DNA from: Flavobacteriaceae bacterium
GTDB taxonomy: Bacteria; Bacteroidota; Bacteroidia; Flavobacteriales; Flavobacteriaceae
Assembly: GCA_030835845.1 (NCBI GenBank)
Contig: JAUROD010000015.1
Span: 1-59,570, forward strand
Direction of reading: 5' to 3'
DNA: 59,570 bases
Shown here: one piece after another, positions 1 to 59,570 of the stretch
How the letters are laid out: each line of letters starts with the position of its first letter
How positions within the stretch are numbered: position 1 is the first letter of the stretch
Notes under the pieces: model-generated
Database searches by the model: none
What the model was told of the DNA's origin: nothing
Seen by the model: only the letters and a program-made list of their open reading frames with translations
Made by a program: the position numbers and the translations under genes

Positions 1-2
1 CC

Positions 3-25
3 ATAGCACAAAGATAATGTGCTAT
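3..25. terminator. Hairpin at window edge, possible weak terminator
   Basis: ATAGCACA at 3-10 and TGTGCTAT at 18-25 form a perfect 8-bp stem around a 7-nt loop. On the plus strand it is followed by TTCTT, a poor T-tract. It may end a gene lying to the left of the window, which cannot be seen. Confidence 0.3.
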
Positions 26-70
26 TTCTTCCTAAAGACCCCATTTGTCCTACTTAAATTTTTACCCCAT

Positions 71-100
71 TAAAAAACCCCCAATCTCCTGGGGGTTTTC
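71..100 (-). terminator. Intrinsic terminator after the BspA-like remnant
   Basis: AAAACCCCC (74-82) pairs with GGGGGTTTT (91-99) around an 8-nt loop. Read on the minus strand the stem runs into TTTTTT, so it suits transcription leaving the BspA-like reading frame that ends at 187. The near-symmetric A/T flanks could allow some activity in both directions. Confidence 0.65.
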
Positions 101-186
101 ACTACTTATGAGACCAACTCGTCTCATCTTACTTCGGTTTGGTTTACAGTGTTTTTTCGGTTATTATATTCTTCAATTAAAGTAAA

Positions 187-678
187 TTAAGGAGTTGTAC
201 ATTGTTCAGTAGTTCCTTCTGTGTCTCCTGAAATAGTCCAACTAAAAGTATTTACTAAAATATCTCTTGCGGTAACATTACAATAATAGGTGGGAGGTGC
301 TCCAAAAGAAACATTACTTTGAAGACTTAATAACTTTGACCACCCATCTAATAGTTTGTCATAGTTTGCCGCACTAAAATCTGTAACACCTAGAAAAGTA
401 TCACCCATATATGTTACACCAGAAACATTACAAGATGAAAGATTTTGGTTAAAAGCTATAGCACCATTAAACATATTACCCATGAACTTTAGACTTGAAA
501 CATTCCATGAAGATATATCCCGATTAAAGTTCTTGGCACCCCTAAACATGTGATTCATGTTTGTTACACCTGAGACATCCCAAGTAGATATATTTCCATT
601 AAAAGCAGTAGCACCATTAAACACACTACTCATATCTGTTATGGTTGAAGTGTTCCAAGAAGAAAAGTGTGATGTAGT
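187..678 (-). pseudogene. 5'-truncated remnant of a BspA-like (DUF285) surface repeat protein
   Basis: The open frame from 633 encodes 148 residues with about four consecutive 25-residue repeats of the BspA/DUF285 type, with recurring cores such as NISTWDVSGVTNM and DISSWNVSSLKFM, and a C-terminal tail like those ending flavobacterial BspA-type surface proteins. The repeat homology continues in frame upstream of the first ATG (FSSWNTSTITDM) until an in-frame TAG at 679-681, beyond which no signal peptide or further repeat is visible. This points to a fragment of a larger secreted protein whose 5' part was lost, not an intact gene. One repeat has SSCNVS where the others have a Trp, which may be decay. 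A short expressed protein starting at 633 cannot be excluded, but it would have no secretion signal. Confidence 0.7.
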
Positions 679-727
679 CTATTGAAAACAAACTATTTAG
701 ATTTTTTTTAAAGCTATTTTATAGCCA

Positions 728-756
728 TAAAAAAACAGGACAAAATGCCCTGTTTA
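728..756 (-). terminator. Intrinsic terminator of the gltBD operon
   Basis: AAACAGG (733-739) pairs with CCTGTTT (749-755). On the minus strand the stem is followed by a run of seven T. It lies about 55 bases past the gltD stop codon. Confidence 0.75.
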
Positions 757-811
757 ATTAGTAATGTTTTGGTTGTATGTCTAAAAACGTACTAGTAAGA
801 GGTGATCGATA

Positions 812-2278
812 CTATACGGCAACAAGATCTCCAGCAGTATTTTTTTGAGGTAGAGTAGAATGTCCCATCAAATGCATATCGATTTGATGTGCTGCTTCCC
901 TTCCTTCAGATATAGCCCATACAATTAGTGATTGACCACGTCGTACGTCCCCAGCAACAAATATATTTGGTTTGTTGGTTTGGTATTTAGTTTCTCCTTT
1001 GATATTTCCTCGTTCATCATAGGTCAATCCAAGTTGCTCAGGAATACTTTTTTCAGGACCTGTAAAACCAAGTGCTAAAAGAGCCAATTCACACGGCCAT
1101 TCTTTTTCACTTCCTTCACGTTCTTCTATTGTAGGACGTTCCCCTGGAATTCTTTTCCAAGCAACTTCAACGGTTTTTAAAGCCTTTAGATTTCCTTTTC
1201 CATCGCCAATAAATTCTTTGGTTAAGATGGACCATTCTCTGTGGCTTCCTTCTTCGTGCGAAGAAGATGTTTTTAGTTTGAAAGGCCAGTAAGGCCATGG
1301 GTTTTCTTCTGTTCTGCTATCTGCAGGTTTGGGCATAATTTCAAAGTTAGTTACACTTTTTGCCCCTTGTCTGTTTGAGGTTCCAATACAGTCAGAACCA
1401 GTATCACCCCCTCCAATGACCACGACATTTTTGTCCTTTGCTAAATATTTGTCTTCACGTTGGTGTTGTCCATCAACTGCTTTGTTGTTATGGGGTAAAA
1501 AATCCATTGCTTGGACTACCCCGTTTAGGTCAGCTCCTGGAATTGGCAATTCTCTTCGTATGGTTGCACCCATACATAAAACCACCGCATCAAAGTTTTT
1601 TTCAAGCTTCTCAGCCGAAATATCTTTTCCAATTTCGGTATTGACAACAAAGTTAATTCCCTCTGCTTCCAAGATTTCTAATCTTCTGTCAATAACATTT
1701 TTTTCCATTTTAAAATCAGGAATACCATAGCGAAGTAATCCTCCGATTTTATTGTCCCTTTCGAAGACGGTCACAAGGTGTCCGGCTTTATTTAGTTGTT
1801 GAGCAGCAGCAAGACCAGCGGGACCAGAACCTACAACAGCAATTTTTTTACCTGTACGTTGTACGGGAGGTTGTGCCTTGATCCACCCTTCTTTGAAGCC
1901 GCGTTCTACGATGTACTTTTCAATGAGTTCTATGGAAACAGGAGGATTTACAATACCCAATACACATGCTTCTTCACAAGGTGCAGGACACAAACGACCC
2001 GTAAATTCAGGGAAGTTGTTTGTGGAGTGCAAAATAGTCAATGCTTTTTCCCACTCGTTTTTGTATACCGCATCGTTAAAATCAGGAATTAAATTTCCTA
2101 GCGGACACCCACTGTGGCAAAAAGGAACACCACAATCCATGCATCTTCCTCCTTGTTCTTGAAGTTGATCGTCCTTTGGAGTTAGGGTAAATTCCTTGTA
2201 ATTTTCAATTCTTTTCTTAGGGTCAATCGCTTCTTCTTTGATGCGATCATATTCCATAAAACCTCTTAATTTTCCCAT
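812..2278 (-). CDS. gltD: Glutamate synthase (NADPH) small subunit
   Basis: Beta subunit of glutamate synthase. It passes electrons from NADPH through FAD and iron-sulfur clusters to the large subunit, which makes two glutamates from glutamine and 2-oxoglutarate. The N-terminal domain has the 4Fe-4S cysteines C46, C49, C54, C58 (CMDCGVPFCHSGC) and C97, C101, C105 (CPAPCEEAC). A first dinucleotide fold is seen at about 147-175 (VVGSGPAGLAAA) and a second at IGGGDTGSD, with the C-terminal FAD motif VAGDVRRGQS. Length is 488 residues, usual for GltD. I start at the ATG at 2278 (MGKLRGFMEYDR), four bases after the gltB stop. A TTG at 2317 would lie inside gltB. Translational coupling with gltB is likely. 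Confidence 0.96.
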   Translation of the reverse strand: MGKLRGFMEYDRIKEEAIDPKKRIENYKEFTLTPKDDQLQEQGGRCMDCGVPFCHSGCPLGNLIPDFNDAVYKNEWEKALTILHSTNNFPEFTGRLCPAPCEEACVLGIVNPPVSIELIEKYIVERGFKEGWIKAQPPVQRTGKKIAVVGSGPAGLAAAQQLNKAGHLVTVFERDNKIGGLLRYGIPDFKMEKNVIDRRLEILEAEGINFVVNTEIGKDISAEKLEKNFDAVVLCMGATIRRELPIPGADLNGVVQAMDFLPHNNKAVDGQHQREDKYLAKDKNVVVIGGGDTGSDCIGTSNRQGAKSVTNFEIMPKPADSRTEENPWPYWPFKLKTSSSHEEGSHREWSILTKEFIGDGKGNLKALKTVEVAWKRIPGERPTIEEREGSEKEWPCELALLALGFTGPEKSIPEQLGLTYDERGNIKGETKYQTNKPNIFVAGDVRRGQSLIVWAISEGREAAHQIDMHLMGHSTLPQKNTAGDLVAV

Positions 2279-2282
2279 GATG

Positions 2283-5200
2283 TTAAGCGTTTTGTTCTTG
2301 TTGGTTTTCAGCTGCAAGCATTTCCAATGCTTTTTTGTAATCCGTTGGCATAACTTTGATAAAGCATTTTGAACTCTCAGGCCAATCTTTTAAAATAGCG
2401 GTTGCCTTGCTGCTTGATGTATAGTCTTTGTGGTTGTTAAGCAATTTGTGCACGGTGTCTCTGTCTTGATCGGTTAGGTCTTCAAGTTCGACCATTTCAA
2501 GATTGAATTTTTTCTCGTCAAATTGTCCATTTGAACTATATAGATAGGCAATACCTCCGCTCATTCCAGCGGCAAAGTTTCGTCCAATTTCACCTAATAC
2601 AACAGCGATTCCACCCGTCATATATTCACATCCGTGATCTCCAATGCCTTCTACCACTGCAGTTGCTCCAGAGTTACGAACACAAAAACGCTCTCCTGCA
2701 ATTCCATTGATATAAGCTTCACCCGTAACTGCACCGTACAAAGCGACATTTCCAACGATGATATTTTCATCTGCTTTGAATGTAGCCTCTTTGGGAACTT
2801 CAGCAATTAATTTACCCCCCGATAGTCCTTTTCCAAAATAATCATTACAGGTTCCCGATACTTTCATAAACAATCCTTTGGCAGCAAAAGCACCAAAACT
2901 TTGTCCTGCAGTTCCATTGAATTGAAGACTTAAGGTATCTTCAGGGAGTCCATTTGCTCCGTGAATTTTAGAAATTTCGTTGGATAAAATTGCTCCTACT
3001 GTACGGTCTGTATTTCGAATAGGAAACCCCAAGTGTTGTTTCTCTTTTCTGTAAATAGCAGGATGCGCTTCTTGGATGATTTTAAAGTCGATTACATTTT
3101 CTAATCCGTGGTCTTGCTTTTGGGTATTGTGTAATTTTACCTTTGGACCTACTTCAGGTTTGTATAAAATTTTGGACAAGTCGATTCCTTGTGCTTTGAA
3201 GTGATCGACTGCCTTTTTCATATTTATTTTTTGAGATTGTCCAACCATATCATCGATGGTTCTAAATCCTAATTGAGCCATAATCTGACGAAGTTCTTCA
3301 GCCACAAAGTACATGAAGTTGATCACGTGCTCTGGTTTTCCTTTGAAGTTTTTACGCAACTCAGGATCTTGGGTTGCAATTCCAACTGGACAGGTATTAA
3401 GGTGACAAGCACGCATCATAATACATCCAGATGCGACAAGAGGTGCAGTAGAGAATCCAAATTCTTCAGCACCAAGCAAGCAAGCAATAGCGACATCTCT
3501 TCCTGTTTTCATTTGACCATCACACTCCAATACAATTCGATTTCTAAGGTCGTTTAGGACTAAAGTTTGTTGTGCTTCAGCAACACCTAGTTCCCAAGGA
3601 AGTCCAGCATGTTTTAATGAGGTTAAAGGAGATGCTCCTGTTCCACCATCAAATCCAGAAATCAAAATTACATCTGCTTTTGCTTTTGCTACCCCAGCAG
3701 CAATTGTTCCAACCCCAACCTCAGAAACAAGTTTTACGTTGATACGAGCTTCTCTATTCGCATTTTTGAGGTCATAGATAAGTTGTGCCAAATCCTCAAT
3801 TGAATAGATATCGTGGTGAGGAGGAGGTGAAATCAATCCAACATAAGGGGTTGAATTACGAACGGACGCAATGTATGGATTTACTTTTGGCCCAGGGAGT
3901 TGTCCCCCTTCTCCAGGCTTGGCTCCTTGGGCCATTTTAATTTGAATTTCTTTTGCAGAAGAAAGGTAGTGACTCGATACACCAAAACGTCCAGAGGCAA
4001 CTTGTTTGATTGCAGAGTTTCTCCAGTTTCCGTTGTTGTCTGGTTGAAAACGTTGTGGGTCTTCTCCTCCTTCACCAGAGTTACTTTTCCCCCCAATTCG
4101 GTTCATTGCAATCGCAAGGTTTTCGTGTGCTTCAGCAGAAATTGACCCAAGAGACATCGCTCCAGTTTTAAAACGCTTTACAATTTCTGTCCAAGGTTCT
4201 ACTTCCTCAATTGGAATAGGATCAAAACTTGAAAATTCAAATAAACCACGTAAGGTCATTAGTTTTTCAGCTTGTTCATTGATCATTCGGGAATACACTT
4301 CATAACTTTCCCATTTGTTTTGGTTTACTGCTTGTTGAAGTTTAGCAATTGTAGTTGGGTTTAGCATATGTGCTTCTCCGTCTCTTCTCCAACGATATTC
4401 TCCTCCAATTTCTAAATCAAGACCAGAAAGTCCTGCTTTGGTAAATGCTTTTTGGTAACGTCTCGAAATTTCACGTTCTATTTCATACAATCCAATTCCC
4501 TCAATTCGAGTGGCAGTGTCACAGAAAAATTCATCGACAAATTTTTCACTCAAACCAAGAGCTTCAAAAATTTGAGCCCCACGATAAGAATGTAAGGTAG
4601 AAATACCAATTTTATTCATCACTTTGACAATTCCCTTTGCAATGGCTTTGTTGAAATTGTCAATGGCTTTATATGCATCGATTCCTTTGATATTCCCCGA
4701 TTCAACTTGATCTTCAATGATTTCATTGACCATATATGGATTGATTGCACTTGCACCGTACCCAAATAAACAAGAAAAATGATGTGGCTCTCTTGGTTCA
4801 GCAGATTCAATTACAATACCAAAACCAGAACGTTTTTTTAATCGTTTAAATGCATTGTGTGTATGTGCACAAGCAAGTAACATTGGAATTGGAGCAAACG
4901 TATTAGAAACTCCTCGATCGGATAGAATCACAATATTTGCTCCGTTATCGACTTCTTTTTCAATGTTTTTTACCATCTTATCGAGTGCCTTTTCAAGACC
5001 GTTCATTCCCTTTTGTGCTTCATACAAAGTTGGGATTGCAATGGCTTTGAAATCAGGATGATTGATGTGTTTAATTTTATCTAAATCCTCATTTGAAATA
5101 ACAGGATTTTGAATGTTTAGCTTTTTAGCATGGGTTTCAGAAACTTCAAAAATATTTAAGTCGTTTCCAATACTCAAAGAGGTGTCCGTTACAATTTCTT

Positions 5201-6791
5201 CGCGAATACCATCCAAAGGAGGATTGGTCACCTGAGCAAACAACTGCTTGAAGTAGTTGTATAAAAGTTGTGGACGGTCGGACAATACAGCAAGTGGAGT
5301 ATCTGTCCCCATCGATCCAATTGCTTCTTTTCCTTCCACACTCATCGGAAGGATAATAGTTTTAAAGTCCTCTTGGGTATATCCAAAAACACGTAGTCTA
5401 GTTTCGTAATTTTCAGACTCTACCGCAATTTTGTTTTCAGTATATGGAACTTTAGAAAGGGGAAGTAAATTTTCATCAAGCCATTTTTGATAGGGTCTAG
5501 CAGTAACAATCTCTTGTTTGATTTCTTCATCTTCAATAATTCTACCTTCGTCCATGTTTACAAGAAACATTCTGCCCGGTTCCAATCGACCGTGTTTTTG
5601 AACATTTGCGGGGTGAATATCAAGTACTCCTGCTTCCGATGACATCACTACATAACCGTCTTTGGTTACCGTATATCTAGAAGGACGTAATCCATTTCTG
5701 TCAAGTAGTGCACCAATGTATTTTCCATCGGTAAATGGAATTGAAGCAGGTCCATCCCATGGCTCCATAATACAAGAGTTGAATTGATAGAATGCTTTTT
5801 TAGCAGGATCCATCGATTTGTGTTTTTCCCATGCTTCAGGAACAAGCATCATCATCACTTCAGGAAGTGAACGTCCCGTTGCAAGTAATAATTCAACTAC
5901 CATGTCCATGGAAGCAGAGTCTGATTTTCCACGGAGAATAACAGGTAAAATAGCTTTAATGTCGTCGCCAAATAAGTCACTTTTGAAAAGCTCCTCTCTG
6001 GCTTGCATTCTGCTGTAATTTCCTCTAAAGGTGTTGATTTCCCCATTGTGACACATGTAACGAAATGGTTGTGCCAAATCCCAAGTAGGGAAAGTATTGG
6101 TTGAAAATCGTTGGTGAACAAGTGCCAAACGAGTCACCACTAGAGGATCTGAAAGATCAGTGTAAAAAGGCTCAATATCTTCTGGAACGAGGAGTCCTTT
6201 ATAAATTAGTGTATAGGTAGACAAAGAAGGGAAATAAAAATAATTCGCTTCCGATAATTTAGATTCGTAAATGGTATGTTCAGCTACTTTACGTGCAATA
6301 AAAAGCTTGACGTTAAACTCGTGATCGGAGAGTTTTTCTGCTCCTTTCCCTACAAATACCTGAGCGATGTAAGGTTCTGTTTGTGATGCAATACGTCCAA
6401 CAACACTTTTATTGACAGGAACCTTACGCCAACCTAAAACCTCTAAACCTTGTTTTTTAATTTCATTTTCAAACACATCAACACAATATTCGCGTTGGTT
6501 TTCTTTTTGTGGTAAAAAGGTCATTCCAACGGCATACTGATGAATTTCAGGGAGTTCAAAAGAAACGTTTTTGACCAAAAAATCATGTGGAATCTCAATT
6601 AAAATTCCAGCACCATCTCCCGTTTTGCCATCTGAACTAACCGCACCTCTGTGTTCTAATTTGACAAGGATGTCTAAGGCTTTCCCAATAATGTCATTGG
6701 TTTTCTTTCCTTCGAGGCTGCAAATGAATCCTGCACCACAGTTATCATGTTCAAAATCGGGCGAGTAGAGCCCCTGCTTTTTTGGTAACAT
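2283..6791 (-). CDS. gltB: Glutamate synthase large subunit
   Basis: Alpha subunit of glutamate synthase, about 1502 residues, full length. The N-terminal class II glutamine amidotransferase domain (about 18-430) carries its nucleophile as Cys18 in HDNCGAGF, so a 17-residue propeptide must be removed. A central linking domain, an FMN-binding synthase barrel and the C-terminal GXGXG beta-helix follow. The 3Fe-4S cysteines lie in MMRACHLNTCPVG. Start: the frame opens at a TTG at 6818, but this lies inside a promoter -7 box (6816-6823), so the ATG at 6791 (MLPKKQGLY) is preferred and fits the family. First gene of the gltBD operon, divergent from anmK. Confidence 0.96.
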   Translation of the reverse strand: MLPKKQGLYSPDFEHDNCGAGFICSLEGKKTNDIIGKALDILVKLEHRGAVSSDGKTGDGAGILIEIPHDFLVKNVSFELPEIHQYAVGMTFLPQKENQREYCVDVFENEIKKQGLEVLGWRKVPVNKSVVGRIASQTEPYIAQVFVGKGAEKLSDHEFNVKLFIARKVAEHTIYESKLSEANYFYFPSLSTYTLIYKGLLVPEDIEPFYTDLSDPLVVTRLALVHQRFSTNTFPTWDLAQPFRYMCHNGEINTFRGNYSRMQAREELFKSDLFGDDIKAILPVILRGKSDSASMDMVVELLLATGRSLPEVMMMLVPEAWEKHKSMDPAKKAFYQFNSCIMEPWDGPASIPFTDGKYIGALLDRNGLRPSRYTVTKDGYVVMSSEAGVLDIHPANVQKHGRLEPGRMFLVNMDEGRIIEDEEIKQEIVTARPYQKWLDENLLPLSKVPYTENKIAVESENYETRLRVFGYTQEDFKTIILPMSVEGKEAIGSMGTDTPLAVLSDRPQLLYNYFKQLFAQVTNPPLDGIREEIVTDTSLSIGNDLNIFEVSETHAKKLNIQNPVISNEDLDKIKHINHPDFKAIAIPTLYEAQKGMNGLEKALDKMVKNIEKEVDNGANIVILSDRGVSNTFAPIPMLLACAHTHNAFKRLKKRSGFGIVIESAEPREPHHFSCLFGYGASAINPYMVNEIIEDQVESGNIKGIDAYKAIDNFNKAIAKGIVKVMNKIGISTLHSYRGAQIFEALGLSEKFVDEFFCDTATRIEGIGLYEIEREISRRYQKAFTKAGLSGLDLEIGGEYRWRRDGEAHMLNPTTIAKLQQAVNQNKWESYEVYSRMINEQAEKLMTLRGLFEFSSFDPIPIEEVEPWTEIVKRFKTGAMSLGSISAEAHENLAIAMNRIGGKSNSGEGGEDPQRFQPDNNGNWRNSAIKQVASGRFGVSSHYLSSAKEIQIKMAQGAKPGEGGQLPGPKVNPYIASVRNSTPYVGLISPPPHHDIYSIEDLAQLIYDLKNANREARINVKLVSEVGVGTIAAGVAKAKADVILISGFDGGTGASPLTSLKHAGLPWELGVAEAQQTLVLNDLRNRIVLECDGQMKTGRDVAIACLLGAEEFGFSTAPLVASGCIMMRACHLNTCPVGIATQDPELRKNFKGKPEHVINFMYFVAEELRQIMAQLGFRTIDDMVGQSQKINMKKAVDHFKAQGIDLSKILYKPEVGPKVKLHNTQKQDHGLENVIDFKIIQEAHPAIYRKEKQHLGFPIRNTDRTVGAILSNEISKIHGANGLPEDTLSLQFNGTAGQSFGAFAAKGLFMKVSGTCNDYFGKGLSGGKLIAEVPKEATFKADENIIVGNVALYGAVTGEAYINGIAGERFCVRNSGATAVVEGIGDHGCEYMTGGIAVVLGEIGRNFAAGMSGGIAYLYSSNGQFDEKKFNLEMVELEDLTDQDRDTVHKLLNNHKDYTSSSKATAILKDWPESSKCFIKVMPTDYKKALEMLAAENQQEQNA

Positions 6792-6815
6792 ACGCTTGTT
6801 TGATTTTTTGAATTT

Positions 6816-6823
6816 CAAATTTA
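6816..6823 (-). promoter_or_regulatory. gltBD promoter -7 box (TAAATTTG)
   Basis: On the minus strand TAAATTTG matches the Bacteroidota housekeeping consensus TAnnTTTG exactly. Transcription would begin near 6809, giving gltB a leader of roughly 20 bases. No clear -33 TTG was found at the expected spacing. Confidence 0.5.
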
Positions 6824-6989
6824 ACCCGAAAAATACCTTTTTGTTAGGTGTAGCTTACTTAAAATGAAGGAATTTTGAGACCTTTAATTTTTGAAAGTCT
6901 TTTTTTGGAAATTCGCAATTCTAACTTCCCTTTAATGTGTTTTATTTAAAAATCCTCTTACATTTAGTCCATATTAATCAAAAAAAACA

Positions 6990-8057
6990 ATGAAACCTTC
7001 TGTTTTTTCAGTTTTGGGTGTGATGTCTGGCACCTCATTAGATGGAGTCGATTTTGTTCTGGCGCGCTTTACCTATTCTACCCAGTGGAGTTTCCAAATT
7101 CATGGAACTGAAACAATTCCGTACCCAACACGGTGGATTGAAAAACTAAATTCTGCTGTTTCACTAGCTCCCAAAGAATTGGCTCAGCTTGACGAAGAAT
7201 ATACCCTATACCTTGGAAATTTAATCACCGATTATTTAGCCAAAAATCGAGCCTTTACCGTGGACATTGTCAGTTCACACGGACATACTGTAAAGCATAA
7301 CCCTGCTGCTGGATTGACCTATCAAATTGGTAACCTACCTCTTCTTTCAAAACAGTGTAATCAGACTGTGGTTTGTGACTTTAGAGTGGCCGATGTAGCA
7401 CTTGGAGGTCAAGGAGCACCATTGGTACCCGGAGGAGAAGTTCATCTTTTTTCAGATTTTGCCGCTTGTGTTAATTTGGGGGGATTTGCCAACATCACAC
7501 ATCTAATCAGTACTCCTGTTTTTGCATACGATATTGGCGCAGTTAATACGATTTTAAATTATTTGATGAACAAGCTTGGAAAAGCTTTTGACTACAACGG
7601 TGAATTGGCTCGTTCTGGAAAGCCTATACCTTCCTTTTTGGAGGCATTAAATCAACTTGATTTTTACACTAAAAAAGGACCTAAATCATTGGGAATTGAA
7701 TGGGTACATTTATATCTATTACCGGTTTTAAAGGAATTTGATACTCATTCCATCCCCGATCTATTACACAGTTATTGTTTGCACATTGGACAACAAATAG
7801 GGAAGGAATTACCGAAAAAAGGAAAAGTGTTATTTACCGGTGGAGGAACACACAATCTTTTTCTTATGGAACTAATTAGGAAACACACCTCATGTGATAT
7901 AACTGTTCCCGAGCAGGAACTCATCGATTTTAAAGAAGCCCTTGTGTTTGCTTTTCTAGGTGTCCTCAAAACACTGGATCAACCAAATTGTCTGTCCTCG
8001 GTCACAGGAGCAATAAATAACCACAGTTCGGGTAATATATTTTTACCAAATGATTAA
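6990..8057 (+). CDS. anmK: Anhydro-N-acetylmuramic acid kinase
   Basis: ATP-dependent kinase that opens the 1,6-anhydro ring of anhMurNAc from recycled peptidoglycan and makes MurNAc-6-phosphate in the cytoplasm. The N-terminal ATPase signature VMSGTSLDGVDF is at residues 11-22, FTGGGTHN is the second nucleotide motif, and the length of 355 residues is close to the family norm of about 370. DIGAVN in the middle fits the ASKHA fold. The ATG at 6990 is the first in frame and is preceded by A-rich sequence without a Shine-Dalgarno site, as is usual in this phylum. A near-consensus TACATTTA box lies at 6959. Downstream is nhaD, an unrelated function. The partner etherase gene (murQ) is not in the window. 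Confidence 0.93.
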   Translation: MKPSVFSVLGVMSGTSLDGVDFVLARFTYSTQWSFQIHGTETIPYPTRWIEKLNSAVSLAPKELAQLDEEYTLYLGNLITDYLAKNRAFTVDIVSSHGHTVKHNPAAGLTYQIGNLPLLSKQCNQTVVCDFRVADVALGGQGAPLVPGGEVHLFSDFAACVNLGGFANITHLISTPVFAYDIGAVNTILNYLMNKLGKAFDYNGELARSGKPIPSFLEALNQLDFYTKKGPKSLGIEWVHLYLLPVLKEFDTHSIPDLLHSYCLHIGQQIGKELPKKGKVLFTGGGTHNLFLMELIRKHTSCDITVPEQELIDFKEALVFAFLGVLKTLDQPNCLSSVTGAINNHSSGNIFLPND

Positions 8058-8127
8058 TGAATAGTATTAAATTGTTATTTTCGTTTATTGTTCCTTTTTG
8101 AACACCAAATTTTTAAACTGCCATTCA

Positions 8128-9459
8128 ATGGAAATTCTTTTAGTATCAATCTTTGTTCTGGGTTACTTTGCGATTACACTTGAGCACAATCTTAAAATCG
8201 ATAAGCTAATCCCAGCACTAGCCATGATGGCACTTTTGTGGGCAATCATAGCATTAGCGCACATGCCTGTTTTTGAAGTAAATACGGCTTTAAAGGAGCT
8301 TGTCCCCACACATATAGAGGAAATTTTACTTCATCATTTAGGGAAAACAGCAGAAATTATAATCTTTCTTTTAGGCGCGATGACCATCGTTGAAATCATC
8401 GATTATTTTAATGGATTTTCAACAATAAAATCGTTTATCAAAACTAAATCAAAAAAATCATTACTCTGGATTTTTTCTGTTTTAGCGTTTATTTTATCTG
8501 CAATTATTGATAATCTGACCGCAACAATTGTATTGATTACAATCCTCCAAAAAGTAGTTATCGATCGAACAAGTAGAATATGGTTTGCAGGTTTGATAAT
8601 AATTGCAGCAAATGCTGGTGGTGCTTGGTCACCTATAGGAGACGTAACAACAACTATGCTTTGGATTGGTAAAAAAGTAACTACTCTAAAATTGATTTCT
8701 TATTTGCTCTTGCCTTCAATTGTTTGTGTAGTCGTTCCAGTTACACTTGCAACTTTTTTACCTGCTTTCAAGGGAGAATTACCTCCAGCAGAAGAAGATG
8801 AGCATACCGATCAGATACACCCAAAAGCAAGTACAATGCTTTATTTGGGATTATCTTCAATTGTTTTTGTCCCTATTTTTAAAACAGTCACTCATCTACC
8901 TCCCTATGTAGGGATGATGCTTTCCCTAGCTGTTGTATCCACATTTGCTGAATTATTTACATCCTCAAAAATCAATATTACCTCGATAGATGATGAAAGT
9001 GAAAAAGAATCACACCACAGCCCAGTTCACAATGCATTGTCCAAAATAGAGTTACCTAGTATTTTATTCTTTTTGGGAATTTTAATGGCAGTTGCTGCAC
9101 TAGAATCATTGGGAATGTTGTTCGAATTTGCCGAAGGTCTAAACTCAGCAATTCCAAATACAGATATTGTTATTATGCTTCTTGGAGCAGGTTCGGCAGT
9201 AATTGATAATGTACCGCTTGTAGCCGCATCAATGGGAATGTTCTCTCAAGGAACAGATCACCCATTATGGCATTTTATTGCGTTTTCAGCTGGAACAGGT
9301 GGAAGTATGTTGATTATTGGTTCAGCAGCTGGTGTAGTTGCTATGGGTATGGAGAAGATTGATTTCTTCTGGTATTTTAAAAATATATCTTGGTTGGCTT
9401 TCCTAGGCTTTTTTGCCGGATCAATAACATATATGTTGCTAAGGGGATTTGTTGCTTAA
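8128..9459 (+). CDS. nhaD: NhaD-type Na+/H+ antiporter
   Basis: Inner-membrane sodium/proton antiporter of the NhaD group in the ArsB/NhaD (CitMHS-like) superfamily, 443 residues with about a dozen hydrophobic segments. Two re-entrant type motifs with acidic and polar residues are visible: IIDNLTATIVLI in the first half with ANAGGAWSPIGD just after it, and VIDNVPLVAASMG in the second. This internal pseudo-symmetry is typical. A long charged loop around residues 210-235 (EEDEHTD) splits the halves. The start is the ATG at 8128 (MEILLVSIF). The frame is open to a TTG at 8098, but the extra residues add nothing hydrophobic. Its likely role is Na+ extrusion and pH balance, consistent with a marine habitat. 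Confidence 0.9.
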   Translation: MEILLVSIFVLGYFAITLEHNLKIDKLIPALAMMALLWAIIALAHMPVFEVNTALKELVPTHIEEILLHHLGKTAEIIIFLLGAMTIVEIIDYFNGFSTIKSFIKTKSKKSLLWIFSVLAFILSAIIDNLTATIVLITILQKVVIDRTSRIWFAGLIIIAANAGGAWSPIGDVTTTMLWIGKKVTTLKLISYLLLPSIVCVVVPVTLATFLPAFKGELPPAEEDEHTDQIHPKASTMLYLGLSSIVFVPIFKTVTHLPPYVGMMLSLAVVSTFAELFTSSKINITSIDDESEKESHHSPVHNALSKIELPSILFFLGILMAVAALESLGMLFEFAEGLNSAIPNTDIVIMLLGAGSAVIDNVPLVAASMGMFSQGTDHPLWHFIAFSAGTGGSMLIIGSAAGVVAMGMEKIDFFWYFKNISWLAFLGFFAGSITYMLLRGFVA

Positions 9460-9510
9460 ACTGTATACTATTTTAATTATTGTTTCGTTCTACTTTTATA
9501 ATATTATTCT

Positions 9511-10203
9511 ATGTTGAGATTAAGTTCAGTTGTTTTTACTCAAGAAGTAGCATCACTACAGGTGACTAAAACAATTTCCATTGCCGAATTAATTCAAAAC
9601 GGAGGTTTAGGAGGTCAAATAATAATAGGGATTCTTTTCGTATTGTTCTTGATCGCTGTTTATATCTATTTTGAACGCTGGTTTGCAATTCGCTCGGCAA
9701 GTAGAGTAGATGAAACTTTTATGGAACAAATAAAGCATTTTGTTGGTCAAGGAAAGATTGATGCAGCGCAAGCACTCTGCCATAATGAAGATTTACCAGT
9801 AGCACGTTTGATTGAAAAAGGGTTGGCGCATATTGGTCGTCCCCTTGAAGATATCAACACCTCAATTGAAAATGCAGGACGACTTGAGGTATATAAACTT
9901 GAAAAAAATGTCAGTGTATTGGCAACTATTGCAGGGGTCGCTCCAATGATCGGTTTTTTAGGAACAGTCATCGGTATGATTTTATCCATTTTTGAAATTT
10001 CCAATGCAGGTGGAAATATTGATATGAAGTTACTCTCAGATGGACTTTATACGGCAATGACAACTACAGTTGCTGGATTAATAGTCGGTATAGTAGGGTA
10101 TATTACCTACAACCACTTGGTGGTTAAGACCAATAAAATTGTATATCATATGGAGTCCGTTTCGTATGCGTTTTTAGACCTATTGAATGAACCAGCAGCC
10201 TAA
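9511..10203 (+). CDS. exbB: MotA/TolQ/ExbB proton channel family protein
   Basis: Inner-membrane channel subunit that, with the next gene, couples the proton motive force to TonB-dependent outer-membrane transport. Of 230 residues, TM1 is near 30-52 (IIIGILFVLFLIAVYIYF), and a large cytoplasmic loop is followed by TM2 (about 132-155, ATIAGVAPMIGFLGTVIGMI) and TM3 (about 175-200). The TM2 and TM3 polar and small residues are those conserved in the family. The stop codon overlaps the exbD start by one base (TAATG), so translation is coupled. ExbB versus TolQ cannot be told from sequence alone; the TonB gene two steps downstream favours ExbB. Confidence 0.93.
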   Translation: MLRLSSVVFTQEVASLQVTKTISIAELIQNGGLGGQIIIGILFVLFLIAVYIYFERWFAIRSASRVDETFMEQIKHFVGQGKIDAAQALCHNEDLPVARLIEKGLAHIGRPLEDINTSIENAGRLEVYKLEKNVSVLATIAGVAPMIGFLGTVIGMILSIFEISNAGGNIDMKLLSDGLYTAMTTTVAGLIVGIVGYITYNHLVVKTNKIVYHMESVSYAFLDLLNEPAA

Positions 10204-10598
10204 TGAATCTAAGAGGTCGTAATAAAATTTCACCCGAGTTTAACATGTCCTCCATGACGGATATCGTGTTCTTACTTCTGATATTTTTTATGATTGCATC
10301 TACCTTAGCCAAACAACTCGATACGATTCAAGTTAAACTTCCTCAGGCCAAAGGGAAAACCGAAAATAGACAATCGATTTCGGTGACAATCAATAGTGAT
10401 AATCGCTTTTTTATAGATGAAAATCAAGTTCCAAAAAATTCCCTAGAAAGCGAATTAGTCATCTTGCTTCGTGCTCGCGAACAAAATGTAATTGTCTTAC
10501 GTGCTGAAAATACCATTTCTATAAATGAGGTAGTTTATGTGATGAATATTGCGAATAAGAATGGGATAGAAATAATTTTAGCAGTGGATGCAAACTAA
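10203..10598 (+). CDS. exbD: ExbD/TolR family biopolymer transport protein
   Basis: Single-span inner-membrane protein of 131 residues, partner of ExbB. The N-terminal cytoplasmic segment (LRGRNKISPEFNMSSMTDI) precedes one transmembrane helix, VFLLLIFFMIAST, and the conserved Asp20 of TDIVFLLLIFF is the proton-carrying residue of the family. The periplasmic C-terminal domain follows. Start ATG at 10203 overlaps the exbB stop; only a 5-base gap separates it from the tonB-like gene. Confidence 0.93.
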   Translation: MNLRGRNKISPEFNMSSMTDIVFLLLIFFMIASTLAKQLDTIQVKLPQAKGKTENRQSISVTINSDNRFFIDENQVPKNSLESELVILLRAREQNVIVLRAENTISINEVVYVMNIANKNGIEIILAVDAN

Positions 10599-10603
10599 CT
10601 CCT

Positions 10604-11464
10604 ATGAAATCCCTTGAAACTTCACACAAGCGAAAGTCAGCTGCCATTACCTTTGTCGTTGCAGTGTTGTTGGTGTTGATATTTTCAGTACTTGGATTAA
10701 CATATTTTGACCCCCCTATCCGCTATGGAATTGAGGTAAATTTTGGCACATCTTCGTCTGGTTTTGGCGAAGAACAAGTAGTCGAAGATGTTATGGTTTC
10801 AAACGTTGAGACAAACCAAAAAATTGCTCCTGCAAAAGTTACTCCAAAGGAAGTTTCGAATGAAATAATAAACGAAATAGAACCTGAGGTTCTTACCCAA
10901 ACAGAGGAATCAATTCCTGTTGTCAAAGAAAAAAAAGTTGAGAAACCAATTCATCCTGTTGAGGAAGAAGAGCAACCAGTTAAAGAAATTGAACCACCGG
11001 CGCCCAAACCAGAACAACCCAAAATTTCTAAAGCAGTTGAAAATGCATTATCCAAAGTTTTGAATGCCAATGCAAACAAAAAAGCAGAAGAAAGTGAGGG
11101 AGAAAAGTCGAGTATTGGAGATCAAGGAGAACAGTCAGGAAACCCCTACGCAAGTAGCTATTACAGTAACGTTAGTGTAGGAGGAAATGCCAAAGGGTAC
11201 GGATTAAATGGAAGGAAATTGATGAGCAATGGTTCGGTTACCCAAGAGTGTGATAGAGAAGGCACTATCGTTGTTCGAATATCTGTAAATCAAGACGGAA
11301 AAGTGGTTGCTGCCGAGCCTGGTGTAAAAGGAAGTAAAAATGTACACCCATGCTTACTTGAACCAGCCAGACAAACTGCTTTACTTCATCAGTGGTACCC
11401 CGATTATAATGCCCCAACATCTCAAGTAGGATTCATTGTTGTCAATTTTAAAATGAGTAATTAA
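10604..11464 (+). CDS. tonB: TonB-like energy transducer
   Basis: Periplasm-spanning protein of 286 residues. A short cytoplasmic N-terminus leads into one transmembrane helix at about 13-35 (ITFVVAVLLVLIFSVLGL). A long linker rich in Glu, Pro and Lys (about 60-150) follows, then a TonB C-terminal type domain (about 195-286) that includes EGTIVVRISVNQDGKVVAA and ends in VGFIVVNFKMSN. Together with ExbB and ExbD it should energise outer-membrane receptors. It is the last gene of the exbB-exbD-tonB unit, and folC starts one base after its stop, so folC is probably cotranscribed. No receptor gene lies nearby, so the substrate is unknown. Confidence 0.88.
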   Translation: MKSLETSHKRKSAAITFVVAVLLVLIFSVLGLTYFDPPIRYGIEVNFGTSSSGFGEEQVVEDVMVSNVETNQKIAPAKVTPKEVSNEIINEIEPEVLTQTEESIPVVKEKKVEKPIHPVEEEEQPVKEIEPPAPKPEQPKISKAVENALSKVLNANANKKAEESEGEKSSIGDQGEQSGNPYASSYYSNVSVGGNAKGYGLNGRKLMSNGSVTQECDREGTIVVRISVNQDGKVVAAEPGVKGSKNVHPCLLEPARQTALLHQWYPDYNAPTSQVGFIVVNFKMSN

Positions 11465-11465
11465 G

Positions 11466-12674
11466 ATGACGTATTTTGAAACTACGGAGTGGCTTTATAC
11501 TCAACTGCCCGTGTACCAGCTTCAAGGAAGTTCTGCATATAAACCGGGTTTGGAAAAAATAAGCGCATTTATGGATTACCTAGGGAATCCACATTTGGAT
11601 TTTAAATCCATTCATGTTGCAGGGACGAACGGAAAAGGATCCACATCACATATGATTGCCTCAGCATTACAAGAGGTGGGTTATAAGGTAGGGTTGTATA
11701 CCTCACCACATTTAATCGATTTTTCTGAACGTATTAAACTAAATGGAACAGCCATTCCTCGGCCTTTTGTGATCGATTTTGTTCAATCACATAAAACTTA
11801 TTTTTTGACAGCTCAGCTTTCTTTTTTTGAAATTACAGTTGGGATGTCTTACGCCTACTTTTCTGCTGAAAAGGTGGACTATGCAGTGGTGGAAGTTGGA
11901 CTTGGAGGACGTCTTGACGCAACCAATATTATTGTACCAACATGCAGTGTAATTACAAATATTGGATTAGATCACACCCAATATTTGGGTACTACACTAG
12001 CGGAAATTGCTAGTGAAAAAGGAGGAATAATCAAACCCAATATTCCTGTTGTAATTGGGGAAAAACAAGCTGAAACTACAGCTGTTTTTACAGAAATTTC
12101 AACTCGTCAACAAGCAGCTTTATTATTTTCAGAAGAAATTGAAATGCCTGTAATTTTCTCGGATTTAAAGGGGGTGTACCAAGAAAAAAACCGAAGAACT
12201 GCCTATGCTGTACTTCGCCTTTTGTTAGATGAATCAAGCTTAGAGAAAAGCCTAAAGGGGTTTGAAAAAGTAATTCAAAATACAGGACTTCGTGGACGTT
12301 GGGAAAAGCTAGGTGATAAGCCTACAATCATTGCCGATGTGACACACAATAAGGATGGATTTGATCAAGTAATTCCGGTACTAAAAAAGCAGTCTTGTCA
12401 GAAAATGCATATTGTTTTAGGGTTTGTCAAGGAAAAAGAAATTGAATCCATATTGTCCCAATTACCAACAGAAGCGAAATACTATGCTTGTGCAGCTAAT
12501 TCTGCTCGATCACTTTCATCAACTATACTGAGCGAAATGATGGAAAAAATAAGACTAGATGTGCGATCATATGATTCTGTAAAGGAGGCATTTGAATCAG
12601 CAAAAAGCAATGCGAGTGAAGAAGATTTTATTTATGTAGGAGGAAGTACATTTGTAATCGCTGAAATTCTTTAA
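11466..12674 (+). CDS. folC: Bifunctional folylpolyglutamate/dihydrofolate synthase
   Basis: Cytoplasmic Mur-ligase family enzyme that adds glutamate to dihydropteroate and/or to tetrahydrofolate. The P-loop is at about 53-60 (GTNGKGST), followed by the substrate loop (GLYTSPHL) and the central EVGLGGRLDATN motif. The C-terminal domain begins at about residue 280 (RGRWEKLGDKPTIIADVTHN). 402 residues, usual for FolC. It starts immediately after the tonB-like gene (ATG at 11466). Bacteroidota often have a single folC, so both activities are assumed, not shown. Confidence 0.93.
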   Translation: MTYFETTEWLYTQLPVYQLQGSSAYKPGLEKISAFMDYLGNPHLDFKSIHVAGTNGKGSTSHMIASALQEVGYKVGLYTSPHLIDFSERIKLNGTAIPRPFVIDFVQSHKTYFLTAQLSFFEITVGMSYAYFSAEKVDYAVVEVGLGGRLDATNIIVPTCSVITNIGLDHTQYLGTTLAEIASEKGGIIKPNIPVVIGEKQAETTAVFTEISTRQQAALLFSEEIEMPVIFSDLKGVYQEKNRRTAYAVLRLLLDESSLEKSLKGFEKVIQNTGLRGRWEKLGDKPTIIADVTHNKDGFDQVIPVLKKQSCQKMHIVLGFVKEKEIESILSQLPTEAKYYACAANSARSLSSTILSEMMEKIRLDVRSYDSVKEAFESAKSNASEEDFIYVGGSTFVIAEIL

Positions 12675-12703
12675 TAAAGTCTTTTTAAATTAAAAAAGTG
12701 CAT

Positions 12704-12711
12704 TATATTTG
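12704..12711 (+). promoter_or_regulatory. tRNA-Val promoter -7 box (TATATTTG)
   Basis: Exact TAnnTTTG match that ends 9 bases before the first base of the tRNA, the spacing expected if transcription begins a few bases ahead of the mature 5' end. Confidence 0.6.
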
Positions 12712-12720
12712 CACCCGCAA

Positions 12721-12798
12721 GGGCGCTTAGCTCAGTTGGTTCAGAGCACCTCGTTTACACCGAGGGGGTCGGGGGTTCGAATCCCTCAGCGCCCACCA
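12721..12798 (+). tRNA. tRNA-Val (anticodon TAC)
   Basis: A cloverleaf can be drawn by hand: acceptor GGGCGCT (12721-12727) pairs with AGCGCCC (12788-12794), the D stem is GCTC/GAGC, the anticodon stem CCTCG/CGAGG encloses loop TTTACAC with anticodon TAC, and the T arm contains GTTCGAATC. The discriminator A and CCA are encoded (12795-12798). Confidence 0.97.
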
Positions 12799-12804
12799 CA
12801 TTTA

Positions 12805-12831
12805 CCTCAACAATTGTTGAGGTTTTTTTTT
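12805..12831 (+). terminator. Intrinsic terminator after tRNA-Val
   Basis: CCTCAAC (12805-12811), loop AATT, GTTGAGG (12816-12822), then nine T. It lies 6 bases past the tRNA end and separates it from the convergent isomerase-like gene. Confidence 0.88.
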
Positions 12832-12847
12832 ACGACTAATTGAACGA

Positions 12848-13741
12848 TTACTTTAATTCTTTAATATTTTTTTTAAAGTAGTTGATGCTTTGCTCAACGC
12901 TTACCATCGAATTATTGGCAAAATTACCTCCTTGTTCAATGAAAAAGTTTTCCATTCCTGCCATTTCAGTAGAAGGTAAAACTGAAGTATAGTCTATTGA
13001 TCCGTTTCCTAACTCGGTGTAATCTCTCGATTGCTTATGCATGTCTTTTATATGCCAGAGTTTAAAACGTCCAGGGGCTTTTTTGATCAGTTCCTTAGGT
13101 GAAATTTTTCCCGCGTGCATCACCCAATAAAAATCAACCTCAAGAGAAACCCATTCTGGGTTGGTTTCTTCAATCACCCAATCAAGTCCAAAACGATTAT
13201 CATAGGTGTCAAAATCATATCCAAAATTATGATAAGCAAACCCTAGACCTGCATGGTGAATTCGTTTCCCTATGTGATTTAGTTTTTTGACAAGTAACTT
13301 ATATCCAGCAGGAGAGTGATATTTCTGATCCAGTATCGGGAATACAATATAAGAATCTTCCAGGGCGAGAGCCCCTTCAATGCAACTGTCAACGTACTTA
13401 TTTACTTTGTCATCGGATGCTTCAAGTAAATTGTTTACACCGTAATGACCACTTGAGGTGGTTAAATTAAGATCATCCAAGATAGACCTAAACTCAGTAG
13501 CTGAAAATCCGTAATACGATTTATTAACTGCATCATACCCATAAGATTCAAAGTCTTTATACCCCATTCTCTGAAGGGACTTTAATGTCTCAACAGGGTC
13601 TTTTGCCATTGCATCCCTTACCGTATACAACTGTAAACCAATTTTAAATGAGTTGGTCTCAAAAGACGGAACAATACCCATTGGGATAAATGGAAGTGTA
13701 CTTAGCAATCCAGCAGATTCAATAAATTTTCTTCTATTCAT
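12848..13741 (-). CDS. Exported sugar phosphate isomerase/epimerase-like TIM-barrel protein
   Basis: Xylose isomerase-like (AP endonuclease 2 family) TIM barrel, 297 residues. The N-terminus MNRRKFIESAGLLSTLPFIP resembles a twin-arginine or lipid-free export signal, as in many Bacteroidota sugar isomerase homologues. Barrel landmarks are GLQLYTVRDAM near the start, AYHNFGYDFD in the middle, SLEVDFYWVMHAG and LWHIKDMH, which would supply metal-binding Glu, Asp and His residues. The real substrate is unknown; related proteins act on keto-sugars or inositols. The FkbM gene lies 19 bases upstream on the same strand, so the two may be cotranscribed. Confidence 0.82.
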   Translation of the reverse strand: MNRRKFIESAGLLSTLPFIPMGIVPSFETNSFKIGLQLYTVRDAMAKDPVETLKSLQRMGYKDFESYGYDAVNKSYYGFSATEFRSILDDLNLTTSSGHYGVNNLLEASDDKVNKYVDSCIEGALALEDSYIVFPILDQKYHSPAGYKLLVKKLNHIGKRIHHAGLGFAYHNFGYDFDTYDNRFGLDWVIEETNPEWVSLEVDFYWVMHAGKISPKELIKKAPGRFKLWHIKDMHKQSRDYTELGNGSIDYTSVLPSTEMAGMENFFIEQGGNFANNSMVSVEQSINYFKKNIKELK

Positions 13742-13760
13742 ACTTAAAATGGCTTTCCCT

Positions 13761-14498
13761 TTACCCTTTGGATATCAATAAGTCATAATGTACTTTATTT
13801 GTCCCCACTTTTTTAAACTTCGTAAACCCAAATGCTTTTAGTTGTTCCTTTATTTTTTTAACGTCAATCCATTCTTCATCAATTTCACAAAAAATTGAAG
13901 AAACATTTTTAAAAAAGGCACACTTTACAAGTTCATTGATGACCACATTCTCATGTCCTTCAACATCTATTTTAATGACGTAATTGGTATGTGGAGGAAT
14001 AAGTTTCTCCAATTTGGTATGGTTGATTGTTTCAATTTTAACAGATGTACTATTATTTATTTCACGTAGACTGTTTTTGCCAGAATGTCCATCTACTGCG
14101 TTTAGACTAAAACTTCCGTTTTGATTAGAAATTGCCTTTTGAATAACTTGATACTCACTTGCCTTGTTTATCTCAAAATTTATGTTTAGTAATTCGGCAG
14201 TCGAAGGGGAGGGCTCAAAAGCCACTACACCTTCAATCATTTTATTTTTGGAAGCTAAAATCGAATATAGTCCCTGATTTGCTCCAATATCAATAAACAT
14301 TGTAGTTGTGTTTATTTGCTCAATATACCGACTAAAAAATGTACCATAACTCCCGCGAAAGCAATACTCAAATGTTTTGTCTTTAAAAAAAGGAGTGAGA
14401 TATACGTTGTAGAAAGATTTGATAGGATGCTCAGGTTGTGCGATGTATTTGTAAAATAAATAAATGATTTTAAAATACGTTTTACGTGCTAAATACAT
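13761..14498 (-). CDS. FkbM family methyltransferase
   Basis: S-adenosylmethionine-dependent O-methyltransferase of the FkbM type, 245 residues. FIDIGANQGLYSILAS at about 69-84 is the SAM-binding motif I with VVAFEPSPST as motif II, and IKIDVEGHENVVI is the family hallmark. Such enzymes methylate sugars, lipids or small metabolites; here the substrate cannot be told. The C-terminus has no extra domain. The 163 bases upstream hold no recognised promoter box. Confidence 0.85.
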   Translation of the reverse strand: MYLARKTYFKIIYLFYKYIAQPEHPIKSFYNVYLTPFFKDKTFEYCFRGSYGTFFSRYIEQINTTTMFIDIGANQGLYSILASKNKMIEGVVAFEPSPSTAELLNINFEINKASEYQVIQKAISNQNGSFSLNAVDGHSGKNSLREINNSTSVKIETINHTKLEKLIPPHTNYVIKIDVEGHENVVINELVKCAFFKNVSSIFCEIDEEWIDVKKIKEQLKAFGFTKFKKVGTNKVHYDLLISKG

Positions 14499-14629
14499 AG
14501 GCTAATCTTGCCGCTAAAGCGTTTATTTTTAATTCCTACTTGGAGAATAATTAGTTAAAGGGTATGCGACTAGACTTGCAATTAAATTAAATGCTTGACT
14601 ATTTGCATTGTATTTTATTTAAAGATAAA

Positions 14630-14656
14630 AAAAAAGACGCCTAATGAGCGTCTTTT
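14630..14656 (-). terminator. Intrinsic terminator after the coiled-coil protein gene
   Basis: AAAAGACGC (14632-14640) pairs with GCGTCTTTT (14648-14656) around a 7-nt loop. Read on the minus strand it runs into nine T. It follows the stop codon at 14662 by a few bases and ends the Nif3/coiled-coil transcript. Confidence 0.88.
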
Positions 14657-14661
14657 GTAGT

Positions 14662-15441
14662 TTATAAAGCTTTAATCATTTTGGCGATTTTGTCACGCTC
14701 TTCGTCAGCAAGTTCAGAATCTACTAAAATTCTACCGCTGTACTCATCAGTGATGATTTTTTGACGTGATGCAATTTCCATTTGTACTTGGGGTGGAATT
14801 GTAAAGAAAGAACCTCCAGAAGCTCCACGTTCAACAGGAACAATTGCTAACCCATTTTTAACACTTGAACGAATACGGTTGTATGCATTTACAAGACGAT
14901 CTTCAATTTTGGCAGCAAATTTTTCTGATTGAGCAAGAAGAAGATTTTCTTCTTTTTCAGTTTCTTTCATGATTTCATCCAATTCTCCTTTTTTGGCATC
15001 CAAATGACTTTGTCTCTCATTCATTTGTTGCTCTAGAACTGAAATGGTTTCATTTTTAAGTTCAGTTTGTGCCTTAAGCTCTTTTATTTTTTTCTCTGCA
15101 AGTTGAATTTCAAGTTGTTGATATTCTTCTTCTTTTACGATTGAGTTGTATTCTCTGTTGTTTCGAACATTTTTAAGCTTATCAGCATATTTAGTAATTA
15201 GCTCTTTAGCTTCCTCAATTTTATTTTTGTGTTCCTTAATTCCAAGATCAAAATCTTTTAAATCAGTCTTAAGATTATCCATTTTTGATTTCATTACTGC
15301 AATTTCACTCTCCAAATCTTCCACTTCTAGAGGAAGTTCCCCTCGAACATTTCTGATTTCGTCGATGCGAGAATCAATAATTTGTAAATCAAAAAGGGCT
15401 CTTAGCTTGTCTTCTACAGTGATTTCAGTTTTTTTTGCCAT
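14662..15441 (-). CDS. Coiled-coil protein of the C4 zinc-ribbon family (COG1579) with the zinc ribbon degenerate
   Basis: 259 residues: a long antiparallel coiled coil (about 10-180, many Glu/Lys heptads) followed by a short domain that in most relatives is a C4 zinc ribbon. In those relatives the ribbon has two Cys-x2-Cys knuckles; here the matching places read RGASGGSFF and ITDEYSGRILVD, so all four cysteines are gone while the surrounding frame is kept. A role in DNA, RNA or membrane biology has been suggested for relatives but is not established. It sits four bases downstream of the Nif3-like gene, a widely conserved pairing in Bacteroidota. Confidence 0.85.
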   Translation of the reverse strand: MAKKTEITVEDKLRALFDLQIIDSRIDEIRNVRGELPLEVEDLESEIAVMKSKMDNLKTDLKDFDLGIKEHKNKIEEAKELITKYADKLKNVRNNREYNSIVKEEEYQQLEIQLAEKKIKELKAQTELKNETISVLEQQMNERQSHLDAKKGELDEIMKETEKEENLLLAQSEKFAAKIEDRLVNAYNRIRSSVKNGLAIVPVERGASGGSFFTIPPQVQMEIASRQKIITDEYSGRILVDSELADEERDKIAKMIKAL

Positions 15442-15444
15442 AAT

Positions 15445-16539
15445 TTAGAAGTACTTCACAGGGTTAGTATCTACTTGTGATAAAGTGATTGCAAAATTAG
15501 GGATTTTTTTTGTAAGAAACTCGTGGATTATTTTTTTTGTGAAATGCTCTGTTTCAAAGTGTCCTGCATCGATTAATAGCAGCTTATTTTCTGCCTTAAA
15601 AAAGTCGTGATATTTTAAATCTGAAGTCACCAAAGCATCTGCTTTTTGAGCTATTGCAGCCGCAATGCTAAAACTCCCAGAACCTCCCAAAACAGCTACA
15701 TTTTTTATCTTTTTTCCAAGGAAATTAGAATGCCGAATATAGGGTGAGTTAAGCTGTTTTTTTACCATTTCCATAAATGGTTCTACGTTCATTTCATTGG
15801 GTAAAATACCAATACTTCCAAGTCCAATTTCTTGATTGGTATTTTCCAAAGAATACAATTCGTAGGCAACAACCTCATAGGGGTGAGCTTCTTTTAAGGC
15901 ATTTAGTACATTTGATTTTGTATGTTTAGTAACAACGACCCGAATTTGAACCTCATTGATTTTTGTCAATTCTCCAGAATTTCCAATAGTGGGATTAGAA
16001 ATTTCATTACCCATAAAACGACCTTCTCCCTGATGTGAAAAACTACACTTACTGTAATTACCAATTTCTCCTGCACCCGCTTTATGTAAAGCCTTTAAAA
16101 GATTTTCTTTTTCTTCACTCGGAACATAGGTGGTAAGCTGGAACAGGCTGTTTTTTTGACTCGTTAAAACCTGTTGATTTTCAAGACCTAAAATTTTACC
16201 TAAATGATAGCTTATTCCATTTTTATGATTGTCTAAAGCAGTGTGAATTGCATAGATAGCAATTTTATTTTCAATCGCCTTAAGTACTGTTTTTTCTACA
16301 TATCCCTTTGAGGTTAATTGCTTTAATCCAGTGAATATAATTGGATGAAAACAAACAATTAGATTGCACCCTTTACTTATCGATTCCTCAACAACACCGT
16401 CGGTTACATCATGCGTGATTAAAACACCCTTACAATCCCTCGCTGAATCTCCAACCAACAAACCTACATTGTCAAATTCCTCGGCATACACTAGGGGAGC
16501 CCACTGTTCTAGTTCAATCGTTATATCGCTAATTTTCAT
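15445..16539 (-). CDS. Nif3-like dinuclear metal center protein (DUF34)
   Basis: 364 residues, the long form of the Nif3/YbgI family with an extra central domain (about 130-235) between two metal-site halves. Conserved pieces seen: NVGLLVGDS near the N-terminus, CFHPIIF where most relatives have HHPLIF, DALVTSDLKYHDF, and IDAGHFETEHF near the C-terminus. The biochemical role of the family is uncertain. The first His of the HHP motif is Phe here, so one usual metal ligand may be missing. Operon with the coiled-coil gene (4-base gap), divergent from lpxK. Confidence 0.88.
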   Translation of the reverse strand: MKISDITIELEQWAPLVYAEEFDNVGLLVGDSARDCKGVLITHDVTDGVVEESISKGCNLIVCFHPIIFTGLKQLTSKGYVEKTVLKAIENKIAIYAIHTALDNHKNGISYHLGKILGLENQQVLTSQKNSLFQLTTYVPSEEKENLLKALHKAGAGEIGNYSKCSFSHQGEGRFMGNEISNPTIGNSGELTKINEVQIRVVVTKHTKSNVLNALKEAHPYEVVAYELYSLENTNQEIGLGSIGILPNEMNVEPFMEMVKKQLNSPYIRHSNFLGKKIKNVAVLGGSGSFSIAAAIAQKADALVTSDLKYHDFFKAENKLLLIDAGHFETEHFTKKIIHEFLTKKIPNFAITLSQVDTNPVKYF

Positions 16540-16621
16540 AGTATCACTCGTATTATCTTGAAGTTTTTAATGTGTTCTCATTTGAAATCTTATCTTTACG
16601 AAGATAAAGATATTATAAGTT

Positions 16622-17650
16622 ATGTGCTTTTTTCGCTCCTTTCTTTTCCCGTTATCGTTTTTATATGGAACAATAATTTTTTTTCGAAACCTATTTTTCG
16701 ATATTGGGATTTTTAGCTCTAAGACCTACAACTATCCTACTATTGGTGTTGGAAATTTAAGTGTTGGAGGGACAGGTAAATCTGTCGCTGTCAACTATTT
16801 AATCAATTGTTTTAAAAATGAATATCAATTGACTACCCTAAGTAGAGGGTATGGTAGGAAATCAAAAGGTTTTCAAATTGCAACATCAACTTCTTCAGCC
16901 AATGAAGTTGGAGATGAACCCAAAATGTTTAAAGCTGCTCATCCCAAGGTAAAAGTAGCCGTTTGTAACCGACGTGTTGAGGGAATGAGAAGGCTGTTAA
17001 TTGACAATGAAGATCAAAAAAATCCCCTATATATTTGGGATGATTGTTTTCAACATCGATGGGTAAAACCACAGTCGATGATATTGTTAACAACCTATAA
17101 AAGACCCTATTTTGATGATCTTTTACTTCCAGTAGGACACTTGAGAGAACCTACCCGAGGAGCTAAAAGAGCAGATATCGTATTGGTGACTAAATGCCCA
17201 TATGAGATAAGTGATAAAGATAAAAAGCGGGTTGAGAATCAACTTAAATTAAAGCCCAAGCAAAAACTCTTTTTTTCCACTGTTCAATATTCCAACCAAA
17301 TTCGAAGTACACAAAGAACCTTGTCATTGGTTACCCTCAATAAAGTTTCTTTTCTTGTGGTTACAGGAATTGCAGATGCGACTCCATTTATTAAATTTTT
17401 AAATGAGAAGTTTTTTACCTTTGATTATATTGGATTCAATGATCACCACCGTTTTTCTATGGCTGACATCAAAAGAATAAAGAAAAAAAGTGATGGTAGA
17501 ATGATTCTCACCACAGAAAAAGATTTTGCACGACTAGATGCTTTGATGGATTCTGATTTATTGTTTTATCTACCAATCGAAATGTGCATCATGGATGATA
17601 GAGAAAGTGAATTTAAAGCAGCAATAACTGTAAATTTCAATGAAAATTAA
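16622..17650 (+). CDS. lpxK: Tetraacyldisaccharide 4'-kinase
   Basis: Inner-membrane associated kinase that phosphorylates the 4' position of lipid A disaccharide, the sixth step of lipid A synthesis. 342 residues. A hydrophobic N-terminal segment (about 4-24) anchors it, and the Walker A motif is VGNLSVGGTGKS at about 42-53. Further family features are LSRGYGRKSKGF, GDEPKMF, DDCFQHRWV and TTEKDFARL. Its 3' end overlaps the convergent lipA gene by four bases: the two stop codons share TTAA at 17647-17650. It confirms a Gram-negative, LPS-making host. Confidence 0.94.
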   Translation: MCFFRSFLFPLSFLYGTIIFFRNLFFDIGIFSSKTYNYPTIGVGNLSVGGTGKSVAVNYLINCFKNEYQLTTLSRGYGRKSKGFQIATSTSSANEVGDEPKMFKAAHPKVKVAVCNRRVEGMRRLLIDNEDQKNPLYIWDDCFQHRWVKPQSMILLTTYKRPYFDDLLLPVGHLREPTRGAKRADIVLVTKCPYEISDKDKKRVENQLKLKPKQKLFFSTVQYSNQIRSTQRTLSLVTLNKVSFLVVTGIADATPFIKFLNEKFFTFDYIGFNDHHRFSMADIKRIKKKSDGRMILTTEKDFARLDALMDSDLLFYLPIEMCIMDDRESEFKAAITVNFNEN

Positions 17651-18516
17651 TGAATGTGCTTGTGTGCTTTGTATGAAGATCGAACTAGTGCTCCACTTTC
17701 TACATGACGAAAACCTAAATCTTTCCCAATCAATTCATATTTTTCAAATTGTTCGGGAGTGATAAATTCTTTCACACCAAGGTGCTTTTTAGATGGTTGA
17801 AGATACTGTCCAATAGTAACTACATCAACATCGGCAGCACGAAGATCGTGCAGGGTTTCAATAACTTCTTCCTCGCGTTCACCTAGACCAAGCATAATTC
17901 CAGACTTTGTTCTGTTTACACCTTGTTCTTTGAGGTATTTCAAAACCTCCATACTTTGGTCATATTTAGCTTGAATACGTACTTCCCGTGTAAGTCTCCT
18001 TACGGTTTCAATATTGTGCGAAATCACCTCAGGATGTACCTCAACCAACCGGTCAATATTACGTTTGTCACCTTGAAAGTCAGGAATTAGTGTTTCAAGG
18101 GTAGTATTTGGGTTCATTCGTCGAATCGCTTCTATTGTTTCAGCCCAAATAATCGAACCACCATCTTTTAAATCATCTCTGTCAACAGATGTAATTACTG
18201 CATGTTTAATTTGCATTAATTTGATTGATCGAGCCACTTTTTCGGGTTCTTCCCAATCTACATTTTCAGGACGACCGGTTTTTACTCCACAAAATCCACA
18301 AGAACGGGTACAAATATTTCCCAAAATCATGAAAGTTGCAGTTCCCTCACCCCAACATTCACCCATGTTTGGGCAACTTCCTGATGTACAAATAGTGTTG
18401 AGTTTGTATTTGTCAACTAAGCCTCTAAGTTCTGTGTATTTTTTTCCAGTTGGCAATTTGACACGTAACCATTTGGGTTTTCCGATAATTGGTTTAGAGG
18501 TGGTTTCAGTCGACAT
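17647..18516 (-). CDS. lipA: Lipoyl synthase
   Basis: Radical SAM enzyme that inserts two sulfurs into protein-bound octanoyl groups to make lipoate for 2-oxoacid dehydrogenases and the glycine cleavage system. 289 residues. The auxiliary cluster motif C43-x4-C48-x5-C54 (CTSGSCPNMGEC) and the radical SAM motif C69-x3-C73-x2-C76 (CTRSCGFC) are intact, and the C-terminal family motif is ESGALVRSSYKA. The start is the ATG at 18516 (MSTETTSKP); a TTG nine bases upstream is less likely. It links functionally to pdhB further along, whose complex needs lipoate. Confidence 0.95.
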   Translation of the reverse strand: MSTETTSKPIIGKPKWLRVKLPTGKKYTELRGLVDKYKLNTICTSGSCPNMGECWGEGTATFMILGNICTRSCGFCGVKTGRPENVDWEEPEKVARSIKLMQIKHAVITSVDRDDLKDGGSIIWAETIEAIRRMNPNTTLETLIPDFQGDKRNIDRLVEVHPEVISHNIETVRRLTREVRIQAKYDQSMEVLKYLKEQGVNRTKSGIMLGLGEREEEVIETLHDLRAADVDVVTIGQYLQPSKKHLGVKEFITPEQFEKYELIGKDLGFRHVESGALVRSSYKAHKHIH

Positions 18517-18552
18517 AGGTTGCAATCTTTCTTTTGCAAATATACAAACTAA

Positions 18553-19761
18553 TTAGACCAGAAAGAAAAACCCAACAGCAAAAACAGTTAAGAATATGAG
18601 CCCAACCACACTTAATATTTTAAGTCCTTTACTAGGCTTGTGTTTTTCAGGCATTTGGTCGCTAAGTACCAAGCGAAAATTTAAAAATGCATAGAAAGGC
18701 GCAGTAACAAAAGAAAGTATCGTAGCGATTTCAACTAGACTACCCATTTCGCTCAATAAGAAAGTAAAAATTGAAATGGTTCCAATTGCGAGTATGATGA
18801 TCCAAAACCGATAATTGAATTGCTTTTTTTTTGGATAAAGTATCTGAATTGTTTTTTCCAATGCACGAGGTGAGGCATCTAGGGTTGTTAGGGTAGTACT
18901 AAACATTGCAGTAAAGGCTGCAATTACAATAACTAAGTATACGGAGTCACTTAGTGAAGAAGTATATAGGTCAATCAATTGCTGTGCAAAAATCGCCCCT
19001 GAATTAGAAAAAGATGCACCACTTCCATACATCACAAATGCACCTAGACCCATAAAACATACTCCTAGAAAAACAGTGACGGAATATCCAGTATTGAAAT
19101 CAAAAAGTCCTTCTTTGACGGAAACTTTTTTCGTTTTATTTTTTTCAATTGCCCAAAGGGACTGCCAGATTGAAATATCTAAGGGTGCAGGCATCCAGCC
19201 CATAAAAGCAGCTAGAAATAAATAGGCACTTTCAGCAGGAAAAATTTGAGCAAATGACACAGGATCAGTGTTTTTATATCCAGCAAGTATAACAGCTGCA
19301 AGTGTACTAATTGTAAGTATTACCAAAATCCATTTAATTACTTTGTCAAGTAAACTATAATTACCAATCCATAAAATAGCAAGGCATACAAATGTTATGA
19401 TTGAACTCCAGACTACTAGGTTTGAGCTAATTCCAAAAAGGATAGAGGCAAGTGAGGCAGTCACAATTGTAACCGCAGTTTGAATGGTAAACATGGTACA
19501 TAAGGTCATTATGAAATAGACCCAAAGATATCCTTTGCCGAGTTTTCCATAACCATCCAGTAATGTTTTGTTTGTAGCTAGTGTATAGCGTGAACCAAAC
19601 TGAAAGAATGGATATTTAAATATATTAACAAGTAGCAAAGCCCAAAGTAACCCCCAACCGAAATCAGCTCCGGCACGGGTAGATTGAACTAAGTGAGAAA
19701 CTCCAATTGCTGCTCCAGCAAAAAGGAGTCCTGGTCCTAATTTTTTGAGGTTAATGTACAT
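18553..19761 (-). CDS. Divergent Nramp-like transporter
   Basis: 402 residues with about 11 hydrophobic helices and overall similarity to the Nramp (SLC11-like) fold: LGPGLLFAGAAIGVSHLVQS in TM1 and FMGWMPAPLDISIW in TM6. Classical Nramp metal transporters carry DPGN in TM1 and MPH in TM6 as metal ligands; here the DPGN Asp and Asn are absent and only Met-Pro of the TM6 motif remains. It may carry a different ion or use a different mode. The ATG lies inside the end of the upstream sigma factor gene (11-base overlap), so the two are translated together. Confidence 0.75.
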   Translation of the reverse strand: MYINLKKLGPGLLFAGAAIGVSHLVQSTRAGADFGWGLLWALLLVNIFKYPFFQFGSRYTLATNKTLLDGYGKLGKGYLWVYFIMTLCTMFTIQTAVTIVTASLASILFGISSNLVVWSSIITFVCLAILWIGNYSLLDKVIKWILVILTISTLAAVILAGYKNTDPVSFAQIFPAESAYLFLAAFMGWMPAPLDISIWQSLWAIEKNKTKKVSVKEGLFDFNTGYSVTVFLGVCFMGLGAFVMYGSGASFSNSGAIFAQQLIDLYTSSLSDSVYLVIVIAAFTAMFSTTLTTLDASPRALEKTIQILYPKKKQFNYRFWIIILAIGTISIFTFLLSEMGSLVEIATILSFVTAPFYAFLNFRLVLSDQMPEKHKPSKGLKILSVVGLIFLTVFAVGFFFLV

Positions 19762-20308
19762 CTTCTTCGATTTTCTGTGCTAATACTTTTTTTGCCCTTA
19801 ACAAAGTAACCTTTATTGTGTTTATGGGTAGCTCTGTGATGGTCGCAATTTCTTTGTAACTCATATCATCAAAGATTCTCATCTTAAGTATGGTGGCATG
19901 ATTAGGTTTGAGGCCTTTTATTTTTTCTTTTAGTGCTTTTAAGTTTTGGCTAATGATGAGTAAATCCTCAGGGGATGGAGTAGATGCTCCCAATTGGTCA
20001 TATTCTCTAGCTTCTAAAGAAGTAAGTTGCTGCTGCTTTTTTTCTTTTCTATGTTCATCTATATGGATGTTATTGGAAATACTAACCAGCCAAGTGCCAA
20101 ATTCGTATTCAGGATTGTAACTGTGAATTTTGTCAAAAGCTCGCGCAAGTGATTTTAAGGCAAGATCCTCAGCCAGCTCTTCATTATGACATTTTTTCAA
20201 TAAATAATTAAAGAGATAATCCCAATAATGGTCATATAAATATGCAAAGGCACGTTGATCGTTTTTCTTTGCTTGCTCTAGGGCATTATTTAATTGAAAT
20301 TCGTTCAT
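19751..20308 (-). CDS. ECF-type RNA polymerase sigma factor
   Basis: 185 residues with sigma region 2 at about 20-90 (LFNYLLKKCHNEELAEDLAL, then FGTWLVSISNNIHIDEHRK) and region 4 at about 125-180 (ILKMRIFDDMSYKEIA with TIKVTLLRAKKVL as the DNA-recognition helix). No anti-sigma gene lies beside it; instead its 3' end overlaps the Nramp-like gene by 11 bases, and a small Cys-containing membrane protein gene lies 24 bases upstream. It may direct a stress or metal response that includes these neighbours, but this is inference. Confidence 0.9.
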   Translation of the reverse strand: MNEFQLNNALEQAKKNDQRAFAYLYDHYWDYLFNYLLKKCHNEELAEDLALKSLARAFDKIHSYNPEYEFGTWLVSISNNIHIDEHRKEKKQQQLTSLEAREYDQLGASTPSPEDLLIISQNLKALKEKIKGLKPNHATILKMRIFDDMSYKEIATITELPINTIKVTLLRAKKVLAQKIEEDVH

Positions 20309-20332
20309 TGAAACGAATATACAGAAATAAAT

Positions 20333-20539
20333 TTATGATTTAACCAAATCAGGATTTTTGCATTCTTGCTCGTCGGGTAGTTTTCCGCAAAACCCACAGG
20401 GTTCATTATTTTTATTCAGAAAAGGACTTTGACTTGCACAAGTTCCAGCAAATTTGCCATTCTTTTTCACTAAAATCTTGATGGCTATTCCTGCAAATGC
20501 TAGACCTAATAAAACGAAGGATATGAGAAATAATTTCAT
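20333..20539 (-). CDS. Small single-span membrane protein with Cys-rich C-terminus
   Basis: 68 residues: one N-terminal hydrophobic helix (about 2-24) and a polar tail with four cysteines in the pattern GTCASQSPFLN then PCGFCGKLPDEQEC. I believe similar short proteins occur widely in Flavobacteriia, but I know no function; a redox or metal-binding role is possible from the cysteines. It lies directly upstream of the sigma factor and Nramp-like genes on the same strand and is likely cotranscribed with them. A promoter -7 box ends four bases before the ATG. Confidence 0.72.
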   Translation of the reverse strand: MKLFLISFVLLGLAFAGIAIKILVKKNGKFAGTCASQSPFLNKNNEPCGFCGKLPDEQECKNPDLVKS

Positions 20540-20543
20540 GCCA

Positions 20544-20551
20544 CAAATTTA
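20544..20551 (-). promoter_or_regulatory. -7 box TAAATTTG directly before the small Cys protein gene
   Basis: On the minus strand TAAATTTG (20551 to 20544) is an exact TAnnTTTG match and is followed by TGGC and then the ATG at 20539. Transcription would start at or next to the start codon, so the message might be leaderless. No -33 TTG at the usual spacing. Confidence 0.4.
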
Positions 20552-20703
20552 CATCTTTTCCGATGAACGAACACTTTTAGCTAAAATCTTTTAATAATTG
20601 TCAATTTTCACCAAATATTACATGAATCAACCGTTTTTAACCCAAATTACTACCATCCTTAACTTTCCCTAGTAGAATCTTGAAAAACTTTGTGAAGTTT
20701 GGG

Positions 20704-21156
20704 ATGGATTTAAATTCAAAACTATACGTTATTATGAATAATTCCCCAATGAGTAAAGCTATAAAGCCCTTAAAAGTTAATACAACAGAACTAGTATTCC
20801 TAAAGTCATATGCTTTGGGAATGAGCGATTTGGCAATTATGCGTTTACCGGATGTTAGTCGCAATAAATTAATTTCAATTCGTTTCAAACTATTCAAAAA
20901 ACTGGATGTGAGTAATGTGTATAGCGCAGTCAATAAGGCGATGTATACAGGTATACTTAATAAGAAAAACTTTATCGATGAATCATTGAAGGAACAAACA
21001 CTTAAATTTATAGAACTGTCTTTTAATCGTATCGAATTATTTCAAGGTAATACTGAACAAATGAAATGGGAGTGGTATAAAATCTTACTTGAATACACAG
21101 GATTTTTGAGCAATAAAATTAAGGAGATAAAAAAAATCCCACCGAAGCGGGATTAA
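20704..21156 (+). CDS. Orphan LuxR-type helix-turn-helix regulator
   Basis: About 150 residues. ELVFLKSYALGMSDLAIMRL and KLFKKLDVSNVYSAVNKAM align with the four-helix LuxR/GerE DNA-binding domain (pattern E-x-x-x-L...G.S...IA...FKKL.VS....AV.....G). No receiver, PAS or ligand domain is present. The C-terminal 70 residues (about 80-150) are helical and unrecognised. The start is uncertain: ATG at 20704 or 20734; the frame is open to a TTG at 20680. The last codons (KIPPKR) are encoded within a hairpin that acts as a minus-strand terminator. Stands alone on its strand. Confidence 0.65.
   Translation: MDLNSKLYVIMNNSPMSKAIKPLKVNTTELVFLKSYALGMSDLAIMRLPDVSRNKLISIRFKLFKKLDVSNVYSAVNKAMYTGILNKKNFIDESLKEQTLKFIELSFNRIELFQGNTEQMKWEWYKILLEYTGFLSNKIKEIKKIPPKRD
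21129..21154 (-). terminator. TTCG-loop terminator, minus strand, inside the end of the LuxR-type gene
   Basis: On the minus strand ATCCCGC, loop TTCG, GTGGGAT (one G-T wobble) is followed by eight T (21136 to 21129). It would end transcription from the DUF456 gene about 210 bases upstream on that strand. It overlaps the last codons of the plus-strand HTH gene. Confidence 0.75.
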
Positions 21157-21362
21157 AGATTTTCATCTTCGGCATAAAGCCTTATTGTGATAAGATTGAG
21201 GGACAAATAAAAAAAATATAGACCTATGAGATAGCCATTCTTTTCAAGTAAAACATTGGGATTTTAAGTGTGTATGCACCAAAGTCCAACTAACCCATTA
21301 CAATTTCATAAATAAATATAGTGTTGTGGTTTGATTGAAAGGTTTTGAAAAGACGGCTTCCT

Positions 21363-21851
21363 CTAGGTAAGAACTTGAAGATAGATTCGCCCAAAATGAT
21401 AGAGAAAAACTACTGAAACACTAAATTTAAGGAAGATCCCTGTTAAAAAACCGATAAGTGACCCTATAGCAGCCTTAAAGGCTAATTTTGATGGAGTTTT
21501 ATTGATAATTTCACCAGTATATGCCCCAATAAACGGACCAATTATAAGTCCAAACGGTCCCATAAAAATTAGTCCAACAATTAAACCAAGTGTTGAGCCA
21601 ATAACTCCTTTTTTTGACCCCCCAAATTTTTTGGTCCCAATTGCGGGAATAATATAGTCGATTAGAAATACGGCTAACGCAATGCAAAATGTAATTGTTA
21701 AGAAGGTCGTATTTGATTCTACACGTTCACTTTGATGGAGAGAAAGAAGACCAAGCCATCCGGTTAGTGGACCTGGTAAAACAGGAAGAAAACTCCCAAG
21801 AATCCCAAGAAAAATTAATACAATCCCAAGTATTTCAAATAATAAATCCAT
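21363..21851 (-). CDS. DUF456 family membrane protein
   Basis: 162 residues, four to five hydrophobic segments. FLGILGSFLPVLPGPLTGWLG at the N-terminus and GPFIGAYTGEIINK are characteristic of the DUF456 family, small integral membrane proteins of unknown role. Gly/Pro-rich loops and paired helices recall glycine-zipper membrane proteins. Single gene; the 206 bases to its right end (21157-21362) show only A/T-rich sequence and no gene that I can support. Confidence 0.85.
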   Translation of the reverse strand: MDLLFEILGIVLIFLGILGSFLPVLPGPLTGWLGLLSLHQSERVESNTTFLTITFCIALAVFLIDYIIPAIGTKKFGGSKKGVIGSTLGLIVGLIFMGPFGLIIGPFIGAYTGEIINKTPSKLAFKAAIGSLIGFLTGIFLKFSVSVVFLYHFGRIYLQVLT

Positions 21852-21949
21852 GTTAATTCGTTTTTAAGGCAAAATAGATACAGCTAAGTTAAAATAAAAA
21901 GTAGTAATTTTAAGAGTCCTATCTAAATAGAACTTAATCCATTTGACCT

Positions 21950-22438
21950 ATGAAAAAACAACTTATTATTATTCTCGGTTTTACTGTTGTCTTTCAGCTT
22001 TTTAGCTGTGAATATCTGAATACTTCGCTATACACACCAAAGGAAATACAAAAGGCATCAAGTTGGTCAGAAAATGACCAAGCTCCCAACTTCCCAGCTT
22101 GTCAGGAATTTCCAATAAATCAACAAGATCAGTGTTTTAAAGAGATTATTTCGTCCACTATTAATAATTCATTATCTAATGCTTATTTGATTGCAAATGA
22201 AGAGATAAATGAAGGGATAATATTGGTTATAAAGGTTGACAAAGAAGGGGTTATTTCACTTTCTGAAATTAAAAACGAATCAAAAGCATTACGAATAATT
22301 CCTGGGTTAAAAGAACAAATTGAAAGCGCAATTTCTTCTTTACCCAAAGCCCTTCCAGCAACAAAAACAAATGTAGGTGTGTTTGTTGAGGTGGAATTTG
22401 AATTGCCAATCCAGTTAAATACTAGTACAAAAAATTAA
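21950..22438 (+). CDS. Lipoprotein with TonB C-terminal-like domain
   Basis: 162 residues. [20 protein letters not shown] is a lipoprotein signal with lipobox LFSC (Cys20). The mature part has a conserved pair of cysteines (FPACQEFP and QDQCFKEII), followed by a beta-strand/helix pattern ([19 protein letters not shown] ... [12 protein letters not shown]) that resembles the TonB C-terminal fold seen in flavobacterial TonB proteins, but without a membrane helix and Pro-rich linker. Function unknown; a periplasmic partner of transport or envelope machinery is possible. Its stop codon overlaps the ruvC start by one base (TAATG). Confidence 0.72.
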
Positions 22439-22989
22439 TGGCAGAACGTATCATACTTGGAATCGACCCCGGTACAACCATTATGGGTTTTGGACTAATC
22501 AAGGTTGTCGAAAACAAGATGCAATTTATCGTAATGAATGAATTACAGCTTTCTAAATACAGTGATCACTATGTCAAACTTCGACTAATTTTTGAACGTA
22601 CAATCGAATTAATCGACAACTACAATCCCGATGAAATTGCAATTGAAGCTCCTTTTTTTGGAAAGAATGTACAGTCAATGCTTAAACTTGGACGCGCTCA
22701 AGGAGTTGCAATGGCTGCTGGATTGTCAAGAGATATTCCAATTATTGAGTATTCCCCTAAAAAAATAAAAATGGCAATTACAGGAAATGGAAATGCTAGC
22801 AAAGAGCAAGTAGCTAAAATGCTTCAACAATTACTTGGATTCAAAACACTTCCAAAAAATCTTGATTCTACTGATGGGTTGGCTGCAGCTGTATGTCATT
22901 ATTTCAATGCAGGAAAAGGTGAGGAAAGTCAAAAATATACTGGATGGAAAGCCTTTGTCTCTCAAAATCCTTCAAAAATTAAATCATAA
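22438..22989 (+). CDS. ruvC: Holliday junction resolvase RuvC
   Basis: Crossover junction endodeoxyribonuclease, 183 residues, that cuts Holliday junctions with RuvAB during recombination. The RNase H-like fold is seen with acidic catalytic residues in [13 protein letters not shown] (first Asp), IAIEAPFF (Glu) and the C-terminal [15 protein letters not shown] (Asp cluster). The start ATG at 22438 overlaps the stop of the lipoprotein gene, which means coupled translation. The hemW gene begins four bases after its stop. Confidence 0.95.
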
Positions 22990-22992
22990 ATT

Positions 22993-24123
22993 TTGGGCGC
23001 TATCTATCTTCACATACCTTTTTGTAAACAGGCGTGCAGTTATTGTAATTTTCATTTTTCAACTTCACGCAAGTATAAGAATGAAATGTTAGAAGCTATG
23101 AAAAAAGAAATCTTTTTGCGAAAAGATGAATTGCCTCAAGCTCCGCTTCATAGTATTTATTTTGGAGGAGGAACACCTTCACTTCTATCTCCATCAGAAG
23201 TTGATTCCATAATCAACGTTATTAGAGCAAATTTTCAGTTGAGTAATCAAGTTGAAATAACTCTTGAGATGAATCCTGATGATGTCACGGAGAATTATTT
23301 GGAGGACATAAAAGCTGTTGGAATAAATCGTTTAAGTCTAGGAGTTCAGTCTTTTTTTGATGCTGAATTGAGAATAATGAATAGAGTTCATACTGCTCAG
23401 GAGTCTTTTCTTTTACTCGAAAAAGTAGCTGAATTATTTTCAAATTATTCTATGGATTTAATTTACGGTATGCCAAATAGTACCCTTGAGAGTTGGAAAA
23501 AAAATATAGATATTGCTCTATCTTTCTCTCCACCACACATATCAAGTTATGCATTGACAGTTGAACCAAAAACTATCCTTGAAAAACAGGTTGAACGGGG
23601 AGAGGTGAATCTATTGGTAGAAGAAGATGTTGAAAAGCAATTTAATTACTTGGTTAAAACGTTAGAAAAAAACAGATATGATCATTATGAAATTTCAAAC
23701 TTTGGTAAAAAGAGTTTTCATGCTGTAAATAATTCCGCATATTGGGAAGGTAAACCATATCTAGGTATTGGTCCTTCTGCACACAGTTACTATAAAGATA
23801 CTCGAAGTTGGAATATCAGAAATAATCAAATATATCTAAAATCCATAAGTGAAAATAGATTGCCTATTGAACGCGAATCACTATCCTTGATTGATCAGTA
23901 TAATGAGTATATTATGACTGGGTTAAGAACATCTAGTGGAGTTTCGCTTACTAGGGTAAGCAATAATTTTGGTAAGCATTTTTCAAATTTATTAGAGAAA
24001 GAAGCTGAAAAACACCTGATAAATCAGCACCTTTTCTGGGATGGAGATCAATTAAAAGCAAGTTCAAAAGGTAAGTTTTTAGTCGATGGAATTGCATCAG
24101 ACTTATTCTTGATTAACCTTTAA
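22993..24123 (+). CDS. hemW: Radical SAM heme chaperone HemW
   Basis: 376 residues; HemN-like family. The radical SAM cluster motif C-x3-C-x2-C appears at once (HIPFCKQACSYCNFHF, residues 7-22), then FGGGTPSLL, LGVQSF and GIGPSAHSY. HemW is thought to bind heme and deliver it to respiratory proteins; it is not a coproporphyrinogen oxidase despite old annotations. The start must be TTG at 22993: the frame has a stop at 22987-22989 and the cluster motif follows immediately, with no ATG available before it. Third gene of lipoprotein-ruvC-hemW; the 3' end overlaps the convergent dipeptidase gene by 11 bases. Confidence 0.93.
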   Translation: MGAIYLHIPFCKQACSYCNFHFSTSRKYKNEMLEAMKKEIFLRKDELPQAPLHSIYFGGGTPSLLSPSEVDSIINVIRANFQLSNQVEITLEMNPDDVTENYLEDIKAVGINRLSLGVQSFFDAELRIMNRVHTAQESFLLLEKVAELFSNYSMDLIYGMPNSTLESWKKNIDIALSFSPPHISSYALTVEPKTILEKQVERGEVNLLVEEDVEKQFNYLVKTLEKNRYDHYEISNFGKKSFHAVNNSAYWEGKPYLGIGPSAHSYYKDTRSWNIRNNQIYLKSISENRLPIERESLSLIDQYNEYIMTGLRTSSGVSLTRVSNNFGKHFSNLLEKEAEKHLINQHLFWDGDQLKASSKGKFLVDGIASDLFLINL

Positions 24124-25498
24124 ATAAGGCAGCATAGTTTTCATAAAACAATGGAAGTGTTTCTATTCCCTTGTAAAAATTAAACAATCCAAAATGCTCA
24201 TTAGGTGAATGAATAGCGTCACTATCCAAACCAAAGCCCATCAAAACACTTTTAACACCCAATACTTTTTCAAATAAAGGGACAATAGGAATACTTCCTC
24301 CTCCGCGTTCTGGAAATGGTTCAACACCAAAACTTGTTGTATATGCTTTGTGTGCAGCTTGATATCCAATATTATCAATAGGTGTTACGTAAGGTTCACC
24401 ACCATGATGACTAATCACATCTACTCGAACACTTTTTGGAGCAAGAGATTTAAAATAAGCCTCGAATAATCGACCTACTTCTTCCCAATCTTGATTAGGG
24501 ACAAGGCGCATTGATATTTTGGCATGAGCTTCGCTTGCAATTACTGTTTTTGCTCCTTCACCAGTGTAGCCACCCCAAATACCATTTACATCAAGAGTTG
24601 GTCGTATAGATTGACGTTCACTTGTCGAGTAACCTTCTTCTCCATGAACATCAGCTAAATCGATGGATTCAATATATTCATTCAAATCAAAAGGAGCTTT
24701 TGCCATCTCAGCTCGTTCTTCATTAGATACCTCAACTACCTTCTCGTAAAAACCAGGTATTGTAATTCGGTTATTTTCATCTTGGAGTTGAGCAATCATT
24801 TGAGATAGAATATTTATTGGATTAGCAACAGCTCCACCATATAGACCAGAATGAAGGTCTCTGTTAGGACCTGTTACAGTAACTTCCATATAACTTAACC
24901 CTCTAAGTCCTGTTGTAATGGAAGGCTGTTGGTTACTAATCATACCAGTATCAGAGATTAATATAACATCACATGACAGTCGATCAGTATGATGTCTTAT
25001 AAAATCCTCTAGATTGTCGCTACCAACTTCTTCTTCACCCTCAATCATAAATTTTACATTACAACAGAGTTTATCATTTTCTATCATCCATTGAAATGCT
25101 TTAATGTGCATGTACATTTGACCTTTATCATCACACGCTCCTCGAGCAAAAACCGCTCCCTCGGGATGAATTTTGGTTTTTTTAATAACTGGCTCAAAAG
25201 GAGGGCTGTCCCATAAATCAATTGGGTCTGGAGGTTGAACATCGTAATGACCATAGACAAGTACAGTGGGCAAGTCATCGGAGATAATTTTATCTGCATA
25301 GACAATTGGATATCCTTTTGTAGGCTCAACGGTCACATTTTCAGCACCAGCATGCTTAAGTGCATTGGCAACCCACTTAGCGGCATTATGAACATCTTCT
25401 GTGTAACTTGAGTCAGCACTTACAGATGGAATTTTTAATAAATCAATCAATTCATTGAGATATTGTTCTTTTTCTTGCACATTTAAATTCACGCTCAT
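24113..25498 (-). CDS. M20 family metallopeptidase (dipeptidase)
   Basis: Cytosolic-type dipeptidase of the M20 family with 461 residues and no signal peptide. Zinc ligands and catalytic residues are visible: VYGHYDVQPPD (His, with catalytic Asp two residues on), ARGACDDKGQMY (bridging Asp), IEGEEEVGSDNL (catalytic Glu and ligand Glu), ISDTGM (Asp) and HSPNEHFGL (His). The dimerisation domain lies at about 195-330. It probably cleaves small peptides; the exact specificity is unknown. I start at the ATG at 25498; a GTG at 25522 is also in frame. Confidence 0.9.
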   Translation of the reverse strand: MSVNLNVQEKEQYLNELIDLLKIPSVSADSSYTEDVHNAAKWVANALKHAGAENVTVEPTKGYPIVYADKIISDDLPTVLVYGHYDVQPPDPIDLWDSPPFEPVIKKTKIHPEGAVFARGACDDKGQMYMHIKAFQWMIENDKLCCNVKFMIEGEEEVGSDNLEDFIRHHTDRLSCDVILISDTGMISNQQPSITTGLRGLSYMEVTVTGPNRDLHSGLYGGAVANPINILSQMIAQLQDENNRITIPGFYEKVVEVSNEERAEMAKAPFDLNEYIESIDLADVHGEEGYSTSERQSIRPTLDVNGIWGGYTGEGAKTVIASEAHAKISMRLVPNQDWEEVGRLFEAYFKSLAPKSVRVDVISHHGGEPYVTPIDNIGYQAAHKAYTTSFGVEPFPERGGGSIPIVPLFEKVLGVKSVLMGFGLDSDAIHSPNEHFGLFNFYKGIETLPLFYENYAALFKG

Positions 25499-25573
25499 TT
25501 CGAGTTGTTTTATATTCTCCACAAAGATTTGTGTTTTTTGGGAAGTAAAAAATAATTTTTATAAAAACTTGAC

Positions 25574-25581
25574 TATATTTG
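25574..25581 (+). promoter_or_regulatory. tRNA-Leu promoter -7 box (TATATTTG)
   Basis: Exact TAnnTTTG match 19 bases before the tRNA 5' end; the same octamer is used before tRNA-Val. Confidence 0.6.
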
Positions 25582-25600
25582 TGCGCGCTAATAACCAACT

Positions 25601-25682
25601 GCGGGTGTGGTGAAATTGGTAGACACGCTAGACTTAGGATCTAGTGCTTCACGGCTTGGGGGTTCGAGTCCCTTCACCCGCA
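25601..25682 (+). tRNA. tRNA-Leu (anticodon TAG)
   Basis: Class II tRNA with long variable arm. Acceptor GCGGGTG (25601-25607) pairs with CACCCGC (25675-25681), the anticodon stem is CTAGA/TCTAG with loop CTTAGGA (anticodon TAG), the variable arm TGCTTCACGGCTT follows, and the T arm contains GTTCGAGTC. The discriminator is A at 25682; CCA is not encoded, unlike the tRNA-Val. Confidence 0.96.
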
Positions 25683-25693
25683 CTGAAAAATAA

Positions 25694-25731
25694 CCTCAAA
25701 CACTTCTTTATAAGTGATTTGAGGTTTTTTT
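25694..25731 (+). terminator. Intrinsic terminator after tRNA-Leu
   Basis: CCTCAAA with inner CACTT pairs with AAGTG and TTTGAGG (25694 to about 25724, one bulge), followed by seven T. It closes the tRNA transcript. Confidence 0.85.
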
Positions 25732-25745
25732 ATAAATTTATTTCA

Positions 25746-25871
25746 ATGCAAGAGGAAATGATTCGCAATAAAGAGGTTTTTAGAGGTTGTTTTTTTACAG
25801 GCTGCCTTTCTTTTATTGTGGGAACGCTATTGCTAATCCTCTTTGTGTTTAAGGATAGTTTATTGGGCTAA
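25746..25871 (+). CDS. Possible 41-residue single-span membrane protein
   Basis: ATG at 25746 gives MQEEMIRNKEVFRG, then a hydrophobic helix (about 14-36, with two Cys in CFFTGC) and a short tail ending in a TAA at 25869. Its stop overlaps the convergent alkaline phosphatase gene by 12 bases. No homologue is recognised, and it lies right after the tRNA-Leu terminator with no clear promoter. The charged-then-hydrophobic layout favours a real small protein, but chance is possible. Confidence 0.35.
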   Translation: MQEEMIRNKEVFRGCFFTGCLSFIVGTLLLILFVFKDSLLG

Positions 25872-26906
25872 AATAGACTTTAGTTTATTGTAAATTAAAG
25901 TATTATCATAAATTCCAGCAAAATTTTCGGCTCCTTTTCCCATTGCAAAAATTGGCACCATTGAGGCAGTGTGGTTTTTTGTAGTAAAGTTAAGCTGAGG
26001 TGTAAATGTTTTTATGTCACCAGAATTAAGAGCTGTACCACCCGTTTCATGATCAGCTGTAACAATTAATAATGTGTTGGGATTAGCTTTTGTGTATTGA
26101 ATAGCAATTCCAATTGCTTCGTCAAAATCTTTAAATTCTGACAACAAATAGTTTTCTATGTTAGCATGTCCACCCCAATCAATTTGTGCACCCTCAACCA
26201 TCAAGAAAAAAGACTTTTCTTTTGTATCAAGTTTCGCCAACATACTCTGTATTCCATTTGCTAACTTAGGTTCTCTTCCTTCTAAAATTGATTTTGGTTC
26301 TAAATCACTTGTAAAATAACCAACTCTTTCATTTTGAGAAGACTCAAATTCACTCAAGTTATCTACAAATTTAAAACTATTGTTTTCAGTAATTAAATTT
26401 CTATTGTCAGTCCTTTTATTGAAATGTTCTCTCCCGCCACCAATAAAATAATCAATTTCGCTTTCGACAAATTGCAATGCGATTTCTTCATATAATCGCC
26501 TTGAACTTACATTGGCATAAAAAGAAGCAGGAGTTGCATGAACGATACTTGATGTTGCTATTAAACCAGAATTGTAACCCATTTTTTCACAATCTTCAAG
26601 AATTGAACTGACTTCTGTACCATTTAAATCAAAACCGATTACTCCATTTTTTGTTTTTACCCCAGAAGCCATCGAAGTTCCACTTGCAGCAGAATCCGTA
26701 ACGAGGTTATCAGATGAATGAGTTTTTATTAAACCGATAACACTAAACTGTTCAAGATTTGTTTTATTTCCGTTGGCGTACATCCCAGCAGTAATTTGTG
26801 AAAGTCCTGTACCATCACCAATCATAAATATTATGTTGGTCTGTTTTTCTTGAGATTGAAGTTGAAAAAAGATGATTAGGGCTAAAATGAATGGAGTCAC
26901 TTTCAT
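25860..26906 (-). CDS. Secreted alkaline phosphatase
   Basis: Phosphomonoesterase of the PhoA superfamily, 348 residues. A cleavable signal peptide (MKVTPFILALIIFFQLQSQ) leads into FMIGDGTGLSQI, which holds the first metal-binding Asp. The nucleophile Ser is in VTDSAASGTSMASG; metal ligands also come from QIDWGGHAN and VTADHETGGTAL. It would release phosphate from organic phosphates in the periplasm or outside. The start is the ATG at 26906; a TTG six codons upstream only adds polar residues. At 348 residues it is shorter than E. coli PhoA and lacks a crown extension. No Pho box was recognised. Confidence 0.92.
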   Translation of the reverse strand: MKVTPFILALIIFFQLQSQEKQTNIIFMIGDGTGLSQITAGMYANGNKTNLEQFSVIGLIKTHSSDNLVTDSAASGTSMASGVKTKNGVIGFDLNGTEVSSILEDCEKMGYNSGLIATSSIVHATPASFYANVSSRRLYEEIALQFVESEIDYFIGGGREHFNKRTDNRNLITENNSFKFVDNLSEFESSQNERVGYFTSDLEPKSILEGREPKLANGIQSMLAKLDTKEKSFFLMVEGAQIDWGGHANIENYLLSEFKDFDEAIGIAIQYTKANPNTLLIVTADHETGGTALNSGDIKTFTPQLNFTTKNHTASMVPIFAMGKGAENFAGIYDNTLIYNKLKSILAQ

Positions 26907-26991
26907 TTGATTTTTTTTTTGCAAATTACGACTAATGTTTAATTTACGCTCACCTCCTGTTTTATTTTAATTTAAATATCATCCAAATCCT

Positions 26992-26999
26992 TACCTTTG
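26992..26999 (+). promoter_or_regulatory. -7 box TACCTTTG before the Stealth gene
   Basis: Exact TAnnTTTG match. Transcription would start near 27005, about 12 bases before the proposed TTG start at 27017. This supports the start choice. Confidence 0.5.
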
Positions 27000-27016
27000 A
27001 TACAAAATAACGAGAT

Positions 27017-28021
27017 TTGACAAAAACGTGTAATAGACCAATAGACGCTGTTATTACCTGGGTTGACGGATCAGATCCGTTGCATCAAAAAAAGCGTCTG
27101 AGTTTTCTAAGTCAGTCCGCTGTTGATGTTTTGCCAGGTGCAGATGATACACGTTTTAATGCAATAAATGAAATCGATTATTGTATATTGTCAATTCTCA
27201 AATTCGCTCCTTTTATCCGCAAAATATTTATCGTAACAGATCAACAAACTCCAAAAATCAACCAATTGGTTAGGACATATTTTCCTTTACGCTTACAGGA
27301 TATTAGAATTGTTGACCATACAGAAATTTTTGAAGACCATATCGATGTTCTTCCAACATTTAATAGTCGTACTATAGAGTCCATGTTATTTAAAATTAAG
27401 GGTTTAGCTGACGAATTTGTTTATTTCAATGACGACGTTTTTCTTGCACGACCTATCAGTCCAACTGATTGGTTTATAGATAGCAGTCCAGTGATTCGTG
27501 GGAAATGGGTTCTTCCACCCTATGAACGTATTCTGTGGGATGCGCTTAGAAGCTCATTCGCTCGTTTAAAATCGCCAAATAAAAAGATACAATTAGCAGC
27601 TTCATTTCAATTGGGTCAGTGGAATGCCGCTAAAATATTTCATTTTAGATGGAGATACTTTAGGGCAGGGCACGCAACGATCACGATGTCCAAAAAAAAT
27701 ATAGAAGATTTTTTTAGAGAAAGACCTGATATTTTACGTTCAAATATTTCATATCGTTTTCGTCATGCTAATCAGTTTAATGCCGTTGCATTATCAAACC
27801 ATCTTGAACTAAGTAATAAAAATAAAAACACAACCTCAACTCAAGCAATTTATTTACGTCCTCACAACAAGAATGTATCTTATGTAAAAAAGAAATTTGA
27901 AGAATGTCTAAAGGACTCTAGTAAACTATTTTTATGTGTTCAAAGTTTGGATCAAGCTTCGAGTGAGGTACAGGAGGCTGTATTTAGTGAAATGAATACT
28001 ATTTTAGCATTAAATGAGTAA
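27017..28021 (+). CDS. Stealth family phosphotransferase (capsule/glycan type)
   Basis: 334 residues. Conserved regions of Stealth proteins are seen in order: CR1 (IDAVITWVDGSDPLH, about residue 9), CR2 (AINEIDYCILSILKFAPFIR and IFIVTDQQTP, to FVYFNDDVFL), a CR3-like block (HFRWRYFRAGHATITMSK) and a C-terminal CR4-like block. Such enzymes transfer sugar-phosphate units to make phosphodiester-linked exopolysaccharides. The start is TTG at 27017: a stop in frame lies at 27008, CR1 begins at once, and no ATG precedes it. It overlaps the next glycosyltransferase gene by 8 bases. Function in this organism is inferred. Confidence 0.87.
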   Translation: MTKTCNRPIDAVITWVDGSDPLHQKKRLSFLSQSAVDVLPGADDTRFNAINEIDYCILSILKFAPFIRKIFIVTDQQTPKINQLVRTYFPLRLQDIRIVDHTEIFEDHIDVLPTFNSRTIESMLFKIKGLADEFVYFNDDVFLARPISPTDWFIDSSPVIRGKWVLPPYERILWDALRSSFARLKSPNKKIQLAASFQLGQWNAAKIFHFRWRYFRAGHATITMSKKNIEDFFRERPDILRSNISYRFRHANQFNAVALSNHLELSNKNKNTTSTQAIYLRPHNKNVSYVKKKFEECLKDSSKLFLCVQSLDQASSEVQEAVFSEMNTILALNE

Positions 28022-28856
28022 AAAATCTAACATTGCCGTAATCTCGATGGTGCGAAATGACACCTTTTATGCTGACAAATGGATCAACTATTATGGTGCT
28101 CAATTTGGTTATAAAAACCTTTATCTTTTTATTGATGGTGAAGATCAACAATCACCAAAAATGTCAGATAAAATCAATTGTTTTCAAGAACCTCACATAC
28201 CTATGAAAAGAGCAAAAGGGGATAGGTATCGTGCGCGAAAAATATCCTATTTTGCACAATCTCTTTTTAAAAAATATGAGGTTGTTTTGGCAATGGATAT
28301 TGATGAATTTTTGGTTCTTGATCCAAATGTAGAGGGTTCATTGAGCGACTATTTGTTGTCAAATTTTCAAATGGATTCTATTTCAGCTTTAGGAATTGAT
28401 GTGGGACAACATAAAAACCTTGAACAACCGATAGATTTAAATAAGCCTTTTCTCTCACAACGAAGATTTGCCCAAGTTTCTGATCGATATACCAAACCAA
28501 TTGTTGCGTTTAAACCGCTAACCTGGGGATCTGGTTATCATCGAGTAAAAGGGAAAAATTTTAAGGTAGATGAATATCTATTTCTATTCCATTTTGGTCT
28601 AGTTGATTTAGATACTACATTACTAAAAATTACAGATAAAGAAATAACTGAAGCAGGCTGGTCTGGACATATGGATAGACGATTAGCCTTATTCCAAGAT
28701 ATTTTAAAAGGTCCAGTTGAAAACACTGAATCTTTTATTGTTACAGCAAGAACGTATTTTAACACAACTCGTAAATGGTATGCATGGAATAAACCATCTC
28801 CAATAAAGGGAAATGCAGTTATTGAAATTCCAGACCGATTTAAATCTATAGTTTAG
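28014..28856 (+). CDS. Glycosyltransferase family 2-like protein
   Basis: 280 residues. The N-terminus AVISMVRNDTFYADKWINYY and the metal-binding motif AMDIDEFLVLDP (DxD) match the Glyco_tranf_2_4 group, a GT-A fold with a short variable C-terminus. Its ATG at 28014 lies inside the end of the Stealth gene, so both act together. No membrane helix; it is likely cytoplasmic or membrane-associated. Donor and acceptor sugars are unknown. Confidence 0.82.
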   Translation: MSKKSNIAVISMVRNDTFYADKWINYYGAQFGYKNLYLFIDGEDQQSPKMSDKINCFQEPHIPMKRAKGDRYRARKISYFAQSLFKKYEVVLAMDIDEFLVLDPNVEGSLSDYLLSNFQMDSISALGIDVGQHKNLEQPIDLNKPFLSQRRFAQVSDRYTKPIVAFKPLTWGSGYHRVKGKNFKVDEYLFLFHFGLVDLDTTLLKITDKEITEAGWSGHMDRRLALFQDILKGPVENTESFIVTARTYFNTTRKWYAWNKPSPIKGNAVIEIPDRFKSIV

Positions 28857-28894
28857 TAAATTGCAGTCCAATTTTTCGAATTGAAAAAACAGTT

Positions 28895-30025
28895 ATGAAA
28901 AAAATTCAAATGGTTGACCTTAAGAGTCAATACGATTTCATTCAACCCCAGGTTAATAAAGCAATAGAGGAGGTAATGACCAATACGGCATTTATAAATG
29001 GTCCAGCTGTTCATGAATTTCAAGCTGATCTAGAGGCCTATTTGGGTGTAAAACATGTCATACCCTGCGCAAATGGAACTGATGCATTACAAATTGCATT
29101 GATGGGATTGAAACTTGAACCAGGTGATGAGGTTATTACGGCTGATTTCACTTTCGCTGCGACTGTCGAGGTTATTTCACTACTTAAGTTGACTCCAATT
29201 TTAGTTGACGTTGATCCAAAAACATTTAATATTGACCCTGAGGCGATTGTGGCAGCCATAACTCCAAGGACCAAAGCAATCATTCCAGTTCATTTGTTTG
29301 GACAAGTAGCAGATATGGAGCAAATCAATGCAATTGCAAAAAAGCACGATTTATTTGTCATAGAAGATAATGCCCAAGGAATAGGAGCCTCTTACACCCA
29401 TAAGGACGGGAGAAAAGCAAAAACAGGAACGTTGAGTAATGTTGCTGCTACTTCTTTTTTTCCATCTAAAAATTTAGGCGCATATGGCGATGCAGGAGCA
29501 ATTTTCACTAATGATGATGAGCTTGCTCATTTTATTCGTGGAATTGTAAATCATGGAATGTATAAGAGATATTATCACGACGTGGTTGGTGTAAATTCTC
29601 GATTGGATTCAATACAAGCGGCAATTTTAAGGATTAAATTACAGTATTTAGATTACTATAACGAACGAAGGAAAGAAGCTGCTATTCAATACACTAACCT
29701 ATTGCAAAACCATCCTAATATTATAACTCCTTATCGAGAAGGAGATTGCGATTCCCACGTATTTCACCAATATACACTCCGAATTATCAATCACGATCGT
29801 GATGGCTTAGTCAAATTTTTAAATGAAAATGAAATTCCGTGTGGAGTATATTATCCAGTTCCTCTTCATCAACAAAAAGCATATTTAGACCCTGAAATTG
29901 ATACGTCTAAATTCCCTGTGACCAATAAACTTGTAAATGAGGTGATTTCTCTTCCAATGCATTCTGAACTGTCAATTGATCAAATTGAATTTATTTCACA
30001 AAAAATCAAAGCGTATTTAGATTAA
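28895..30025 (+). CDS. DegT/DnrJ/EryC1/StrS family aminotransferase
   Basis: PLP-dependent sugar aminotransferase, 376 residues. IPCANGTDALQIALMGL binds the cofactor phosphate, DNAQGIGASY is the cofactor ring motif, and the Schiff-base Lys lies in SFFPSKNLGAYGDAG. Such enzymes aminate keto-sugar nucleotides for O-antigen or capsule sugars. It follows the glycosyltransferase by 38 bases with no terminator between, so the three genes probably form one glycan unit. Its 3' end overlaps the convergent hydrolase gene by four bases. Confidence 0.92.
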   Translation: MKKIQMVDLKSQYDFIQPQVNKAIEEVMTNTAFINGPAVHEFQADLEAYLGVKHVIPCANGTDALQIALMGLKLEPGDEVITADFTFAATVEVISLLKLTPILVDVDPKTFNIDPEAIVAAITPRTKAIIPVHLFGQVADMEQINAIAKKHDLFVIEDNAQGIGASYTHKDGRKAKTGTLSNVAATSFFPSKNLGAYGDAGAIFTNDDELAHFIRGIVNHGMYKRYYHDVVGVNSRLDSIQAAILRIKLQYLDYYNERRKEAAIQYTNLLQNHPNIITPYREGDCDSHVFHQYTLRIINHDRDGLVKFLNENEIPCGVYYPVPLHQQKAYLDPEIDTSKFPVTNKLVNEVISLPMHSELSIDQIEFISQKIKAYLD

Positions 30026-30843
30026 TTAGTTAAGAAAGAAACTGTTATATTAAGGCTATGAGAATCAGTAAGAATTTTATAGTGTCCTGTATTTTTAACC
30101 TCTACTAATTCTGCATTTTTCCATTTTTCAGCAACTTCTGCAGATTTTCTGATAGGTAGAATTCTGTCATTAATATCGTGTAATAATAACGCTTTATGTA
30201 CTGATGATTGTTTAGCATAATCTTCTACGTTTAATGTTTCAACACTTACGCCTTCTTCCCTTTCAATTTTATCTATGAGTTGCCTAATTACCTTTTCTGG
30301 TAGTCCAAACTCTGAACATACTTCTCTAATTCGTTCACTAAATTTATTCGGAATGGTAAAAGCTACGTATCGATTGATTTGAATTTCTGGATTTTTTCCT
30401 AATGCTCCAAGCGCGGCAACTCCACCAAAAGAGTGACTAACAATTTGTGTAACCTTAAATAATTTAATTAGTTCTTCAACAAGTTTGGTAAATTCAAAAG
30501 GGCTTGTTTTTTCTCTGCTGCTTGCTCCGTGGGATGGACCATCGAACGCATAAACTGTGTAGTCATTTTTAGTCAAAAGAGGAATAAGTTTTGCAAAATT
30601 TCCAGCATGCCCTTCCCAGCCGTGTACCATTAATATGCGAGTATTCCCTTTTCCCCATTGATAACATTGGATATCAAAATCCTGAAATTTATATGTATTT
30701 TTTTTTGCAGTATCCAATACTTTTTTTTCATGAGGAAGAAGTTTGAATTGCATCGGTTTGGTCAAAAAGGTAAAGGCTTTTTCAATAAAGTAAGGTGGGT
30801 AAATGACAGCAATTAGCCAAATAAGTTTTTTCTTAAAATTCAT
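30022..30843 (-). CDS. Alpha/beta hydrolase
   Basis: 273 residues. A hydrophobic N-terminus (about 6-22, IWLIAVIYPPYFIEKAF) suggests membrane association. The core shows MVHGWEGHAGNF (oxyanion region), the nucleophile elbow IVSHSFGGVAAL with Ser, LLLHDINDRILPI (acid Asp) and GHYKIL (His): a complete catalytic triad. The substrate is unknown. The ATG at 30843 is preferred over an upstream TTG at 30864. Alone on its strand. Confidence 0.85.
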   Translation of the reverse strand: MNFKKKLIWLIAVIYPPYFIEKAFTFLTKPMQFKLLPHEKKVLDTAKKNTYKFQDFDIQCYQWGKGNTRILMVHGWEGHAGNFAKLIPLLTKNDYTVYAFDGPSHGASSREKTSPFEFTKLVEELIKLFKVTQIVSHSFGGVAALGALGKNPEIQINRYVAFTIPNKFSERIREVCSEFGLPEKVIRQLIDKIEREEGVSVETLNVEDYAKQSSVHKALLLHDINDRILPIRKSAEVAEKWKNAELVEVKNTGHYKILTDSHSLNITVSFLTN

Positions 30844-30907
30844 AAATTCTTCTTCAAAACACAAAGTACACTAAAAAATAGTATCTTCATATTAAACAAT
30901 TATAATT

Positions 30908-32182
30908 ATGAAAAAAATTACTTTCATACTGACTTTTCTTTTATCATTTGGGCTTTTTGCTCAGACAACCTTCATTCATTGTGGTAAATTATTTGACAGT
31001 AAAACTGGAAAAATCAAAAACGAACAAACCATTATAGTTAATGGAGACAAAATAGAAACAGTAAAAAAGGGGTATATCAGTCCTCCAGATGGTGTTAAAG
31101 CAATAGATTTAAAAAATAAAACAGTGTATCCTGGATTTATTGATATGCATGTCCATATTGAGGGAGAAAGTAATCCTTCAAAATATTTAGATCGCTATCA
31201 ATTAAACCCAGCTGACGTTGCATACGATGCGGCGTTGTACGCAAAGAGGACACTCATGGCTGGTTTTACGACTGTCCGTGATATGGGTGGATCAGGAGTA
31301 AACCTCGCACTTCGAGATGCAATTAAGGCAGGGAAAACAGCGGGACCAAGAATATTTACTGCAGGTAAAAGTCTTGCTTCAACAGGTGGTCATGGTGATC
31401 CAACAAACGGGAACAAAGAAAGTTTGCAAGGTGATCCAGGACCAAAAGATGGCGTAGTTAATTCTCCAGAAGATGCTAGAAAAGCAGTTCGTCAGCGATA
31501 CAAAAATGGTGCTGACTGGATAAAAATTACTGCAACTGGAGGAGTATTAAGTGTAGCTAAAAGCGGTGAAAACCCCCAGTTTACATCAGAAGAAATTGCT
31601 GCTATAACGTCTACTGCTAAAGACTATGGAATGCAAGTTGCTGCCCATGCACATGGTGATGAAGGAATGTATCGTGCGGTTTTAAATGGTGTTAAAACCA
31701 TCGAGCACGGAACTTTGATTTCAGAGAGAACGATGAAACTAATGATTGAAAAAAATGCTTTTTTAGTTGCGACAATCAGTGCTGGTAAATTTGTTGCTGA
31801 GAAGGCAAAAATACCTGGATTTTATCCACCAATTATTGTCCCAAAAGCGATTAAAATTGGTGCGCAAATTCAACAAACCTTTGCTAACGCATATAAAATG
31901 GGAGTTCCAATTGCTTTTGGAACCGATTCAGGGGTGTCATTACATGGAGATAACGGTAGAGAATTTGGTTATATGGTTGAGGTTGGAATGCCTGAGAGTG
32001 AAGCAATACAATCAGCTACCATTGTCAACGCAATGGTCTTAGAAAGAGAAAATGAATTAGGTCAGATTGCACCTGGTTTTTTTGCAGATATTGTTGCTTC
32101 AGAGGATAATGCACTTGACAACATTCGAACTCTTGAAAACATTACCTTCGTAATGAAAAATGGAGTTGTATTTAAGCAATAA
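30908..32182 (+). CDS. Secreted amidohydrolase (imidazolonepropionase-like)
   Basis: 424 residues with a clear signal peptide (MKKITFILTFLLSFGLFAQ). Amidohydrolase superfamily metal motifs are seen: FIDMHVHIEG (HxH), ITATGGVLS (Lys near a likely carbamylation site), AAHAHGDEGM (His), IEHGT (His) and AFGTDSGVSLHG (Asp). Homologues include imidazolonepropionase-like and Xaa-Pro dipeptidase-like enzymes of Bacteroidota; the actual substrate, often a peptide or cyclic amide, cannot be told. Convergent with fabD, with the plus-strand terminator lying inside the fabD end. Confidence 0.88.
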   Translation: MKKITFILTFLLSFGLFAQTTFIHCGKLFDSKTGKIKNEQTIIVNGDKIETVKKGYISPPDGVKAIDLKNKTVYPGFIDMHVHIEGESNPSKYLDRYQLNPADVAYDAALYAKRTLMAGFTTVRDMGGSGVNLALRDAIKAGKTAGPRIFTAGKSLASTGGHGDPTNGNKESLQGDPGPKDGVVNSPEDARKAVRQRYKNGADWIKITATGGVLSVAKSGENPQFTSEEIAAITSTAKDYGMQVAAHAHGDEGMYRAVLNGVKTIEHGTLISERTMKLMIEKNAFLVATISAGKFVAEKAKIPGFYPPIIVPKAIKIGAQIQQTFANAYKMGVPIAFGTDSGVSLHGDNGREFGYMVEVGMPESEAIQSATIVNAMVLERENELGQIAPGFFADIVASEDNALDNIRTLENITFVMKNGVVFKQ

Positions 32183-32199
32183 AAAAACCTTAAAAAATA

Positions 32200-33084
32200 T
32201 TATTCGATCGTTCCTGAGCTAGTTTCAGATGAGCGATCGATTTTTTTTACGAGACCTTGTAGTACTTTTCCAGGACCTACTTCTGTAAAATGTGTGGTTC
32301 CGTCTGCTAACATTTTTTCAATACTTTGAGTCCATCGAACAGGTGCCGTTAACTGTGCAATCAGATTTTTCTTTATTTCATCAGCATTCCTTACTCCCGA
32401 TGCGACAACATTTTGATAAACTGGACATATAGGGGAAACCAATGGTTTTGATTCAATTGCTTGAGCTAATTCTTTCTTTGCAGGTTCCATTAATGGAGAA
32501 TGAAATGCTCCACCAACCGGAAGAGGTAAAGCTCTTCTAGCACCTGCTTCTTTTAAAGATTCACAGGCTAAGTCAATTGCTTTTTTCTCCCCTGAAATTA
32601 CCAATTGGCCAGGGCAGTTGTAGTTTGCAGCAACAACAATTCCTGGAGTTGATTGACAGATTTCCTCGATGATATGATCTTCTAAACCAAGAACAGCCGC
32701 CATTGTTCCGGGGATTTCATCACAGGCTGCTTGCATTGCCAAAGCACGTTGATGAACTAACTGCAGACCATCTTCAAAGGAAAGTGCTTTTGCGGCTACA
32801 AGAGCAGAGAATTCGCCAAGTGAATGACCAGCGACACAATCAGGCTTAAAGCGTGACCCCATTACTTCACTTAAAATAACAGAATGAAGAAAAATTGCAG
32901 GCTGAGTAACCTGTGTTTGTTTAAGTGCTTCAGCATCTTCACCAAACATAATTTCAGTAATATCGAATCCTAGAATTTCATTTGCTCTTTCAAAGCGCTT
33001 TTTTGCCTCTACAGAAGCATCGAAAAGATCTTTTCCCATTCCGGGAAATTGAGCACCTTGGCCTGGAAATAAATATGCGTTCAT
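32200..33084 (-). CDS. fabD: Malonyl-CoA:ACP transacylase
   Basis: Transfers malonyl from CoA to acyl carrier protein for fatty acid synthesis in the cytoplasm. 294 residues. FPGQGAQFPGMG is at the N-terminus, the nucleophile Ser88 sits in VAGHSLGEFSAL, with the active-site Arg in VHQRALAMQ and His in GGAFHSPLM, and FTEVGPGKVL is near the C-terminus. All are conserved. The folA gene ends three bases upstream, so the two share a transcript. Its last codons contain a terminator used by the opposite strand. Confidence 0.95.
   Translation of the reverse strand: MNAYLFPGQGAQFPGMGKDLFDASVEAKKRFERANEILGFDITEIMFGEDAEALKQTQVTQPAIFLHSVILSEVMGSRFKPDCVAGHSLGEFSALVAAKALSFEDGLQLVHQRALAMQAACDEIPGTMAAVLGLEDHIIEEICQSTPGIVVAANYNCPGQLVISGEKKAIDLACESLKEAGARRALPLPVGGAFHSPLMEPAKKELAQAIESKPLVSPICPVYQNVVASGVRNADEIKKNLIAQLTAPVRWTQSIEKMLADGTTHFTEVGPGKVLQGLVKKIDRSSETSSGTIE
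32204..32248 (+). terminator. Terminator of the amidohydrolase gene, within the fabD 3' end
   Basis: TCGATCG (32204-32210) pairs with CGATCGA (32234-32240), with an inner CTGA/TCAG step, and eight T follow (32241-32248). It lies 22 bases past the amidohydrolase stop and coincides with the last codons of convergent fabD. Confidence 0.6.
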
Positions 33085-33087
33085 CAG

Positions 33088-33585
33088 TTAAATTTTATCA
33101 TATGTTAAATAGGAGTAGTTGTAAGGTTGGTCTTTGGTAGAAGTAAAGTCTTCCTGAGCAATAAGAGACCACTTTGTTAAATCAATTTCGGGGAAGAATA
33201 CGTCAGCTTCAAAGTTGTGATGAACACGTGTCAATTCAATTCGACTACAATGGTCCATGAAAAGTCTATAAATTTCACCACCACCAATAATGAAGGGTTG
33301 TTGATCGTCTTTAACCAATGAAAGCGCATCATTTATGTTATTAACAACAATTGCTCCAACAGGTTTGTAGTCTTTTTTTGTAGTTAGAACAATATTTGTA
33401 CGGTTGGGTAATGCTTTAGGCATAGACTCAAACGTCTTACGTCCCATAATAATTGGATGACCTGATGTAAGGCGTTTAAATCTTTTTAAATCTTCAGAAA
33501 TATGCCAAATTAAATTGTTGTTTTTCCCAAGTTCGTTGTTCTGGGCAGCAGCAGCAATCATTGTGATTGTTTGTTTATCGGTCAT
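33088..33585 (-). CDS. folA: Dihydrofolate reductase
   Basis: Reduces dihydrofolate to tetrahydrofolate with NADPH. The proposed protein is 165 residues from ATG 33585 (MTDKQTITMIAAAAQNNELG), close to the usual DHFR length. Motifs: NNLIWHISEDLKRFK (catalytic acid and substrate helix), GHPIIMGRKTFESM, and FIIGGGEIYRLFM (NADPH). The frame is open 27 codons further to a GTG at 33666, but that adds sequence unlike DHFR. A -7 box at 33692-33699 would make a 100-base leader. thyA, its pathway partner, lies about 1.3 kb away. Confidence 0.94.
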   Translation of the reverse strand: MTDKQTITMIAAAAQNNELGKNNNLIWHISEDLKRFKRLTSGHPIIMGRKTFESMPKALPNRTNIVLTTKKDYKPVGAIVVNNINDALSLVKDDQQPFIIGGGEIYRLFMDHCSRIELTRVHHNFEADVFFPEIDLTKWSLIAQEDFTSTKDQPYNYSYLTYDKI

Positions 33586-33691
33586 GGAGATTTTTTTCGG
33601 ATCAGAACTTTTTTCATCTTCTAATAAAAGTCCATCATTCTTGAATTTAATTAATTGTGGTGTCACCAGCTAATATATCACTTTTACAAAG

Positions 33692-33699
33692 CAAAAATA
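33692..33699 (-). promoter_or_regulatory. -7 box TATTTTTG upstream of folA-fabD
   Basis: On the minus strand TATTTTTG matches TAnnTTTG exactly, and TTG (33718 to 33716) lies 16 bases further upstream, close to the -33 position. Transcription would start near 33685. Confidence 0.45.
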
Positions 33700-33794
33700 C
33701 AGGTTATTCCTGAATCAAAACATCATTTATTAAAAAGTTAAGTCCAACTTTTTAACCACAATAAAATATGTATTTTTACTAAAACTTCCACAAC

Positions 33795-34841
33795 ATGCGA
33801 TATATGTTCCCATTTCTTCAAGATTGTATTTATCTAAATACAGCTTACACAGGTCTTTTGTCTGAACCTTTGGTTGAATGGCGTAAGCAAGATGATAAAA
33901 ACTTTCAGGAGCATGGTGACCTTTACAAAAGAATAAATGAAAAAGAATATTTTGATGAGGCAAAAACTGAATTGGCTCAATTTATTGGGACAAAAGAAGA
34001 TAATTGCTTTATAACCTCCAATTTTTCTTTTGCTTTTCAAACTTTTTTATTTTCACTTCCTAGAAACTCATATTTTTTAATGCTTGAGGAGGAATATCCC
34101 TCTCTAGTGGAAATTGTAAGTGATCATGGTTTTGAATTTAAGCAGATACAAATCAGTTCAAATATAGAAGAAAAAATATGGGATGAATTACACAAAAATC
34201 AATACAAAGTATTTGCATTGAGTATTATTCAATATGCATCTGGGCTTTTATTTGATCTGGATTGGCTTAAAAAAATAAAAAAAGCTTTTCCCAACCTACT
34301 GATTTTAGCAGATGGAACACAATTTGTAGGAGCAGAAAAGTTTAATTTTTCTTTATGTCCAATTGATGCAATTTTTGGAAGTACATACAAGTGGCTTTTA
34401 GCTGGTTATGGGACAGGTTTTCTAGCCGTTAAAGATGAGGTGATTACTCAATTGAATTTAGATAAAAATAAATTTTCTAAATCTTTTGATCGTGGTCAAC
34501 TATCAGTAAAAGCTCTTGGAAGCCTTACGTTTTCAATTCGTCAAATTCAAAAAGCAAATTTTGATGAGTTAATGGATTATAAAAGTAATTTAGCTAGAAA
34601 GCTTTTTGAAGGTTTAAAAAAAAGACAACTTATAGAATCTTATATAGCTGAACGAAAGAAGCATTCATCAATTTTTAATATTCAAATATCGACTAACGCA
34701 TTTCAGTATTTACTTTCAAACAATGTGCGTTGTATCCCAAGAGGTAAAGGAGTTAGAATTTCAATTCATCACTATAATACAAATGAAGAAATAGATGTGT
34801 TATTTGATTTATTAGACAATTACACAGAAAAAAAACGCTAG
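33795..34841 (+). CDS. Aminotransferase class V-fold PLP enzyme
   Basis: 348 residues of the class V (cysteine desulfurase-like) fold. N-terminal YLNTAYTGLLSEP matches the family substrate loop; LLILADGTQFVGAEKF holds the cofactor-binding Asp, and the Schiff-base Lys is in FGSTYKWLLAGYGTGFL. No active-site Cys loop typical of desulfurases is recognised, so it may be an aminotransferase or lyase of unknown substrate. Starts at the ATG at 33795. Alone on its strand, convergent with thyA. Confidence 0.82.
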   Translation: MRYMFPFLQDCIYLNTAYTGLLSEPLVEWRKQDDKNFQEHGDLYKRINEKEYFDEAKTELAQFIGTKEDNCFITSNFSFAFQTFLFSLPRNSYFLMLEEEYPSLVEIVSDHGFEFKQIQISSNIEEKIWDELHKNQYKVFALSIIQYASGLLFDLDWLKKIKKAFPNLLILADGTQFVGAEKFNFSLCPIDAIFGSTYKWLLAGYGTGFLAVKDEVITQLNLDKNKFSKSFDRGQLSVKALGSLTFSIRQIQKANFDELMDYKSNLARKLFEGLKKRQLIESYIAERKKHSSIFNIQISTNAFQYLLSNNVRCIPRGKGVRISIHHYNTNEEIDVLFDLLDNYTEKKR

Positions 34842-34868
34842 GATTTAGCTTAAGTCCAGTGCTTAGAA

Positions 34869-34886
34869 TATAGTGGAATCACTATA
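34869..34886. other. 7-bp hairpin at the thyA stop codon
   Basis: TATAGTG (34869-34875), loop GAAT, CACTATA (34880-34886). It overlaps the thyA stop (34882-34884). There is no T-run on the plus strand and only TTCT on the minus strand, so terminator activity is doubtful. Confidence 0.3.
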
Positions 34887-35706
34887 CTGCTACAGCACCT
34901 TTTATCAAGGGGTATGGATCATAATTAACCAATTCAAAATCATCATACGTGAATGCAAATAAATCTTTGATTTCAGGATTAATTTTCATCTGAGGTAATT
35001 TCCTAGGTTCTCTACTGAGTTGAAGTTTTATCTGTTCTTTGTGATTTGAGTAAATGTGAGCGTCTCCAAAAGTATGTACGAAGTCCCCAACTTCAAGATT
35101 GCATACTTGAGCCATCATTAAGGTCAATAAAGCGTAGGATGCAATATTAAATGGTACCCCAAGAAAAACGTCAGCAGAACGTTGATAAAGTTGACATGAA
35201 AGTTTTCCCTCAGCAACATAGAATTGGAAAAAAGCATGACATGGAGGTAAGGCAGCTTTGTTGTTTGCAACATTTTCGGAAAAACTCAAGGAGGTATCTG
35301 GAAGCACACTAGGATTCCAGGCTGACACCAGCATTCGACGACTGTCAGGGTTGGTTTTTAAGGTGTGGATTATATCTTTTATTTGATCAATTTCCTCTCC
35401 GTTCCAATTTCTCCATTGGTATCCATAAACAGGACCTAAGTTTCCACTTTCATCTGCCCATTCATTCCAAATTCGGACACCATTTTCTTGTAAGTAAGCA
35501 ATGTTTGTATCTCCTTTTAAAAACCAAAGTAATTCGTGGATAATAGATTTTAAATGCAATTTTTTTGTGGTTACCATCGGGAAACCCTCTTCCAAATTAA
35601 AACGCATTTGATATCCAAATACAGATGTTGTTCCTGTTCCTGTCCGATCAGTTTTAGTTACTCCATGGGTTTGAATATGACGAATTAAATCTAGGTATTG
35701 TTGCAT
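34882..35706 (-). CDS. thyA: Thymidylate synthase
   Basis: Methylates dUMP to dTMP using methylenetetrahydrofolate, producing the dihydrofolate that FolA recycles. 274 residues. The catalytic Cys lies in [13 protein letters not shown], the dUMP-binding Arg in [19 protein letters not shown], and the C-terminus ends IKGAVAV, close to the family's closing residues. Full length. A promoter -7 box at 35723-35730 gives a leader of about ten bases. Confidence 0.96.
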
Positions 35707-35722
35707 GTAATGGTATTTAAAT

Positions 35723-35730
35723 CAAAAATA
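35723..35730 (-). promoter_or_regulatory. thyA promoter -7 box (TATTTTTG)
   Basis: Exact TAnnTTTG match on the minus strand, 17 bases before the thyA ATG at 35706. No TTG at the -33 spacing. Confidence 0.45.
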
Positions 35731-35807
35731 ATTACTTCTATAAATTATTTGCATGAAGAAGTGAAATAGTTATCCAACTTATTGGTTGAAAACTCATTTT
35801 TGGTTTT

Positions 35808-36428
35808 TTATTCCGATTTTTTACGCTTGTCAAGTTCATCTCTGATTTTTGCAGCTGCTTCGTAATCTTCATTTTTAACAAACTTTTCGAGTAAATTAAG
35901 CAGTTCTTTTGATGAGGTTTTAGTTAAATCGCGAATACTACCAACTTGAGCATCATGTTGTTCAATAAAGTTTTTAATCCAATCTTTTTCTTGCCCAGGA
36001 GCTCCACGTTGTCCCTCAATTTCGGTATAACCTGCTTTTGAGAGGATGTTTTCATAAGTAAAAATAGAAGCATTAAAACGGATGGCAAGTGCTACAGCAT
36101 CTGAAGTACGTGCATCAATAATTTCTTCAATTTCATCTCTTTCACATATTAAACTTGAATAAAACACACCATCAACCAGCTTATGAATTATTATCTGCTT
36201 TACAATAATTTTAAATCGTTCAAAGCAGTTGAACATTAAATCATGGGTAATTGGTCGGGGTGGAGTAATTTCTTTTTCAAGACCAGTTGCAATGGATTGA
36301 GCTTCAAAAGCACCAATGATTACGGGTAAGTTTCTTTTGCCATCCAACTCACTCAAAATAAGAGCATAAGCGCCACTTTGAGCTTGGCTATACGAAATTC
36401 CTTTTATTGTTAATTCAACGAGTACCAT
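35808..36428 (-). CDS. Bifunctional nuclease family protein with UVR motif
   Basis: 206 residues. The bifunctional nuclease domain (about 1-140) has LPVIIGAFEAQSIATGLE and DARTSDAVALAIRF, typical of COG1259. The C-terminal 35 residues (LLEKFVKNEDYEAAAKIRDE) form a UvrB/UvrC-type UVR motif, a combination I know from Bacteroidota. DNase and RNase activity was reported for plant relatives; the bacterial role is unclear. Preceded by 150 bases without a recognised promoter. Confidence 0.87.
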   Translation of the reverse strand: MVLVELTIKGISYSQAQSGAYALILSELDGKRNLPVIIGAFEAQSIATGLEKEITPPRPITHDLMFNCFERFKIIVKQIIIHKLVDGVFYSSLICERDEIEEIIDARTSDAVALAIRFNASIFTYENILSKAGYTEIEGQRGAPGQEKDWIKNFIEQHDAQVGSIRDLTKTSSKELLNLLEKFVKNEDYEAAAKIRDELDKRKKSE

Positions 36429-36549
36429 AGGTTTCTAAGAGTGTACTAAGATACTAAAGAATTTTTTTTAAAGACCTTGGGAAACTAAATAAAGCTAAAA
36501 ACTGTTCAGAATAAGAGACCACAATGTAGTTCAATTTGAACGAAAGTCT

Positions 36550-36557
36550 TAAATTTG
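36550..36557 (+). promoter_or_regulatory. pdhB promoter -7 box (TAAATTTG)
   Basis: Exact TAnnTTTG match; transcription would start near 36563, about 16 bases before the ATG at 36579. Confidence 0.5.
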
Positions 36558-36578
36558 CAGTCAAATAGATTTTAGGGT

Positions 36579-37562
36579 ATGAAAACAATACAATTCAGGG
36601 AAGCAATCGCGCAAGCAATGTCAGAGGAAATGCGTCGTGATGAAAGCATTTATCTGATGGGAGAGGAAGTAGCTGAATATAATGGAGCCTATAAAGCTTC
36701 AAAAGGTATGCTTGATGAATTTGGTGCAAAACGTGTAATTGACACACCTATCTCTGAACTTGGTTTTGCAGGCATTGGAGTTGGATCTACAATGACGGGT
36801 AATCGTCCCATTATTGAATTTATGACTTTCAACTTTGCCTTGGTTGGAATCGATCAAATTATTAATAATGCAGCTAAAATCAGACAAATGTCAGGTGGAC
36901 AATTCCCTTGTCCAATTGTATTCAGAGGTCCAACAGCTTCTGCAGGTCAATTGGCGGCTACTCACTCGCAAGCATTTGAAAGTTGGTATGCCAATTGTCC
37001 AGGTTTAAAGGTTATCGTTCCGTCTAATCCTTATGATGCGAAGGGACTCCTTAAGGCTGCTATACGAGACAATGATCCTGTAATTTTTATGGAATCTGAA
37101 CAAATGTATGGTGACAAAGGTGAGGTTCCAGAAGATGAATACATTTTACCAATTGGAGTTGCTGATGTGAAAAGGAAAGGAAATGATGTGACTATTGTTT
37201 CTTTTGGAAAAATCATTAAAGAAGCATACAAAGCAGCCGATGTCTTAGCGGAAGAAGGAATTGATTGCGAAATAATAGATTTAAGAACAATCCGTCCGAT
37301 GGATCATGAGACAATTTTAACCTCTGTTAAAAAAACAAACCGGCTAGTTATACTTGAGGAAGCATGGCCTTTTGGAAACATTGCAACGGAAATAACATAC
37401 CAGGTACAGAGTCAAATTTTTGATCACCTTGATGCTCCAATTGAAAAAATAAATACAGCAGACACACCTGCTCCTTTTTCACCCGTATTACTTGCTGAAT
37501 GGCTACCAAACAGTGGAGATGTGATAAAAGCGGTTAAAAAAGTACTCTATCACGCGAATTAA
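36579..37562 (+). CDS. pdhB: Pyruvate dehydrogenase E1 component, beta subunit
   Basis: 327 residues of the two-subunit (alpha2beta2) E1 type. YLMGEEVAEYNGAYKAS and DTPISELGFAGIGVG hold the thiamine diphosphate-contacting residues, with FMTFNFALVGIDQI, RGPTASAGQLAATHSQAFE and the C-terminal transketolase domain (about 190-320, IDLRTIRPMDHETI) following. The alpha subunit, E2 and E3 genes are not adjacent. It belongs to the lipoate-dependent complex served by LipA. Decarboxylates pyruvate with E1 alpha. Confidence 0.94.
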   Translation: MKTIQFREAIAQAMSEEMRRDESIYLMGEEVAEYNGAYKASKGMLDEFGAKRVIDTPISELGFAGIGVGSTMTGNRPIIEFMTFNFALVGIDQIINNAAKIRQMSGGQFPCPIVFRGPTASAGQLAATHSQAFESWYANCPGLKVIVPSNPYDAKGLLKAAIRDNDPVIFMESEQMYGDKGEVPEDEYILPIGVADVKRKGNDVTIVSFGKIIKEAYKAADVLAEEGIDCEIIDLRTIRPMDHETILTSVKKTNRLVILEEAWPFGNIATEITYQVQSQIFDHLDAPIEKINTADTPAPFSPVLLAEWLPNSGDVIKAVKKVLYHAN

Positions 37563-37632
37563 TCTTTTAATATAGAACGAATTGCGGAACATTTTTGTTA
37601 GTTTCGCAACAAATTTTGAAAAACAATTATTT

Positions 37633-40002
37633 ATGGAAACCAATATCATTTACATCCCACTAATGCTTTCAGTTGTAGGTTTAGCCTATATGTTAATCAA
37701 AGCGAACTGGGTTAGAAAACAAGATGCTGGAAATGAACGTATGGTTGAGATATCAACCGCTATTAAAGAAGGAGCACTTGCTTTTTTAAATGCTGAGTAC
37801 AGATTGTTACTTGTTTTTGTCTTTATTGCATCGATTGCATTATACACCATTTCTGCCTTTGTTAAAACAACAAGTTGGATGATTGTACCCGCGTTTATCT
37901 TGGGAGCTGTATTTTCTGCTTTCGCAGGAAACATAGGAATGCGAATTGCTACTGAAGCAAATTCTCGAACTGCAGAAGCTGCCAAAACAAGCTTACCCAA
38001 AGCACTTCAAGTATCTTTTGGTGGTGGAACTGTGATGGGATTGGGTGTTGCTGGACTTGCAGTACTTGGACTAACACTTCTTTTCATGTTCTTTGTAGGT
38101 CAATTTATGGGGACGGAAGGAACTTTTTATGATAATATGACGATAGTTCTCGAAACCCTTGCTGGTTTCTCACTAGGAGCGGAGTCAATTGCTCTTTTTG
38201 CTCGTGTTGGTGGTGGTATTTATACTAAAGCAGCTGATGTAGGAGCAGATTTAGTTGGAAAGGTTGAGGCAGGTATACCTGAGGATGACCCAAGAAACCC
38301 TGCAACGATTGCTGATAACGTTGGAGATAACGTTGGAGATGTTGCTGGAATGGGAGCTGACTTATTTGGATCATATGTTGCTACGGTTCTTGCTGCAATG
38401 GTACTTGGTAATTATGTAATTCGTGATATGTCAATTGATAGTCAATTTACCGACGCTTTTAACAACATGGGACCCATCCTTTTACCCGTTGTTATTGCTG
38501 GAGTTGGAATTTTAGCTTCTATTATTGGTACTTTCTTCGTAAAAATTTCTAACAATGATGCGAAAGAAAGTAAAGTACAAGCAGCTCTTGACTTAGGAAA
38601 CTGGGCTTCAATTTTAATCACTCTATTGGCAAGTTATTTCCTTATTGATTGGATGTTGCCAAGCACAATGAATATGAAATTCTTTGGAGAGGGATATAGA
38701 GAAGTAAGTTCATTAAATGTATTTTTTGCAGCATGCATTGGTTTAGCTGTTGGTGCATTGATTTCGATGGTAACTGCTTACTACACAAGTTTAGGAAAAA
38801 AACCAGTACTTGATATCGTAAAAAATAGCTCAACTGGTGCTGCAACAAATATTATTGCAGGTCTTGCAGTAGGTATGAAGTCAACCTTTTTATCTGTCCT
38901 TCTTTTTGCGGCAGCGATTTATGGCTCGTATGCACTTGCAGGATTTTATGGGGTAGCTTTGGCTGCTTCCGCAATGATGGCAACTACAGCAATGCAGCTA
39001 GCTATTGATGCATTTGGACCTATTGCGGATAATGCTGGTGGTGTAGCTGAAATGAGTGAGCTTGACCCTGAGGTACGTGAACGTACAGACATTCTTGATT
39101 CTGTAGGTAATACAACTGCAGCTGTTGGAAAAGGATTTGCAATTGCATCCGCTGCACTTACAGCTTTAGCACTTTTTGCTGCCTATGTAACTTTTACTGG
39201 AATTGATGGGATTAATATCTTTAAAGCAGATGTGCTAGCAATGCTTTTTGTTGGAGCGATGATCCCAGTAATTTTCTCTGCTTTAGCCATGGAATCTGTT
39301 GGTAAAGCAGCTATGGAAATGGTAGAAGAAGTAAGGCGTCAGTTTAGAGAAATTCCAGGGATTATGGAAGGAAAAGGAACTCCAGACTATGCTAAATGTG
39401 TGGATATTTCTACAAAAGCTGCATTGAAAGAAATGTTAATGCCTGGTTTAATAACAATCATTACTCCTATTATTATAGGGTTAATATTTGGTGCTGAACC
39501 TCTTGGTGGATATATGGCTGGAGTGTGTGTTAGTGGTGTTATGTGGGCAATTTTCCAAAATAATGCAGGTGGTGCATGGGACAATGCAAAAAAATCGTTT
39601 GAAGCAGGTGTGGAAATAAATGGTGAAATGACTTTCAAAGGTTCAGATGCACACAAAGCAGCTGTAACTGGTGACACTGTTGGTGACCCATTCAAAGATA
39701 CTTCGGGTCCTTCAATGAATATTTTAATTAAACTAACTTGTTTGGTAGGGCTTGTGATTGCTCCTCTTTTAGCTGAAGGGCATAATGCTTCAGAAGGTGC
39801 ACACAAAGAAGAAATTCGCAAAGAGATTCGTGTTAAAGTTAGTTCCGATGATGCTGGTTTAATGACTGCTGTAATTGAAAGAACTACTTCCGAAAATGGA
39901 AAAGAGGTAGTTGATACTCAAACTATACAAGGCACTGAAACTGAAGTTCAAGTAGCATTGAATGAGATGAAAGAGATTGAAGTTTCTGTAGCTAAAGAAT
40001 AA
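37633..40002 (+). CDS. hppA: K+-dependent membrane pyrophosphatase (ion-pumping)
   Basis: Integral membrane pump of 789 residues driven by pyrophosphate, about 16 helices. Substrate-binding motifs [21 protein letters not shown] and [18 protein letters not shown] are intact, as is the C-terminal [31 protein letters not shown] has Ala where K+-independent enzymes have Lys, which marks the K+-dependent class. The TM6 position used by Na+ pumps (DLFESY) is DLFGSY here, and no plant-type Glu follows; instead TM5 has Glu184 in [12 protein letters not shown] roughly 75-residue charged tail follows the last helix. The start is the ATG at 37633, not the TTG at 37582. Confidence 0.95.
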
Positions 40003-40018
40003 ACTCAATTGAGTAAAA

Positions 40019-40050
40019 AAAAACCACTTCATTGAGGTGGTTTTTTTTTG
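40019..40050. terminator. Bidirectional terminator between hppA and the kinase gene
   Basis: AACCACTT pairs with AGGTGGTT (one T-G wobble) around CATTG. A-runs before and nine T after let it serve both converging genes. Confidence 0.88.
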
Positions 40051-40052
40051 CA

Positions 40053-40667
40053 TTAAAATAAACCGTTTATTTCTGCATCAATAAGTTCAATTATCTTCCC
40101 TAGGTCCTCTGGTTTGTCAACAAAGTTGATATTGTCTACATCGATAATCAGTAACTTCCCCTTGTCATAATTGTGTACCCATGCCTCGTAACGTTCATTA
40201 AGTCTACTCAAATAGTCAATACTAATTGAATTTTCAAATTCTCGTCCACGACGGTGGATGTTATTTACCAAGTTTGGAATACTAGATCGAAGATATATCA
40301 TTAAATCAGGACCTGTAACAAGAGTCTCCATTAAATCAAAGAGTTCTTTATAGTTATCAAAATCTCTTTTTGTAAGCAATCCCATTGCGTGGAGGTTAGG
40401 AGCAAATATATATGCATCCTCGTATATAGTTCGGTCTTGAATAACTTTTTTTCCGCTTTTTTGGATTTCTAACAATTGACCAAATCGACTGTTTAAGAAA
40501 TAAATTTGCAAATTAAAAGACCAACGTTCCATTTCATGATAAAAATCATCTAAATATGGATTTTCAAGAACTTCCTCATAATGTGCTTGCCATCTGTAAT
40601 GAGTGGAAAGAAGTTTGGTTAAAGTAGTTTTTCCGGCTCCAATGTTTCCCGCAATGGCAATATGCAT
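40053..40667 (-). CDS. Deoxynucleoside kinase
   Basis: 204 residues. P-loop IAGNIGAGKTTLTKLL at residues 4-19; EEVLENPYL, VIQDRTIYEDAYIFA (DRS-like motif with the catalytic base region upstream) and YLRSSIPNLVNNIHRRGREFE (lid arginines) are typical of the dNK/dGK/dCK family. It salvages deoxynucleosides by 5'-phosphorylation in the cytoplasm; the base specificity cannot be told. Convergent with hppA over a shared terminator. Confidence 0.9.
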   Translation of the reverse strand: MHIAIAGNIGAGKTTLTKLLSTHYRWQAHYEEVLENPYLDDFYHEMERWSFNLQIYFLNSRFGQLLEIQKSGKKVIQDRTIYEDAYIFAPNLHAMGLLTKRDFDNYKELFDLMETLVTGPDLMIYLRSSIPNLVNNIHRRGREFENSISIDYLSRLNERYEAWVHNYDKGKLLIIDVDNINFVDKPEDLGKIIELIDAEINGLF

Positions 40668-40806
40668 AGTTTAGTTTTTAACGATTATGAGTTTGGATTA
40701 GTATCCCTAAAATCATTTAAAAATAGTCTTTTTTTTATTGATTTTCAGATTTTTTTATTTCAAATATCAGTTAGGAATAAATGTTTTTAGTTTCAAAAAA
40801 AATAAA

Positions 40807-40814
40807 TACCTTTG
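40807..40814 (+). promoter_or_regulatory. Promoter -7 box of the methionine operon (TACCTTTG)
   Basis: Exact TAnnTTTG match. Transcription would start near 40820, right at the 5' edge of the riboswitch, which fits a compact leader of about 110 bases before metK. Confidence 0.6.
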
Positions 40815-40821
40815 TGCCATA

Positions 40822-40876
40822 AACGAGGAAGGATTTGTCTGATTGCAGACCTCGATAAAAAAATGCTAAAACAGAA
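40822..40876 (+). promoter_or_regulatory. SAM-II type riboswitch aptamer
   Basis: P1 is CGAGG (40824-40828) with CCTCG (40850-40854). The loop has GATTT (40832-40836) and TCTGATTGCA, and the 3' part has GATAAA and TGCTAAAA (40864-40871). This order, P1 arm - GAUUU - UUGCA - P1 arm - GAUAAA - GCUAAA, is that of SAM-II aptamers. The pseudoknot can form as TCTG (40838-40841) with CAGA (40872-40875), replacing the pairs seen in known members. The SAM biosynthesis gene follows at once. Binding is inferred from pattern; Rfam RF00521 would be the model to test. Confidence 0.85.
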
Positions 40877-40923
40877 TTGCTTTCCTTTCGATAAGTAATC
40901 TTCAAATCCTTCCAGAAAGCAAT
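40876..40923 (+). promoter_or_regulatory. Expression platform of the SAM riboswitch
   Basis: ATTGCTTTC (40876-40884) is a perfect complement of GAAAGCAAT (40915-40923), closing 7 bases before the metK ATG. Between them CAAATCCTTCC (40903-40913) perfectly complements GGAAGGATTTG (40827-40837), part of the aptamer's P1 arm and loop. The two pairings cross, so they exclude each other. No T-run is present, so control is probably of translation. Confidence 0.65.
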
Positions 40924-40930
40924 AAATGAA

Positions 40931-42190
40931 ATGTCTTATTTTTTTACCTCAGAATCTGTAAGTGAAGGGCATCCTGATAAGGTAGCCGATCAAATTAGTG
41001 ATGCATTAATTGATCACTTTTTAGCCTTTGACCCTGAAAGCAAAGTAGCCTGTGAAACACTAGTTACAACTGGTCAAGCGGTTTTGGCAGGAGAAGTTAA
41101 AAGCAATACGTATTTAGACGTTCAGAAAATCGCTCGTGATACAATTAATAAAATTGGATATACTAAAGGAGAATATCAATTTTCGGGTGATTCTTGCGGT
41201 GTTATTTCACTAATTCATGAACAATCCCAGGAGATTAATCAAGGTGTTGAACGCTCTCAAAAAAAATTACAAGGAGCAGGAGATCAGGGAATTATGTTTG
41301 GGTACGCCTCAAATGAAACAGATAATTTCATGCCATTGGCTCTTGATTTGTCTCATAAATTATTGATAGAACTAGCTAAGCTTCGTCGTGAGAATAACCA
41401 AATTACCTATTTGCGTCCAGATGCGAAATCTCAAGTTACCTTGGAATATGATGACAATGATAATCCTGTTCGAATAGATACAATTGTTATTTCAACTCAG
41501 CACGATCAATTTGATCAAAATGATGAACGCATGTTGAAAAAAATTAAAGAGGATATCATTCAAATTTTAATCCCAAGAGTCAAAGTAATGCTTTCTTCTC
41601 ATATTCAAACTCTTTTTGATGACCAAATAACCTATCATATAAATCCAACAGGAAAGTTTGTTATAGGTGGTCCCCACGGAGATACTGGTCTTACTGGTAG
41701 AAAAATAATTGTGGATACCTATGGAGGAAAAGGAGGACATGGGGGAGGAGCATTTAGTGGAAAAGATCCAAGTAAAGTTGACCGAAGTGCAGCATATGCT
41801 TCTAGACATATAGCTAAAAACCTTGTAGCAGCAGGTGTTTCTGACGAAATATTGGTCCAATTAAGCTATGCAATTGGCGTAGCAGAACCAACCTCAATAG
41901 CAGTAAATACCTACGGAAAGTCTAATGTTGAATTAACAGATGGAGAAATAGCTAAAAAAATTAAATCAATTTTTGATCTTACTCCATTTGGGATTGAACA
42001 GCGTTTAAAATTACGTTCACCTATTTACTCTGAAACTGCTGCATATGGTCATATGGGTAGGACTCCAGAAACAATTACTAAAGTATTTGAATCTCCATAC
42101 AGTGGAAAAGTTGTCCGTGAAGTGGAACTCTTCACCTGGGAGAAGCTTGATCAGGTTGATGAAGTGAAAAAGGGCTTTAATATTTCTTAA
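40931..42190 (+). CDS. metK: S-adenosylmethionine synthetase
   Basis: Makes SAM from methionine and ATP. 419 residues. ESVSEGHPDKVADQISDALI at the N-terminus, GAGDQGIMFGYA (signature 1), GGPHGDTGLTGRKIIVDTYG and GGGAFSGKDPSKVDRSAAY (signature 2) are intact. First gene of a seven-gene methionine operon, controlled by the riboswitch immediately upstream whose product ligand it makes. The next gene starts four bases after its stop. Confidence 0.97.
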   Translation: MSYFFTSESVSEGHPDKVADQISDALIDHFLAFDPESKVACETLVTTGQAVLAGEVKSNTYLDVQKIARDTINKIGYTKGEYQFSGDSCGVISLIHEQSQEINQGVERSQKKLQGAGDQGIMFGYASNETDNFMPLALDLSHKLLIELAKLRRENNQITYLRPDAKSQVTLEYDDNDNPVRIDTIVISTQHDQFDQNDERMLKKIKEDIIQILIPRVKVMLSSHIQTLFDDQITYHINPTGKFVIGGPHGDTGLTGRKIIVDTYGGKGGHGGGAFSGKDPSKVDRSAAYASRHIAKNLVAAGVSDEILVQLSYAIGVAEPTSIAVNTYGKSNVELTDGEIAKKIKSIFDLTPFGIEQRLKLRSPIYSETAAYGHMGRTPETITKVFESPYSGKVVREVELFTWEKLDQVDEVKKGFNIS

Positions 42191-42194
42191 AATC

Positions 42195-43142
42195 ATGGAG
42201 CTAACCTATCTTGAACAGTTGCAAACTATTCGATTGGCCAATGGTCAACTTTTAAGCTTTCAGCATTTTGGGAGAGATTATTCTGTTACACCAGTTATTG
42301 TAATTAATCATCCACTGACAGCTAATTCAAATGTGGCTGGAGAAAATGGTTGGTGGACCGATATAGTAGGAGATGGGAAGACAATAGATACCACAAAATA
42401 TGCAATAATCTCCTTTAATATTCCAGGTAACGGGTTTGATAACCAATTGATTGAAAAATATACAGATTGGACAACAACGACTATAGCTTCTTTTTTTTGT
42501 GAAGCACTCCAACAACTTGGAATCAATAGAATTGAAGCTTTAATAGGAGGTTCAATTGGTGCCGGAATAGCTTGGGAAATGGCTGCTTTAATTCCTGATT
42601 TTATAAAGTATTTAGTCCCAATTGGAGGAGACTGGAAAACGTCAGATTGGATGATTGCAAATACCTTTATCCAAAAGCAAATTTTGGAAAGCAACCCACA
42701 ACCCATAGAAATTGCCAGAATGCATGCTATGTTGTGTTATAGAACACCCCAATCTTTCAAGTTGCGTTTCAATCGATCAATTAACCCAGAATTGGGGATA
42801 TATAATGTAGAATCATGGTTGAAACATCACGGAAAAAAACTCAAAGATAGATTCCAGTTACAAGCATACAAAACAATGAATCATTTGTTGGGAAGTATCG
42901 ATGTTACAAGAAATGGTAAATCATTTGAAGAGATTATAACTTCAATACAGTCAGAAATACATATTGTGTCTATTGATAGTGATTTATTTTTTCCATTGCT
43001 TGAAGACCAAGAAACAGTAAGTTTAGCTAAAGCAGTTGGGGTTACTATTAATCATCATGTAATTGAATCTGATTATGGACATGATGCATTTTTGATGGAA
43101 CCCGAAAAAGTAACAGAATGTTTAGCTAAAATATTTAATTAA
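42195..43142 (+). CDS. metX: Homoserine O-acetyltransferase-like protein
   Basis: Alpha/beta-hydrolase acyltransferase, 315 residues, shorter than the usual 350 or so. INHPLTANSNV (oxyanion region), nucleophile Ser in ALIGGSIGAGIAWEMA, Asp in SIDSDLFFPLLEDQE and His in SDYGHDAFL make a full triad. It activates homoserine by acetylation, feeding MetZ two genes on. The position between metK and metZ in a SAM-controlled operon supports the role. The shortening falls in the lid region, so acetyl versus succinyl specificity is not certain. Confidence 0.9.
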   Translation: MELTYLEQLQTIRLANGQLLSFQHFGRDYSVTPVIVINHPLTANSNVAGENGWWTDIVGDGKTIDTTKYAIISFNIPGNGFDNQLIEKYTDWTTTTIASFFCEALQQLGINRIEALIGGSIGAGIAWEMAALIPDFIKYLVPIGGDWKTSDWMIANTFIQKQILESNPQPIEIARMHAMLCYRTPQSFKLRFNRSINPELGIYNVESWLKHHGKKLKDRFQLQAYKTMNHLLGSIDVTRNGKSFEEIITSIQSEIHIVSIDSDLFFPLLEDQETVSLAKAVGVTINHHVIESDYGHDAFLMEPEKVTECLAKIFN

Positions 43143-43152
43143 ATTAAAATCT

Positions 43153-43581
43153 ATGAAAGTTAACTTAGAACGCGTAAACAGAGATTATTTATTTGAAGTA
43201 CGAAACGAAGCTGGTCGAAGTGTCTTTTTAGACAACAAGTCAAAAGCAGAAGGAGTAGTAGCAGGAATTAGTCCAATGGAGTTGGTACTGATGGGAATTG
43301 CAGGCTGTAGTAGTATTGACATTGTTTCTATTTTAGGGAAGCAGAAAATCAATCCTGATACACTTAGAATGGAAGTTCATGGATTAAGAAATGAAGGAGA
43401 AGTTCCTGCAATTTTTCACACGATTCAAATCGTAATTTATCTTGATGGTAAAGACATTACTCCTGAAAAAGCTACTAGAGCTGCTAAACTATCGTATGAA
43501 AAATATTGTTCAGTTTCAAAAATGATTGATAATGTAGCAAAAATAGAGTTTAAGATAATTTTAAACGGAAAGGAAGTATGA
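43153..43581 (+). CDS. OsmC family protein
   Basis: 142 residues, OsmC/Ohr fold. Two redox cysteines in IAGCSSIDIVSIL and YEKYCSVSKMI are at the family positions, and the region SPMELVLMGIAGC is characteristic. Classic OsmC/Ohr remove organic peroxides with thiols. Embedded in the methionine operon between metX and metZ (4-base overlap with metZ), so it may handle a sulfur intermediate or protect the pathway's thiols; that is inference. Confidence 0.9.
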   Translation: MKVNLERVNRDYLFEVRNEAGRSVFLDNKSKAEGVVAGISPMELVLMGIAGCSSIDIVSILGKQKINPDTLRMEVHGLRNEGEVPAIFHTIQIVIYLDGKDITPEKATRAAKLSYEKYCSVSKMIDNVAKIEFKIILNGKEV

Positions 43582-44747
43582 GTCATCGATTAGAAACAAA
43601 GGCTATTCGGACTCAAATGGAGCGTTCCCAGTTTTTGGAACACTCTACTCCCTTACATTTGACATCAAGTTTTGTCTTTGAGGATGCAGAGGAAATGCGC
43701 GCTGCTTTTGCTGAAGAAAAGCAACGTAATATTTACAGTCGCTTCACCAATCCAAATACGTCAGAATTTATTGAAAAGGTTGTTGATATGGAAGGTGCCG
43801 AGGATGGGGTTTCTTTTGCTACAGGAATGGGGGCTGTTTTTGGAACTTTCGCTGCCTTATTAGATAGCAATGACCATATTGTTTCTGCCCGTTCGGTTTT
43901 TGGTTCTACACACACATTATTTACAAAATTTCTTCCCAAGTGGAATATACACACCTCCTATTTTGAGGTTAATCAGGTTGATAAAATTGAACAATTAATT
44001 CAACCAAACACTAAGATTCTATATGCAGAAACACCTACTAATCCAGGAGTTGATGTTTTAGATTTATCATATTTGGGTAAGATCGCAAAAAAACATAATC
44101 TAATTCTAGTTATTGATAATTGTTTTGCCACACCTTATTTGCAACAACCAATCAAATTTGGAGCAGAACTTGTCATTCATTCAGCTACTAAACTTATCGA
44201 TGGTCAAGGCAGAGTCCTTGGAGGGGTTACTGTAGGCTCTAAAGAATTGATTCGTGAAATTTATCTTTTTGCACGAAACACAGGTTCAGCATTGTCACCA
44301 TTTAATGCTTGGATTCTTTCAAAAAGTATGGAAACTCTCCCTGTACGAGTTGATAGACATTGTGAAACAGCGTTAAAAATTGCCACCTTTTTAGAAAATC
44401 ATCCTAAGGTTAACTGGGTTAGGTACCCCTTTTTAAAATCACACCCACAATATAACTTAGCCAAAGAACAAATGCTTCAAGGGGGAAGTATCATTGCTTT
44501 CGAAGTTAGTGGTGGATTAGAGGCTGGTAGAACTTTTTTTGATAACATTAAAATGTTATCACTTTCATCCAATCTTGGAGATTCTCGAACAATTGTGACA
44601 CACCCCGCTTCAACTACACACAGTAAATTATCACAAGAGGATCGTGAGGCGGTTGGAATTACTGACGGAATGGTTAGACTTTCAATTGGACTAGAACATT
44701 CTCAAGATATTGAAGACGATTTATCACAAGCATTAAATACTATATAA
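43578..44747 (+). CDS. metZ: O-acyl-homoserine sulfhydrylase
   Basis: Cys/Met metabolism PLP enzyme, 389 residues, that makes homocysteine from activated homoserine and sulfide. YSRFTNPNTSEFIEKV, ATGMGAVFGTF (cofactor phosphate), YAETPTNPGVDVLDL, and the Schiff-base Lys in VIHSATKLIDGQGRVLGG are seen. The alternatives cystathionine gamma-synthase or lyase are less likely given the gene order metX-metZ-metH and the absence of a cystathionine beta-lyase gene. Start overlaps the OsmC gene; metH starts at the base after its stop. Confidence 0.92.
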   Translation: MSHRLETKAIRTQMERSQFLEHSTPLHLTSSFVFEDAEEMRAAFAEEKQRNIYSRFTNPNTSEFIEKVVDMEGAEDGVSFATGMGAVFGTFAALLDSNDHIVSARSVFGSTHTLFTKFLPKWNIHTSYFEVNQVDKIEQLIQPNTKILYAETPTNPGVDVLDLSYLGKIAKKHNLILVIDNCFATPYLQQPIKFGAELVIHSATKLIDGQGRVLGGVTVGSKELIREIYLFARNTGSALSPFNAWILSKSMETLPVRVDRHCETALKIATFLENHPKVNWVRYPFLKSHPQYNLAKEQMLQGGSIIAFEVSGGLEAGRTFFDNIKMLSLSSNLGDSRTIVTHPASTTHSKLSQEDREAVGITDGMVRLSIGLEHSQDIEDDLSQALNTI

Positions 44748-45749
44748 ATGACTGCAATAGAACATGCTTTAACGGATAGAATTTTGGTACTTGATGGTGC
44801 TATGGGTACAATGTTGCAAGCCTATCATTTTGAGGAAGAAGATTTTCGAGGCACCCGATTTAAAGACCATCCTTCATCTTTAAAAGGGAACAACGATCTA
44901 TTGTCCTTAACTCAACCTGAGGCAATTAAAGAAGTACATAGAAGTTATTTTGAAGTGGGTGCAGATATAGTTGAAACAAACACTTTTTCTTCTACATCAA
45001 TCGGAATGGCAGATTACAACATGGAGGAATGGGTTTATGAACTCAATTATGCTTCAGCTAAATTGGCACGCGAAGTGGCAGATGAATTCACAAAAAAAAC
45101 TCCTGAAAAACCAAGATTTGTAGCAGGTTCAATAGGACCTACCAATCGAACAGCTAGCATGTCACCTGATGTCAATGATCCGGGTTTTCGCGCAGTTACT
45201 TTTGATGATTTGGTAAAGGCCTATTCAGAACAAGCTCGTGCTCTAATTGAAGGTGGTTCAGATGTTCTGCTGGTGGAGACTGTTTTTGATACCCTTAACG
45301 CGAAAGCAGCCTTATTTGCTATTGACGAGCTCAAAGAAAGCCATTACTCGGATATACCTGTTATGGTAAGTGGAACTATAACTGATGCAAGTGGAAGAAC
45401 CCTCTCTGGACAAACTGTTGAGGCTTTCGCAGTGTCTGTATCTCATATTCCTTTATTAAGTGTTGGGTTTAATTGTGCCCTAGGGGCGGATCAATTATTA
45501 CCCTATTTACGACGTTTATCCATGACTACAGATGCATTGGTGTCTGCTCACCCAAATGCAGGTTTGCCAAATGCATTTGGAGCGTATGACCAAAGCCCTA
45601 AAGAGATGGCAGATTTGATTGCCCACTATTTAGAAGAGAATTTGGTAAACATCATTGGTGGATGTTGCGGATCAACACCAGCTCATATTGAACACATTGC
45701 TAAATTGGCAGAACGCTATAAACCTCGAAAACGAAGTATTTCTGTATGA
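44748..45749 (+). CDS. metH: Methionine synthase, homocysteine-binding part (split MetH)
   Basis: 333 residues holding only the first module of cobalamin-dependent Met[18 protein letters not shown] at the N-terminus and the zinc-binding cysteines in [12 protein letters not shown] and [13 protein letters not shown] bind homocysteine. The other modules are in the next gene, whose ATG overlaps this stop (ATGA). The split is typical of Bacteroidota, and the two proteins must associate to transfer a methyl from methyltetrahydrofolate. Confidence 0.93.
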
Positions 45750-48421
45750 AGAACCGTCCGCTAATACTTTCTGGGTTAGAACCATTGGTAATAACTCCTA
45801 GTTCAAACTTTGTTAACGTAGGAGAACGAACAAATGTCACAGGGTCTCGCCGTTTTCTTCGTTTAATTGAATCCGGTGATTTTGCCTCAGCAATTGAAAT
45901 AGCTCGCGACCAAGTTGATGGTGGAGCCCAGATTCTAGATGTCAATATGGATGAGGGTATGATTGACGGAGTCAAAGCAATGACTACCTTTCTCAATTTA
46001 TTAGCTGCAGAACCAGATATTTCAAGGATTCCAATAATGATTGATTCCTCAAAATGGGAGATAATTGAGGCTGGATTGAAAGTGGTTCAAGGAAAATGTG
46101 TAGTCAATTCAATAAGCCTTAAAGAAGGAGAAGAAAACTTCATTTATCAGGCAAAAATGATCCGTCGTTATGGGGCTGCTGTAATTGTTATGGCATTTGA
46201 TGAAAAAGGACAAGCTGACACATTAGATCATCGTATTTCAATTTGTAAGCGGTCATATAAAATATTGGTTAATCGACTTAATTTTCCACCTGAGGATATC
46301 ATTTTTGATCCCAATATATTTCCCGTAGCTACAGGAATGGATGAACACAAGCGCAATGCAATTGATTTCTTTAAAACGGCTCAATGGATAAGAGAACATT
46401 TACCTCATGCACATGTTAGTGGTGGTGTAAGTAATGTTTCTTTCTCTTTCAGGGGAAACAATCGTGTTCGAGAAGCGATGCATTCTGCTTTTTTATATCA
46501 TGCAATTCAACATGGAATGAATATGGGCATTGTTAACCCAACCATGCTAGAAATTTATGATGAAATCTCACCGGATTTACTTGTACATGTTGAGGATGTA
46601 TTGCTCGATAGGCGATCAGATGCAACTGAGCGTTTATTAGATTATGCAGAACAAATCGTGGGAGATCAAAAAGTTAAAAAAGTTGAGGTAAAAGCATGGC
46701 GTAATGAAAAATTACAGAACAGAATTACACATTCACTGGTCAAGGGTATAGATGAATTTATTGAAATTGATGTGGAGGAGGCTCGTCAGTCTGTAACCAA
46801 ACCCATTGAGGTTATTGAGAGTCATTTGATGACAGGAATGAATGTAGTTGGCGATCTTTTTGGTTCGGGCAAAATGTTCTTACCACAGGTGGTCAAATCG
46901 GCACGTGTAATGAAAAAAGCAGTTGCCTATTTATTGCCATTTATCGAGGCAGAAAAGGATGGTAAACAACAAGCAGCTGGAAAAATCCTCATGGCTACAG
47001 TAAAGGGTGATGTTCATGATATTGGAAAAAATATTGTGGGAGTTGTCTTGGCATGTAATAATTACGAAATCATCGATCTAGGCGTAATGGTACCCCCAGA
47101 AAAAATCATTGAAGTTGCCATAGAACAGCAAGTAGATATCATAGGTCTTTCTGGACTTATTACACCCTCTTTAGACGAGATGATTTATATCGCCCAAGAG
47201 ATGAAACGAAAGCAATTAGAAATACCTTTGTTGATTGGTGGAGCAACAACATCAAAAGCACATACTGCGGTAAAAATTGCACCAGAAATAAAATCCACAG
47301 TCGTCCATGTGAATGATGCATCAAGGGCAGTTACTGTTACAGGTAGTTTGCTCAATAAAGAATTTTCTAAAACATATAAAGAACAAATCCGCTCAGAATA
47401 TGAAAGTTTTAGGGAAAAATTTTTGGATCGTCAAGAAACTAAAGAACATATAGGATTAACTGATGCTCGAAAAAGAAAGTTTCAGATTAACTGGGAGAAT
47501 TTTACACCCTCTGTTCCTAACAAATTAGGAGTTCACTGTATCGAAAATCAAAGTTTAGATGAACTAATTCCTTTTATAGATTGGAGTCCATTTTTTCGTT
47601 CATGGGATTTACATGGTCGTTATCCTGATATATTAAATGATAAAATAGTTGGCGAACAAGCTACTGATTTGTTTGCGGATGCTCAAGTTGTCTTATCTGA
47701 AATATTGGAAAATAAACTTCTTATAGCTAAAGCTGTCTTTGGAATTTTTCCAGCAAATTCAATAGATGATGATGATATTGAAGTCTATTCAGTTGAGGAT
47801 AAAAATAAAGTAAATACGACCTTTTTAACTCTTCGTCAACAGCTTAAAAAACGTGAAGGAAAAACAAATGTGGCTCTAGCTGATTTCATTGCACCTAAGA
47901 CAACAAAAAAAGATGATTATATCGGTGCATTTTGCGTAACTGCTGGTTTTGGTTCTGACGAATTGGCCAAAAAATACGAAGAAGAAAATGACGATTATAA
48001 CGCCATAATGGTGAAAGCTTTAGCAGATCGATTAGCCGAGGCTTTTGCAGAATATCTACATAAAGAAGTACGAACAAAACATTGGGGTTATGCATCCTCT
48101 GAGAAATTGGACAATCAAGCATTAATAAAAGAGGAATATAAAGGGATACGTCCTGCTCCTGGCTACCCAGCTTGTCCTGATCATCTAGAAAAAAATACCA
48201 TTTGGTCACTTTTAGGTGTTGAGGAAAAAATTGGTGTATATCTAACTGAAAGTTTAGCAATGTGGCCTGCCTCATCGGTTTCGGGGTACTATTTTGCAAA
48301 TCCCGAATCACATTATTTTGGTGTTGGTAAAATTACTCAAGACCAATTGAAATCATATAGTAAACGAAAACAAATTCCTTTGGAAGAAGCCGAAAAATGG
48401 CTTAGACCTAACTTAAAATAA
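45746..48421 (+). CDS. metH: Methionine synthase, folate-, cobalamin- and SAM-binding part (split MetH)
   Basis: 891 residues with three modules. Pterin-binding barrel (about 15-280, [14 protein letters not shown]), cobalamin domain (about 320-560) with [11 protein letters not shown] (base-off His ligand) and GLSGLITPS, and the reactivation domain (about 570-891) ending [15 protein letters not shown] with [15 protein letters not shown] for SAM. All parts needed besides the homocysteine module next door are present. Requires vitamin B12; no B12 riboswitch or B12-independent metE is seen in the window. Confidence 0.95.
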
Positions 48422-48423
48422 AG

Positions 48424-49380
48424 ATGAAAGTAATTGATCATATTGCGAAAGCTGAAGATAAAACACAATTTACATTTGAAATTTTACCTCCTTTGAAAGG
48501 GCAAAATATCCAATCAATTTACTCGGCTATTGATCCTCTTATGGAATTCAACCCTCCATTTATTGATGTCACATATCATAGGGAAGAATACGTATATAAG
48601 GAACTATCAAATGGGTTATTGGAAAAGCATATCATTCGAAAAAGACCTGGGACAGTTGGAATTTGTGCAGCACTTCAACATAAATATAATGTTGATGCTA
48701 TCCCTCATATTTTGTGTGGAGGTTTCACAAAGGAAGATACAGAAAACTTTTTAATTGATTTAGATTTTTTAGGTATTGATAACGTGGTAGCGCTTCGCGG
48801 AGACGCAGTTAAGTCAGAGGTTTATTTCAAACCTACTAAGGATGGTCATGCTTATGCAAGTGAACTTGTTGGTCAGATTACGGATTTAAATAAGGGTATT
48901 TATCTTGACGAGGAAATCCAAAACACTTCTAAAACAAATTTTTGTATTGGAGTATCAGGTTATCCTGAAAAGCATATGGAAGCACCTAGTCTGGATAGTG
49001 ACCTTCATTTTTTAAAGAAAAAGATCGAAGCTGGAGCCGATTATGTTGTAACTCAAATGTTTTTTGATAATTCAAAGTTTTTTGAATTTCAAGCTAAATG
49101 TAAAGATGCAGGTATAAATGCACCCATTATACCAGGTTTAAAACCTTTTGCTACACTAAAACAACTTAACGCTCTTCCCCATCGTTTTCATGTTGACTTA
49201 CCTGAAGAACTTATAAAAGCGGTAATTAAGTGTAAGGATAACAATCAGGTTAGACAAGTAGGAATTGAATGGTGTATTTCACAAAGTAAAGAATTGAAAA
49301 ATGCAGGGGTACCCTTTTTACACTATTATTCAATGGGTAAATCGGACAATATTCGGTCCATTGCAGAAGCAATTTTTTAA
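48424..49380 (+). CDS. metF: Methylenetetrahydrofolate reductase
   Basis: FAD enzyme reducing methylenetetrahydrofolate to methyltetrahydrofolate, the methyl donor of MetH. 318 residues. FEILPPLKG (catalytic Glu), FIDVTYHREE, LRGDAVK and YVVTQMFFDNSKFFEF are family features; full length. Begins two bases after the second metH gene and is the last gene of the operon. Convergent with an amidase gene 8 bases away; no hairpin terminator was found in that gap. Confidence 0.94.
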   Translation: MKVIDHIAKAEDKTQFTFEILPPLKGQNIQSIYSAIDPLMEFNPPFIDVTYHREEYVYKELSNGLLEKHIIRKRPGTVGICAALQHKYNVDAIPHILCGGFTKEDTENFLIDLDFLGIDNVVALRGDAVKSEVYFKPTKDGHAYASELVGQITDLNKGIYLDEEIQNTSKTNFCIGVSGYPEKHMEAPSLDSDLHFLKKKIEAGADYVVTQMFFDNSKFFEFQAKCKDAGINAPIIPGLKPFATLKQLNALPHRFHVDLPEELIKAVIKCKDNNQVRQVGIEWCISQSKELKNAGVPFLHYYSMGKSDNIRSIAEAIF

Positions 49381-49388
49381 CAGTTTAA

Positions 49389-50969
49389 TTATTTTTCATC
49401 ATTTGCTCTAAAGTTTGGAATAATTCTAGCATTTGTACTTTGTTCAAAACTATAAGCAGCTTCTATAAGTGTTGCTTCACTCCATGCCCTACCAAAAAAT
49501 GAAAGACCTACTGGTAAGCCATGGATATTTCCCATTGGAACCGTAATAATTGGATAGCCAGCCCATGCAGAAGAAGATGAACTTCCAATATGAAAATTGT
49601 CACCGTTTAACCAATCTGTGCTCCAAGCAGGACTTCCAGTGGGTGCTATTATTGCATCAAGTTGATACTCGTCCATCACACGGTCAATCCCTTCTTTTTG
49701 ACTCATACGAATTAAATTAGCCAGTGCATTTTTATAGGTTTCACTATTCATACCATCTGTTGCCAAGGCCATTTCAAGATAAGCCTGATTGTAATATTTC
49801 AATTCGATACTATCCTCTTTATTGAAAGCAATTAGCTCTTCTAAATTTCTAATCGGAGCATCCTCTCCTAGAGAGGCAAAATAGTTATTCAAACCATCCT
49901 TATATTCATGAAGCATAACTTGAAAAGAATTTCTTCCAGTTTCTCTAGGCGCAATTTGATCGATTTCAATTACTTCAGCTCCTTGCGCTTTAAGGGTGCG
50001 TAATGACAATTGAACCAAACTATCAACTTCTGCATTTTCTCCTAAAGGTTGAGTTAAAAGAGCAATCCGTTTTCCCTTTAATCCATCTACTTTTAGATGT
50101 GGAGTATAATCCACAAGTGTTTTACCTTTACTATTAAGTGTTTTTGGATCATCATTATCAATTCCAGCTAAAATACCTAGTGCAATAACGGCATCACTAA
50201 CCGAACGTGCCATTGGACCTGCAGAATCTTGAGTATATGAAATTGGTACAATTCCACTTCGACTGATAAGTCCCACAGTAGGCTTAATTCCAACAATACC
50301 TGATGCATTTGATGGACACACAATTGATCCGTTTGTTTCTGTACCAATAGCTAAAACGGTGAGGTTTGCTGAAACAGCTACTCCTGATCCTGAGCTAGAA
50401 CCACATGGATTTCTTGTTAACACATACGGATTCTTTGTTTGACCATTAATTCCACTCCATCCGCTTGAAGAATTTTGACCTCTAAAGTTTGCCCATTCAC
50501 TCAAATTTGCTTTTGCTATAATAACTGCTCCTGCTTTTCTTAATTTTTTTGCAACATGACTATCTTTAAGTGGTTTGGATCCTTCTAGAGCTCTAGATCC
50601 TGCAGTAGTTGACATTTTATCGTGTGTATCGATATTGTCCTTTAAAACAATGGGAACACCATGTAAGGGACCGCGAATTTTACCTTCTTTCAATTCTTGA
50701 TCAAGTACTGAAGCAATCTCTAATGCTTCAGGATTAACTTGAATAATAGAACGTAAATTTGGACCAGATGCATCTATAACGGCGATACGATTTAAGTATG
50801 CTGAGGTCACTTCAGTAATCGTAAAATCTCCTTCTTCATATCCTTTTGTAAGGGTTGTGACGTCAACTTCTAAAAAAGGAAAATCATTTAAATCAGTTTT
50901 TTTTGAAGCGGGGCTTTGACAATTTATAAGAAATAAAAAGGCAAGAAAAAATATGCGATTAGTTGTCAT
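49389..50969 (-). CDS. Lipoprotein amidase (amidase signature family)
   Basis: 526 residues. MTTNRIFFLAFLFLINCQSP gives a lipoprotein signal with lipobox LINC (Cys17), so it sits at a membrane surface. The amidase signature Lys-Ser-Ser triad is seen: IVLKDNIDTHDKMSTTAGS (Lys) and NPCGSSSGSGVAVSANL (the two Ser). Similar exported amidases are frequent in Bacteroidota; the substrate is unknown and Glu-tRNA amidotransferase activity is excluded by the export signal. Divergent from the aromatic operon. Confidence 0.92.
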   Translation of the reverse strand: MTTNRIFFLAFLFLINCQSPASKKTDLNDFPFLEVDVTTLTKGYEEGDFTITEVTSAYLNRIAVIDASGPNLRSIIQVNPEALEIASVLDQELKEGKIRGPLHGVPIVLKDNIDTHDKMSTTAGSRALEGSKPLKDSHVAKKLRKAGAVIIAKANLSEWANFRGQNSSSGWSGINGQTKNPYVLTRNPCGSSSGSGVAVSANLTVLAIGTETNGSIVCPSNASGIVGIKPTVGLISRSGIVPISYTQDSAGPMARSVSDAVIALGILAGIDNDDPKTLNSKGKTLVDYTPHLKVDGLKGKRIALLTQPLGENAEVDSLVQLSLRTLKAQGAEVIEIDQIAPRETGRNSFQVMLHEYKDGLNNYFASLGEDAPIRNLEELIAFNKEDSIELKYYNQAYLEMALATDGMNSETYKNALANLIRMSQKEGIDRVMDEYQLDAIIAPTGSPAWSTDWLNGDNFHIGSSSSSAWAGYPIITVPMGNIHGLPVGLSFFGRAWSEATLIEAAYSFEQSTNARIIPNFRANDEK

Positions 50970-51067
50970 TGAATAGCAGTTTAGATCATTGATTTTATCA
51001 AATTAATCATTTTTATTTAAAAAGAACCTTATTTTGGTGTAGTTACTTTAAAAAAACGGATGAAAAA

Positions 51068-51098
51068 TTTGTTTTTTTGAACTCTGGGTGTAGATTTG
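51068..51098 (+). promoter_or_regulatory. Promoter of the aromatic operon
   Basis: TTTG at 51068-51071, 19 bases, then TAGATTTG at 51091-51098: both elements and the spacing match the Bacteroidota housekeeping promoter. Transcription should begin at about 51103-51106, leaving about 12 bases before the leader ORF. Confidence 0.75.
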
Positions 51099-51115
51099 CA
51101 ATGAATAAAGACAAA

Positions 51116-51184
51116 ATGAAAAATACATTTTTTTATTACACAGACTTTTACTACTTCTTTTCGGAGACAAGAGGGACTATGTAA
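51116..51184 (+). CDS. Phe/Tyr-rich leader peptide of the aromatic operon
   Basis: A 22-codon ORF, ATG 51116 to TAA 51182-51184, in which residues 5-8 are FFYY and 11-15 are FYYFF: nine of 22 residues are Phe or Tyr, the products of the operon it precedes. It continues SETRGTM. Such clusters mark attenuation leaders, where ribosome stalling on scarce charged tRNA prevents terminator formation. A second ATG in frame lies at 51101, but it probably precedes or touches the transcription start. No homologue is claimed; identification rests on codon content and position. Confidence 0.72.
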   Translation: MKNTFFYYTDFYYFFSETRGTM

Positions 51185-51240
51185 TATTAAAATTACACGA
51201 TAATAAAAAGTCCTGACATTTGTTCGGGACTTTTTTTTTG
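51173..51240 (+). terminator. Attenuator before pheA: competing segment and intrinsic terminator
   Basis: Terminator: AAAAAGTCCTGA (51205-51216) with TTCGGGACTTTTT (51224-51236), 7-nt loop, nine T (51231-51239), 15 bases before pheA. GGGACT at 51173-51178, at the end of the leader ORF, duplicates the terminator's 3' arm and can pair with AGTCCT (51209-51214). A small hairpin TGTAAT/ATTACA (51180-51197) lies between. A ribosome stalled on the Phe/Tyr codons would leave 51173-51178 free; one reaching the stop would cover it. Confidence 0.75.
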
Positions 51241-51254
51241 AGATAAATTAATCG

Positions 51255-52082
51255 ATGAGTAATAAAATTGCAATTCAGGGTATTAAGGGTTCATTTCACC
51301 ATGTTGTGGCACTTGAATACTATGGTTTGGATGTTGATACATTAGAATGCCTAAGTTTTGATGCACTAGTTCAAAGTATAATTGATGAAAAATCAGTTGA
51401 GGGAGTTATGGCAATTGAAAATTCTATCGCAGGTTCTATTATTCCTAATTATGCATTGATTGATTCTAATAATTTATCAATTGTTGGGGAATATAATTTG
51501 ACAATTAACCATAATTTAATGACTCTAAAAGATCAGTCAATAAATGATTTAGATGAAGTTCATTCCCATCCAATGGCATTACTTCAATGTAAAGATTTTT
51601 TTAAATCCTACCCCCATATCCGATTAATAGAGGCTGCCGATACAGCTGATGTTGCACGTTCAATTTCTGAAGATAATCTTCAAAGAATAGGGGCTATTGC
51701 ACCAAAAGAAGCAGCAACAATATACGGATTGGATATTTTAGCAGAATCAATTCAAACTATTCAGGATAACGTGACTCGATTTGTTGTTGTTCAAAAAAAG
51801 AACGGTTCACTAAGTGAGTCTAAAATAAATAAAGCTTCATTGAAGTTTATTCTTGACCACCAAAGAGGAAGCCTTGCTGCAGTTCTCAATGTAATGAGTG
51901 ACTGTCTTTTAAATTTAACAAAAATTCAGTCCCTACCAGTCATCCAAATCCCTGGAAAGTATGCCTTTTTTGTAGATGTAACTTTTGAGACATTTGAACA
52001 ATATAAAAAAGCAAAATCAATCCTGTCTATAATGGCACTCGAATTTAAAATATTAGGTGAATACGCCAACGCAAAGCAATGA
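51255..52082 (+). CDS. pheA: Prephenate dehydratase
   Basis: Converts prephenate to phenylpyruvate. 275 residues without a chorismate mutase domain. MAIENSIAGSIIPNYALI and QDNVTRFVVVQK (catalytic TRF) are intact. The C-terminal ACT domain (about 195-275) has LTKIQSLPVIQIPGKYAFF, where most feedback-regulated enzymes have ESRP, so phenylalanine binding may be weak. First gene of the operon behind the attenuator; its last bases overlap the aminotransferase start. Confidence 0.94.
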   Translation: MSNKIAIQGIKGSFHHVVALEYYGLDVDTLECLSFDALVQSIIDEKSVEGVMAIENSIAGSIIPNYALIDSNNLSIVGEYNLTINHNLMTLKDQSINDLDEVHSHPMALLQCKDFFKSYPHIRLIEAADTADVARSISEDNLQRIGAIAPKEAATIYGLDILAESIQTIQDNVTRFVVVQKKNGSLSESKINKASLKFILDHQRGSLAAVLNVMSDCLLNLTKIQSLPVIQIPGKYAFFVDVTFETFEQYKKAKSILSIMALEFKILGEYANAKQ

Positions 52083-53230
52083 AAGTAGAAACTGCAACTC
52101 GACTGGAAAGTGTAAAAGAATATTACTTCTCTAAAAAATTAAGAGAAGTTGCTGGTCTTATCCAATCAGGTAAGCCAATTTTGAATATGGGAATTGGCAG
52201 TCCAGACCTACCACCTCATCCAAACGTTGTCTCTGCATTAGAAAAAAGCCTTACTCATCCCAAGGCACATATGTATCAGAGTTATCAGGGATTACCCGAG
52301 TTACGTGAAGCTATGGCAGGTTTTTACCAAACTAATTATGAGGTAAAACTTGACCCAAAAAGTGAGTTACTACCATTAATGGGGTCTAAAGAGGGGATAA
52401 TGCACATTTCAATGGCATTTCTTAACCCTGGAGATGAGGTTTTAATTCCTAACCCTGGATATCCTACCTATGCCTCAGTAACTAAGTTGGTTCAGGCAAA
52501 ACCAGTTTTTTATGCGCTTAAAGAGGAAAACAATTGGCAACCAGATTTCAATACTTTAGATGCGCTGGATACTTCTAAAATTAAATTAATGTGGATTAAT
52601 TATCCACATATGCCAACAGGAGCAAGGGCAGATAGAAGTACTTTTGAACGTCTTGTACTTTGGGCAAAAGCTAGTTCAATTTTACTTGTTAACGACAATC
52701 CTTACAGCTTTATTTTGAACTCAAACCCAGTGAGTTTATTAAGTATTCCTGAGGCAAAAGAAGTAGTTTTAGAGCTTAATTCATTGAGTAAATCTTTTAA
52801 TATGGCAGGTTGGCGAGTAGGTATGTTGGTAGGAAATGCTTCGCTTATTGAGTCTGTACTTAAAGTAAAAAGCAACATGGATTCAGGAATGTTTTTCGGA
52901 ATTCAACATGGAGCAATTGCAGCTTTACAAACCTCTCGTTCTTGGTTTGATGAATTGAATGAAGTATATCGAAAACGACGTGTTTTGGTTGAAGAATTAG
53001 CTGCTTTAATGGACACTACTTTCGACTCAAATAGCGTTGGAATGTTTGTCTGGGCTAAATTGAATGATAGCTCGATTTTATCCGAGGCATTTATAGATAA
53101 AATTTTATACGAAAAGCATTTATTTATAACTCCTGGAACCATTTTTGGAAGTCAAGGAGAGGGCTATATTCGTTTTTCTCTATGTTTAAAAGAAGAACAA
53201 ATTCTGGAAGCAATAAAACGAATGAAATAA
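52079..53230 (+). CDS. Class I/II aminotransferase of the aromatic operon
   Basis: 383 residues. GIGSPDLPPHPNVV and LLPLMGSKEGIM (cofactor phosphate) are seen, with NYPHMPTGA, VNDNPYSF and the Schiff-base Lys in NSLSKSFNMAGWRVG. It likely transaminates phenylpyruvate or hydroxyphenylpyruvate to Phe or Tyr, given pheA before and tyrA after it with overlapping ends (4 bases and 1 base). The usual NPTG motif reads HMPTG. Specificity is inferred from context. Confidence 0.88.
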   Translation: MKVETATRLESVKEYYFSKKLREVAGLIQSGKPILNMGIGSPDLPPHPNVVSALEKSLTHPKAHMYQSYQGLPELREAMAGFYQTNYEVKLDPKSELLPLMGSKEGIMHISMAFLNPGDEVLIPNPGYPTYASVTKLVQAKPVFYALKEENNWQPDFNTLDALDTSKIKLMWINYPHMPTGARADRSTFERLVLWAKASSILLVNDNPYSFILNSNPVSLLSIPEAKEVVLELNSLSKSFNMAGWRVGMLVGNASLIESVLKVKSNMDSGMFFGIQHGAIAALQTSRSWFDELNEVYRKRRVLVEELAALMDTTFDSNSVGMFVWAKLNDSSILSEAFIDKILYEKHLFITPGTIFGSQGEGYIRFSLCLKEEQILEAIKRMK

Positions 53231-54087
53231 TGAAGTTGTATGTCATTGGAATCGGTTTAATTGGTGGGTCTATGGCAATAGATTTAAAAAATCTGTACCC
53301 TTCAATGGAAGTGATTGGAATTGATAACAATGAGACTCATTTAGACCAAGCATTGAAACTTGGTATTATAGATAAAAAGGGGACATTAGATGAGCTTTAT
53401 CAGGCTGACCGAATCATTTTAAGTATCCCAGTTAAGGACTCTGTTATACTTCTTCCAAAAATTTTGGATATGGTGCATACTGATGCTCTTGTTTGGGATG
53501 TTGGTTCAACAAAGTCTCAATTATGTAACGTTGTAAATACGCATCCAAAACGTCAAAACTTTTTAGCTGCCCATCCAATTGCAGGGACTGAATTTTCAGG
53601 ACCCTCTTATGCACAAGAGGGACTGTTTCAGGGTAAACCACAAATTTTATGTGAAAGCAAATCCACTCGACCTGACCTTCTGTCTTGGGCGAAAACTGCA
53701 TTTAGAGAAATTGGAATGTACTTAAGGTTTATGGATGCACAAGAACATGATAAACATATGGCATATGTATCTCACTTATCTCATATAAGTTCTTTTATGT
53801 TAGGTAAAACAGTTTTGGAAAGAGAAGACGATGAACAGAATATTTTTGATTTAGCAGGCAGTGGATTCGAGTCTACGGTTCGTTTGGCAAAAAGTTCTCC
53901 AGATATGTGGACTCCTATTTTCGAGCAAAATAAAGAGAATGTCATCGATATATTATCAGCATACATAGAAAACTTAGAAAACTTTAAACATAAACTGGTT
54001 CAAAATGATTTTGATGATTTGTATCAGCAAATGAAATTAACAAATCAATTAACAACAATTCTAAACGGAATAAAACCCAATAATTAA
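53230..54087 (+). CDS. tyrA: Prephenate dehydrogenase
   Basis: Oxidises prephenate to hydroxyphenylpyruvate. 285 residues; NAD-binding GIGLIGGSMAIDL at the N-terminus and the catalytic His region LAAHPIAGTE. No ACT or mutase domain. The start is the ATG at 53230, overlapping the aminotransferase stop by one base; the frame extends upstream to 53182 but that is inside the previous gene. Ends three bases before the DAHP synthase gene. Confidence 0.92.
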   Translation: MKLYVIGIGLIGGSMAIDLKNLYPSMEVIGIDNNETHLDQALKLGIIDKKGTLDELYQADRIILSIPVKDSVILLPKILDMVHTDALVWDVGSTKSQLCNVVNTHPKRQNFLAAHPIAGTEFSGPSYAQEGLFQGKPQILCESKSTRPDLLSWAKTAFREIGMYLRFMDAQEHDKHMAYVSHLSHISSFMLGKTVLEREDDEQNIFDLAGSGFESTVRLAKSSPDMWTPIFEQNKENVIDILSAYIENLENFKHKLVQNDFDDLYQQMKLTNQLTTILNGIKPNN

Positions 54088-54090
54088 ATT

Positions 54091-55173
54091 ATGGAAAACA
54101 CACCTGTAATGCGAAAATGGTTAAATGACTTTGGTCTTTCGCACCCGCTAGTCATCGGTGGTCCTTGTAGTGCCGAAACAGAAGAACAAGTAATGAAAAT
54201 TGCAAATGAATTAAAAGATACTGACGTGACTGTTTATCGTGCAGGCATATGGAAACCTCGTACACGTCCAGGAAATTTTGAAGGTGTTGGAGCAATTGGT
54301 TTGAAATGGCTTCAACGTGTAAAAAAAGAAACAGGCTTACTCACTGCTACTGAGGTTGCGAACAAAGACCATGTGAAACTTGCTCTTGAACACGACATTG
54401 ATATATTATGGATTGGTGCTCGTTCAACAGTAAGTCCCTTTATTGTTCAAGAAATTGCAGATGCCCTAGAGGGGACTGATAAAATTGTATTGGTCAAAAA
54501 TCCTGTAAATCCAGACGTGGCTTTATGGCTTGGTGGTGTAGAAAGACTGTATTCTGCAAACATTAAAAACTTAGGGCTTATTCACCGAGGGTTCTCTACC
54601 TATGAAAAAACAAAATACCGTAACAATCCAGAATGGCAAATAGCAGTTGAGGTTCAGAATAGATTTCCTGATTTACCTTTGATATGCGATCCATCACACA
54701 TTACAGGAAAACGAGATATGATTTTTGATGCTTGTCAAATGGCACTAGACTTAAACTTTGATGGGTTAATGATAGAAAGTCATTGGGATCCCGATAATGC
54801 TTGGAGTGATGCAGCTCAACAAGTTACTCCATCAAGATTAGTTCAAATTATGAAAGATTTGAAGATTAGAAAACCTACTACAAATGAAGAAAATTACCAA
54901 ACTGAGCTTCAAAATCTACGTGCTCAAATTGACATAGCTGATCAAACAATTCTCGATACTCTTGGTAAACGTATGAAGGTGGCTGAGGCAATTGGGGAAT
55001 TGAAAAAAGCAAATAATGTTGCTGTTTTACAGAACAAACGCTGGAATGAGATTCTTGGGAAAATGGTTCTTGAGGGAGAAGACCGCGGACTTTCAGAAGA
55101 ATTTGTTTTAAAATTATTTAAAGCAATTCACCAAGAGTCTATTAACCATCAAGAACAGATTGTAAAATACTAA
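54091..55173 (+). CDS. DAHP synthase / chorismate mutase fusion
   Basis: 360 residues. Residues 1-265 are a type I-beta (KDO8P synthase-like) 3-deoxy-7-phosphoheptulonate synthase with VIGGPCSAETEEQV, GIWKPRTRPGNFEG and ICDPSHITGKRDM. About 270-360 is an AroQ-type chorismate mutase with LRAQIDIADQTILDTLGKRM. The order is synthase then mutase, known in Bacteroidota. It supplies both the first shikimate step and prephenate, so the operon covers entry and the Phe/Tyr branch. The mutase domain may serve as the feedback sensor of the synthase. Confidence 0.94.
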   Translation: MENTPVMRKWLNDFGLSHPLVIGGPCSAETEEQVMKIANELKDTDVTVYRAGIWKPRTRPGNFEGVGAIGLKWLQRVKKETGLLTATEVANKDHVKLALEHDIDILWIGARSTVSPFIVQEIADALEGTDKIVLVKNPVNPDVALWLGGVERLYSANIKNLGLIHRGFSTYEKTKYRNNPEWQIAVEVQNRFPDLPLICDPSHITGKRDMIFDACQMALDLNFDGLMIESHWDPDNAWSDAAQQVTPSRLVQIMKDLKIRKPTTNEENYQTELQNLRAQIDIADQTILDTLGKRMKVAEAIGELKKANNVAVLQNKRWNEILGKMVLEGEDRGLSEEFVLKLFKAIHQESINHQEQIVKY

Positions 55174-55182
55174 TAAATAAAA

Positions 55183-55208
55183 AAAACTCGCTTCTGCGAG
55201 TTTTTTTT
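55183..55208 (+). terminator. Terminator of the aromatic operon
   Basis: AAAACTCGC, loop TTCT, GCGAGTTTT, continuing as a run of eight T (55201-55208). It lies about ten bases past the fusion gene's stop. Confidence 0.88.
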
Positions 55209-55303
55209 GCTAACAAAATGGGTCTAGTTTTATTGACTGTTTTCTTAAAGTGTCGTTATTAAATAATATTTTTTGTATTTTAAAAAACATAAACAAAATC
55301 ATT

Positions 55304-55888
55304 ATGTCATTTTCAAACATTTCAATTATGCGTGCTTCACGTGAGGCACTCAATCCGCATTGGGGATTAGGTGTTTTAATTTCTTTTATATATGTTGTTA
55401 TAGTTGGCTCTTCAGGCTATTTTGTACCCAATTTAAGCGAATTGATTCCATTGCTTTTTGCAGGTCCTTTTTCTTTAGGTTTTGCATATTTTTCTTTTTC
55501 TGTGATACATAACAAACCTCCCTATTTAGGTCAATTGTTTGAGGGATTTCAATCGTATGGAAAAAGTTTTCTTGCGTATTTAGTGATCTCAATTTTAGCA
55601 GTTGTTGGATTTATACTCTTAATAATCCCTGGTATAATTATTTCCTTGGGATTAGGTATGACATTTTACGTGATGGCAGATCGTCCCGATTTGTCTTTCA
55701 TTGAGTGTATTCAAGAAAGTTGGCGTTTAATGCGCGATCAAAAAATTAAGTTTTTAGGGTTAAATTTGCGCTTTTTTCCTTGGTACCTTTTGGGTATTCT
55801 TTGCCTTGGTGTCGGAGTCCTTTTTGTGATTCCTTGGCATTATGCTTCTTGTGCAAAATTTTATGATCAAATAAAATCAGAGAATTAG
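55304..55888 (+). CDS. DUF975-like membrane protein
   Basis: 194 residues from ATG 55304 (MSFSNISIMRASREAL), with about five hydrophobic helices. ALNPHWGLGVLISF and FAGPFSLGFAYFSF with a conserved helical hairpin near FILLIIPGIIISLGLGM and WRLMRDQKIKFLGLNLRF match DUF975-type membrane proteins, for which no function is known. A GTG at 55250 would lengthen it with unlikely sequence. Its 3' end overlaps the convergent aminotransferase gene by four bases. Confidence 0.8.
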   Translation: MSFSNISIMRASREALNPHWGLGVLISFIYVVIVGSSGYFVPNLSELIPLLFAGPFSLGFAYFSFSVIHNKPPYLGQLFEGFQSYGKSFLAYLVISILAVVGFILLIIPGIIISLGLGMTFYVMADRPDLSFIECIQESWRLMRDQKIKFLGLNLRFFPWYLLGILCLGVGVLFVIPWHYASCAKFYDQIKSEN

Positions 55889-57069
55889 GACAAAGCATTT
55901 GCAATTCTATGAATTGCCTCTTTGATATTTTCTACAGAAGCGGCATAAGATATACGTATACAGTCATCATTTCCGAAGGCATCTCCACTAACAGTTGCTA
56001 CGTGGGCGTGTTCCAAAAGGAATAGTGCAAAATCATTAGAGTTTTCAATTCTTTTTTCGCGTATAATTTTTCCAAAAAAGTATGAAATATCTGGAAAGAC
56101 ATAAAAAGCACCCTCAGGTTCATTAAGTTTAAAACCTGGAATTTCAGAAAGAAGCTTAGTGATTAATTCTCTACGATTTTTGAATTCATCAACCATATAT
56201 TGTATGTTGCTCACAGGAGCCTCAAGTGCAGTAATAGTTGCACGTTGCGCAATACAATTAGCTCCGCTGGTAATTTGACCCTGCATCTTGTTACATGCTT
56301 TGGCAATCCAGGTTGGAGCACCGATATACCCAATTCTCCACCCAGTCATTGCAAATGCTTTAGCAACACCATTTACAGTAATTGTTCGGTCATATAATTC
56401 TGGGATAGCAGCTAAGCTAAAGTGTGGTGTTCCGTAATTAATATGCTCGTAGATTTCATCTGACAGAATAAAGATGTCAGGATATTTTTCTAACACCTTC
56501 CCAATCGCTCTATATTCTTCTTCTGTATAAATTGTTCCACTCGGATTATTGGGTGAGTTGAACATAATAAGTTTTGTTTTTGGAGTAATTGCAGCTTCAA
56601 GATCAGCAGGGGTTATTTTAAAGTTGGAATCAATGGACGTAGGAATGATTTTTGATGTAGCTTCTGCTAATGTGGCAATTGCTGAATAACTAACCCAGTA
56701 GGGTGCAGGAAGTAATACCTCGTCACCAGGATTCAATAAAACCATACAGACATTTGCAATTGACTGCTTAGCACCAGTTGAAACAACGATTTGAGAGGGG
56801 TCGTAACTTACTCCGTTATCTCGTTTAAATTTTGTGCAAATTGCTTCTTTTAATTCAACATACCCATCTACTGGAGAATATGAATTATAGTTGTCATTTA
56901 CTGCTTGTATTGCTGCATCTTTAATAAATTCAGGAGTATTAAAGTCAGGTTCTCCTAAGCTTAATCCAATGATATCGACACCTTGACTTTTTAATTCACG
57001 TGCTTTTGCAGCCATGGCAAGTGTGGCAGACACTGGCAAGTTGTTAATTCTGTTTGAAAGTGCGTCCAT
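55885..57069 (-). CDS. aspC: Aspartate/aromatic aminotransferase (class I)
   Basis: 394 residues, type I-alpha/beta aspartate aminotransferase group. GLSLGEPDFNTP, STGAKQSIANV (cofactor phosphate), FNSPNNPSGTIY, ILSDEIYEHINYG and the Schiff-base Lys in TVNGVAKAFAMTGWRIGYIG are seen, with the substrate Arg in RISYAASVENI. It interconverts aspartate and oxaloacetate, perhaps with prephenate or aromatic acids as in relatives. The desaturase gene lies 9 bases upstream on the same strand, so the two are probably cotranscribed. Confidence 0.92.
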   Translation of the reverse strand: MDALSNRINNLPVSATLAMAAKARELKSQGVDIIGLSLGEPDFNTPEFIKDAAIQAVNDNYNSYSPVDGYVELKEAICTKFKRDNGVSYDPSQIVVSTGAKQSIANVCMVLLNPGDEVLLPAPYWVSYSAIATLAEATSKIIPTSIDSNFKITPADLEAAITPKTKLIMFNSPNNPSGTIYTEEEYRAIGKVLEKYPDIFILSDEIYEHINYGTPHFSLAAIPELYDRTITVNGVAKAFAMTGWRIGYIGAPTWIAKACNKMQGQITSGANCIAQRATITALEAPVSNIQYMVDEFKNRRELITKLLSEIPGFKLNEPEGAFYVFPDISYFFGKIIREKRIENSNDFALFLLEHAHVATVSGDAFGNDDCIRISYAASVENIKEAIHRIANALS

Positions 57070-57078
57070 AATTTTTCT

Positions 57079-58185
57079 TTAGACGGGTTGTACCCCCATT
57101 TGTTTTAAATGTTGAAAGTGCGAAAATAATGCACTTCTAGTAGTTTTATACTCATTGTAGGGTAAATTAAATTCTTTTGCTGTTTTCTTAACAATTTTAG
57201 CAATATCTGTGTAATGAACGTGGCTAATATGAGGAAAAATATGGTGTTCAATTTGATGATTTAAACCTCCAGTAAACCAATTGACCAACTTATTTTTGGT
57301 AGAGAAGTTTACAGTCGTAAAGAGTTGATGAATTGCCCATGTGTTTTTCATCGTTCCTGTTTTTTTATCAGGTAATGGCATCTCAGCTTCTTCCACAACA
57401 TGTGCAAGTTGGAACGTTAAACTTAAAATTAACCCTGCAGTGTAGTGCATCGCAAAAAAGCCAATTAATATTTGCCACCATGTAAGTTCAATGAAAAGCA
57501 TTGGAATGACAATCCAAATTCCAGAATATAGAATTTTTGTTCCAATCAAAATGGACCATTGACGAAGGGGTTGTAGTTTTTTTCTATAAGTTAATTTCTT
57601 TTTTAAATATCTCTTAATCTGCTGAAAGTCAGTAGATATTACCCAATTAATTGTAAGTAAACCATAGATAAAAACAGCATAAAGATGCTGAAATCGATGG
57701 CATGGAAGCCAAGAGCTGTGTTTTGAAAAACGTATAACACGACCAGCCTGTAGATCTTCATCGTGTCCGTGAATATTGGTATATGTGTGGTGCAGAATAT
57801 TGTGCTGTACTTTCCAATTATGTACATTTCCAGCAAGGATATAAATGGAAGATCCCATTAATTTATTAATCCAACCATATCTTGAAAATGAACCATGATT
57901 CCCATCATGCATTACATTCATTCCGACTCCAGCCATACCAATACCCATTACAAAGCACAAGCCAAGTTTAATCCAAGCGTTGTAACTTGTAAAAATCACT
58001 AAAAAGTAAGGGGTAATTAGTATTCCAAACATAATGATTGTTTTAATATGCAGTTTCCAATTACCTGTTTTTGAAGAGTCTTTTTTTCTAAAATGATCGT
58101 TAACTCTTTTGTTCAGCGTTTGAAAAAATTTCTTTGGATCTTTACGTGCAAAACGAATTTGTTTTGTTGTTGAATTATTTGCCAT
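57079..58185 (-). CDS. Fatty acid desaturase (acyl-CoA desaturase type)
   Basis: 368 residues, membrane di-iron desaturase. Three His boxes are intact: MHDGNHGSF, VQHNILHHTYTN and NHQIEHHIFPHI (the last is the HxxHH type that front-end or delta-type desaturases share). Four main hydrophobic segments. No cytochrome b5 domain. It would introduce a cis double bond for membrane fluidity. Starts at the ATG at 58185, back to back with rsmG. Confidence 0.92.
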   Translation of the reverse strand: MANNSTTKQIRFARKDPKKFFQTLNKRVNDHFRKKDSSKTGNWKLHIKTIIMFGILITPYFLVIFTSYNAWIKLGLCFVMGIGMAGVGMNVMHDGNHGSFSRYGWINKLMGSSIYILAGNVHNWKVQHNILHHTYTNIHGHDEDLQAGRVIRFSKHSSWLPCHRFQHLYAVFIYGLLTINWVISTDFQQIKRYLKKKLTYRKKLQPLRQWSILIGTKILYSGIWIVIPMLFIELTWWQILIGFFAMHYTAGLILSLTFQLAHVVEEAEMPLPDKKTGTMKNTWAIHQLFTTVNFSTKNKLVNWFTGGLNHQIEHHIFPHISHVHYTDIAKIVKKTAKEFNLPYNEYKTTRSALFSHFQHLKQMGVQPV

Positions 58186-58206
58186 CGTTTGGTTTAAGTA
58201 TATTTG
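58179..58206 (+). promoter_or_regulatory. rsmG promoter
   Basis: TTG at 58179-58181, 17 bases, then TATATTTG at 58199-58206 (exact TAnnTTTG). Transcription would start near 58212, so the coding start must be downstream of that point. Confidence 0.6.
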
Positions 58207-58235
58207 TTTTTTTTACAAGGTTAAAACTACAAAAT

Positions 58236-58856
58236 TTGAAAAGGATAGTACACTATTTTCCCTCACTTTCTCAAGAGCAAATTAAACAATTCAATCAACT
58301 TGAAGAGTTGTATAAGTTTTGGAATGCTCAAATAAATGTAATTTCTCGTCAAGATATTGATTCTCTATACGAGAAACACGTTCTTCACTCTTTGGGGATA
58401 GCTAAAGCTCAAATATTTAAGTCGGGATCAAGGGTATTGGATGTGGGAACTGGTGGAGGCTTTCCAGGAATACCACTTGCAATAATGTTTCCAAAAACGC
58501 AGTTTTATTTAATCGATTCAATTGGAAAAAAAATTAAAGTTGTTCAGGCAATTGCAACTTCTCTAGGTTTGAAAAATGTAGAAGCTCGTCACCAACGCGC
58601 TCAGGAATTTAAACAACCGGTAGATTTTATTGTTAGCCGTGCAGTAACTCGAATGGAAGATTTCGTACCATGGGTTTCAAAAAACATTAAAAACAAAGGT
58701 AATCACAGACTCAATAATGGTATCCTTTATTTGAAAGGAGGAGATTTATCAGAGGAATTAAAACCTTTCCCTCAAGCGCAAGAGATTGAATTGTCAGCTT
58801 GTTTTGAGGAAGATTTTTTCCAAACTAAAAAAGTAGTTTATCTACCTTTAAAATAA
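58236..58856 (+). CDS. rsmG: 16S rRNA (guanine-527-N7) methyltransferase
   Basis: SAM-dependent enzyme that methylates G527 of 16S rRNA. About 206 residues. EELYKFWNAQINVISRQDID, VLHSLGIAKA, the SAM motif VLDVGTGGGFPGIPLAI and the C-terminal FIVSRAVTRMEDF match RsmG. I start at TTG 58236 because no ATG is available, homologues begin at IVHYFP-like sequence, and the promoter -7 box at 58199-58206 excludes an upstream start. Convergent with the pruA-like gene, 7 bases apart. Confidence 0.9.
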   Translation: MKRIVHYFPSLSQEQIKQFNQLEELYKFWNAQINVISRQDIDSLYEKHVLHSLGIAKAQIFKSGSRVLDVGTGGGFPGIPLAIMFPKTQFYLIDSIGKKIKVVQAIATSLGLKNVEARHQRAQEFKQPVDFIVSRAVTRMEDFVPWVSKNIKNKGNHRLNNGILYLKGGDLSEELKPFPQAQEIELSACFEEDFFQTKKVVYLPLK

Positions 58857-58863
58857 TACTACA

Positions 58864-59570
58864 TTATTTTTCTAAAAAAGGATAACGATAGTCTTTAGGG
58901 GTTAGCAAAGGTTCTTTAATCAATCTTGGTGATACCCAACGAAGTAAGTTTAATTTTGATCCAGCTTTATCGTTTGTTCCAGAGGCTCTAGCTCCACCAA
59001 AGGGTTGTTGACCAACAACTGCTCCAGTGGGCTTATCATTTATATAAAAATTACCAGCACAATTCTCAAGTGTTTTAAGAGCTTCTTCAGCAGCAAAACG
59101 ATCTTTCGAAAAAATAGCACCCGTTAAAGCATATTCAGAAGTATCATCTACAAGTTCAAGGGTGGCTGAAAAATCTTTATCTTCATACACATAAACCGTT
59201 ACAACGGGACCAAATAGTTCTCTTTCCATTGTATCGTATTTAGGATTTGATGTTTGTAGTACAGTAGGCTCAACAAAGTAACCTGTACTATCATCACATT
59301 TTCCGCCATAAACCAACGTTACTTCGTCAGATTTTTTTGCTTGATCAATAGCCTCTTTCAGCCTGTCAAAAGCACCTTTGTGAATTACTGAGGTCATAAA
59401 ATTACTCAAGTCTTCGGGAGTGCCTATTGTGATACTTTTCAAGTCATTGACTACATGATCAAGTATTGCCTGAGCATTTGATTTCGGAAGATAAATACGA
59501 GATGCAGCTGAACACTTTTGTCCTTGAAATTCAAAAGCACCTCTAACAATTGCTGTAGATACTTGAGCAG
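58864..59570 (-). CDS. pruA: Delta-1-pyrroline-5-carboxylate dehydrogenase, C-terminal part (runs off window)
   Basis: At least 235 residues of an aldehyde dehydrogenase; the N-terminal part lies beyond the right edge. The catalytic Cys is in FQGQKCSAASR (encoded past 59442, so the gene clearly continues). IGTPEDLSNFMTSVI, DDSTGYFVEPTV, ERELFGPVVTVYVY and QPFGGARASGTNDKAGSKLN fit the PruA (1-pyrroline-5-carboxylate dehydrogenase) group, the second step of proline degradation to glutamate. The ending LLTPKDYRYPFLEK is also typical of it. No start codon visible. Confidence 0.92.
   Translation of the reverse strand, partial: AQVSTAIVRGAFEFQGQKCSAASRIYLPKSNAQAILDHVVNDLKSITIGTPEDLSNFMTSVIHKGAFDRLKEAIDQAKKSDEVTLVYGGKCDDSTGYFVEPTVLQTSNPKYDTMERELFGPVVTVYVYEDKDFSATLELVDDTSEYALTGAIFSKDRFAAEEALKTLENCAGNFYINDKPTGAVVGQQPFGGARASGTNDKAGSKLNLLRWVSPRLIKEPLLTPKDYRYPFLEK

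Follow-up and report, generated by a model that had tools for sequence, protein, structure and literature searches.

Upstream of a pheA gene in a Flavobacteriaceae bacterium lies a short open reading frame (ORF) rich in Phe and Tyr codons, and the question is whether it controls the aromatic operon behind it as the leader peptide of a transcription attenuator. The window, i.e. the whole stretch of DNA analysed, comprises 59,570 nucleotides; the assembly of the source genome is 83.8% complete with 1.56 Mb. The original prediction of such an attenuator had named an exact TTTG-N19-TAnnTTTG promoter, a 22-codon ORF with the motifs FFYY and FYYFF, a GGGACT segment at the ORF's end that can pair with AGTCCT in the terminator's 5' arm, and a 12-bp terminator with nine T located 15 bases before pheA. 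All of these were identified in the sequence, each of them with single-base agreement (Table 1).

Table 1. Features of the pheA leader and its operon in the window
Feature	Position	Strand	Basis and details
Promoter TTTG-N19-TAGATTTG, Bacteroidota -33/-7 type, predicted	51068-51098	+	Sequence; TTTG at 51068-51071, 19-nt spacer, TAGATTTG at 51091-51098
Leader ORF MKNTFFYYTDFYYFFSETRGTM, 22 codons plus stop	51116-51184	+	Sequence, conservation, Phe+Tyr fraction; ATG at 51116, TAA at 51182-51184
Control codons FFYY-TD-FYYFF, putative stall site of a starved ribosome	51128-51160	+	Sequence; 17 relatives
Region 2, GGGACT, antiterminator 5' arm, within the last ORF codons	51173-51178	+	Pairing with AGTCCT, 51209-51214
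Small hairpin TGTAAT/ATTACA inside the antiterminator	51180-51197	+	Predicted fold alone
Intrinsic terminator	51205-51239	+	Sequence, fold; 5' arm 51205-51216, loop 51217-51223, 3' arm 51224-51235, T run 51231-51239
pheA, prephenate dehydratase, first operon gene	51255-52082	+	NCBIfam PRK11898, E 7.7e-56, 189.3 bits, below cut-off 219; ATG at 51255 after 15 bases (51240-51254)
Aminotransferase, 4-base overlap with pheA	52079-53230	+	Best NCBIfam match LL-diaminopimelate aminotransferase subfamily, 401 bits, cut-off 507
tyrA, prephenate dehydrogenase	53182-54087	+	NCBIfam PRK08507, 355.3 bits, above cut-off 295; start taken as 53230 in searches
DAHP synthase with chorismate mutase domain	54091-55173	+	NCBIfam PRK12595, 188.7 bits, cut-off 279; weaker chorismate mutase matches as well

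Nine of the 22 codons of the leader ORF specify Phe or Tyr, and this fraction of 0.41 was the highest among the 630 ATG-initiated ORFs of 12 to 35 codons on both strands of the window. The ORF list of the window shows the leader only inside a longer ORF with a TTG start (51077-51184). An in-frame ATG at 51101 was rejected as the leader start in favour of 51116, because the ORFs of close relatives begin at the latter position and transcription from the predicted promoter would itself start close to 51101. In an ungapped comparison with 17 close relatives codons 7 and 11 to 15 were aromatic in 16 to 17 of them, codon 5 in 13, codon 6 in 8 and codon 8 in 14. Phe and Tyr replaced each other mainly at codons 12 and 15, so that selection seems to act on aromatic codons as a class. 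The predicted use of both amino acids held for a set of 126 leaders with means of 4.8 Phe and 3.7 Tyr codons. Tyr codons were missing from a single one (L182), 50 contained a Trp codon, and both synonymous codons were in use for either amino acid (377 TTT, 233 TTC, 314 TAT and 156 TAC).

The promoter consensus of the -33/-7 type is quoted in the accessible parts of PMC7366714 and PMC6847099, and a promoter at the pheA leader is predicted to be active. Of 124 loci, 60 had an exact TAnnTTTG box that ended 2 to 45 nt 5' of the ATG of the leader, compared with 5% of shuffles, and the other 64 had no exact box. In 45 of the 60 it lay 15 to 20 nt from the ATG; over all 126 loci there were 47 counts of TTTG exactly 19 nt 5' of the box. 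The distances between box and ATG in relatives suggest that the untranslated 5' end of the transcript is about a dozen bases long. Initiation of transcription 3' of 51184 had been named in advance as evidence against the leader; judged indirectly by the boxes at these 60 loci, transcription probably starts ahead of the ORF.

Between the leader ORF and the first gene lies the intrinsic terminator with the arms AAAAAGTCCTGA and TCGGGACTTTTT, which form 12 pairs, one of them G-U, around a 7-nt loop. The fold had a z of -3.6, and 1 of 200 shuffles was equally stable. A simple terminator scan of the window did not list it, we think because A/T pairs were counted into the stem, leaving too few T. 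The alternative pairing of GGGACT with AGTCCT comprises five Watson-Crick pairs and one G-U pair. In the window this antiterminator is a 6-bp helix of -7.5 kcal/mol compared with -13.8 kcal/mol for the terminator; the antiterminator piece had a z of -2.3 with 7 of 200 shuffles as stable. The region from 51101 to 51255 as a whole reached a z of -3.2, and none of 200 shuffles was as stable. Folded alone, the whole leader RNA was predicted to adopt the terminator and not the antiterminator, as expected without a ribosome.

A terminator was present 3' of the leader in all of 100 loci examined. With kinship among the sequences weighing on all pairing and covariation tests, 98.4% of the cells of the terminator helix were paired in an alignment of 37 leaders and three pairs had changed on both sides, while 74.2% of the cells were paired in the antiterminator helix. 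Covarying arms, proposed as a check by the original prediction, were observed for both alternative helices: in the antiterminator 18 cells had changed on both sides compared with 4.8 in shuffles (0/500), and the covariation score peaked at register 0, the true register. Yet two other measures of the antiterminator in these 37 leaders showed no excess over shuffles: 2 pairs had changes on both sides compared with 1.8, and there were 10 further pair types compared with 10.0.

The fit between the end of each leader and its own terminator arm was evaluated by duplex energies at 126 loci. Cognate duplexes had -10.84 kcal/mol, permuted ones -7.64 kcal/mol (sd 0.19) and shuffled sequences -4.61 kcal/mol. 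None of 2000 permutations was as good as the cognate duplexes, in a test that leaves relatedness in, 16 pairs of the compared upstreams being near-identical in part. Matched arms in relatives included GGGAC/GTCCC, GAGAC/GTCTC, GGGAT/ATCCC, AAGGCT/AGCCTT and GAGCGGTC/GACCGCTC. Of the 43 loci that remained in the wider set, 17 did not enter the duplex test (no scripted leader or terminator, or skipped). Left out yet leader-bearing on reading were L188, L196, L198, L201 and L206; L177, L226 and L228, also left out, have leaders with hairpins missed by the script, and the scripted hairpin of L181 looks wrong.

A ribosome reaches about 10 nt beyond its A-site codon. Thus a stall on the aromatic codons would leave region 2 free, while a ribosome on the stop codon would cover it. 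The spacing, which had been predicted to be right, agrees with this geometry: the gap between the last aromatic codon and region 2 was 12 nt in the window and 3 to 15 nt among the 126 loci, with 7 to 11 nt in 107 of them. The start of region 2 fell within the last 20 nt ahead of the stop codon in 112 loci and farther upstream in 5. In the remaining 9 it began at or after the stop, which makes masking by a terminating ribosome less obvious.

Direct observation covers the individual parts and how they are conserved, the fit of both alternative helices, and the spacing. The parts comprise a short ORF with clustered codons for the end products of the operon and a terminator behind it and, as judged by pairing and spacing, an antiterminator that would exclude the terminator and whose 5' part could be masked. 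The best explanation in our view is the one originally proposed: the leader is very probably a transcription attenuator through which the translating ribosome controls the Phe/Tyr operon. Transcription would begin a few bases after TAGATTTG, and the first ribosome would load at the ATG at 51116. With plentiful charged Phe- and Tyr-tRNA the ribosome would translate the leader ORF up to the stop at 51182 and cover GGGACT, so that the hairpin 51205-51235 could form and transcription would end. When either tRNA is scarce the ribosome would halt on one of the two aromatic runs, FFYY and FYYFF, with 12 nt or more still to go before GGGACT. The free GGGACT would then pair with AGTCCT and block the terminator, and RNA polymerase would read through into pheA, the aminotransferase gene, tyrA and the gene of DAHP synthase/chorismate mutase.

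The same ORF might encode a small functional protein, the hairpin being merely its ordinary terminator. A conserved reading frame and third codon positions that vary more per site would suit this explanation; differences at positions 1 and 2 together and at position 3 numbered 879 and 1032 in a group of 20 leaders, 686 and 413 in one of 16, and 94 and 103 in one of 8. However, the peptide is variable outside the aromatic run, Phe and Tyr exchange, and the end of the ORF fits the terminator arm at the DNA level, locus by locus. Furthermore, with only 15 bases between terminator and pheA the gene seems dependent on the leader promoter, and we regard a small protein as highly improbable.

The mutually exclusive helices would serve a riboswitch or a T-box equally well, i.e. 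a 5' RNA that governs the terminator by binding a ligand or tRNA, with the ORF being incidental. Rfam yielded no family at gathering score in eight loci including that of the window. The best match at the window leader was sub-threshold (BSnc120, 24.9 bits, cut-off 114), that to Phe_leader (RF01859) scored 19.6 bits with a cut-off of 55, and T-box was absent from the matches up to E 5. Bacteroid-trp (RF01692) was likewise absent from these 17 matches and from the eight loci. Apart from the aromatic codons, both helices and the T run, the 37-leader alignment showed no conserved core, and aromatic codons were retained even in very divergent relatives; a ligand- or tRNA-binding RNA is thus about as improbable as the small protein. 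A protein acting in trans, like TRAP of Bacillus, could bind the leader RNA without involvement of the ribosome. Sequence alone is compatible with such a protein, but the codon run is the sole conserved repeated RNA motif in the same alignment, and we consider this the least probable of the alternatives. Control by the translating ribosome is the reading that we favor.

Conservation of the short ORF and its terminator in relatives, on which the original prediction had made itself depend, was extensive. The sample was non-random and took best matches first. Of its 194 distinct upstreams, 166 had a leader before pheA as judged by direct scans together with reading, and a leader model added one more (L023) to make 167. 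The counts by set were 100/101, 34/43, 29/29, 3/19 and 0/2 (G040, G053). A leader-type ORF occurred in 100 of 101 real pheA upstreams compared with 217 of 2020 dinucleotide shuffles of them. The ORF criterion alone is loose, ORFs of L185 and L144 passing by chance, and positives were judged on aromatic run, position and hairpin; L188, L196 and L206 were recognised by eye. Set aside before counting were L095 (no upstream), 8 duplicates, L209-L225 (repeats of family loci), 11 further duplicates and L267 (repeats G173); a cross-check showed that the sets share no other repeats. Positives span other families of the order and other families of the class, and include four genomes labelled with the same phylum only (L160, L165, L166, L249).

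No leader was found in 27 of the 194 upstreams as scanned, L023 not being counted among them. These belong to G047, G173, G158, G040 and G053, three small f16 genomes (600 kb), three f22 genomes with pheA directly after an apparent other coding sequence, and 16 more distant pheA genes. As far as these upstreams tell, the leader is missing in several lineages.

The leader model was built from the 37 aligned leaders and searched in 60 genomes, 42 of which had matches. All 41 places with E ≤ 5.4e-4 (40 genomes) were upstream of pheA matches, and the idea that the same leader also precedes other operons was dropped. Thirteen weaker places (E 0.001-0.01) sit away from pheA and are probably due to chance. 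Seven pheA genomes lacked a model match at pheA (G022, G038, G040, G044, G047, G053, G057), four of which (G022, G038, G044, G057) have leaders by direct scan. A model match in G006 (partial pheA) stands outside the tally. At L023 (G031), missed by the direct scan, the leader lies about 0.5 kb farther upstream with its own terminator next. Repeat copies with a GCGGGAT-type hairpin occupy the space between attenuator and pheA (G031:C21, L127, ~149230-149750), so that the leader appears displaced by them.

Individual leaders deviated in form. The leader ORF of L196 (G191) comprises 40 codons and carries its aromatic run in the latter half, and that of L206 (G297) seems to start with GTG. Tandem pairs of aromatic leader ORFs were seen at L182 (G059), L201 (G249), L265 (G333) and L198 (G217), on reading with a terminator-like hairpin 3' of the ORFs. 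The upstream of pheA in the genus-mate G015 (L005) was identical to L033 (Candidatus Arcticimaribacter).

The operon behind the leader kept its four-gene order in 44 of 60 loci. In the window only the dehydrogenase passed its curated cut-off, while the other three products scored below theirs; the role of the aminotransferase in the aromatic pathway is suggested by gene context. The idea that leader codons track operon content gained no support. A tyrA of this type went undetected in 6 of 11 genomes searched, and five of the six (G025, G030, G257, G273, G293) retain Tyr codons. The sixth, G059, would fit the idea, as no such tyrA was found in this genome (83% complete) and its two tandem leaders, both matched by the leader model, have no Tyr codon. 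The pheA match of G059 (G059:C25:19052-19609) stops at query residue 187 of 275 in a frame of 203 codons, open when one in-frame TAG is counted, and an aminotransferase match starts soon after. The C-terminal regulatory part may therefore be missing.

The enterobacterial pheA attenuator (RF01859), whose leader in E. coli is pheL, likewise has a control-codon leader peptide and mutually exclusive antiterminator and terminator before pheA. The enteric leader uses Phe codons alone ahead of pheA alone, whereas the leader in the window combines Phe with Tyr codons, serves an operon of four Phe/Tyr genes and lies behind a Bacteroidota promoter. The aroR-aroF attenuator of C. glutamicum, in another phylum and before another operon, is of a similar type with a Phe-dependent leader peptide ahead of the DAHP synthase gene. 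In the part of PMC1183508 available to us pheA is named among the attenuated operons of E. coli. Within the phylum, accessible sections of PMC2864571 and PMC6414381 present Bacteroid-trp (RF01692) as a cis-regulatory RNA and leader of an amino acid operon; it resembles the pheA leader in this respect and differs in operon and codons. Matches to RF01692 occurred in 9 of 40 genomes, four above the cut-off. The one in the source genome (L273, G000:C4:3931-4039) had 47.1 bits with a cut-off of 49 and overlaps a short ORF, MKIRYSIINWWNE, with two Trp codons. On reading, 13 of 15 hisG loci, that of the source genome among them, have a leader with His codons upstream; the other two (L243, L247) are ambiguous. 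Together with the Trp-codon ORF these leaders make attenuation look common in the lineage. In the hisG upstream of the source genome (L239, G000:C5) the leader ORF MKKTYTHSHHLIFLSNES is followed by a terminator, the 5' arm of which, CCCGTTTG, can pair with CAAACGAG in the end of the ORF.

The original prediction knew of no described example in the phylum, and this part has to be withdrawn. A study of F. psychrophilum from 2021 (PMC9723704) reports, in its main text, strong clues for leader-peptide attenuation before amino acid operons and a structured element 5' of pheA that occurs in other Flavobacteriaceae genera and has no Rfam hit. That element shares gene and bacterial family with ours and is probably the same, so that the pheA leader cannot be called undescribed. 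The main-text account gives no peptide, codons or antiterminator and is limited to Flavobacteriaceae; the supplement may say more. Judged by our comparison, the range of the leader is wider than this account states. Short ORFs reminiscent of attenuation leaders appear for B. thetaiotaomicron in the accessible part of PMC7366714. Titles and abstract openings of the literature searched contained no description of a Bacteroidota leader peptide with Phe and Tyr codons. Predictions for this phylum may be contained in Vitreschak 2004 and Lopatovskaya 2010. We favor the view that the pheA leader is a genuine attenuator of a known kind, strongly conserved and mixed in its aromatic codons, the mechanism of which we infer from anatomy and comparison.

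Shine-Dalgarno sequences are absent from members of the phylum according to the accessible text of PMC6847099. We propose tentatively, being nearly evenly divided and leaning slightly against, that the leader is a phylum-wide OR-gate attenuator that senses the scarcest aromatic amino acid. Phe and Tyr codons would be largely interchangeable, the enzymes of both branches and the entry enzyme would be set together, the device would be doubled in several lineages, and it would work without a Shine-Dalgarno sequence from a 5' end that precedes the start codon by only a dozen bases or so. Because of the latter two features transcription and the first ribosome would have to be tightly timed in Bacteroidota. 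If so, classical attenuation would be old and widespread in a phylum whose sigma factor is unusual and which lacks Shine-Dalgarno sequences, and the leading ribosome would have to match the pace of RNA polymerase soon after transcription begins. The pheA leader would offer a testable reporter for ribosome/polymerase coupling in Bacteroidota, and it points to an RNA family that Rfam does not contain and to one switch that would respond to two or three amino acids from the same branched pathway.

Elsewhere in the window, the MetH-like protein encoded at 45746-48421 aligns from position 344 of profile NF007024, i.e. the ORF has no counterpart of the profile's N-terminal part.
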